Assembly: GCA_004402915.1 (NCBI GenBank)
Contig: SORU01000015.1
Location: 1-34,368 of the forward strand
Direction: 5' to 3'
Length of the DNA stretch: 34,368 nt
Origin: Fidelibacterota bacterium MT.SAG.2
GTDB lineage: Bacteria; Fidelibacterota; SORT01
Under the pieces are notes generated by a model that was given only the letters and a program-made list of their open reading frames with translations, was not told the DNA's origin and searched no databases. Shown piece after piece: positions 1 to 34,368 of the stretch. The position numbers and the translations under genes are program-made. Within the stretch, counting starts at the first letter, position 1, and every line of letters begins with the position of its first letter.

Positions 1-915
1 AATATTTGATCTTGAATACCTCAATACTGTTTCTATATGATTTTTCGACTCTTTAGGTTCCGTAAATTTCGTCCAAAATTCTCCAATGAATAAAAATTGA
101 TCAGCTAATACCTTTCTACCCTCTGAGTCTATTTGAAAATCATCAATATATGATCTAAACTTAAATTCCCATTTCTTCTTTACGATAGCAATTTCACTGT
201 ATGCGATATAATTATCTAAGTCACCGACAAATCCACTCTTCCTTGAAGAACCAGTATCAAAATCATGGACAATGTAGGGGATAATCGGATTTGACCTTAA
301 CAAATTTATCCCCTGATTAATTCCGGTATAAATTGAAAATTCTCCGAGGCCAAGACTGAAATCTCGGTACACTTTGAATGATAACTGATGAAAATTAAGA
401 ATTCTGTCAAAAGTTTCGCCGGATGAAATTCGCTCAGCCGGCAAAAATTCGATACTATTTGAAAATACCCATGCTTTGTGTTTATATCTCCAATTAACTC
501 CATCACCACTGATTCTCGCACTATTCCAGGGAGACAATTGCCTGATCAAATAGTATTTTGTCCTAAGTCTGCCTGCCCTTAGATTGAACGCTCCGGAATT
601 ATAATTTATTTCTGAAGCATATACTCTTCCTGTAGAAAAGACAGGAATGTCCGGTCTTTCATAATTTGCGCCGATAAGATCAGGTTCAGAATTTGAAAGA
701 ACAAGTCCCCCTAAAATCGTATACTTTCGTGAAATTGAAAGACCCTTTTCAATATATATGTTTCTTGAACTGTTATTAAAATTGATTTCAGACGCCAGAG
801 AGATATAATTTGACTGTTCCAATAATAATGAATTAAGGTCAAGCGATTCAAGAGATTGAGCAACCAGATTGGTGATGTTAAAAATAATAAATCCAACAAG
901 GATAGTTATCTTCAC
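1..915 (-). CDS. Wzi-like outer-membrane beta-barrel protein, C-terminus beyond the window
   Basis: An uninterrupted frame of 305 codons runs from a GTG at 915 off the left edge. The GTG directly abuts the TAA of the acetyltransferase gene, so the two are translationally coupled. Residues 1-21 form a typical signal peptide: a positive start, a hydrophobic stretch, then 'NLVAQS'. The rest is rich in alternating hydrophobic and aromatic strands, as in outer-membrane barrels. It includes 'GLGEFSIYTGINQ' followed by 'NPIIPYIVHDFD', which resembles the capsule-assembly Wzi family that anchors polysaccharide to the outer membrane. The location at the end of a polysaccharide operon fits. The Wzi assignment is from memory of the family and is moderate; an exported barrel protein is more certain. 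Reading the short ATG frames in this stretch instead would give only meaningless peptides. Confidence 0.7.
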   Translation of the reverse strand, partial: MKITILVGFIIFNITNLVAQSLESLDLNSLLLEQSNYISLASEINFNNSSRNIYIEKGLSISRKYTILGGLVLSNSEPDLIGANYERPDIPVFSTGRVYASEINYNSGAFNLRAGRLRTKYYLIRQLSPWNSARISGDGVNWRYKHKAWVFSNSIEFLPAERISSGETFDRILNFHQLSFKVYRDFSLGLGEFSIYTGINQGINLLRSNPIIPYIVHDFDTGSSRKSGFVGDLDNYIAYSEIAIVKKKWEFKFRSYIDDFQIDSEGRKVLADQFLFIGEFWTKFTEPKESKNHIETVLRYSRSNI

Positions 916-1554
916 TTAATTCGGTCTCCCCAACTTCTTGATAATCTTTGCTGGCACACCTACAGCCACGACATCATCCGGTAAATCATCCAAGACGACA
1001 GATCCTGCACCTATTATGCAATTGCGTCCTATTTTGATTCCTTCTTTTACTACTGATCCCATACCAATAAAACTGAACTCTCCTATTGAGACACCTCCTG
1101 CAAGCACTGATCCCGGTGCTATATGTGCTCCTCGACCTATTTCACAATCATGCTCAACGATTGCACCTGAATTAATGATAACTGCTTCTGCGATCCTGGC
1201 ATTTGCGTTCACGACCGACTGGGCAAAGAGCACTACACCGGAACTTATCGATGCTGTTGGGCTGACAGAACAATCTTCATGTGCTATAACAGGAAATGAG
1301 AATCCAAGTGATGAAAATTTATCAAAATACTCGCATCTACTTTTATTTTCACCGATTCCCAATCCAAGCAACAACTTATTCGGAGCTAAGTCTTTAATCG
1401 CATCGCTGTTGCCGAGAACAGGATGACCCAGAACTGTCCGACCGTGTAATGAGGAGTTGTCATCATAAAATCCGTTTATTGTCTCATTTTTTGATTTCCA
1501 TGCTTCAGCAACTACCTTCGCGTGTCCGCCTGCTCCTATAATGATTATTTCCAT
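916..1554 (-). CDS. PglD/NeuD-type sugar O/N-acetyltransferase
   Basis: Acetyl-CoA-dependent acyltransferase of 212 residues from the ATG at 1554. An N-terminal Rossmann-like sugar-nucleotide binding part begins 'MEIIIIGAGGHAKVV'. From about residue 95 a left-handed beta-helix of hexapeptide repeats follows (for example 'GSVLAGGVSIGEFSFIGMGSVV') and ends in the usual 'GVPAKIIKKL'. The His in 'IVEHDCEIG' matches the catalytic base of PglD. The frame is open up to 1605, but that extension lies inside the upstream gene and lacks the family start, so 1554 is chosen; it lies 2 nt past the stop of the sugar transferase. PglC and PglD neighbours usually build or transfer diacetamido-trideoxy sugars, so the substrate may be a UDP-4-amino sugar made by the aminotransferase at 32514-33701. 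This substrate link is inference. Confidence 0.9.
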   Translation of the reverse strand: MEIIIIGAGGHAKVVAEAWKSKNETINGFYDDNSSLHGRTVLGHPVLGNSDAIKDLAPNKLLLGLGIGENKSRCEYFDKFSSLGFSFPVIAHEDCSVSPTASISSGVVLFAQSVVNANARIAEAVIINSGAIVEHDCEIGRGAHIAPGSVLAGGVSIGEFSFIGMGSVVKEGIKIGRNCIIGAGSVVLDDLPDDVVAVGVPAKIIKKLGRPN

Positions 1555-1555
1555 T

Positions 1556-2137
1556 TTAGCCTTCAAAAGTACCCATCGTTTCTTCATCTGATTTATTAAT
1601 ATCACGCTGTAACAATACTTTCCAGATCGTTAAAAATATTATCTTAATGTCTAATGCAAGAGATTGATTCTCGACATACCAAATATCATATTCAAATTTT
1701 TTATCCCAACTAATAGTATTGCGACCGTTGATTTGAGTCCAACCTGTAATTCCGGGTTTTACATCATGCCGCCTGTTCTGTTCGGCTGAATACAACTTTA
1801 AGTATTCCGGAAGCAAAGGTCTTGGACCGACGATACTCATCTCCCCTCGTATTACGTTTAAGATAGAAGGTATCTCATCCAAACTAGATTTTCTTAAAAA
1901 ATTCCCTAGCTTGGTAATTCGTGATTTATCCTGAATATCGTTTTCACCTATTAAAATCGGCTTCATAGTTCTCAACTTATATAACGTAAAGACCTCTCCT
2001 TTTAAGCCTGCGCGTCTCTGTTTAAATATTATCGGAAAACCATCTATTGATATGATAATAGCACTTAATACCACAATCAACGGAATTAAAAAAATCAACC
2101 CAACAATTGACAAAAGTAAATCAACTATTCTTTTCAT
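1556..2137 (-). CDS. PglC-like monotopic undecaprenyl-phosphate sugar phosphotransferase
   Basis: Initiating phosphoglycosyltransferase that moves a sugar-1-phosphate from a UDP-sugar to undecaprenyl phosphate at the inner face of the cytoplasmic membrane. The protein has 193 residues, the small PglC-type length with no extra N-terminal membrane domain. A re-entrant hydrophobic helix occupies residues 5-30. 'YKLRTMKP' follows at 53-60, the catalytic Asp-Glu pair is in 'SLDEIP' (87-88), 'VGPRPLLPEY' at 103-112 and 'GITGWTQINGRN' at 129-140. The start overlaps the end of the upstream glycosyltransferase gene by 17 nt, showing co-transcription. It is the only initiating transferase seen in the window, so it probably sets the first sugar of the repeat unit. 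Confidence 0.95.
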   Translation of the reverse strand: MKRIVDLLLSIVGLIFLIPLIVVLSAIIISIDGFPIIFKQRRAGLKGEVFTLYKLRTMKPILIGENDIQDKSRITKLGNFLRKSSLDEIPSILNVIRGEMSIVGPRPLLPEYLKLYSAEQNRRHDVKPGITGWTQINGRNTISWDKKFEYDIWYVENQSLALDIKIIFLTIWKVLLQRDINKSDEETMGTFEG

Positions 2138-3356
2138 TCTGATATGTCTTCATTAAAAGATTGATAAATTTTTTAGAGAGTTTTCCTCTTTCAAATTCCG
2201 TCAAAGCTAATTGGTAAGCATTATCTCCCATGACTTTGAGCATATCCCGATTTTCTGCAAACTGTTCCATCGCGTCTGCAAATGCCGCTGAATCTCCGGG
2301 AGGAACATAAATACCACATTCTCTCTCTTCTATCAGTGAAGCCAGCCAGCCCGGGTAATTTATCAGTATAGGCAATCCGGATGCAATATAGTCAAAAAAT
2401 TTGTTTGGTGAGGTACCATAGTAAAATGCCGGAATGTCTGCGAGTATCATCAATCCGACATCCATAGTTTTTAATTCTTCAACTAAATTATACTTCGATA
2501 TCGGATCATTAAATTCTATGTTTGTTAATTTTTCTTTTCTCGTTCTTTCCATAAGCTCGGGTTTTAGCATACCGTTTCCGATAAGATTAAATTTCACATC
2601 TTGACGCCCTCTCGTTTGTAACTCAACAGCAGTGTCTATAACTGCGTTTAATCCATTTGCGATACCATGCGCACCTGTAAAAACTGCTTGCAATACATCG
2701 TTCTTTCTTTGAAAGTTTTCTACGGATCGCTTAGGCGATATTTGGTGAAGATCGATATCACTCCCATTGGGAATCATTTCAATTTTTGCCGGCTTCACAC
2801 CTTTCCTCTCAATACCTTCGACAATTCCCGGAGATAAACCAATGCAGGCATCAGCTGAACGATAAGAAATCCACTCTAAGGATGAAAGAATCATCAAAAC
2901 AAATGGGTTGGTAATGACTCTCATTTCTTTGGGCAATTCGGGCCAGAGATCCCTGACCTCAAACACAAAGACTTTATTTCGAAGCCAGTGTGATAATATA
3001 CCCGGGATTGCGACTGTCAATGGTGTTGATGTACAGAATATTAAATCATATTTCATTGTTAAGGCAATAAATGTACTTTTCCATGCAAATCTGAAGAAAA
3101 TAACACTTCTCTTAAAGAAATTGTCTTTGCTCGAATAGGATATCTCCATTTCGATTATATTTATACTTTCAACAACTCCTCTTCTCACACCGCGCACAAA
3201 CTGCCCAATTAAACCTGAATCTCCATTTTCATGAGATCCACAGAGAAGAGTTACATTATGACCTTCTTTCACTAATTGTTTTGAGAATTCGTAGGATCTT
3301 GTTCCTCCCGCCCCTTCAGGGGTAGTAAAATGTTGATGAATATATAAAATATGCAT
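2121..3356 (-). CDS. WbuB-like GT4 glycosyltransferase
   Basis: Retaining GT-B glycosyltransferase of 411 residues. The start 'MHILYIHQHFTTPEGAGGTRSYEFSK' is characteristic of the WbuB group, which transfers N-acetyl-L-fucosamine in some O antigens. The second Rossmann domain has 'AVFTGAHGIANGLNAVIDTA' and the donor-site region 'YYGTSPNKFFDYIASGLPIL', where the usual E-x7-E is only loosely kept. It ends 17 nt inside the PglC-like gene and starts 7 nt after the heparinase-family gene, so it sits in a tight operon. A role as second transferase, acting on the lipid-linked first sugar, is inferred from the pairing with the initiating transferase. The WbuB resemblance is interesting because a WbuX-type amidination module also lies in the window, but donor identity cannot be read from sequence. 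Confidence 0.9.
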   Translation of the reverse strand: MHILYIHQHFTTPEGAGGTRSYEFSKQLVKEGHNVTLLCGSHENGDSGLIGQFVRGVRRGVVESINIIEMEISYSSKDNFFKRSVIFFRFAWKSTFIALTMKYDLIFCTSTPLTVAIPGILSHWLRNKVFVFEVRDLWPELPKEMRVITNPFVLMILSSLEWISYRSADACIGLSPGIVEGIERKGVKPAKIEMIPNGSDIDLHQISPKRSVENFQRKNDVLQAVFTGAHGIANGLNAVIDTAVELQTRGRQDVKFNLIGNGMLKPELMERTRKEKLTNIEFNDPISKYNLVEELKTMDVGLMILADIPAFYYGTSPNKFFDYIASGLPILINYPGWLASLIEERECGIYVPPGDSAAFADAMEQFAENRDMLKVMGDNAYQLALTEFERGKLSKKFINLLMKTYQNEKNS

Positions 3357-3363
3357 TGTTTTT

Positions 3364-5247
3364 TTAGTTTAATTCTATGAGGGTCTGAACTCGAATATCG
3401 CCCGGAGCGAATTCGATTTCTAAGACAGGAATCTCTGTTTTATTTAGATAATAGTGAGATTCAAATCCTGTGTTCAATTCTATTTTCTTAGCTTCATTAT
3501 TAGATTCAATAGTCAATTTGCCAAATTCACTTTTAATTATATTGCCACTTAATTCCCATTCACCGGGAATAAGTCGCCATCGCAATATGGCTTTTTTTGT
3601 GTGACCATTAAAATGGTCAATAACACGCAAATAATCCTTGGTAAATTGTATACTTCTCCTGTGATAACAACCTTTGTAATCGATGTATTCTCCGCAATAC
3701 GTAACTATGTCATTATTAACTGCTAATCGTTCTATGTGATTTAATTTTATCCATGATCCAAATAAAAATTTCCCTATTCTGGGCATTTGATCACGATCAT
3801 CAAATTGGACAGTATTATGCGACTGCGTTCCGGAGAAATATTCTGCCCATTTAGTGTTGGCATTATAGCTATAGCTTCCTCCATCTCTCAAAATGTTTTT
3901 TCCTTCATTCCAGATATCTAAATGGAAAATATCAGATTGAGCAGGTCTAAATTTAAAATTCGGTATTCGCATTATCCCCCAGCGGATACGTGTTTTATCA
4001 TTTGGAAAAGGACCGATGAAATTATAGCCCCCATCTTTAAAATGTTTTGTCGCAAAGGTTTTGTTTGGTGGTATCATTTTCTTGAAATCCAACCAGAATA
4101 TTTCATCATCCCAATTGGTAGTATAATAAATATTTTTGCCTAAAAAATAAAGAGCCGCCAGCTCAATCGTACTTCTATAATTTCTATAATCATCATTAGA
4201 ACAGTTAATCAACTTTGCTCCATCATTTCCTCCTAAATTGGGTCCATTTCCTGAGAAAGGATCAATAAAATGACACAGCCAATTAATCGCCGAAGTTATT
4301 CTTTCATAGTACTCATCACTCATTCGATCGAGTTTAAGTTTCTCCATGAAAAATTCAGACAGAATTAGTGTATCCAGCAACACTCGATGGTAATTTAATG
4401 AATACTGTGAAAAACTACCGTCAGGTTCAATAAGGCTTAAAACTCTTTCTTCAAGCCATCTACGCCCCTTCTTTTTCCAATTTAAAGCCTGCTTAAGCTC
4501 TCCGGATTTTAATTCACCATATTCAGATAACCAAGCTCCACCTACGAACATGGCAGTAGCTTCACTGGTGCCGTGGTTATTATTTTGAGCTTTTGCATAT
4601 TGAAAGGTAACCATAATTCTTTTGCAGTGGTTCTGAACAAACCTTATCAATGCGTTATTGGGTTTTTCAAAATCTTTTGTTATATGGGCTGCTAATAAAA
4701 CATTAAGCATTCGAATAGATGTTTCTTGTCCGCAAACCCAATTCGGACCCCGGTTTGGAGGATTATTCACATTCCAATCTCCAATCCATTTGTTTAAGGT
4801 ATTAAGATATTTTTTATCCTTGGTAACAGCAAATGCTCTCGCCAAATGGACAGCCCAATCAAATCGCGAAGGTTCCCAAATTGCTTTAATATCACCAATT
4901 GAAGAGTCGTGTTCATCAATATTAGACCAGTGATATTTTATATTTGAAAGCCGTATGGAATTATAAGGGTTTTTGAACCAGTCAGGAGGAGATCCCACTT
5001 CAAATGATTCAGAAGAAAAGTACTTTAAATATCCGTTAATGATATTATCTGCATATTTAGTATCATATGATAGATTCTTGTTATTGTTTTTCTCAGACTT
5101 ATTTGATTCAAAAATAGAGTTATTTTTAGACTTACCGATGGGATATAAAAATCTGTAAATACCTAACTTTAAAGATAATCTATGAAATAGAACGCGGAGT
5201 AAATTCAGGATTCCAAGCCGATAATATGTAAATAATTTCTCTATCAT
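3364..5247 (-). CDS. Heparinase II/III-family protein of a polysaccharide biosynthesis locus
   Basis: 627 residues with the two-part heparinase II/III layout. An N-terminal alpha/alpha toroid (about 60-390) contains 'NNNHGTSEATAMFVGGAW' and 'FSQYSLNYHRVLLDTL', which carry candidate catalytic Asn, His and Tyr. A C-terminal beta-sandwich (about 410-627) contains 'ILRDGGSYSYN' and 'GTQSHNTVQFDDRDQMPR'. Known members cleave uronate-containing glycans by beta-elimination. This one has no signal peptide; its basic, amphipathic N-terminus is common to homologues inside capsule clusters, so it probably acts in the cytoplasm or at the membrane rather than as a secreted lyase. It sits next to a fused dehydrogenase/oxidoreductase, a pairing I recall from other exopolysaccharide clusters. 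Exact reaction unknown. Base composition is clearly AT-rich. Confidence 0.85.
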   Translation of the reverse strand: MIEKLFTYYRLGILNLLRVLFHRLSLKLGIYRFLYPIGKSKNNSIFESNKSEKNNNKNLSYDTKYADNIINGYLKYFSSESFEVGSPPDWFKNPYNSIRLSNIKYHWSNIDEHDSSIGDIKAIWEPSRFDWAVHLARAFAVTKDKKYLNTLNKWIGDWNVNNPPNRGPNWVCGQETSIRMLNVLLAAHITKDFEKPNNALIRFVQNHCKRIMVTFQYAKAQNNNHGTSEATAMFVGGAWLSEYGELKSGELKQALNWKKKGRRWLEERVLSLIEPDGSFSQYSLNYHRVLLDTLILSEFFMEKLKLDRMSDEYYERITSAINWLCHFIDPFSGNGPNLGGNDGAKLINCSNDDYRNYRSTIELAALYFLGKNIYYTTNWDDEIFWLDFKKMIPPNKTFATKHFKDGGYNFIGPFPNDKTRIRWGIMRIPNFKFRPAQSDIFHLDIWNEGKNILRDGGSYSYNANTKWAEYFSGTQSHNTVQFDDRDQMPRIGKFLFGSWIKLNHIERLAVNNDIVTYCGEYIDYKGCYHRRSIQFTKDYLRVIDHFNGHTKKAILRWRLIPGEWELSGNIIKSEFGKLTIESNNEAKKIELNTGFESHYYLNKTEIPVLEIEFAPGDIRVQTLIELN

Positions 5248-5548
5248 CGTTTTTTTAAACTACCTACTTTAAGTGAAATTACTATTTACTGTTAAATTAA
5301 TTGGAATCGACTCCTAAAATGAGACACTTTCTCCCTATTGTAAGAACATTTCTAATACTCTTTCGGTGTGCTGAACCAAACATGCTCTGATAGAGTTGTT
5401 TCTATATACCATTAATTTAAAGTTGATTTCAATGGGTCTAAAAGCCCGTTTCTATTAAAGGATCCACTGGATCTGCTTATTCTGAGGATTCCATGCAGCA
5501 ATATGTCCAAATGATATACTCTCAAATTTTAGGATAATTTGCTTTTCA
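5248..5548. other. Intergenic region before the heparinase-family gene
   Basis: 301 bp without a convincing gene. On the minus strand there is a weak promoter-like TTGAAA-18-TATATA, and a small inverted repeat GATCCA-C-TGGATC lies near 5461. A minus-strand frame that starts inside the 3' end of the upstream gene stays open to about 5460 and encodes 'FGHIAAWNPQNKQIQW', reminiscent of PQQ-dehydrogenase propeller repeats. It is too short to call more than a possible gene scrap. The gap probably separates two transcription units or carries an internal promoter. Confidence 0.35.
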
Positions 5549-7690
5549 TTACTCAAGAAATTTTGCAATCTCGATAGTTGTTTTGGAAACTTCAATTAAT
5601 TCCTCGAATGATATCGGAGATTTATCACCTTTATCTATAGCGTTTAAAAAAGAGTGGACCGAACCGTTATGCCCTTTATCCTGTCTCATTGATTTCATTT
5701 TTGAAAACCCCTTCCAACCATATCCTATCAGAGACCTATAATTATTTAGCTGTAAAATAGAACCATCGCAAAATACTTCAATCCGTTCCTTTGGATATTT
5801 GTTACTCCCGTTAGCAAAATAGTGAATAGTGCCTATCGACCCGTTTTTGAACTTCAAGGAGATTGTTACGATGTCGTTATTCAATTCCGTATTCGATTTT
5901 GGAAGCATCTTGATAGCATGGTTTGAAACAATCTCACTATCTGCCAGAAATCGCAACAGGTCAATAAAGTGGCACACTTCACCTATAATTCGACCGCCAC
6001 CGATGCTGGAATCTTGTGTCCAGTGATCCTGCGGAATAGCGCCTGCGTTAACCGTTATAATAAAACTACAAGGTTGCTTTTTACCGGCGATCAAACTTTT
6101 TATCTTTCGAACCATTGGCGCAAACCTGCGATTAAAGCCCACCATCAATATTGTACCAGACTCATTTTTAGAATTTGCCTGTTCATACTCTCTCTTTATC
6201 TGCTCCAAATCATCCAATTTTAACGCAAGTGGTTTTTCAACATAAATATTCTTGCCCGCTCGAATCCCCTTCATTACAATATCAGCATGTGAATCGTGTC
6301 TGGTAGCAATTGCGAGAATACCAATCTGCTTATCATCAAACAAATGATCCATATCTGTAGATGAATTCAAAAAGCCGTACTTTTTCGCAGCATGAGCAGC
6401 GCTCAATCCATTCTTGCTCACAATTGTGTGCATTTTCGCATTTGACTTTATAAATGCGGGGATCAAAATCCTTGATGCAAAATTGCCTGCCCCTATAAAT
6501 GCGCAGAATTTATTTTCAGTACCCTTTTTGGGGGGCTTATGAGATAATTGCTGATTTGGAATTATTCGAGTCATACTTTTATCGGTGTCATATTCTAATA
6601 TCGTACCCAAAGTATTACCGTTTTTACTCAAATCCGTGTATGCATCCGGGCTATTTTCAAATTTCACTTGAGCGCTAATTAACGGATCGATCAACATCGT
6701 TCCCTTCCTGATCATATCTAATACCGCAAAAATATTACGTTGAGCCGTCCATCGAACATAACTAAACGGATAGTCTATCCCCTTCTCCTCATAATCACTA
6801 TCATATTTTCCTGGACCAAACGAACAGGACACTTGAAAGGATATTTCGCTCTTATAAAAATCTTCTCTCTTAAGTTCTAAGCCGGTCACGCCAATTAATA
6901 TGATCCTACCTCTTTTACGACACATTTGCGCCGCTTGTGTGATCGGATCGTTACTCGATGTGGAAATGGCGAGAATAACTCCATCAACTCCTCTTCCATC
7001 AGAAAATGACCTTATGAATGAAACCGGATCACTCATTTCGGTAGAATTTATGCTCTCGATGCCAAGTTTTTTTGCTAATTGTACTTTAGAGTTGTTGATA
7101 TCAATCCCGATAACATCACAACCGTTTGCTTTCAATATTTGTGCCGTAATTAAACCGATCAGTCCTAATCCGAATACGACAAATTTTTCTCCAATCTGAG
7201 GCTTTGCCAATCTTACCCCTTGGAGTCCTATTGCGCCTACAATAGCAAATGGTGCGTGCGATATTTCTACCCCTTCGGGTACTTTGATAGAGAGATTTTT
7301 AGAAACACACACGTATTCAGCGTGAGGCCCGTTAGACACCACCTTATCGCCGACAGAAAATTCATTAATATTATCTGATACATCTACAACGGTTCCAACA
7401 TTGCAATAGCCTAAAGTCATAGGCTGATTTAGTTTTGATCTTACCGCATTAATTGTAGTTGCAAACCCATCGGTTTTTATTTTGCCCAAAACATCCTTAA
7501 CTTTACCCGGTTGCTGACGAGCCTTACCCCATAATGAGGCATTCCCAAAATCCAAAAGCATTTTTTCTGTACCCAAAGAAATAAGACTATAATCAGAGCG
7601 GATGAGAATCTCTCCACTTCCGACCTTTGGTACCGGTACTTCTATCGTTTTAACATCACCAGTATTAATATTAATTTGTAATTGCTTCAT
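5549..7690 (-). CDS. Two-domain oxidoreductase: zinc-type alcohol dehydrogenase fused to Gfo/Idh/MocA dehydrogenase
   Basis: 713 residues combining two NAD(P)-dependent enzymes. Residues 1 to about 360 are a medium-chain (zinc-type) dehydrogenase with 'GYCNVGTVVDV' and the nucleotide-binding 'VFGLGLIGL' at about 172-180. From about residue 395 a Gfo/Idh/MocA domain begins with 'FIGAGNFASRI' and carries the family signature 'YVEKPLAL' near 480. The same fusion is known beside heparinase II/III-family genes in polysaccharide clusters, where it is thought to oxidise or epimerise a sugar nucleotide; its reaction is not established. An AGGGTG-like ribosome binding site precedes the ATG. A partial promoter (TTGACA at 7754-7759, poor -10) lies just upstream. 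Confidence 0.92.
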   Translation of the reverse strand: MKQLQININTGDVKTIEVPVPKVGSGEILIRSDYSLISLGTEKMLLDFGNASLWGKARQQPGKVKDVLGKIKTDGFATTINAVRSKLNQPMTLGYCNVGTVVDVSDNINEFSVGDKVVSNGPHAEYVCVSKNLSIKVPEGVEISHAPFAIVGAIGLQGVRLAKPQIGEKFVVFGLGLIGLITAQILKANGCDVIGIDINNSKVQLAKKLGIESINSTEMSDPVSFIRSFSDGRGVDGVILAISTSSNDPITQAAQMCRKRGRIILIGVTGLELKREDFYKSEISFQVSCSFGPGKYDSDYEEKGIDYPFSYVRWTAQRNIFAVLDMIRKGTMLIDPLISAQVKFENSPDAYTDLSKNGNTLGTILEYDTDKSMTRIIPNQQLSHKPPKKGTENKFCAFIGAGNFASRILIPAFIKSNAKMHTIVSKNGLSAAHAAKKYGFLNSSTDMDHLFDDKQIGILAIATRHDSHADIVMKGIRAGKNIYVEKPLALKLDDLEQIKREYEQANSKNESGTILMVGFNRRFAPMVRKIKSLIAGKKQPCSFIITVNAGAIPQDHWTQDSSIGGGRIIGEVCHFIDLLRFLADSEIVSNHAIKMLPKSNTELNNDIVTISLKFKNGSIGTIHYFANGSNKYPKERIEVFCDGSILQLNNYRSLIGYGWKGFSKMKSMRQDKGHNGSVHSFLNAIDKGDKSPISFEELIEVSKTTIEIAKFLE

Positions 7691-7755
7691 TTATCACCCT
7701 TAAAGTGGAATCTACGATATCTGTCCTAAAAATTCAAGTTACGAGTTATATGTTG

Positions 7756-8880
7756 TCAAGATGCATATGTGCCTTTTCTCCACTTTGTATAACGTGCGGC
7801 ACGTTTGATCTGGTTCACCATATTATCAATTGTGAATTTAGTTTCAACTAGTTGTTTGCTTTTTTGACCCATTTCTGCGCATATATCAGGATTGATTTGA
7901 AGGTATTTAATTGCCTGATAAAAATCATCTACACTTCCACCAGAAAGATGAAACCCTGTCACCTTATCCTGAACTAAATCATACTCGGTGCCGTCTGCCT
8001 GGTGGACTATTATCGGCAACCCAAAAGCCATTGCTTCTGAGATAACAATACCACCTCGACCTGGAATCATTAGCACATCTGCGGAACGAAGATATAGGGG
8101 CAGCTCATCAACCATCCGTCCCGGAAGAAATACGTTAGAAAGTTCTTCGCGTGTGGCTTGTTCGAGCAAACTTTCAAGAAGGGGACCGGTACCGAGCAAA
8201 ACAAAATTGAATCTCTCACTATCAGATTTTTTAGCCAGATCCAACATAACGCCGGGCCGCTTATTTTCGTCCAATGTCCCCAGATAGAGGACTGTGAATC
8301 GTTCAGGCAGTCCAAGCTTTTGCCTCGCTTTAGAAGTAGTATCAGTCATAGAGTCTGAAATGGAGAGGAAACGTTGAATTCCACCAACGTTTGTTGCAAC
8401 AAACACCTTCTCGTCCGGTTGACCGAGCTTCAACAGGCATTCTTTGCTAAATGATGAATACACGACAAAAGCATCAAAGAATCTCCGAAAAAAAGCCTTT
8501 ATAAGTGATCGAAATCCTTTACCGCCAATAGAGGGCCAACCCGGAAGCGAAATATAACACCAGTGCATCAATGCAACACGTCTGTTGAACAAATATTTGT
8601 AGCCGATCGCCTGAAGGTAACCAACGAAATGGCTCTCTCCCTCGCAAAGGATGACGTCCGGGTTGAATTTCCGAAGCTCACCGACCAATCCAACATGCCA
8701 TTGGAGGGTACGGGCATTTAAGGGTAAAAAGAGAGTTTTCAGCTTTCGATAATTAATGCCCCTTAGATCCGGACCGCTCTTAATTTTGGTGTTAGGGACA
8801 TCCTCCCCTATTCCATGCTCGGTTGCGGTCAAGTACTTGGGTCTGCATCTACCACAAGCATAGTATGACCAAATGCTCAT
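7756..8880 (-). CDS. GT4 glycosyltransferase, 5'-truncated second copy
   Basis: 374 residues. From residue 25 to the 'IKRAA' near the C-terminus it is identical to the intact glycosyltransferase at 9852-11096, because both lie in a direct repeat of about 1 kb. The first 24 residues ('MSIWSYYACGRCRPKYLT...') are unrelated to the intact copy and replace its first beta-alpha-beta unit ('RLAILQRVCTGYRVPLFEQ'). The acceptor domain is therefore incomplete. The C-terminal tail also differs ('RYTKWRKGTYAS'). The donor half ('VLYLGTLDENKRPGVML', 'GRGGIVISEAMAFGLP') is intact. The ATGA overlap with the sulfotransferase stop at 8877-8880 means it is probably translated. It may be inactive and best regarded as a duplication remnant, or it may serve as a 3'-end cassette for recombination. 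Confidence 0.75.
   Translation of the reverse strand: MSIWSYYACGRCRPKYLTATEHGIGEDVPNTKIKSGPDLRGINYRKLKTLFLPLNARTLQWHVGLVGELRKFNPDVILCEGESHFVGYLQAIGYKYLFNRRVALMHWCYISLPGWPSIGGKGFRSLIKAFFRRFFDAFVVYSSFSKECLLKLGQPDEKVFVATNVGGIQRFLSISDSMTDTTSKARQKLGLPERFTVLYLGTLDENKRPGVMLDLAKKSDSERFNFVLLGTGPLLESLLEQATREELSNVFLPGRMVDELPLYLRSADVLMIPGRGGIVISEAMAFGLPIIVHQADGTEYDLVQDKVTGFHLSGGSVDDFYQAIKYLQINPDICAEMGQKSKQLVETKFTIDNMVNQIKRAARYTKWRKGTYAS
7796..8808. repeat. Direct repeat copy 1 (about 1,013 bp)
   Basis: Matches 9898-10910 at a constant offset of 2,102 nt. Every line I compared was identical, and the translations are identical throughout. Identity stops sharply at 8808/10910. On the other side it fades: of the 13 bp beyond 7796/9898, 9 match. 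The pair flanks the sulfotransferase gene. Confidence 0.95.
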
Positions 8881-9791
8881 TTCCAGTCACTCAAATCAAT
8901 TGATAGAAGTTTTTCGAGACCGGCAATGTCTTCCGCGTAAAAAGAGCGGAGTTGTTGCTCAATTTCGGCGTTCAACATGGGTTTAGCGCTTCGATCAAAT
9001 TTTGCTAAAACGAACTTGTCGATCCCATTAATTACACGAATCATGACTCGGGGATAAAAACCGGGTCGTCTGTAAATCCTCATCTTATCCTCACTTAACA
9101 TCTTATACTTGTTACTGATACTCGTAAAACGAAGCCGCCACATCGAATGAACCCCCTTCATCGGTCGCTTGCTTAGCGCTCGTGGCCTGTAGGATGTGTC
9201 TATCCCGAGGAAACTATAAGCTTGCCGTACCACTTCCAAGGGGGTCTTTCTCACATCTTCGAACAATCTTATGAAGAGTTGGCTGCGATCAAAATATTCC
9301 AGGTAATGTCGTAGATGTTTATAATATAACCCAAAGTCAAGTATCTCCTGAGACCGCGGATAATTTGTAGCATATTCACCATTCAGGATACGGGCCATTC
9401 CTAAATTGAGTGAACAAATGGGAAGAATACCGTGCCGAATATCGTGGAAATAGCAAGAAACAGCTCTCTTCACCGGATCTCTGAGGATGGCAATCAACCT
9501 AGCGTTGGGGATGTGAGTGTAAATCCTCTCAAGGCACAGAGGCATGGCGAGGTAGTTCGGCCGCTTTATCCCGATGAGTAGGTCGTCTGGAATGCCATCA
9601 AACTGGGTAGCAAACTTCTCTATTCCTATTCTAACGTATTCCGGATCCTCAAAAAAAGCATCTTCTTCTCTATTCATGTAAACGGCCGGATGCTCCCTAA
9701 TACACTCCTGCAAAAAGGTGGAGGCGGATTTCTGTGCGCCAATAATTACAAAATCCGGTAGCCTAAGGCGAATAGGTATTTCATTAGACAT
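8877..9791 (-). CDS. PAPS-dependent carbohydrate sulfotransferase
   Basis: 304 residues of the Sulfotransfer_1/3 type, transferring sulfate from PAPS to a sugar hydroxyl. The 5'-phosphosulfate loop is 'IIGAQKSASTFLQ' (residues 16-28) and the 3'-phosphate site is 'AILRDPVKRAVSCYF' (101-115). The middle has the 'LFIRLFEDVRKTPLEVVRQAYSFLGI' segment typical of the family. No membrane anchor or signal peptide is seen, so it probably sulfates lipid-linked or nucleotide-linked sugar in the cytoplasm. A good AGAGAGAAGA ribosome binding site precedes the ATG at 9791. It lies exactly between two identical glycosyltransferase repeats, and its local G+C is visibly higher than the heparinase region. No PAPS synthesis genes are in the window. 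Confidence 0.92.
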   Translation of the reverse strand: MSNEIPIRLRLPDFVIIGAQKSASTFLQECIREHPAVYMNREEDAFFEDPEYVRIGIEKFATQFDGIPDDLLIGIKRPNYLAMPLCLERIYTHIPNARLIAILRDPVKRAVSCYFHDIRHGILPICSLNLGMARILNGEYATNYPRSQEILDFGLYYKHLRHYLEYFDRSQLFIRLFEDVRKTPLEVVRQAYSFLGIDTSYRPRALSKRPMKGVHSMWRLRFTSISNKYKMLSEDKMRIYRRPGFYPRVMIRVINGIDKFVLAKFDRSAKPMLNAEIEQQLRSFYAEDIAGLEKLLSIDLSDWK

Positions 9792-9851
9792 TATTCTTCT
9801 CTCTTTCCTGCCATGTCAAACGGCATGATATGTTCGCCTATACACTTGATC

Positions 9852-11096
9852 TCAAGTATTATAGTTGCGATCATGGCTTGCTTTCTTTACATAATGAGCG
9901 GCACGTTTGATCTGGTTCACCATATTATCAATTGTGAATTTAGTTTCAACTAGTTGTTTGCTTTTTTGACCCATTTCTGCGCATATATCAGGATTGATTT
10001 GAAGGTATTTAATTGCCTGATAAAAATCATCTACACTTCCACCAGAAAGATGAAACCCTGTCACCTTATCCTGAACTAAATCATACTCGGTGCCGTCTGC
10101 CTGGTGGACTATTATCGGCAACCCAAAAGCCATTGCTTCTGAGATAACAATACCACCTCGACCTGGAATCATTAGCACATCTGCGGAACGAAGATATAGG
10201 GGCAGCTCATCAACCATCCGTCCCGGAAGAAATACGTTAGAAAGTTCTTCGCGTGTGGCTTGTTCGAGCAAACTTTCAAGAAGGGGACCGGTACCGAGCA
10301 AAACAAAATTGAATCTCTCACTATCAGATTTTTTAGCCAGATCCAACATAACGCCGGGCCGCTTATTTTCGTCCAATGTCCCCAGATAGAGGACTGTGAA
10401 TCGTTCAGGCAGTCCAAGCTTTTGCCTCGCTTTAGAAGTAGTATCAGTCATAGAGTCTGAAATGGAGAGGAAACGTTGAATTCCACCAACGTTTGTTGCA
10501 ACAAACACCTTCTCGTCCGGTTGACCGAGCTTCAACAGGCATTCTTTGCTAAATGATGAATACACGACAAAAGCATCAAAGAATCTCCGAAAAAAAGCCT
10601 TTATAAGTGATCGAAATCCTTTACCGCCAATAGAGGGCCAACCCGGAAGCGAAATATAACACCAGTGCATCAATGCAACACGTCTGTTGAACAAATATTT
10701 GTAGCCGATCGCCTGAAGGTAACCAACGAAATGGCTCTCTCCCTCGCAAAGGATGACGTCCGGGTTGAATTTCCGAAGCTCACCGACCAATCCAACATGC
10801 CATTGGAGGGTACGGGCATTTAAGGGTAAAAAGAGAGTTTTCAGCTTTCGATAATTAATGCCCCTTAGATCCGGACCGCTCTTAATTTTGGTGTTAGGGA
10901 CATCCTCCCCAATGAAAAGAGTCATATCTACTTCTTCGGTCTCTGAAAGTTGTTCAAACAGGGGTACGCGATAACCTGTACAGACTCGCTGAAGAATTGC
11001 CAGGCGTATGGGTCTCGCTGGATTTTCGTCCGTACTTTCTGGAGAACTCTGGCTTTTCATTGATGTGCGCGATCCACTGTCCTTTAGTAAACTCAT
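9852..11096 (-). CDS. GT4 glycosyltransferase, full-length copy
   Basis: 414-residue GT-B glycosyltransferase. After a polar N-terminal leader of about 28 residues, the first Rossmann unit is 'IRLAILQRVCTGYRVPLFEQL'. The acceptor domain follows, with 'DVILCEGESHFVGYLQAIG'. The donor domain has 'TVLYLGTLDENKRPGVMLDL' and the E-x7-E-like region around 'GGIVISEAMAFGLPIIVHQADG'. ATG 11096 is taken as the start, with a short GGG upstream; an internal ATG at 11060 is possible because the first 12 residues look non-conserved. Its 3' three-quarters are duplicated downstream at 7756-8880. With the sulfotransferase it probably adds and modifies one sugar of the repeat unit (inference from adjacency). 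Confidence 0.9.
   Translation of the reverse strand: MSLLKDSGSRTSMKSQSSPESTDENPARPIRLAILQRVCTGYRVPLFEQLSETEEVDMTLFIGEDVPNTKIKSGPDLRGINYRKLKTLFLPLNARTLQWHVGLVGELRKFNPDVILCEGESHFVGYLQAIGYKYLFNRRVALMHWCYISLPGWPSIGGKGFRSLIKAFFRRFFDAFVVYSSFSKECLLKLGQPDEKVFVATNVGGIQRFLSISDSMTDTTSKARQKLGLPERFTVLYLGTLDENKRPGVMLDLAKKSDSERFNFVLLGTGPLLESLLEQATREELSNVFLPGRMVDELPLYLRSADVLMIPGRGGIVISEAMAFGLPIIVHQADGTEYDLVQDKVTGFHLSGGSVDDFYQAIKYLQINPDICAEMGQKSKQLVETKFTIDNMVNQIKRAAHYVKKASHDRNYNT
9898..10910. repeat. Direct repeat copy 2 (about 1,013 bp)
   Basis: Partner of 7796-8808, in the same orientation, lying inside the intact glycosyltransferase gene. Absence of any visible silent difference between copies implies a recent duplication, ongoing gene conversion, or an assembly artefact. 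Confidence 0.95.
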
Positions 11097-11220
11097 CCCG
11101 TGAACCCCATTAGATGGACCACATCACTCAGCATAGTTTGGACTATACTGTAAAATCGACACAATCGACCAAAAATTTTGAAATTGGATATTTTCTATCC
11201 ATTTTTATCGTAGAGCTTTT

Positions 11221-11916
11221 TCATAAGAAAGCTCCCATCTCTCTTTGGGCTATCTCAAAATCATCGGATGTGCCGATATCGATAAAATAATCATCGCTTG
11301 GCATAATTTGGATGTTAATATCTCCGCTTCGTTTGTTTAAAAAATCGATTTCAAATGAGAAGACCGGCGGTAGAGATGCCGATAACAGTATATCCTTATT
11401 TATCAAATATATACCGCCATTGATAAATCCTGCCTTGCCTTTTACCTTCTCCTCAAAAGAAACAAGACTTCCTGTTTTATCAAACTTTACTGTGCCGTAC
11501 CGATCCGGATCTTCTAGAAATTTTGCAGCAATTGTTACGTCAGCGTCTTTTGCGCTGTGAACCGCTAGCAATTTAAAGATATCAATCTGGAAATATGTGT
11601 CGCCGTTGACGACTAAAATCGGGTTTGTATTCACAAATTTCAGTGATTGCAGAATGCCTCCGCCGGTCCCTAATGGTGCATCTTCAACGGAATATTCGAT
11701 GTCGATTGTCCCAAAGCGATATCGAAAATGATCACTAATAACCTTATTCATGAAACCCACTGATATAACAGCCTTCGTTACACCTCCCCTTTGAAGATGG
11801 GTCAGAATATATTCAAGAAAAGGCCGTCCATTCACTATCGCCATTGGTTTGGGGACATCCTTCACCTTGCTTTTTAGTCGGGTACCAAGGCCTCCAGCAA
11901 GGATTATCGCCTCCAT
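11221..11916 (-). CDS. hddC: D-glycero-alpha-D-manno-heptose 1-phosphate guanylyltransferase-like nucleotidyltransferase
   Basis: 231-residue sugar-nucleotidyltransferase. It has the signature 'IILAGGLGTRLKSKVKDVPKPM', the HddC-like stretch 'FRYRFGTIDIEYSVEDAPLGTGGGIL' and the metal-binding Asp in 'PILVVNGDTYFQ'. The family makes GDP- or NDP-sugars; the HddC call is supported by the HddA-like kinase and two GMD-like SDRs in the same operon. The frame is open from a TTG at 11919, but the ATG at 11916 is preferred; GGAGG lies 9 nt upstream of it. Predicted reaction: heptose-1-phosphate + GTP to GDP-D-glycero-alpha-D-manno-heptose. A related hexose-1-phosphate substrate is possible. Confidence 0.85.
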   Translation of the reverse strand: MEAIILAGGLGTRLKSKVKDVPKPMAIVNGRPFLEYILTHLQRGGVTKAVISVGFMNKVISDHFRYRFGTIDIEYSVEDAPLGTGGGILQSLKFVNTNPILVVNGDTYFQIDIFKLLAVHSAKDADVTIAAKFLEDPDRYGTVKFDKTGSLVSFEEKVKGKAGFINGGIYLINKDILLSASLPPVFSFEIDFLNKRSGDINIQIMPSDDYFIDIGTSDDFEIAQREMGAFL

Positions 11917-12015
11917 CAATATTATCCTCCAAAAAAAATTTGTTTTATACCTCTTTGTCCTTATTATGATATGTTTCCTCTTTCAATGACACAAGCTTCT
12001 TTTATAGTAAATTCA

Positions 12016-13140
12016 TTATGAATTTAATCGTTCTAAAGCCGCTCTATATACATTTCTGATAGCGTCAATTGCACAGGATTTCCTAAAATCCGCCATGTTA
12101 CTTTGGAATTCATCTTGTTTTGACGAAAAATCAGTTGTTATAAATTGTTCACACCACTGTGGGTCATTATAATCCACGAGTAATCCCATATCACCAAATC
12201 GTTCGAAAAACTCATCGTGCGGTGCCATATTATAGGCAATAAGTGGAGTGCCTGCCGCAATAGCGTCACAAAAAATACCGCTTAACTTTCCTTCAAAGAG
12301 CAGATTATGCGTTAGAATAATCCAGGATGCTTCGCGGAAAAAACGATCATATTCATTAGTGTCTAGAAATCCTGATGCCATATCAACATTTGGCTGGGCG
12401 TCAAGATATATTCGTACCTTTGGATCTATATTATCTATTTGCCGCAAGACATAATGATAACATTGCTCCTTGTCCTTCTTAATAAGATTTATGAGAGGTT
12501 CAATGGACTTGTGAATTGATAGCGGTCCCAAAAAAAATATTGTCTGCGAACGTTCCTTCCATGTAAGGCGCGAGAATGGTCGAGCTATCTGATCAAGCGG
12601 TCGAATAAATATTTTGTTCAAATCAATTTGAGGGTAGATATCTTTGATACAATCCGCTTGATGCCGAGAAGGCACTAATAAAGATGCTGCCCTGACAGCA
12701 ACCATCTTCGAGAATAGGGTCCATAAGAAAGGATGTTTATTCCTTCTTTCTATAGAAAGATTATTATGATAAATCAGATGTAATTTTTTCCTAGGGTGAA
12801 GCAGCATGAAGATAAGAACAGATACTTCTTCAAATGCCGGCATAAAAATATCTTGATAACCTGAGCACCGCACGGTAAGGAGTCTTAAGATATACTGAAT
12901 CCGTGGTAGCCTGCGTAAAAAACCGAATCTTCTAATTGGAATTGCTCTAATGCTTAGGCGTTTACGAATATTTTCAACGCTGGTAGATGAACTTCTGACT
13001 TCAATTTCAGACGCAAACGGCGAGAGGCATTCAGCCAAAAAAAAATCATCATTAATTAAATGGCCCCTATCTTTGGCCAATGCATTTACTATAAGTATGT
13101 TGCTTCTGATGGTATTTTCTTCCACAAAATTATTTTCCAT
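12016..13140 (-). CDS. Glycosyltransferase, GT-B fold (GT4-like)
   Basis: 374 residues with weak but recognisable GT4 character. A first domain contains 'KLHLIYHNNLSIERRNKHP' and 'ASLLVPSRHQADCI'. A second domain contains 'QTIFFLGPLSIHKSIEPLINLI' and 'FCDAIAAGTPLIAYNMAPHDEFFERFGDMGLLV', which resembles the donor-binding loop. No signal peptide or transmembrane segment is evident. It lies between hddC and the first GMD-like SDR, so it may transfer the heptose-derived sugar made by this module. That substrate link is inference; the sequence is divergent and I do not recognise a named orthologue. Confidence 0.75.
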   Translation of the reverse strand: MENNFVEENTIRSNILIVNALAKDRGHLINDDFFLAECLSPFASEIEVRSSSTSVENIRKRLSIRAIPIRRFGFLRRLPRIQYILRLLTVRCSGYQDIFMPAFEEVSVLIFMLLHPRKKLHLIYHNNLSIERRNKHPFLWTLFSKMVAVRAASLLVPSRHQADCIKDIYPQIDLNKIFIRPLDQIARPFSRLTWKERSQTIFFLGPLSIHKSIEPLINLIKKDKEQCYHYVLRQIDNIDPKVRIYLDAQPNVDMASGFLDTNEYDRFFREASWIILTHNLLFEGKLSGIFCDAIAAGTPLIAYNMAPHDEFFERFGDMGLLVDYNDPQWCEQFITTDFSSKQDEFQSNMADFRKSCAIDAIRNVYRAALERLNS

Positions 13141-13213
13141 ATCTCATGGCGAATTCAATGTTCTCCTGTCAGGATATATTGGGCTATAGGAATTTTCTAA
13201 CGAGTTGCATCGA

Positions 13214-14233
13214 CTATCTGCTTAGGAAGTTTTCCCCCCGATTGATTCTTTCCCTCCAATAGTCCAGGAGATCTTGCATGGTCTGCTCAAAAGAAATTTC
13301 CGGTTTCCACCCGGTGTGTTCAGTAAATTTGCTGCAATCAGGAATCTGTAAATCAGCGTCAATAGGTCGAAGTCGTTCAGGGTCGACTTCAATCTTAATG
13401 ACATCTTTCGATGGCGACAAAGCTATAAGATAATCTAACATCTCACGAATTGTACATTGCCATGTGCCTCCAATATTGTAATATTCGCCGGGGATAGGAT
13501 TTATAGTGACCAGCATATAGTATGCCCTGACGGCGTCTCGAACATCACACCAGGTACGAAGCGAATCCAGATTACCGACCTTTATTATGGGCGGGATTTT
13601 CTCAGCCTCAATCAATGCAATCTGCTTAGCAAAGGTTGATTCCGCAAAGACATCTCCTCTGCGCGGTCCGGTGTGTGTAAACATACGTGTAGTTACTATG
13701 GTCATTCCATAAGCCTGCGCATAATATCTCCCTAACAAGTCAGTACCCACTTTTGATATTGCATATGGCGATGCAGGATGGAACGGGACATCTTCATTGA
13801 TAGGGGTTAATTTCTTAGGAACTCTACCAAACACTTCCGAAGATGAACATACATGAATTACGGCATCTTTCTTCAGCTTCTCCATACACTGAAGCAGCCT
13901 TGCAGTTCCTAAGATATTTGTTTCAAGAGTATCTACAGGCGCATCAAAACTGACTTGCGGATAGCTTTGGGCCGCCAAATGGAAGACGTAATCAGGACTA
14001 ACTTTCTCTATGACATTATAAAGAGATCCAAAATCATTTAGATCACCATAAATTAAAAATACACGGTCTTTATTGTTGATTCTATCTACAAGCTGCCCAA
14101 GGTTATCCAATGGGCTTCGCCATCGGCACATCCCATGGATATTCCAATCGGTATTATCGATTAAATAATCTGCCAGATGTGAGCCTACCATTCCGGTTAT
14201 ACCTGTTATAAGCGCATTTGGTTTATCAGTCAT
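13214..14233 (-). CDS. GDP-mannose (or GDP-heptose) 4,6-dehydratase-type SDR
   Basis: 339-residue extended short-chain dehydrogenase. The NAD(P) motif 'TGITGMVGSHL' is at 10-20. The catalytic 'SSSEVFG' at 130-136 keeps the Glu needed for dehydration, and 'YAISK' (157-161) gives the Tyr/Lys pair. 'HTGPRRGDVFAESTFAKQI' resembles the GDP-sugar binding region of GMD and of the heptose enzymes WcbK/DmhA. Predicted to make a GDP-4-keto-6-deoxy sugar from GDP-mannose or, given hddA and hddC nearby, from GDP-manno-heptose. An AGGAAATAAT ribosome binding site precedes the ATG. Its product would be the substrate for the methyltransferase next to it. Confidence 0.9.
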   Translation of the reverse strand: MTDKPNALITGITGMVGSHLADYLIDNTDWNIHGMCRWRSPLDNLGQLVDRINNKDRVFLIYGDLNDFGSLYNVIEKVSPDYVFHLAAQSYPQVSFDAPVDTLETNILGTARLLQCMEKLKKDAVIHVCSSSEVFGRVPKKLTPINEDVPFHPASPYAISKVGTDLLGRYYAQAYGMTIVTTRMFTHTGPRRGDVFAESTFAKQIALIEAEKIPPIIKVGNLDSLRTWCDVRDAVRAYYMLVTINPIPGEYYNIGGTWQCTIREMLDYLIALSPSKDVIKIEVDPERLRPIDADLQIPDCSKFTEHTGWKPEISFEQTMQDLLDYWRERINRGENFLSR

Positions 14234-14273
14234 ATTATTTCCTAAATGTCCTAATCAGCATTACATATTTTAT

Positions 14274-15536
14274 TTAGTTAACCAGCTCATGAATGATTTT
14301 GCCATCTTTTTTGTAAATAATCTCTAAATCTGGAATCGGAACGAGAAATCGTCCGCCATTTTCGAAATATTCAGATTCCCTCTCTATAAATTCATTTAAA
14401 AATGTATATGGTAATATAAGAAAATATTCAGGATTTGCGGCCCTGATTTCATCCTCAGATTTAATTGGGATTCGCGTGCCAGCTGTCACAAGGCCATATT
14501 TTAATGGATTCCGCTCAGCCGCACCAAGAATGACATTGTGGTCTAATCCGCAATAAAGCAGGATTGTATTACCTCTTGTGGAGGCCCCATAAGCGGCAAT
14601 TCTTTCTCCTGCATCTATTATCTGCTTTATTTTCTTCTTTAGTTTTTTCTTTGACACTTCAATCTGTAAAGCAAATTGGAGATATGTTTCTTTCTTATCA
14701 AGTCCCTGCTCTTTTTCTTGTTCTCTTAATGAAACAACATTTTCAGTTTCTCCCGGTTTGGGACCTACATAAATCCTTATACTTCCGCCATTTATCGAGT
14801 TTAGACTTACGTCGTTTATAAACAGGCCATGGGGTGCTATCAATTCTTCGAATACAGACATCGTGTAGTATATAAGATGCTCGTGGCTAATCATATCATA
14901 ACCACAATTCTTAATCATATCTCCCGTATAGTTCATCTCGACTACCCACATCCCATTTTCATCGAGAAAATCTACAATAGTTTCGACGAATTTATGGGGT
15001 TCTTGAATATCGTAAAACATTGATATGGACGAAATGACGTGTGCTTTACGGCCCTGGAGTTTATTCTCAACTGCATCATTGGTGAATGGAGAATTGATTT
15101 TAATGATATCTGGATCTTTAATTGAGTGAATTGCGTCACTTGGGTCAACTCCGATTTTTATTAGCCCCTCAACATCAAGCGCAGCCAAAAGAGTACCGTC
15201 ATTGCAGCCAATGTCAATGAAGAGATCTCCTGCCTGCAAATTGACTCTTGAGTTTATGTCCCCTACGATGCCTGCAAGATGATCCCTCATTGTCTGATTA
15301 ATACCGGAGCGATACCAGTAGTTTTCATACATTAGATTAGAATTTACCGTATGAGCAAGTTGGACAAGTTTACATTCATTGCAAATGACCATATCAAGAG
15401 GTGCTTCTATGGGATCTTGTTGGTCTGGTTTTATGAAAACACCGGTCAATGGCTGAATACCCAATGAAAGTATATCATCCATATGATTAGAACTGCATAC
15501 TCTGCAATTATCGATTTTAGTATAATTTATTGTCAT
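14274..15536 (-). CDS. C-methyltransferase acting on a keto-deoxy sugar nucleotide
   Basis: 420 residues in the three-part layout of the TylC3/NovU sugar C-methyltransferases. An N-terminal zinc-binding part contains 'CRVCSS' and 'CNECKLVQLAH'. A central SAM-binding domain contains 'LFIDIGCNDGTLLAALD'. A C-terminal domain contains 'AAYGASTRGNTILLYCG' and 'AERNPLKYGLVTAGTRIPI'. These enzymes add a methyl branch at C3 of NDP-4-keto-6-deoxy sugars, which fits the GMD-like dehydratases on either side. The frame is open from a TTG at 15557, but the ATG at 15536 directly before the conserved part is preferred. Predicted product: a branched-chain GDP-6-deoxy sugar or heptose. Whether C3 or another position is methylated cannot be read. 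Confidence 0.88.
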   Translation of the reverse strand: MTINYTKIDNCRVCSSNHMDDILSLGIQPLTGVFIKPDQQDPIEAPLDMVICNECKLVQLAHTVNSNLMYENYWYRSGINQTMRDHLAGIVGDINSRVNLQAGDLFIDIGCNDGTLLAALDVEGLIKIGVDPSDAIHSIKDPDIIKINSPFTNDAVENKLQGRKAHVISSISMFYDIQEPHKFVETIVDFLDENGMWVVEMNYTGDMIKNCGYDMISHEHLIYYTMSVFEELIAPHGLFINDVSLNSINGGSIRIYVGPKPGETENVVSLREQEKEQGLDKKETYLQFALQIEVSKKKLKKKIKQIIDAGERIAAYGASTRGNTILLYCGLDHNVILGAAERNPLKYGLVTAGTRIPIKSEDEIRAANPEYFLILPYTFLNEFIERESEYFENGGRFLVPIPDLEIIYKKDGKIIHELVN

Positions 15537-15578
15537 GTCATTCTCATATAAAACCAATATTTTATTGGTATTAAAAAA

Positions 15579-16403
15579 TCAGTTAGTAAACATCTTACTG
15601 TAAATGGGGCGACTGCCATAATTTTCGAAGCGTATTTTTATTGAGTGATAATCCTGCAATACATTTGCAACCGCTTCCTGTTTGTCTTTAGCTACAATGA
15701 ATAATATAAATCCACCTCCCCCGGCACCGCAAAGCTTCCCCCCATAGGCTCCAGCATCCATACCTAATTGATAAATATGGTCAATATCCTCGTTTGAAGT
15801 TCCCTCTACCAGATTTTTTTTAGATTCCCATGTCTTATTAAGCAACATACCAAACTCCTGCACCATATTACCAGGAGAAGTCGATTTTATCAATATGGAA
15901 TAAGCTTGATCAACATATTCTTTGATTTCGTTCAAGGAGTAAATTCTTTTAGAATCATCGCTTTTTAATAATTTATCCTGAACATCTTTGGATGAACGAA
16001 GCTTATTTGTGAAAAAAAGCATACAGGAAGCTTCAAGCGCACTTAGTGTTTCTGGCGACAATACTATGGGAGTTACTGTAAAGGTATCATTAAAAAAGTC
16101 TATGCGGTTAAATCCACCATATGCGGCAAATATCTGATCCTGCCAGCCTCCCGCTTCTTTTAGTATATTACGTTCAATGTTGATCGCTTCTATAGATAGC
16201 GATTCTGCAGTCTTATAAACGTTGTTCATCAGATAAAGGTTATTGAGCATTCCAACAGTAAATGATGAAGAGGAACCCATTCCCGCAGAAGCAGGCAGAT
16301 CAGCAAAGGTGTGTATATCAAGAAAATTTCCATCACTAAAATAAGGATGACTTCCCAAAATTGCCCTTATTTGACTATGCTCGATTTCATCGATATCATT
16401 CAC
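15579..16403 (-). CDS. hddA: HddA-like GHMP kinase, C-terminal part (after frameshift)
   Basis: Second fragment of a D-glycero-D-manno-heptose 7-phosphate kinase-like protein. It carries the GHMP ATP-binding loop 'LPASAGMGSSSSFTVGML', 'EAGGWQDQIFAAYGGFN' and the late motif 'LCGAGGGGFILF'. Read as an independent gene it would begin at a GTG (16403) inside the conserved sequence, without the N-terminal substrate-binding segment. The conserved text continues upstream in this frame ('IRISYSKLEQVNDIDEIEH') until the A6 run at 16433-16438, and there joins the preceding fragment. Intact, the gene would span 15579-16612 and encode about 344 residues, the usual HddA length. Confidence 0.88.
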   Translation of the reverse strand: MNDIDEIEHSQIRAILGSHPYFSDGNFLDIHTFADLPASAGMGSSSSFTVGMLNNLYLMNNVYKTAESLSIEAINIERNILKEAGGWQDQIFAAYGGFNRIDFFNDTFTVTPIVLSPETLSALEASCMLFFTNKLRSSKDVQDKLLKSDDSKRIYSLNEIKEYVDQAYSILIKSTSPGNMVQEFGMLLNKTWESKKNLVEGTSNEDIDHIYQLGMDAGAYGGKLCGAGGGGFILFIVAKDKQEAVANVLQDYHSIKIRFENYGSRPIYSKMFTN

Positions 16404-16612
16404 TTGCTCAAGCTTTGAATAAGATATTCTGATTTTTTGTCTAATACACGTTCAAGTGAATTTAGTGTTACATACAGGTATTTATTTATTGATGTGCCAA
16501 TCACTGAACCGCCGTGCTCGCTAAAATATTCGCTTAAATCTGTTCCCCCGCCAAAGAAACTTACCCTAAACGGGGTTTGGGTTATAATTATGCCCTTGCT
16601 TTTATTATTCAT
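16400..16612 (-). CDS. hddA: HddA-like GHMP kinase, N-terminal part (before frameshift)
   Basis: First fragment, 70 residues from the ATG at 16612. It contains the family start 'IIITQTPFRVSFFGGGTDLSEYF' and 'GGSVIGTSINKYLYVTLN', then leaves the conserved frame after 'VLDKK' and stops at 16400. The frame is open upstream to 16639, but the ATG at 16612, overlapping the stop of the preceding SDR gene by 8 nt, is the natural start. On its own it cannot be active, since the ATP loop is on the other fragment. Phosphorylation of heptose-7-phosphate at C1 is the expected reaction if the two parts are joined. Confidence 0.85.
   Translation of the reverse strand: MNNKSKGIIITQTPFRVSFFGGGTDLSEYFSEHGGSVIGTSINKYLYVTLNSLERVLDKKSEYLIQSLSK
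16433..16438 (-). other. A6 run where the hddA frame is lost
   Basis: On the coding strand GAC-AAA-AAA-TCA ends the first frame's conserved text. One extra A, or a -1 slip on the six A residues, would give AAA-ATC-AGA and continue 'KIRISYSK...' into the second fragment. The run length is therefore the whole difference between an intact and a broken kinase. Confidence 0.85.
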
Positions 16613-17561
16613 TTTTTTGTATCGAAAGTTCTGCTTCAACTAAAAGTTTAACAAGCCCTTCAAAGTCCACTGTTTGATTCCAGCCTGTCAATGAAACCAA
16701 TTTGTGATTGTTACCTAATACGCTAAAATTGGAAATCGATTTAACTATACTTTTGTCTTCTACGACATATTTTTCCCAATTCAATCCCAGGTAATCAAAT
16801 GTAGTCTGAACAAAGTCTTGTACAGTATGTCGGACACCGCTTGAAATGACGAAATCATCAGGAACATGATGCTGCAGAATTTTATGCATAGCCACAACAT
16901 AATCACCTGCATAGCCCCAATCTGCTTCGGCTCCAAGATGACCCAGAACTAGCTTTTCTCCATGTCCCATCTTGATAGCAACTGCTGTTTCCACGATTTT
17001 CTTGGATACAAAATTGGATGTTCGCAGTGGTGATTCATGGGCGTACATTATTCCGACTGAAGCAAACACATTATAATTTGTTCTGTAGTAACGGCATAAC
17101 TGAGTGGCTGCAGATTTTGTAATGCCATATATATTAGTTGGATTGAGAGTTGTATCTTCATCCTGCATGGCATTATCAGGCTTGCCAAAAATTTGGCTTG
17201 ATGACGCATAAAACAACTTAGTACTCTTCGAAAAAAGTCTTATTGCTTCCAAGAAATTAGCTACAGCAAGAACATTAACAGCATGACTGATCTTAAATGT
17301 ATCTAAATCGTTATCAACGCTGTCCTGCGAGGATTTGTGATACGCCGCCAGGTGATATATTTCGTCGGGAGCAATTTCCTTAATCAACTTAAACACGCTG
17401 TCCGTGTCGGATATATCTACATCTGTAATTACTTCAACATTTGTAGTTGATAAAGGCTTGTTGATGTCAATCCCGACAACATTATAATCGCTTTCCAATA
17501 GATGCTCAGATAGATGGACACCATCCTGACCCGCCACACCAGTTATTAATACTTGTTTCAT
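16605..17561 (-). CDS. GDP-mannose 4,6-dehydratase-like SDR, catalytic Glu replaced
   Basis: 318-residue extended SDR of the GMD group: 'LITGVAGQDGVHLSEHL' at 5-21, 'YGITK' at 145-149, 'MYAHESPLRTSNFVSKKI' (GDP-sugar loop) and 'LGHLGAEADWGYAGDYVVAM', all typical of GMD. The serine motif reads 'SSSQIFG' (120-126), with Gln where active GMDs carry the catalytic Glu; the neighbour at 13214-14233 keeps that Glu. It may therefore be a 4-ketoreductase or epimerase acting after the dehydratase, or a dehydratase with altered chemistry. It is the first gene of the heptose operon, behind a candidate promoter at 17701-17729, and overlaps hddA by 8 nt. Confidence 0.88.
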   Translation of the reverse strand: MKQVLITGVAGQDGVHLSEHLLESDYNVVGIDINKPLSTTNVEVITDVDISDTDSVFKLIKEIAPDEIYHLAAYHKSSQDSVDNDLDTFKISHAVNVLAVANFLEAIRLFSKSTKLFYASSSQIFGKPDNAMQDEDTTLNPTNIYGITKSAATQLCRYYRTNYNVFASVGIMYAHESPLRTSNFVSKKIVETAVAIKMGHGEKLVLGHLGAEADWGYAGDYVVAMHKILQHHVPDDFVISSGVRHTVQDFVQTTFDYLGLNWEKYVVEDKSIVKSISNFSVLGNNHKLVSLTGWNQTVDFEGLVKLLVEAELSIQKNE

Positions 17562-17674
17562 CTAAACATTATATTCAATGCTTTAAACTTTTATCCCCAA
17601 GAGTAGTATTTTTGGATAAGATAACCTTAGAATAGTATTTCATGTGTCAATGTTTTCCTTCTAATTTACGTTTT

Positions 17675-17696
17675 GGTTAATAATTAATTATTGACC
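17675..17696. promoter_or_regulatory. 22-bp near-palindrome, candidate operator
   Basis: The 22 bases form two 11-bp half sites that match with one mismatch. The central 14 bp (AATAATTAATTATT) are a perfect palindrome, and GGT/ACC close the ends. It lies just downstream of the predicted -10 at 17701-17706 and overlaps the expected transcription start of the heptose operon, a position suited to a repressor. AT-rich palindromes also arise by chance, so function is inference. Confidence 0.5.
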
Positions 17697-17700
17697 GCAA

Positions 17701-17729
17701 ATTTTACTACTACCATCTTCATATGTCAA
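17701..17729 (-). promoter_or_regulatory. Sigma-70-type promoter for the GDP-heptose operon
   Basis: Minus-strand TTGACA (17724-17729), a 17-nt spacer and TAAAAT (17701-17706) match the consensus except for one -10 base. The start would fall near 17694, about 130 nt upstream of the SDR gene at 17561. Confidence 0.6.
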
Positions 17730-17841
17730 GTTATTTAACTCAATCTACAAGTTCTACGGCAGATTTGCTGTTATTGAACCCGAAGGAGAGGAGAGTTGGT
17801 AGCGCAATAGAAGAAATTTATGATCTACGTTGTTTACTTTT

Positions 17842-19032
17842 TCAAACTTGAATCTCTTCATTGGAAAATAACAAATGCCGAATCATTACTATCCAATTTA
17901 AGAATATAGCAGTACCATGCGCTAAAAGTACCGCAAGAGCCGCTCCCGTCGCCATCCATTGGGGGATTAGTAGGTAAAATAGTACAACACTAAGACCACC
18001 GGTTAGAAAAACTATTATGAAGTAAACTCTCTCTTTTCGGACAGCCACAAGGTACTGGGTGGCTACTTGCCCAATTCCTATAGCAATAACATAGAATCCA
18101 AGAATCCTCATAGAACTGGCCGCCGATGCATACTCAGGAGGGAATATTTGCATGATTTGAGTTGAAAAGAAAATTGCAGGTAACCCAATTACGGTGCCAG
18201 CCATAGCAGAAAGAGCAGTGTATTGAAGGAGAAAGCGTATCCGACGGGTTGGTGACACTCCAGGTTTCACTATCCTCGCAATGCGCGGATTCCCAACACG
18301 ACCGACCTGCGTTATCAGTATCATACCCAGAAGAACAACCAGCCAAGCAACGGAATATTCCCCGAGTTCTCCACTACCGGAGATATGTTTCAATACGATC
18401 TTACTTAACCCTCCAAAGGACAATGTTGCAATTATTGCGCTCCAGACCCACAGATTCTTTTTGAGCATGACGACTGCTAACAAATTGGCTTTTTGATCCA
18501 TCCGAAGATTGAGCTGAGGAAGGGCCCAGCGATACTGCAGTGAGAGACCCAGAATTACAGAGATGAACATGAATATTGAAATAGCCGTAATAGAAAGACT
18601 TTCTTCGAAGAAAAGTATGAATGTCCATATGCAGATGAAATAAAGACTTCGTTCTGACAGAAGATAGACCGCACTTCGTTTCATATTATCCCAGGCATCG
18701 TAAATCGCCGCGAGATTAAATGCTTTGATTCCCATTGTTAGAACGATCAAGATACCCCCAAACCGAAGTTGATTTTCTTCTGCGACCAGCGCGTTCACGC
18801 CAAATATACCAACGAGGGCTAACGTCAACATTGATCCTCTCAAGAGGATACTAGCAGAGGCGTATTCGTCAAAGCGCTTCGGAAAGTGCACCAAGTCGCG
18901 GATTAGAGTGCGCTCCAAACCGCAATTTGCAATTGTAATACAATATCCGCCCACGGTGATAGCATAGGAAAAATCTCCGAAAAGTTCTTTTCCAAATACT
19001 TTGGCGATTATTATCATCGTGATGAAAGACAT
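17842..19032 (-). CDS. Wzx-type oligosaccharide flippase, 5' end probably frameshifted
   Basis: Polytopic MATE/MOP-fold protein that would flip the lipid-linked repeat unit across the inner membrane. About 11-12 hydrophobic segments are seen over 396 residues, with Wzx-like 'AKVFGKELFGDFSYAITVGGYCITIANCGLERTLIRDL' near the start. The first ATG (19032) falls inside the first membrane helix. The same frame continues upstream without a stop to about 19173 and encodes the expected cytoplasmic leader ('LLKNTLTYFNEKERERRH') but has no ordinary start codon. An ATG at 19172, touching the polymerase stop, is one base out of frame. The intact protein would have about 443 residues. The Wzx role is inferred from topology and neighbours. 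Confidence 0.85.
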   Translation of the reverse strand: MSFITMIIIAKVFGKELFGDFSYAITVGGYCITIANCGLERTLIRDLVHFPKRFDEYASASILLRGSMLTLALVGIFGVNALVAEENQLRFGGILIVLTMGIKAFNLAAIYDAWDNMKRSAVYLLSERSLYFICIWTFILFFEESLSITAISIFMFISVILGLSLQYRWALPQLNLRMDQKANLLAVVMLKKNLWVWSAIIATLSFGGLSKIVLKHISGSGELGEYSVAWLVVLLGMILITQVGRVGNPRIARIVKPGVSPTRRIRFLLQYTALSAMAGTVIGLPAIFFSTQIMQIFPPEYASAASSMRILGFYVIAIGIGQVATQYLVAVRKERVYFIIVFLTGGLSVVLFYLLIPQWMATGAALAVLLAHGTAIFLNWIVMIRHLLFSNEEIQV

Positions 19033-19172
19033 ACCGGCAAGAATGACATTGATTCCAATCAGCGAGAATAATGTGTCAATTAGGTGGCGTCGCTCTCGTT
19101 CTTTCTCGTTGAAATATGTGAGCGTATTCTTTAATAGATTTTTATTACTTATTTGCCACTCGGAACCCTCAT

Positions 19173-20666
19173 TTAATCGTTTTCGAGGACTTTTATTTTA
19201 TGTAAATTCTGATATTGTTTTGTGAATTCCACACATGAAGCAATGATCATTCCATTGATAAATAAGCCCTTGCCTGACCAATACAGCTGAAACATGGCCG
19301 TAACAAGAAAGGCTACCATGCATAACATCATACCATTCAGCAACATTGGTTTTCCTTTAGAAAATATGTTCCTATTACGCAATTTTCTGAATATGTTGGA
19401 ACCCGGAATGATCCATAGCGCTGGAATCAGGACTAAACCTAACAAGCCGTATTTGAGATATATAACCAAAGGGAAAAAATGTGCCGAATAGAATTTACCT
19501 GTTTCGAAACTATAATCGGGAAAAGCACTTGCTTTTATTAGTATCAACGGGAATTTAAGGGCAATATCATCATAAAAACCACCGTAACCCATTCCCCACA
19601 TATAGGCATTACGTCTTTTAACTGAGTCAATAATATTTAAGCCTTCAGCAAAGCGAACCGGATCAATTCTCGATATTATATTGGGGTTTACCCCAACGTC
19701 AAATTTGCTAACATCACGACCTTGTGTAATCGTTATAGAGCGAGCGGTTATAACCTCTAGCGATTCAGGCTTTGTAATGAATAATGTCCAAATACTTACT
19801 GTTGTCAGCAAACCCATCATAGAAACGAAAAACACGCTCCGGCGAATACCAAGGATCGAGAGTAGAACGATGCCTCCAAGCAAGAATGTCAGCCATAGCA
19901 TACGCGTACCATAAGTCGCAAGCAAGAGGATAGATAATATGGTGATTGCCGAGCCGAGCAATACGCGCTTTCGCACCCAAATAAGAATAACGCCGAAGAA
20001 AATGAGAAAGACCACACCACCCTTCGCAGAATCCTCGCTGACGCGATTTACTCCCTCTGCAATGGCAGGACCGAAGTTGGCAACGAAATAAAGCAGGTCA
20101 ATGAAATGACGGGCCAGAAGGACTCCGACAAATACGGAAAGAACAAGAGTTAAGTTGCGTGGGTCTGTTCTGTATAGTGACAAAAACAAAATCGTGCTCA
20201 TAAGAAGCATTAAGGGAAATTTTAGGTCTCTCACAACTTCAATCGACGCATAGTCTCCGAAAAATCCTCCATAAATCAGTCCCGTAATAACCGGCACTGT
20301 TGCAAACCAGAGGATCGCCCGATTAATAAACGGGGGAAGCGTTATTTTCCGAGCCTTGAAAAACTGACAAAGTATGACTGTAAAAACAAACCAACTGGGA
20401 CGTATAGGTCCTAATCGCATCTGCCAGATCGAAGAAGTTGAATACAGCAGTTGGGCATCTGCCAGATCGCCGAAAGAGACTATGTCCTTCCCTGCGATAG
20501 CAAGCATCAGCAAAAGTATCAAAGCGGTTCGGAATGGTAATATGCAGATCGAGAGCATCAAAAAACCTATAATCGCGTAGGCACCGTAATATGCAATACC
20601 AAAATTATTCGGAATGTCCGAAAGGATAACAATTACAATGCCGTAAACGAAGAATCTAAAAATCAT
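19173..20666 (-). CDS. O-antigen polymerase/ligase-like membrane protein (Wzy type)
   Basis: 497 residues, strongly hydrophobic, with about 12 predicted membrane segments. A long, more polar stretch at about 290-390 ('NPNIISRIDPVRFAEGLNIIDSVKRRNAYMWGMGYGGFYDD') is the large periplasmic loop expected of Wzy and O-antigen ligase proteins, with 'GMGYGGF' recalling the G-x-G of that loop. It would join repeat units at the periplasmic face. Location directly upstream of the flippase (TAA-ATG junction) supports Wzy. Such proteins share little sequence, so the assignment rests on topology and context. The frame is open upstream to about 20765 without a usual start, and ATG 20666 begins the first membrane helix. 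Confidence 0.8.
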   Translation of the reverse strand: MIFRFFVYGIVIVILSDIPNNFGIAYYGAYAIIGFLMLSICILPFRTALILLLMLAIAGKDIVSFGDLADAQLLYSTSSIWQMRLGPIRPSWFVFTVILCQFFKARKITLPPFINRAILWFATVPVITGLIYGGFFGDYASIEVVRDLKFPLMLLMSTILFLSLYRTDPRNLTLVLSVFVGVLLARHFIDLLYFVANFGPAIAEGVNRVSEDSAKGGVVFLIFFGVILIWVRKRVLLGSAITILSILLLATYGTRMLWLTFLLGGIVLLSILGIRRSVFFVSMMGLLTTVSIWTLFITKPESLEVITARSITITQGRDVSKFDVGVNPNIISRIDPVRFAEGLNIIDSVKRRNAYMWGMGYGGFYDDIALKFPLILIKASAFPDYSFETGKFYSAHFFPLVIYLKYGLLGLVLIPALWIIPGSNIFRKLRNRNIFSKGKPMLLNGMMLCMVAFLVTAMFQLYWSGKGLFINGMIIASCVEFTKQYQNLHKIKVLEND

Positions 20667-20752
20667 CCATTCAGAGATGTTGATCTGGTGATTGCCTTCT
20701 ACTTCACTTTTATCTATCTCGATTGCGTCTCTGATTTTCGCCAGTCCTTCAA

Positions 20753-20781
20753 GTTTTACTACGCTCTATATCCGCAGTCAA
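20753..20781 (-). promoter_or_regulatory. Candidate promoter for polymerase/flippase genes
   Basis: Minus-strand TTGACT (20776-20781), 17-nt spacer, TAAAAC (20753-20758). The -35 is good and the -10 is 4 of 6. A start near 20746 would leave a leader of about 80 nt before the polymerase ATG. Confidence 0.4.
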
Positions 20782-20813
20782 TTATGTCCGCCATATTCCT
20801 GATTGACATCTAT

Positions 20814-20844
20814 ATGGTCGGTTTGAGTTTATGATTCCGACCAT
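20814..20844 (-). terminator. Stem-loop at the wecB stop codon
   Basis: A perfect 8-bp inverted repeat, ATGGTCGG (20814-20821) and CCGACCAT (20837-20844), with a 15-nt loop. On the minus strand the hairpin begins at the last base of the wecB TAA. No T-run follows, so it is more likely an attenuator or mRNA-stabilising hairpin than a strong intrinsic terminator. Confidence 0.45.
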
Positions 20845-21950
20845 TACATCTTGCTCTGCCACCACGATCGGAGTATTTTTGTTATCCTGCCTGATGTCTT
20901 ACCATCCCACAGTTCCGGTATGCCACCTTTTACCCGTTTACCGCTGAGAAGCTCATTTACCGATTCGATTATCCTGGCTGTGTCCATCCCGACAACTTGA
21001 TTTGTTCCTTCCGTTACGGTTATAGGTCTTTCTGTCTCATTTCTTAAGGTAAGACAAGGAATTTCCATTGCCGTAGTTTCTTCTTGTATTCCGCCAGAAT
21101 CAGTTAGAACCATGAATGAATTTTTCATCAAGGAAAGAAAATGGTGATAACCTACCGGTTCTACGACATGTAAATTCGAAAACTCTTTCAAATAGTCGTT
21201 TAGTCCAAATTCATTGATCGTTTTTCTGGTACGTGGATGAAGCGGCCAGATAAGTTTGACGTTTTGTTGAATAGCATTAAAAGCATCCAATATGGCTTTA
21301 AGATTTTCTTTATTATCAACGCATTCAGGTCTGTGGAGTGTAATTAAACCATATTTTGCCCCGTTAATTGAATACCTATCCAATACTTCACTTCCATCGC
21401 CGATTCTTTCCAAACTATCAAACAGGCTATCGATCATTATATTTCCAACAAGATGAATTTTTTCTTCTTCAATACCTTCATCAATCAAATTCCGAGAATC
21501 TTCTTTTGTGGGTGTCAGAAGCAGTTCAGACAACCTGTCTGTCAAAATTCTATTTGATTCTTCCGGCATATCCCAGTTTCTGCTTCTTAAACCGGCTTCC
21601 ACGTGGGCAATCGGTATGCCCATTTTGTTTCCCGCCAATGCGATCGCCAATGTTGAATTCACATCCCCGACTACGACGATCAAATCTGTTGGCGAGGACA
21701 TGAAATACTCTTCTGCTGTTACCATAATTTTTGCAATTACCTTCAGGTGACTTCCGGAACCGACATTAAAATGGACATGAGGCTTATCAATTCTAAGATC
21801 TTCAAAAAAAACATCAGACATAAATTTATCGTAGTGCTGACCTGTATGAATTAATGTTGATTCAATATCGTTTTCAGTTTTGAAAGATCTCAATAAAGGA
21901 GCGATCTTAACAAAATTAGGACGCGTGCCGACTATGCTGGTGATTTTCAT
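20844..21950 (-). CDS. wecB: Non-hydrolysing UDP-N-acetylglucosamine 2-epimerase
   Basis: 368 residues, full family length. It interconverts UDP-GlcNAc and UDP-ManNAc. Motifs run in order: 'SIVGTRPNFVKIAPLL' at the N-terminus, 'HTGQHYDKFMS', 'LIVVVGDVNSTLA' (catalytic Asp), 'IAHVEAGLRS' and 'MPEESNR' (catalytic Glu residues), 'GLITLHRPECVDN' (His) and 'VLTDSGGIQEETTAMEIP' (UDP binding). An AGGAATAAA ribosome binding site precedes the ATG at 21950. It is the first gene of the leftward operon, diverging from the rightward one. The product could feed ManNAc-derived or 2,3-diamino sugars, perhaps the sugar amidinated by the WbuX-type module; that link is inference. Confidence 0.95.
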   Translation of the reverse strand: MKITSIVGTRPNFVKIAPLLRSFKTENDIESTLIHTGQHYDKFMSDVFFEDLRIDKPHVHFNVGSGSHLKVIAKIMVTAEEYFMSSPTDLIVVVGDVNSTLAIALAGNKMGIPIAHVEAGLRSRNWDMPEESNRILTDRLSELLLTPTKEDSRNLIDEGIEEEKIHLVGNIMIDSLFDSLERIGDGSEVLDRYSINGAKYGLITLHRPECVDNKENLKAILDAFNAIQQNVKLIWPLHPRTRKTINEFGLNDYLKEFSNLHVVEPVGYHHFLSLMKNSFMVLTDSGGIQEETTAMEIPCLTLRNETERPITVTEGTNQVVGMDTARIIESVNELLSGKRVKGGIPELWDGKTSGRITKILRSWWQSKM

Positions 21951-22524
21951 ATTTTATTCCTATATATCTCAGTATAAAAGTTAAAACCTCTCATCTAAAT
22001 GCTGATTGATAATTCAGCTCCCAAAATTTACGCGTGAATACGGTCAAATGCATCTTTATTATAAAATATCTCATTAACTATTTCTTTCATTGGAAGTCAG
22101 CATATACAACTAAAAAGAGCTTGCCAATATTTACTGTCTATCTTAACTTTCTTCAGGGAAATATTGTCTCAGAGTAGATGGGAACTAGTAATATTAACTA
22201 TTTAATGTAATAAGTTTGAGAAAAATAAAAGATATGATAGATAGCGTTTTTGCAGTGTGTAAATCTGATGAAAATCTTTTGCGAAATCATATATCGAATG
22301 GTTTGGTAGAAAAATGACTGCGCAACTTTACTTCAAAGTCGATCTTCCAAGCCATGGTTTTCAAAGAATCATGCCTCCCGTCATAGACCACTTTAGCCTT
22401 AATAATTAAAGGGATAAATTTTTACTATGCATGGAAAGGCTATCAGGATCCGGATTTATATTTACATTGATAATGTTACATTTCCCTCCCTACCGACTCC
22501 GAAAAATTCCACTACAGAAATTCA
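21951..22524. other. Divergent intergenic region between wecB and the rightward operon
   Basis: 574 bp that must carry promoters for both directions. I see no strong consensus promoter. A minus-strand TATAAT sits near 22080 with a poor -35, and plus-strand TTGAGA-16-TAGATA lies near 22215. On the minus strand an open stretch of about 46 codons at 22285-22420 contains 'KAKVVYDGRHDSLKTMAWKIDFE'; a 31-codon ATG frame lies opposite it at 22315-22410. Neither has convincing start signals or recognisable homology, so they are not called as genes. Confidence 0.4.
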
Positions 22525-23178
22525 ATGAGAAAATTAGTAATAATCGGCGCAGGTTCTGAAATTGGAAAATCACTATCGTCGAACGGCTCTAAAGATGTCA
22601 TCAAAATCTCTCGAAATGATGCTATATTTTACCTTTATGGTCAGGATCTCGAAAATTATCTTACAAAACTTGAGCTAACTGATTCGGACATAGTATATTT
22701 GAGTGCAGTACTTTATCCAAAAACAATAGCAGACCAGACTCAGGAGGAATTTTACGAGTCATTCAATGTTAATTTTAGACTTCCTACTATAATTATTAAC
22801 TATTTGAATAATCATTCAGAAAACTATAATTTTTGCTTTGTGTCAACAGAATCAGCGTTGAAAGGTTCATTCGATGACAGTTACGCCGGCGCAAAAAGAG
22901 CTGTCGAGATGATAATAGAAGAAACTCGCCTAAATGATCCGCACTCGAGAATCTTCGCGATAGCCCCATCTACAATTGGTGATTCTGGAATGACTACATC
23001 ACGAAGCGATAAGGATCGTCTTGCGAGCTATCTGGCTGCCCATCCAAAACAAAGATTTTTATCATCTCATGAGGTCGCCAACTTAATTCTCAGCCTTCTT
23101 TCGGATACTTATAGCTATTTAACCAATACCGTTGTTCGTCTTGATGGTGGCAAGTTCGCGAGAAAAACCTATAAATGA
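22525..23178 (+). CDS. Short-chain dehydrogenase/reductase
   Basis: 217-residue classical SDR. The N-terminal nucleotide motif is 'KLVIIGAGSEIGKSL'. 'DIVYLSAVLYPKTIADQTQEEFYESFNVNFRLP' is the usual Asn-containing helix. The catalytic motif is 'YAGAKRAVEMII' with Ser in 'CFVSTESAL' ahead of it. 'VVRLDGGKF' is the conserved C-terminal turn. It overlaps the next gene by 4 nt (ATGA). It opens the rightward operon that also holds an FAD oxidoreductase, a glycosyltransferase and the amidination module, so it probably reduces a keto group of a sugar nucleotide. Exact substrate unknown. Confidence 0.85.
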   Translation: MRKLVIIGAGSEIGKSLSSNGSKDVIKISRNDAIFYLYGQDLENYLTKLELTDSDIVYLSAVLYPKTIADQTQEEFYESFNVNFRLPTIIINYLNNHSENYNFCFVSTESALKGSFDDSYAGAKRAVEMIIEETRLNDPHSRIFAIAPSTIGDSGMTTSRSDKDRLASYLAAHPKQRFLSSHEVANLILSLLSDTYSYLTNTVVRLDGGKFARKTYK

Positions 23179-24146
23179 TAGCGATTGTTGGAGCTGGTTG
23201 GTATGGATTATATATGGCTTATGTATTGCAAAAGCAAGGTATTCCATATATAGTGTACGAAAAATCAGACCGAATATTCAATGGGGAATCATTTCGAAAC
23301 CAGAATCGATTACACCAAGGCTTTCATTATCCCAGATCATATGAGACAAGAATGCAATCAATCAGAGGATTCAAGAAGTTTCTTGAAGTTTTCGGCTCTG
23401 TAACCACAGAGGTGAAAGAAAATATTTACGCCGTACCTTATGACTCTATTATCGACTTTAGAACTTGTCTCCAAATATTTGAAGCTTCTGAACTTGAATT
23501 TGAAACCATAAAACATGAGTCACTTCCGGATGATATTTTTGAAGGTGCAATTCGAGTTGACGAGAGGTTTATCGATCCGCTATTGGCACGAGATTACTTT
23601 AGATCTCTAAATCTAAGTATCCAATTTGATTCAGAAATTAGTGTAGTTGACGAAAAAGTTCTATTAGACGGTCTGAAAATTGATTTCGATTTACTATTTG
23701 ACTGCACTTACGGAACATTGATGAAGGATGACACATACTTTGAGCGGTTTTTTCTTACTCACGTAATCAAATTGGACGACAGCCTTATGTTCGACGCCCT
23801 TACTGTTATTGATGGTCCCTTCTTTTCGATTTACCCATTTACAAGCAGCCTGCACACGTTAACGCATGTAAAGTTTGGAATCATAAACGACGAAAATGTT
23901 CCTTCGGAACCGGGAAAAAACTTTGAAGCCACTATTTCCGATGCAGAGCAATACCTGCCGGGGATTTCAAATAAGATAGAGACAATTGATTCTTTTACTT
24001 CCAGAAAGTACCTACCTATATCCGGTAGCGCTTATAGAGGGACATCTATCAGAAAACACAATAACAAATTCTACTCGGTTCTTGGTGGTAAAATAGACAC
24101 AATTTTCGAGATTGACGACCTTCTCCTAAAATTGGGGATTTTATGA
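23175..24146 (+). CDS. FAD-dependent oxidoreductase (DAO/UGM-like)
   Basis: 323 residues starting with a clear FAD dinucleotide-binding fold, 'IAIVGAGWYGLYMAYVLQKQGIPYIVYEK', where G-x-G-x-x-G and the terminal Glu are present. 'FRNQNRLHQGFHYPRSYETR' follows, a segment I recall from FAD-dependent oxidoreductases inside capsule clusters. Late in the protein 'KFYSVLGGKIDTIFEIDD' resembles the C-terminal FAD contact. It is coupled by ATGA overlaps to both neighbours. Function is uncertain: it could oxidise an amino or hydroxy group of a sugar nucleotide or act as a mutase-like enzyme. No membrane segment or signal peptide is seen. Confidence 0.78.
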   Translation: MIAIVGAGWYGLYMAYVLQKQGIPYIVYEKSDRIFNGESFRNQNRLHQGFHYPRSYETRMQSIRGFKKFLEVFGSVTTEVKENIYAVPYDSIIDFRTCLQIFEASELEFETIKHESLPDDIFEGAIRVDERFIDPLLARDYFRSLNLSIQFDSEISVVDEKVLLDGLKIDFDLLFDCTYGTLMKDDTYFERFFLTHVIKLDDSLMFDALTVIDGPFFSIYPFTSSLHTLTHVKFGIINDENVPSEPGKNFEATISDAEQYLPGISNKIETIDSFTSRKYLPISGSAYRGTSIRKHNNKFYSVLGGKIDTIFEIDDLLLKLGIL

Positions 24147-25279
24147 ATAATACCGCCACTTCACGAGAAAAGATCCTCGTAAACGTTTTCTCTTCACATA
24201 TCGGAGGAGGACGCTCAGTTGCATTAAATTTTCTGAAAACTATGAACTTTGGCTCAACTCCTGTAGATATATTAGTCTTGTGTAGGCCCGACGACGATTT
24301 TCTTGCTGTATGTGACACAAATGGGTATAAATCTATTGTGCCTCCAAAAATTCTCCGCAATAAAATCGGTACACTCATACTTTATTGCGCTGTTTTACCG
24401 GTTTTATTGAGCCTAATGCGGTTCAGATCAGTAATAAATTTTGCCGATATACCCATTATATTTCTGGGGAAACAAGTATTTTATTTCGACTGGCCCTATG
24501 CAATTTACAAGGATCAGTTCATTTGGGGGCGCCTATCTAAAAAAGAATACATTGCCAGTAAGGTTAAGCTTCACATTTTTAGGGCACTTTCTGTTTTCGT
24601 TGATATTTGGCTTGTTCAGACAAATGTGGTTAAAAAGAGATTGATCGCGACTGGCGTACGCGGAGAAATTGTTTTCACACCGAATTCTGTATCGGTCGAG
24701 GATAATAATGGTGAGGACACTTCGGAATTTAGCAATTCACTACCTACCGGACCAGTTTACGGGCTTTGTTTAACCGCCTATTATGCGCATAAAAATATCG
24801 AGATACTGATTGATACTGCCGGGATCTTAAAAAATAGGAATTTTCCAGTCAAATTTGTGCTCACATTGAATAATGCTGATCCCAGGGTACAAAAAATCAT
24901 GCTCCAAATAAATGAGCGCGGTCTAGAGGACTATTTTGTAAACTTGGGTCATGTTGAAAAAAGATTGATACCCAGCTTATACAAAGCAGTAAATTTTTTC
25001 ATACTTCCGACGCTATTAGAGACATTCACTGGAACTTATATCGAAGCCGCACATTATCGCTGCCCCATAGTTACTTCAGATCTAGATTTTAGTCGCGATG
25101 TTTGTGGTGAATATGCAGCATATTTCGATCCTTTATCCGCAACCTCTGTGGCTGATGCGGTAGAACGAATTGTAAGCGATACTAGCTACAGAGCTTGGCT
25201 TATTGACAAAGCTTTTCAACATCACCTGACGGCGCCAAGTTGGGAGAGTGTATCCAAAACCATTGTTGAAGTTTCTTAG
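24143..25279 (+). CDS. GT4-family glycosyltransferase
   Basis: 378-residue GT-B glycosyltransferase. The N-terminal 'ILVNVFSSHIGGGRSVALNFLK' has the glycine-rich loop of GT4 acceptor domains. The C-terminal domain carries 'GLCLTAYYAHKNIEILIDTA', 'LGHVEKRLIPSLYKAVNFFILPTLLETFTGTYIEAAHYRCPIVTSD' (with the E-x7-E region) and 'DVCGEYAAYFDPLSATSVADAV'. A hydrophobic stretch at about 75-105 may associate with the membrane. It is translationally coupled to the FAD oxidoreductase and followed by a 198-bp gap, so it probably transfers the sugar whose nucleotide form is made by this operon. Confidence 0.9.
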   Translation: MNNTATSREKILVNVFSSHIGGGRSVALNFLKTMNFGSTPVDILVLCRPDDDFLAVCDTNGYKSIVPPKILRNKIGTLILYCAVLPVLLSLMRFRSVINFADIPIIFLGKQVFYFDWPYAIYKDQFIWGRLSKKEYIASKVKLHIFRALSVFVDIWLVQTNVVKKRLIATGVRGEIVFTPNSVSVEDNNGEDTSEFSNSLPTGPVYGLCLTAYYAHKNIEILIDTAGILKNRNFPVKFVLTLNNADPRVQKIMLQINERGLEDYFVNLGHVEKRLIPSLYKAVNFFILPTLLETFTGTYIEAAHYRCPIVTSDLDFSRDVCGEYAAYFDPLSATSVADAVERIVSDTSYRAWLIDKAFQHHLTAPSWESVSKTIVEVS

Positions 25280-25368
25280 CTCAAATAGTCATCGGTAAAG
25301 TATTTACGGAATGGGATATTAGTTTGTAAATGCAGAGAATCTCTCATATATTTAAGTACATGACTTCG

Positions 25369-25404
25369 AAAGGATGCGAGCTCTTCAATTCGCATTCATC
25401 CTTT
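25369..25404 (+). terminator. Stem-loop between the glycosyltransferase and wbuX genes
   Basis: Perfect 8-bp inverted repeat AAAGGATG / CATCCTTT with a 20-nt loop that itself contains GCGA/TCGC-like pairing. It lies 90 nt after the glycosyltransferase stop. No T-run follows on the plus strand, so it may attenuate or process the transcript rather than end it. Confidence 0.4.
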
Positions 25405-25477
25405 AATGTGTCCTCTCTTGAATTGCCATTATTTGTATATTTTATGGTTATATATTAACCAAATAAAAGAAGAAAAT

Positions 25478-26617
25478 ATGAATAAGAGAGAATACAAGAT
25501 ATGTACGAACTGTATCATGGATACCACAGATTCCATGATCACATTCGATGAAAAGGGGATCTGTGATCATTGCAATAATTATTATGATAACATTTTTCCT
25601 AATTGGCATACGGGCGAAAAAGGTTGGGACGCTCTTCAGAAGATAGCGGTGAAGATAAAAAAAGAAGGTACAGGAAAAGAATTTGATTGTATCATGGGCA
25701 TGAGCGGGGGCGTGGACAGCTCCTACCTTCTCCATATAGCAACAGTAAAACTCGGATTGCGTCCCCTCGTGTTTCATATCGATTGCGGATGGAATTCGCA
25801 GGTATCCGTGAACAACATTGAACAGCTGGTAGATAAGTTAGATTTGGATTTGTATACCGAAGTGATCGATTGGGAAGAAATGAGTGACCTGCAACTCGCC
25901 TTCTTCAAGGCAAGCGTACCACACATCGATTGGCCCCAAGATCACGCTATTTTCGCGTCAATGTACAATTTTGCAGCAAAGTATAAGATTAAATATATCC
26001 TGACAGGTGCAAATCATTCAACGGAATGCATAAAGAATCCCATGGAGTGGACTTATATGGGGAGCGATCTGGTTCAGCTAAGGGATATCCATAAAAAATT
26101 CGGGCAACGCCCACTTCGTAATTATCCTGTTTCAAATATTCTTCGACATAAGGTATATCTGAGATATTTTAGAGGTATTAGAGTTGAAAGACCGTTAAAC
26201 TATGTTCCCTATATAAAAGAGGAAGCAGCAAAATTTCTTGATGACGAATATGGATGGCAATTGTATACTCAAAAACATTTTGAATCAAGGTTCACGCAAT
26301 TCTACGAGGGATATTGGCTCCCGACAAAGTTTGGTTACGATACAAGAAGAGTTCAGTTTTCAAGCCTAATTGTAACTAACCAAATGTTGCGTGAAGAAGC
26401 ATTGGACTTATTAAAAAAACCATCTTACGATGAGGATAAGATAGTCCACGAATTCGAATATATCGCAACCAAACTTGGAATATCAGTCGGTGAATTACAA
26501 GAATGCATGGACTTACCGAACAAAACGTATAAGGATTATAAATCACAGCTGAGAACATTTATTTGGGGGACAAAAGTGTTAAGGGCTTTGGGCGTGGAAA
26601 GAAGAACCATAAGATGA
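25478..26617 (+). CDS. wbuX: N-acetyl sugar amidotransferase, WbuX/WbpG/PseA type
   Basis: 379 residues from the ATG at 25478, which has an AAAGAAGAAAAT ribosome binding site; an upstream in-frame extension to 25406 is not conserved. Two CxxC pairs (Cys 9/12 and 29/32) suggest bound zinc. The PP-loop ATP pyrophosphatase motif 'GMSGGVDSSYLLHI' is at about 74-87. The enzyme adenylates an acetamido group and uses ammonia from the HisH-like partner to form an acetamidino group on a sugar nucleotide, as in FucNAm or ManNAc3NAmA pathways. 'MEWTYMGSDLVQLRDIHKKFG' and 'YVPYIKEEA' are typical of the family. It overlaps the HisH-like gene by 4 nt (ATGA). Confidence 0.93.
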   Translation: MNKREYKICTNCIMDTTDSMITFDEKGICDHCNNYYDNIFPNWHTGEKGWDALQKIAVKIKKEGTGKEFDCIMGMSGGVDSSYLLHIATVKLGLRPLVFHIDCGWNSQVSVNNIEQLVDKLDLDLYTEVIDWEEMSDLQLAFFKASVPHIDWPQDHAIFASMYNFAAKYKIKYILTGANHSTECIKNPMEWTYMGSDLVQLRDIHKKFGQRPLRNYPVSNILRHKVYLRYFRGIRVERPLNYVPYIKEEAAKFLDDEYGWQLYTQKHFESRFTQFYEGYWLPTKFGYDTRRVQFSSLIVTNQMLREEALDLLKKPSYDEDKIVHEFEYIATKLGISVGELQECMDLPNKTYKDYKSQLRTFIWGTKVLRALGVERRTIR

Positions 26618-27228
26618 TAGCAATAATCGATTATAACTCAGGTAACGTAAAGGCGTTTGCAAATATTTATAAGAATCTGAATATCCCACACTTGATTGCC
26701 ACCAAACCCGGTGATTTGGACAATGCAACCAAATTAATATTGCCGGGTGTTGGTTCTTTTGATTATGCTATGATGCAGCTGGACAATTCGGGAATGCGCG
26801 AATCTCTTGATGAACTGGTATTGAAACGAAAAATGCCGGTTTTGGGGATATGTGTTGGAATGCAGATGCTGGCTCATTCCAGTGAAGAGGGAAGTTCCGC
26901 AGGACTTGGCTGGATTGATGGCGTCGTCAAGAAACTTGATCCATCAACCATGTCACATAAGACGCGCCTTCCCCACATGGGTTGGAATAACGTTGTTCCC
27001 TCACAGACGAGTAAATTGTTCAATAAATTGGAAGACAATCCAAGGTTTTACTTCTTGCATTCATTTTATTTTTCTTGTTCAAACGAAGACAATGTTATTG
27101 CTGTAACTGAATATGGAACGACATTTGCTTCTTCTGTAAATTCCGAAAATGTTTTCGGCCTTCAATGTCACCCGGAAAAAAGTCACCAAAATGGCATTCA
27201 GTTTCTTGAGAACTTTGCAAGTCTCTAA
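26614..27228 (+). CDS. wbuY: HisH-like glutaminase of the sugar-amidination module
   Basis: 204-residue class I glutamine amidotransferase subunit from the ATG at 26614. The nucleophilic Cys is in 'VLGICVGMQML' (about 78-86), and the His/Glu pair is in 'FGLQCHPEKSHQNG'. It resembles HisH of histidine synthesis, but it directly follows wbuX (ATGA overlap) and no other his gene is nearby, so it supplies ammonia for sugar amidination rather than for imidazole glycerol phosphate. An in-frame extension to 26563 lies inside wbuX and is non-conserved. Annotation as histidine biosynthesis would be misleading. Confidence 0.9.
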   Translation: MIAIIDYNSGNVKAFANIYKNLNIPHLIATKPGDLDNATKLILPGVGSFDYAMMQLDNSGMRESLDELVLKRKMPVLGICVGMQMLAHSSEEGSSAGLGWIDGVVKKLDPSTMSHKTRLPHMGWNNVVPSQTSKLFNKLEDNPRFYFLHSFYFSCSNEDNVIAVTEYGTTFASSVNSENVFGLQCHPEKSHQNGIQFLENFASL

Positions 27229-27239
27229 ACCGGAAATAA

Positions 27240-28013
27240 TTGCATTTGCTAAGACCTAGAATCATACCATGTCTGTTAGTGCAAAATAAGGGGCTTGTAA
27301 AAACCGTGAATTTTGCTAAGCCTAAATATGTTGGCGACCCAATCAATGCGGTCAAGATATTTAACGAAAAAGAAGTGGACGAGCTCGTAGTATTGGATAT
27401 TGATGCTACCGTTAATAATGTAGAACCTGACTACACGATGATAGAGAATTTGGCGACAGAATGCAGGATGCCATTATGTTATGGTGGAGGTATAAAATCC
27501 GTTAAGCAAGCCCACAAGATTATTAGTTTGGGTGTGGAAAAAGTGGCTCTCAGTGCTTCTATATTAGAACATCCCGATCTTGTGTCAGATATTGCGGAAC
27601 AGATCGGAAGCCAGAGTATGGTTGTGGTCTTAGATATTAAGAAGCGTCGATTTGGCGGTAAGTATGAGATCTGGACACATAATGCGACAAAAAACACCAA
27701 GAAGGATCCTATAGAGTTTGCGCAGCAGATTGAGAAGCTCGGAGTTGGCGAAATAATAATAAATTCTATCGATAATGACGGCAAGATGGAGGGGTACGAC
27801 CTAATATTGGCGGGCAAAATACGCGATGCCGTTAGCGTACCGCTGACTATTCTCGGTGGTGCTGGGTCGCCCGACGACATAAAGACGTTGGTTGAAAAAT
27901 TCGGAATAATTGGCGCTTGCGCCGGTAGTTTATTTGTATTCAAAGGTGTGTACAGAGCTGTACTTATAAGTTATCTTTCGCCTCAAGAAAAGGACGAATT
28001 AATAGTAATTTAG
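27240..28013 (+). CDS. wbuZ: HisF-like synthase subunit of the sugar-amidination module
   Basis: 257-residue (beta-alpha)8 barrel. 'RIIPCLLVQNKGLVKTVNF' corresponds to HisF 'IPCLDV', but the catalytic Asp (Asp11 of Thermotoga HisF) is Leu. This supports a non-histidine role in channelling ammonia, as known for WbuZ/HisF2 paralogues. 'LVVLDIDAT', 'CYGGGIKS', 'INSIDNDGKMEGYDL' and 'TILGGAGSPDD' mark the phosphate-binding and barrel strands. The start is a TTG at 27240, with GGAA 5 nt upstream; a second TTG at 27246 is possible. It ends the rightward operon, 44 nt from the converging wzz-like gene. Confidence 0.9.
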   Translation: MHLLRPRIIPCLLVQNKGLVKTVNFAKPKYVGDPINAVKIFNEKEVDELVVLDIDATVNNVEPDYTMIENLATECRMPLCYGGGIKSVKQAHKIISLGVEKVALSASILEHPDLVSDIAEQIGSQSMVVVLDIKKRRFGGKYEIWTHNATKNTKKDPIEFAQQIEKLGVGEIIINSIDNDGKMEGYDLILAGKIRDAVSVPLTILGGAGSPDDIKTLVEKFGIIGACAGSLFVFKGVYRAVLISYLSPQEKDELIVI

Positions 28014-28057
28014 CTCAAAGAGCTGTATAAGATACAATTGCTTAGGATTCTTAATCT

Positions 28058-29152
28058 TTATAATGATTGGCTTTGATCATCATCTTGTTTTCTACCAAAT
28101 CTCAGCAGATGTGCTAATTCGGCAATATCAGATTTCAAGGGATTTGTGATCTTATTGAACATTATTCTATATTTGTCATCTGACAGAACATTAACGAAAT
28201 AATTTTTTAAAAACACGGTAATTGTGCTAACTGACAAAGAAATTATTATGCCAAATACTAATATACGTAATCGTTTAGGTTTGCTCTTAAAAACAGGCGG
28301 TACAGCAACATCTAAAGTATTTACCACTTTCAAATTTTTTACTTCTTCAATCTTAGTTATCTCCAACTCTTTTTTGAGGGTCAAATATACCTCTTCCTGA
28401 ATCCTGACCTCTCTCATCAGCCTGCCTTGTTCAAGATTTAATTCCGGTGATTTTTCTATTCTCTTATTGACCTCTCTGAATTTTTTCAGACTTCCTTCTG
28501 AAGCGCTCAAAAGATCTTTTGTCTCATCGAGTCTTCCAATAATAAAGTTCTTACTTTCTTCTGCCTTTTTTCGGCCAATAAGTTTTAGAAATGCATCAAG
28601 TTCATACACTAAAGCATTTATTATCATCGAAGATAATTCCGGATTAAAGGTCTCAATGCTGATTATCGTCATACCCGTATTTATCTCGTTATCTATCTCA
28701 ATTTTATTCCTTAAAAAGAAAAGAGCATTCTGGAGTAATTCATTGGAATCGTTGCCTGAAATATCGAATAAATCAAAAAATGATCTTCCACTTTGCATAT
28801 TTTTTATTACATAATCGTTGTAAATAATTTTTAATAAAACCGTTCTACTCAGAAGAATCGGTTTGTACAATCGCGAATTACTGGAACTTGGTCCTAAACC
28901 TATCCCTGGAATTCCTCCGGCTGCTAATACCATTGATTGCAATGAACTCGCTTCTTTCGCATTCTCAGGTAATAATGAAGCTTCAGCACGATAAACAGGT
29001 CTTGCAACCAAAATGTATATAACAAAAATTGAGATTATAGTAATAAACAAAACGACAAACAATATTCTGTGTCTGACAAGAATTTCAGCTGCGTTAAGGA
29101 TATCTTTAACTCTCAAGAAAATATTTGATTCGTTATCTTCAGTAAAATTCAT
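28058..29152 (-). CDS. Wzz-type chain-length determinant protein
   Basis: 364 residues with the polysaccharide co-polymerase layout: a membrane helix at about 30-50 ('ILFVVLFITIISIFVIYILVA'), a large periplasmic domain with helical, coiled-coil-like content at about 190-270, and a second helix near 295-320. The second helix follows the proline-containing stretch 'VAVPPVFKSKPKRLRILVFG', which is the Wzz signature. There is no cytoplasmic tyrosine kinase domain. It would tune polymer length with the Wzy-like protein. It is transcribed alone, convergent with the amidination operon, and a promoter-like sequence lies at 29299-29327. Confidence 0.9.
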   Translation of the reverse strand: MNFTEDNESNIFLRVKDILNAAEILVRHRILFVVLFITIISIFVIYILVARPVYRAEASLLPENAKEASSLQSMVLAAGGIPGIGLGPSSSNSRLYKPILLSRTVLLKIIYNDYVIKNMQSGRSFFDLFDISGNDSNELLQNALFFLRNKIEIDNEINTGMTIISIETFNPELSSMIINALVYELDAFLKLIGRKKAEESKNFIIGRLDETKDLLSASEGSLKKFREVNKRIEKSPELNLEQGRLMREVRIQEEVYLTLKKELEITKIEEVKNLKVVNTLDVAVPPVFKSKPKRLRILVFGIIISLSVSTITVFLKNYFVNVLSDDKYRIMFNKITNPLKSDIAELAHLLRFGRKQDDDQSQSL

Positions 29153-29298
29153 TTTATTTTACATTTAGTAATTTAGCTTATCCCTGTTATTCATCAGCAT
29201 TAATTAGCAGAACTTTCAAACCGTGGGCTTACTTTTATCCCTGTCAAATGGTGATTTAGGCATCTTTCAATAATTTAATTGCTCCAAAATTTCAGGTA

Positions 29299-29327
29299 AA
29301 AATAATGAGTAAATCTATCATTGTCAA
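29299..29327 (-). promoter_or_regulatory. Candidate promoter of the wzz-like gene
   Basis: Minus-strand TTGACA (29322-29327), 17-nt spacer, TATTTT (29299-29304). The -35 is perfect, the -10 is 4 of 6, and the leader would be about 140 nt. It lies between the gene and the IS element; the rest of 29153-29367 shows nothing else. Confidence 0.5.
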
Positions 29328-29367
29328 CTTTCATCTCTTAGGGATAATTTAGAATTTAAGTTTAACC

Positions 29368-29380
29368 AAGAAGTGGACCC
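29368..29380 (+). repeat. IS terminal inverted repeat, left
   Basis: AAGAAGTGGACCC. Its exact reverse complement is at 30630-30642. The true tip may be the inner TGGACC, since IS3-family ends usually begin TG. Confidence 0.8.
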
Positions 29381-29432
29381 TTCTGTTTGGACAGATTTCA
29401 TTGATTCTTAGGTGTCAAAGTTTCGGTGTTTA

Positions 29433-30284
29433 TCATGCTGCACGATTCCTATTAAATTCAGAAAAATATACCTCATCAGGAGTCATTCTGTCAAGCGATT
29501 GATGAGTTCTTTCAGAATTGTAAAAGTCCATCCATGTTCTGATTGATCTTCTTGCCTCTCTTATTGATTCGTAGGCCTTTTAATAAACTTCCTCATATTT
29601 CAAGCTCCGCCATAATCTCTCAATAAATACGTTGTCCAACCAACGACCCTTACCGTTCATGCTAATCTTTATCTGAGCGTCTTTCAGGACAGAGGTAAAA
29701 TCATCGCCGTTAAACTTAGATCCCTGATCCGTATTGAATATCTCCGGCTTACCATACCGATCTATCGCTTCTTTCAACGCCTCAACACAGAAATCACTTT
29801 CCATACTGATTGAGATTCTCCAACTCAAGACCTTGCGGCTATACCAGTCTATAATAGCCATTAGGTAAACAAAGCCCATAGGCATAGGGATATAAGTGAT
29901 ATCAGCGGCATAGAGCTGGTTGGGACGATCAATGGTCAGATTTCGAAGTAAATACGGATATACCTTATGACCCTTGCCCCGCTTACTGGTATTGGGCTTG
30001 CTGTATATGACATTGATACACATCAGTCCCATGAGTCGTTTTCGGTTGACCGTGTAGTCGATTCTACGATTGACCTGATCCCTTAAACTACGGCTACCCA
30101 TCCACGGATACTTTATGTGAAGCTCATCCAACAGTCGGCACAAGGCCAACTCTTGTACATCCGGTTCACTCCTTTTAAGTTTATAGTACAAGGTGGATCT
30201 GCTGATTTCAAATAGTTCACACTTAGTCGTCTTTGATAGTGTCTGATCTTCATTTATCATTGTTCTGCGCTCTTCCTTACTCAA
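29433..30284 (-). pseudogene. IS3-family transposase OrfB, interrupted by an in-frame stop
   Basis: Integrase-core transposase. The catalytic residues are all present: Asp in 'YAADITYIPMP', Asp in 'IFNTDQGSKFNG' and Glu in 'DNVFIERLWRSLKYEEVY'. A TAA at 29580-29582 follows 'EEVY', after which the same frame continues for 48 conserved codons ('KAYESIREARRSIRTW', 'SERTHQSLDRMTPDEVYF') to a TGA at 29433. The stop probably arose from a TTA Leu codon by one base change. The translated product from the TTG at 30284 is 234 residues and lacks the C-terminal helix region. It overlaps orfA by 4 nt and would normally be made as an OrfAB fusion by -1 frameshifting. Confidence 0.9.
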
Positions 30285-30565
30285 CGACCGAACGCTTTGG
30301 CTAAAAAATCTCGTTCCATGGTCAACTGACCGATCTTGGAGTGAAGTTTATCAATTTCTGCTTCCGTGTCTTTCCGATCTTTCTCCCCTGCGCCAAACAG
30401 ATCAACTGCTCCATCGGTAAGCATGTTCTTCCAACGTTGGATCTGATTTGGGTGCAAATCATATCTGCCGGCAAGTTCCGCAAGGGTATATTCTCCTTTT
30501 AATGCTTCTAAGGCTACCTTGGCCTTGAATGTGGAAGTGTGATTACGTCTTTTTCTTCTTATCAT
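30281..30565 (-). CDS. IS3-family transposase OrfA (helix-turn-helix)
   Basis: 94 residues. A basic N-terminal HTH, 'RKRRNHTSTFKAKVALEALKGEYTLAELAGRYDLHPNQIQRWK', is the HTH_8/transposase-8 domain that binds the IS ends. The coiled-coil leucine zipper 'AEIDKLHSKIGQLTMERDFLAKAF' follows. Intact and of the usual length. Near its end the coding strand has T-TTT-TTA (30302-30308) in the correct frame for -1 slippage into orfB. Confidence 0.93.
   Translation of the reverse strand: MIRRKRRNHTSTFKAKVALEALKGEYTLAELAGRYDLHPNQIQRWKNMLTDGAVDLFGAGEKDRKDTEAEIDKLHSKIGQLTMERDFLAKAFGR
30302..30308 (-). promoter_or_regulatory. Predicted -1 ribosomal frameshift heptamer TTTTTTA
   Basis: In the orfA frame (GAT-TTT-TTA-GCC) this is an X-XXY-YYZ heptamer. 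Slipping back one base enters the orfB frame, which is open from here through the orfB start. IS3 elements normally use A-AAA-AAG; this T-rich version matches the retroviral type. Confidence 0.6.
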
Positions 30566-30629
30566 TCAGTGTTCCCCCTCGGACTTAAGTTAATCCGGAT
30601 ATTACACCTATACAAATGTCCAGTTTTTT

Positions 30630-30642
30630 GGGTCCACTTCTT
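30630..30642 (-). repeat. IS terminal inverted repeat, right
   Basis: GGGTCCACTTCTT on the plus strand, pairing perfectly with 29368-29380. Confidence 0.8.
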
Positions 30643-30655
30643 AGAGCCTCTTTGA

Positions 30656-30817
30656 AAGAGGGAAGGACCCTGGTTCAAAGACTTTATAATAAAAGAAGAA
30701 AGCGATAAAGGATTTGAAAATTGGATTAATTTAATTGGGATTGATTCTCCAGGCCTAACATGCTGTTTAGAGATAGCGATTGAATGTATGGCAATTCTCG
30801 GAACAGACAAAAGTTAG
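30656..30817 (+). pseudogene. C-terminal relic of an L-2-hydroxyglutarate oxidase-like FAD enzyme
   Basis: A plus-strand frame of 53 codons between a TGA and a TAG, with no start of its own. It encodes 'GPWFKDFIIKEESDKGFENW' followed directly by 'INLIGIDSPGLTCCLEIAIE'. This closely resembles the C-terminus of L-2-hydroxyglutarate oxidases (family pattern 'DFVI..E...G....INLIGIESPGLT....IA'). The rest of the gene is not found on the other side of the IS element, so an IS-associated deletion probably removed it. The identification is from memory of the family. The fragment suggests the locus was once joined to a gene running left to right here. Confidence 0.7.
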
Positions 30818-30963
30818 TTGTTTCGATGAGGTAATCAGTCTAAATTTATTTTGAGACTAACGAATGTGATGCGGAAAATTCATACAATTCTAATCTTTAC
30901 GAATATTAGTTGGCCTTCGATTAAAAAATCACTCTCGTTTTCAGATGCTAAAAAAACAAGAAA

Positions 30964-32517
30964 TTAAACGATTGCAGATTCTTTTAATGTGGTTCTTCTT
31001 GTTTTCATTCTTTCATCTTCAAGTATGCGACGAGTGTAGGAAACGTTGCTATACCTTTCGTGCGTATGATCGGATACATCGCCATTTTTGAAAGCCTCGA
31101 TTATCCCTATGATACCGTCCTTGAGACTGTGCGTAGGATGGAACCCGATCTCGCGAACAATTTTGTCAAATGATACGCGATAATTACGCAAATCGCCTTT
31201 AACGGTTTTCTCGACTACTTCTGTACCCGGTATGTTTCTGGCAATAATCTGACCAAGTTCCGATATACGGTAATTCATGTCATTGCCGCCTATGTTGTAG
31301 ACCTGTCCTTTCACCACATCCCTCGGCGCACACAGAATAACGCAGATGGATTCCGCCACATCCTCTACATGAATGAATGGACGCCATTGCTCACCGTTGA
31401 CGACCGTTATTTTGTGATCATAGTACGCTTGGGCGGTAAAGAGGTTCGCAACAAGATCAAACCGTGGGCGGGGAGAGTAACCGAATATTGTTGCTAATCG
31501 CAATATGACAGGGTTAAAGTTGCTGTCAGCGGACTTTATAAGGATTTCCTCTGCATCGATCTTCGTTTCCGCATATAGAGAGATGGGACTCAACGTAGAA
31601 TGCTCATCGAGAATTTCGTTTGATGCACCATAGACACTGCAAGTAGAAGCAAATAACAATCGCTCCACACCATAGCCTTTAGCAACTTCCGCGATCATCC
31701 GAGTAGCGGCGAAGTTTACGTCGACAGTAAACTGTGAATCAATATCACAGGCAGGGTCGCCGACAATTGCGCCTAGATGAACCACCTTATCAATGCCTTT
31801 CATAGCATGCACAACACTTTCGACGTCTCTAAAATCACCTTTTTGAAATTCAAAGTCTTCATAGGTTGAGATTTCATCAATCGATTGCATGCCAAACATA
31901 AGATTGTCCAATACGCGGACACGATATCCTTCGGCTAAAAGCTTCCGGCAAAGTACACTCCCAATATATCCGCAACCGCCGATTACTAACACTTGTCCCA
32001 TCAATTTTATAGGGATTTGAATCGGAAGCTTTTCGGTAACCTTTGAAGATGGTATCAGCATATCTTTTGTAACACGTGCGCCTGCAGTAAACAGCAATGT
32101 TAAGAGCCATCCCATTATGAGAACTCCGCGTGGAAATGCGTTGGGTAGCTGTGCTTGCCACACAATATAGTGCAAAGTTCCAAAAAGCAGAAAAGCAGTT
32201 GTCACTGCACGCAATATCACAAGGAGTTTAAATTTTCCTATGTAACCACGAGTACGTGTGTAAATCCCGTGAAAATAAAAGATTACAACCATAGCAACTG
32301 TCAATATTGGGCCATTTAATAAGTAAGCATGCACATAGGATGCGAATAATGTGGGCGCTACAATCCCTTCAAAATCGACTAAAACAATCTCCAGGAAACG
32401 AAGCCCCAAACTTATCAAGATGGCAACATTGATTATCACGGCATCGGCCAGCACCCGGATAATTATTTCTTTGTAATGCCGTATTAAGTGAATTATTTTC
32501 ATATTTTCATCAATCAT
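30964..32517 (-). CDS. Membrane-anchored NAD-dependent sugar epimerase/dehydratase (4-TM + SDR fusion)
   Basis: 517 residues in two parts. Residues 20-150 contain four hydrophobic helices with 'FYFHGIYTRTRGYIGKFKLLVILRAV' between helices two and three. This resembles the membrane domain of PglF/WbpM-type dehydratases and of some initiating transferases. From about 175 an extended SDR follows: 'VLVIGGCGYIGSVLCRKL' (176-193), 'STCSVYG' (291-297) and 'YAETK' (315-319), with a normal Tyr/Lys pair. The body resembles UDP-hexose epimerases rather than the PglF catalytic domain, and the first CoA-binding-like Rossmann of PglF is absent. It overlaps the aminotransferase gene by 4 nt, so it may supply that enzyme's keto sugar. 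Confidence 0.85.
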   Translation of the reverse strand: MIDENMKIIHLIRHYKEIIIRVLADAVIINVAILISLGLRFLEIVLVDFEGIVAPTLFASYVHAYLLNGPILTVAMVVIFYFHGIYTRTRGYIGKFKLLVILRAVTTAFLLFGTLHYIVWQAQLPNAFPRGVLIMGWLLTLLFTAGARVTKDMLIPSSKVTEKLPIQIPIKLMGQVLVIGGCGYIGSVLCRKLLAEGYRVRVLDNLMFGMQSIDEISTYEDFEFQKGDFRDVESVVHAMKGIDKVVHLGAIVGDPACDIDSQFTVDVNFAATRMIAEVAKGYGVERLLFASTCSVYGASNEILDEHSTLSPISLYAETKIDAEEILIKSADSNFNPVILRLATIFGYSPRPRFDLVANLFTAQAYYDHKITVVNGEQWRPFIHVEDVAESICVILCAPRDVVKGQVYNIGGNDMNYRISELGQIIARNIPGTEVVEKTVKGDLRNYRVSFDKIVREIGFHPTHSLKDGIIGIIEAFKNGDVSDHTHERYSNVSYTRRILEDERMKTRRTTLKESAIV

Positions 32518-33701
32518 TGATCGGAAGCTGAAGCGATCTCATAGATATGGTTGTGTATTTTTATTATTGCCTTGCATGTTTTGTCTATCTCCTCATCTAA
32601 CAAGCGAAAGTAAATTGGCAGACTAAGAACCTGCCGAGAAACCGAGATTGTGTTCTCTAAATTTTCTGCTCGATGCGTATATGCCCGCATGAATTTTTGC
32701 TCGTGAACAGGCGGATAGAAATATTTTTTAGTGATGATGTTTTCCGCTTCAAGCGCTTTTGCTAACACATCGCGCGAAATGCCAAACTCATTTTCATCGA
32801 TCAATATTGTGAAATCTTTGTATGTGCTGTGATCATATTCTGCTATTTCTTGAAACCGTACTCCGGGAAGATCGCCAAGTACCAAACGGTACGTATCTGC
32901 CAATTCTATTCGTCTTGCAATTCGCTCTTCCACTCCATCAATACCGGCTAGACCGAGCGCTGCATGAAATTCCGACATTCGGGCACTAAGCCCTAGCATC
33001 TGACAATCATAATCACCCGGATCGCCGTAATTACGACCGTTTCGCAAGCGGTTTGCCAGTTCTTCGTCATTCGTAGTTACCAGCCCACCCTCGGCTGCAA
33101 TAAGCAGCTTAGTAGGACTTAGACTGAATGCCTCAGCGTTTGCAAACGAGCCTAATGCTTTTCCTTTATGGAGACCTCCAAAACCATGTGCCGCATCGAA
33201 AAATATCTTCAAACCAGTAGAACGAGCAACCTTTTCAAGCGCATCGATATCGGCAGGATTACCGAAAATGTGGGTGGCAAGAATGGCGGATGTGCTATCG
33301 GTGATCTTCCGTTTCACATCCTCAGAATCTAAATTGAGAGTATTAGGCAGACAATCTGCAAAAACAGGCACGAGTCCTGCCCATATAACCGCCTGTACAG
33401 TTGCCGGAAATGTGAAACTGGGAACAATTACCTCTCCGGTAATGTTTGCTGCCTTCAGAAAAAGCATCATACCTGAAGAGCAAGACGAAGTGGCGATGCA
33501 ATGCTCTACTCCGATTAGTGAAGCAACCGCCTCCTCAAAATGCTTAACATGCTTATTATTAGTGATCTGACCGCTTGACATGATTGAAGAAAAAGTGTCA
33601 GCTACCTGTGAATAGTCTGGCAACTTAGGTTTAAGTATCGGTAAAGGAGAATCAAAAATAGGAACTCCACCTAATATTGCCGGCTTTTTATTCATTGTCA
33701 T
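32514..33701 (-). CDS. DegT/DnrJ/EryC1/StrS-type PLP sugar aminotransferase
   Basis: About 395 residues from the ATG at 33701; another ATG at 33695, two codons on, is equally possible, and the frame is open to 33737 without conservation. Fold-type I motifs: 'CIATSSCSSGMMLFLKA', 'GEVIVPSFTFPATVQAVIWAG', the PLP-nitrogen Asp in 'IFFDAAHGFGG', the Schiff-base Lys in 'AFSLSPTKLLIAAEGG', 'GRNYGDPGDY' and 'SARMSEFHAALG'. It transaminates a keto sugar nucleotide with glutamate or glutamine. With the fused SDR downstream it would make an amino-deoxy sugar, which the PglD-like enzyme might acetylate. It follows a long leader with a consensus promoter. Confidence 0.92.
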   Translation of the reverse strand: MTMNKKPAILGGVPIFDSPLPILKPKLPDYSQVADTFSSIMSSGQITNNKHVKHFEEAVASLIGVEHCIATSSCSSGMMLFLKAANITGEVIVPSFTFPATVQAVIWAGLVPVFADCLPNTLNLDSEDVKRKITDSTSAILATHIFGNPADIDALEKVARSTGLKIFFDAAHGFGGLHKGKALGSFANAEAFSLSPTKLLIAAEGGLVTTNDEELANRLRNGRNYGDPGDYDCQMLGLSARMSEFHAALGLAGIDGVEERIARRIELADTYRLVLGDLPGVRFQEIAEYDHSTYKDFTILIDENEFGISRDVLAKALEAENIITKKYFYPPVHEQKFMRAYTHRAENLENTISVSRQVLSLPIYFRLLDEEIDKTCKAIIKIHNHIYEIASASDQ

Positions 33702-33794
33702 TTTTTCTATCAAAACACTACACACGACGATATTCATACCTCCGTTTTGCTTCCTTTATATCATATTTCTGTTCAATTCATAATTGAACATTAT

Positions 33795-33830
33795 GTATTG
33801 GAGAAATTGGTAGTATTGGAGAAATTGGTA
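33795..33830. repeat. Exact 18-bp tandem duplication
   Basis: GTATTGGAGAAATTGGTA occurs twice without a gap at 33795-33812 and 33813-33830, inside the predicted leader of the aminotransferase operon. Confidence 0.95.
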
Positions 33831-33955
33831 CAAAAATACCGAACGCACTTTACCCAATTTCTTGCTGATATTTCACAGCTTCAGGTACTCAATCCCCTCA
33901 TCGGCACACACCTACTGAATCGATATATATAATTTTTTATTGATTGTCGACTATA

Positions 33956-33985
33956 TTAAAAGATTATTTTATTCAAATCTTTTAA
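33956..33985. repeat. Perfect 10-bp inverted repeat in the leader
   Basis: TTAAAAGATT and AATCTTTTAA separated by 10 nt. In RNA of either strand it forms an AU-rich hairpin; on the minus strand it lies within the predicted leader. Weak for a terminator because the stem has almost no G-C pairs. Confidence 0.6.
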
Positions 33986-34147
33986 TATTCTGTACCGTTT
34001 TTTTTGTCATACTACTTGTAGCTGACCTGCTATACTCCGCATAACAAATGCAGCAAAGCCAATATTGGTTACTAGATAGTAGAATGTTTTGTTTGTCCTC
34101 CAAACTTACAAATTAATTCTTAACATGATAACATATTGTTAATTATA

Positions 34148-34176
34148 ATAATACAGCCTGAAACTAATAATGTCAA
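34148..34176 (-). promoter_or_regulatory. Sigma-70-type promoter for the aminotransferase/SDR operon
   Basis: Minus-strand TTGACA (34171-34176), 17-nt spacer, TATTAT (34148-34153), one mismatch from consensus in total. Transcription would begin near 34140 and give a leader of about 440 nt before 33701. Confidence 0.6.
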
Positions 34177-34256
34177 GACAATACTACTATGATAATACAT
34201 AAAACTGGACATCACAGTTGAACAAAGGCGGAATTTACAAATAGCTTATCGAAAAA

Positions 34257-34368
34257 TTAAAATATTGCCATTTGAAATATAATTGAAATTGCTTCAATTT
34301 GTTCATTCTCCAGCTTTGTGAATAGTTTGATATTGTACGTATCTTCAAGAACAACTCCAAATCTTAAT
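34257..34368 (-). CDS. Possible C-terminal end of a gene entering from the right edge
   Basis: The minus-strand frame is open from the window edge to a TAA at 34257-34259 and encodes 37 codons including 'GVVLEDTYNIKLFTKLENEQ' and 'IEAISIIFQMAIF'. The amphipathic composition looks protein-like and the other two minus frames are closed at once. The promoter at 34148-34176 lies just after it, as expected at an operon boundary. I do not recognise the family, and a chance frame is possible. Confidence 0.35.
   Translation of the reverse strand, partial: LRFGVVLEDTYNIKLFTKLENEQIEAISIIFQMAIF

Follow-up and report, generated by a model that had tools for sequence, protein, structure and literature searches.

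A putative sulfotransferase gene lies between direct copies of a glycosyltransferase segment in a predicted Wzx/Wzy-type polysaccharide locus

The window, by which we mean the whole stretch of 34,368 nt that was analysed, is a single contig (C15, SORU01000015.1) of a 118-contig MAG with a completeness of 66.65%. The predicted genes of the locus point to a polysaccharide cluster of the Wzx/Wzy type. To the left of the segment studied here it carries genes for an initiating sugar transferase (1556-2137), a GT4 protein (2121-3356), a heparinase II/III-like protein (3364-5247) and a fused Zn-dehydrogenase/Gfo-Idh-MocA protein (5549-7690). To the right there are genes for a sugar nucleotidyltransferase (11221-11919), a Wzx-like flippase (17842-19032), a protein of 497 aa (19173-20666) whose size and position make it a probable Wzy, and a Wzz-like chain-length protein (28058-29152). 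IS3-family transposase genes (orfA/orfB) are also found within the locus, at 29580-30565. A 63-nt intergenic stretch at 5302-5364 has two matches of 81-83% in a same-genus genome, where they occur without the surrounding genes, and is not repeated within the 1.27 Mb of its own genome that were searched. This stretch is possibly a small dispersed element or a conserved RNA or regulatory site.

The segment itself consists of three genes which follow each other on the minus strand: a full-length GT4 glycosyltransferase (GT), a sulfotransferase and a truncated GT4. Its GC3 of 0.40-0.47 is slightly above that of most neighbouring genes, and its tetranucleotide profile is within the range of the genome. 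When the window was compared with itself position by position at an offset of 2,102, we observed one unbroken exact run of 1,013 nt, in which 7796-8808 equals 9898-10910 with zero mismatches. An exact match of 1,013 nt is impossible by chance. We call this repeat R; both copies are read on the minus strand, copy 1 (7796-8808) inside the 5'-truncated GT4 ORF and copy 2 (9898-10910) inside the full-length one. The 1,089-bp interval between them (interval B, 8809-9897, minus strand) holds the first GT tail, a spacer, the sulfotransferase gene and the first codons of the truncated ORF. The 34-kb window contains no other direct or inverted repeat of at least 40 nt with a 20-nt exact seed. The first-pass annotation had reported an identical repeat of about 1,013 bp at this offset, with one copy in an intact GT4 gene, the other in a 5'-truncated one and a PAPS sulfotransferase between them. 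The exact self-comparison agrees with its coordinates and length, and the ORFs and Pfam matches agree with its gene assignments.

The full-length GT4-type glycosyltransferase (414 aa; 9852-11096, minus strand) ends in ...AHYVKKASHDRNYNT. Pfam places the GT4 ORFs in the Glycos_transf_1 / Glyco_transf_4 families, and in the full copy both Rossmann-like halves are there (PF13439, and PF00534 with an E value of 9e-23), while the truncated copy is without the N-terminal part. The truncated ORF (374 aa; 7756-8880, minus strand) starts with about 23 unrelated residues, for which we found no match, then enters R and ends in ...ARYTKWRKGTYAS; the first 61 GT residues are missing from it. A distant GT4, encoded in another family of the phylum, aligns with the full copy from residue 30 at 24% identity, and with the truncated copy only from its residue 64. 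Since the GT N-terminal region is absent, the truncated ORF is probably inactive. The sulfotransferase stop codon and the start codon of the truncated ORF overlap (ATGA), and given this overlap the ORF may be translated. We propose that the upstream full-length copy is the working one. An ancestral GT beside the dehydrogenase was sought in genome G051 (L167), where the GT4 gene that we found is barely related.

The sulfotransferase (304 aa; 8877-9791, minus strand) matches PF00685 (Sulfotransfer_1) with an E value of 2e-16 and 60.6 bits against a cut-off of 22. It is the sole PF00685 match found in the 66.65%-complete MAG, and the 1,013-nt direct repeats bracket this gene, a geometry of the type known from the Haemophilus influenzae type b cap/bexA locus. 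Its best solved relatives are 3RNL (E value 1.6e-25, residues 10-304) and heparan sulfate 3-O-sulfotransferases; this likeness fits a glycan substrate without proving it. From the position of the gene we infer that the enzyme would act on the polymer of the locus. The MAG encodes RecA as well as the ATP-sulfurylase and APS kinase families of PAPS synthesis, so both the deletion discussed below and sulfation are plausible in this organism. Elsewhere in the phylum, two or three related sulfotransferase genes form tandem arrays (G011:C124 52363-54083, G237:C310 21399-22909 and G239:C41 12451-15071).

The two edges of R behave differently. Beyond the 5' edge the two copies share no similarity. In the 13 nt directly past the 3' edge (7783-7795 in copy 1, minus strand) the tails are alike at 9 of 13 positions, a likeness with a frequency of 0.0017 among random window pairs, and then the similarity ends. 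This can mean either homologous tails with a recently homogenised body or a short chance likeness where the duplication was joined. The genome-wide search for repeats and copies covered 1.27 Mb (about 81% of the genome; contigs C59-C118 were left out). Within it, neither the junction of the truncated gene (8809-8880, the 72 nt before R) nor either of the tails has a further copy that could have been the donor of the junctions.

We also looked for the segment in other genomes. It is absent from 60 relatives in a protein search, a DNA search of 245 genomes from the phylum gave no match, and R has no match in same-genus or same-family genomes; long-term maintenance thus finds no support. Among other genome contigs, the search for relatives of the GT or the sulfotransferase in this arrangement gave only the contig described below, which carries part of interval B, and a distant sulfotransferase (27%) without a neighbouring GT. 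There was none in viral contigs, and plasmids gave weak GT4 matches only.

Comparison of the MAG contigs revealed exact 55-nt overlaps common to many contig ends, which point to a de Bruijn assembly of short reads with k=55. In several contigs (C29, C31, C40, C42, C43, C45, C53, C56 and C58) the first 55-mer is the reverse complement of the last 55-mer, a pattern that hints at joints of inverted orientation in the graph. An assembler of this kind may merge near-identical repeat copies as bubbles. Since slightly different copies can be merged, the identity of 100% describes the assembly and may not hold for the chromosome. A two-copy direct repeat without other attachments forms the loop A-R-B-R-C, where A and C are the flanks; it has a single complete traversal and is written once whatever its origin. 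A contig can in this way pass both copies of R, although such an assembler cannot span 1 kb. The exact identity of the copies, the number of R-B units and the coexistence of deleted cells cannot be read from the contig alone. In the 1.27 Mb searched, only three exact repeats exceed 200 nt, each inside one contig: R, a pair of tuf (EF-Tu) genes and a tandem protein repeat. The tuf copies are identical over 1,217 nt and lie 16 kb apart. A large protein (G000:C3 70895-73000) carries a 1,062-nt tandem repeat that is identical over 958 nt.

Part of interval B also occurs in an outside contig (L094, JADFLJ010000035.1), which is binned in the proteobacterial MAG B51T1L10. The 260 nt at the start of this contig correspond to 9898-9639 of the window, that is the minus strand, with 259 of 260 positions identical. 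Its first nucleotide is the last base of R, from which it continues into the sulfotransferase side, and past nt 260 it switches abruptly to unrelated DNA. It is a chimeric join in a GenBank MAG, involving DNA of the species of SORU01000015.1. Its start lies within one base of the edge of R, which means that a second assembly branches at this point too. A repeat would have this effect, and so would alternative neighbours. The name B51T1L10 points, as a link by name only, to site T1L10 of a Challenger Deep sediment study, which used SPAdes assembly up to k=127 and 350- or 550-bp inserts (PMC8938466; PMC9529941). At this published k-mer size (PMC8938466), a contig leaving R is expected to carry 127 nt of it, whereas the outside contig carries one base. 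We tried to read from it which branch of the graph had ended the contig, and this failed since one base of R does not fit k=127.

We then computed the consequence of losing 2,102 bp. The deletion yields one in-frame GT of 412 aa ending in ...AARYTKWRKGTYAS, and the sequence is the same in any register. The first-pass annotation had predicted that this loss would remove the sulfotransferase and leave a full-length GT with the other tail, and the computed product bears it out. Identical direct repeats of 1 kb recombine through RecA. In this locus such recombination would either remove the unit R-B, giving A-R-C, or multiply it, giving A-(R-B)n-R-C. For a given cell the loss cannot be undone except by re-import of the gene, while amplification is reversible. 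The expected outcome is thus sporadic permanent loss of sulfation together with variation in dosage, and not a two-way switch. The further suggestion that the cell could switch between a sulfated and an unsulfated polymer is not supported: the RecA deletion goes in one direction, no deletion form was seen and the locus was found in no relative searched.

The duplication could be an artefact in which the assembler combined the sequences of two strains, or of an A-R-C chromosome and a circular R-B, and the two copies do not occur on any one chromosome. A de Bruijn assembly, indicated here by the 55-nt overlaps, writes the loop once whatever the source, the branch k-mers fall exactly on the edges of R, and A-R-C cells mixed with R-B circles would yield the same graph. 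Moreover, the outside contig shows DNA of the same species in a chimeric join with proteobacterial sequence. However, if R is preceded only by A or B and followed only by B or C, some molecule must carry R-B and B-R, provided that the assembler discarded no branches of low coverage. The MAG assembly also gives a plausible arrangement for the tuf pair. Identical tuf genes are well known to occur as true pairs, which makes the treatment of such loops by the assembler credible here. The left and right flanks are as alike in tetranucleotides (0.180) as random pairs from the same contig (median 0.182), and this match speaks against a two-species chimera. The gene content across R is complementary, with the initiating transferase on the left and the Wzx-like flippase and the polymerase (assigned by size and position) on the right, and the locus has a single wzx-like, a single wzy-like and a single initiating transferase gene. 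The chimera of two strains that the first-pass annotation had offered as its alternative is weakened by all of this, although a strain mixture is harder to exclude than a chimera of two species. We consider an artefact unlikely. The duplication is probably genuine, for which the start of the outside contig at the edge of R also speaks, and the tuf control and the flank composition favour the presence of both copies in one chromosome. It is also doubtful that gene conversion explains the identity. Here, once-diverged GT paralogues with the tails AHYVKK and ARYTK, one on each side of the sulfotransferase, would have been made identical over 1,013 nt recently, and the second N-terminus would have been lost later. 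The likeness of 9/13 past the 3' edge suggests such homologous, diverged tails, but it is short, the 5' edge has no similarity and the truncated ORF is without the GT N-terminus.

The arrangement could also be an evolved phase variation of sulfation, in which selection keeps the duplication for sub-populations with or without sulfate, or with varied dosage. The geometry, which removes only the sulfotransferase and spares the glycosyltransferase, speaks for it, and the cap/bexA duplication of H. influenzae type b works alike (PMC13192263). Nevertheless, a simple deletion is one-way, neither a deletion nor an amplified form was observed, and there is no conservation across the strains and species searched, which makes this explanation improbable. 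Very improbable is the more specific proposal of a selected on/off and dosage control of surface-polysaccharide sulfation, in which the deletion regenerates a complete GT with a new C-terminal tail. Our preferred reading, to which we give a probability of roughly 0.62, is a genuine and probably recent partial duplication of the GT4 gene around the sulfotransferase, with loss and amplification through RecA as its by-product and not as an evolved switch. According to this reading, part of the GT4 gene would have been duplicated so that its copies flank the sulfotransferase in the Wzx/Wzy-type locus, and the downstream copy would have lost its N-terminal region. RecA recombination between the 1-kb copies would then remove the 2,102-bp unit with the sulfotransferase for good and leave one intact GT carrying a different tail, or would alternatively multiply the unit in tandem. 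The predicted result in the population is a sporadic, mostly one-way loss of sulfation with an occasional gain in dosage.

If both copies lie in one chromosome, a single decoration of the polymer, the sulfate, would be genetically unstable while the backbone enzyme is spared, which makes a plain testable case. Sulfate on the cell surface could influence how phages attach or how cations are bound. There is also a practical lesson in how repeats in MAG contigs are read.

Several known systems resemble this segment in part. Identical tuf pairs are direct copies of about 1 kb in one chromosome, as the copies of R probably are, and one such pair is present in the same MAG. Unlike the copies of R, both tuf genes are full length and functional, and they are 16 kb apart. 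In the group 1 CPS operon of Vibrio vulnificus, wzb is deleted between flanking repeats, which gives phase-locked translucent cells (PMC7247339). There, as in the polysaccharide locus described here, repeats flank one gene, and the deletion is one-way, as the predicted one here would be. In contrast to our case, the V. vulnificus repeats are short octamers, the lost gene encodes a phosphatase required for the capsule, and the deletion was observed by PCR. The closest likeness is in the capsule locus of H. influenzae type b, where the cap/bexA duplication was reportedly worked on by Hoiseth, Kroll and Moxon. Recombination-prone duplication in a polysaccharide locus is thus already known from Haemophilus capsules, with cap/bexA as the established precedent. 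The duplication is 17-18 kb long with bexA in the bridge, and recombination removes bexA and can amplify the unit (PMC13192263). Both loci combine a direct duplication around a single-copy gene of a surface polysaccharide with Rec-dependent loss and amplification, which are predicted for our segment. The differences are that the Haemophilus repeat is 17 kb, the loss of bexA abolishes export and the recombination was shown in culture, whereas here the repeat is 1 kb, the gene that would be lost encodes a putative sulfotransferase and recombination is predicted only. Seen beside this precedent, the segment is a plausible recombination hot spot, and most likely a duplication of recent origin that is unstable by nature.
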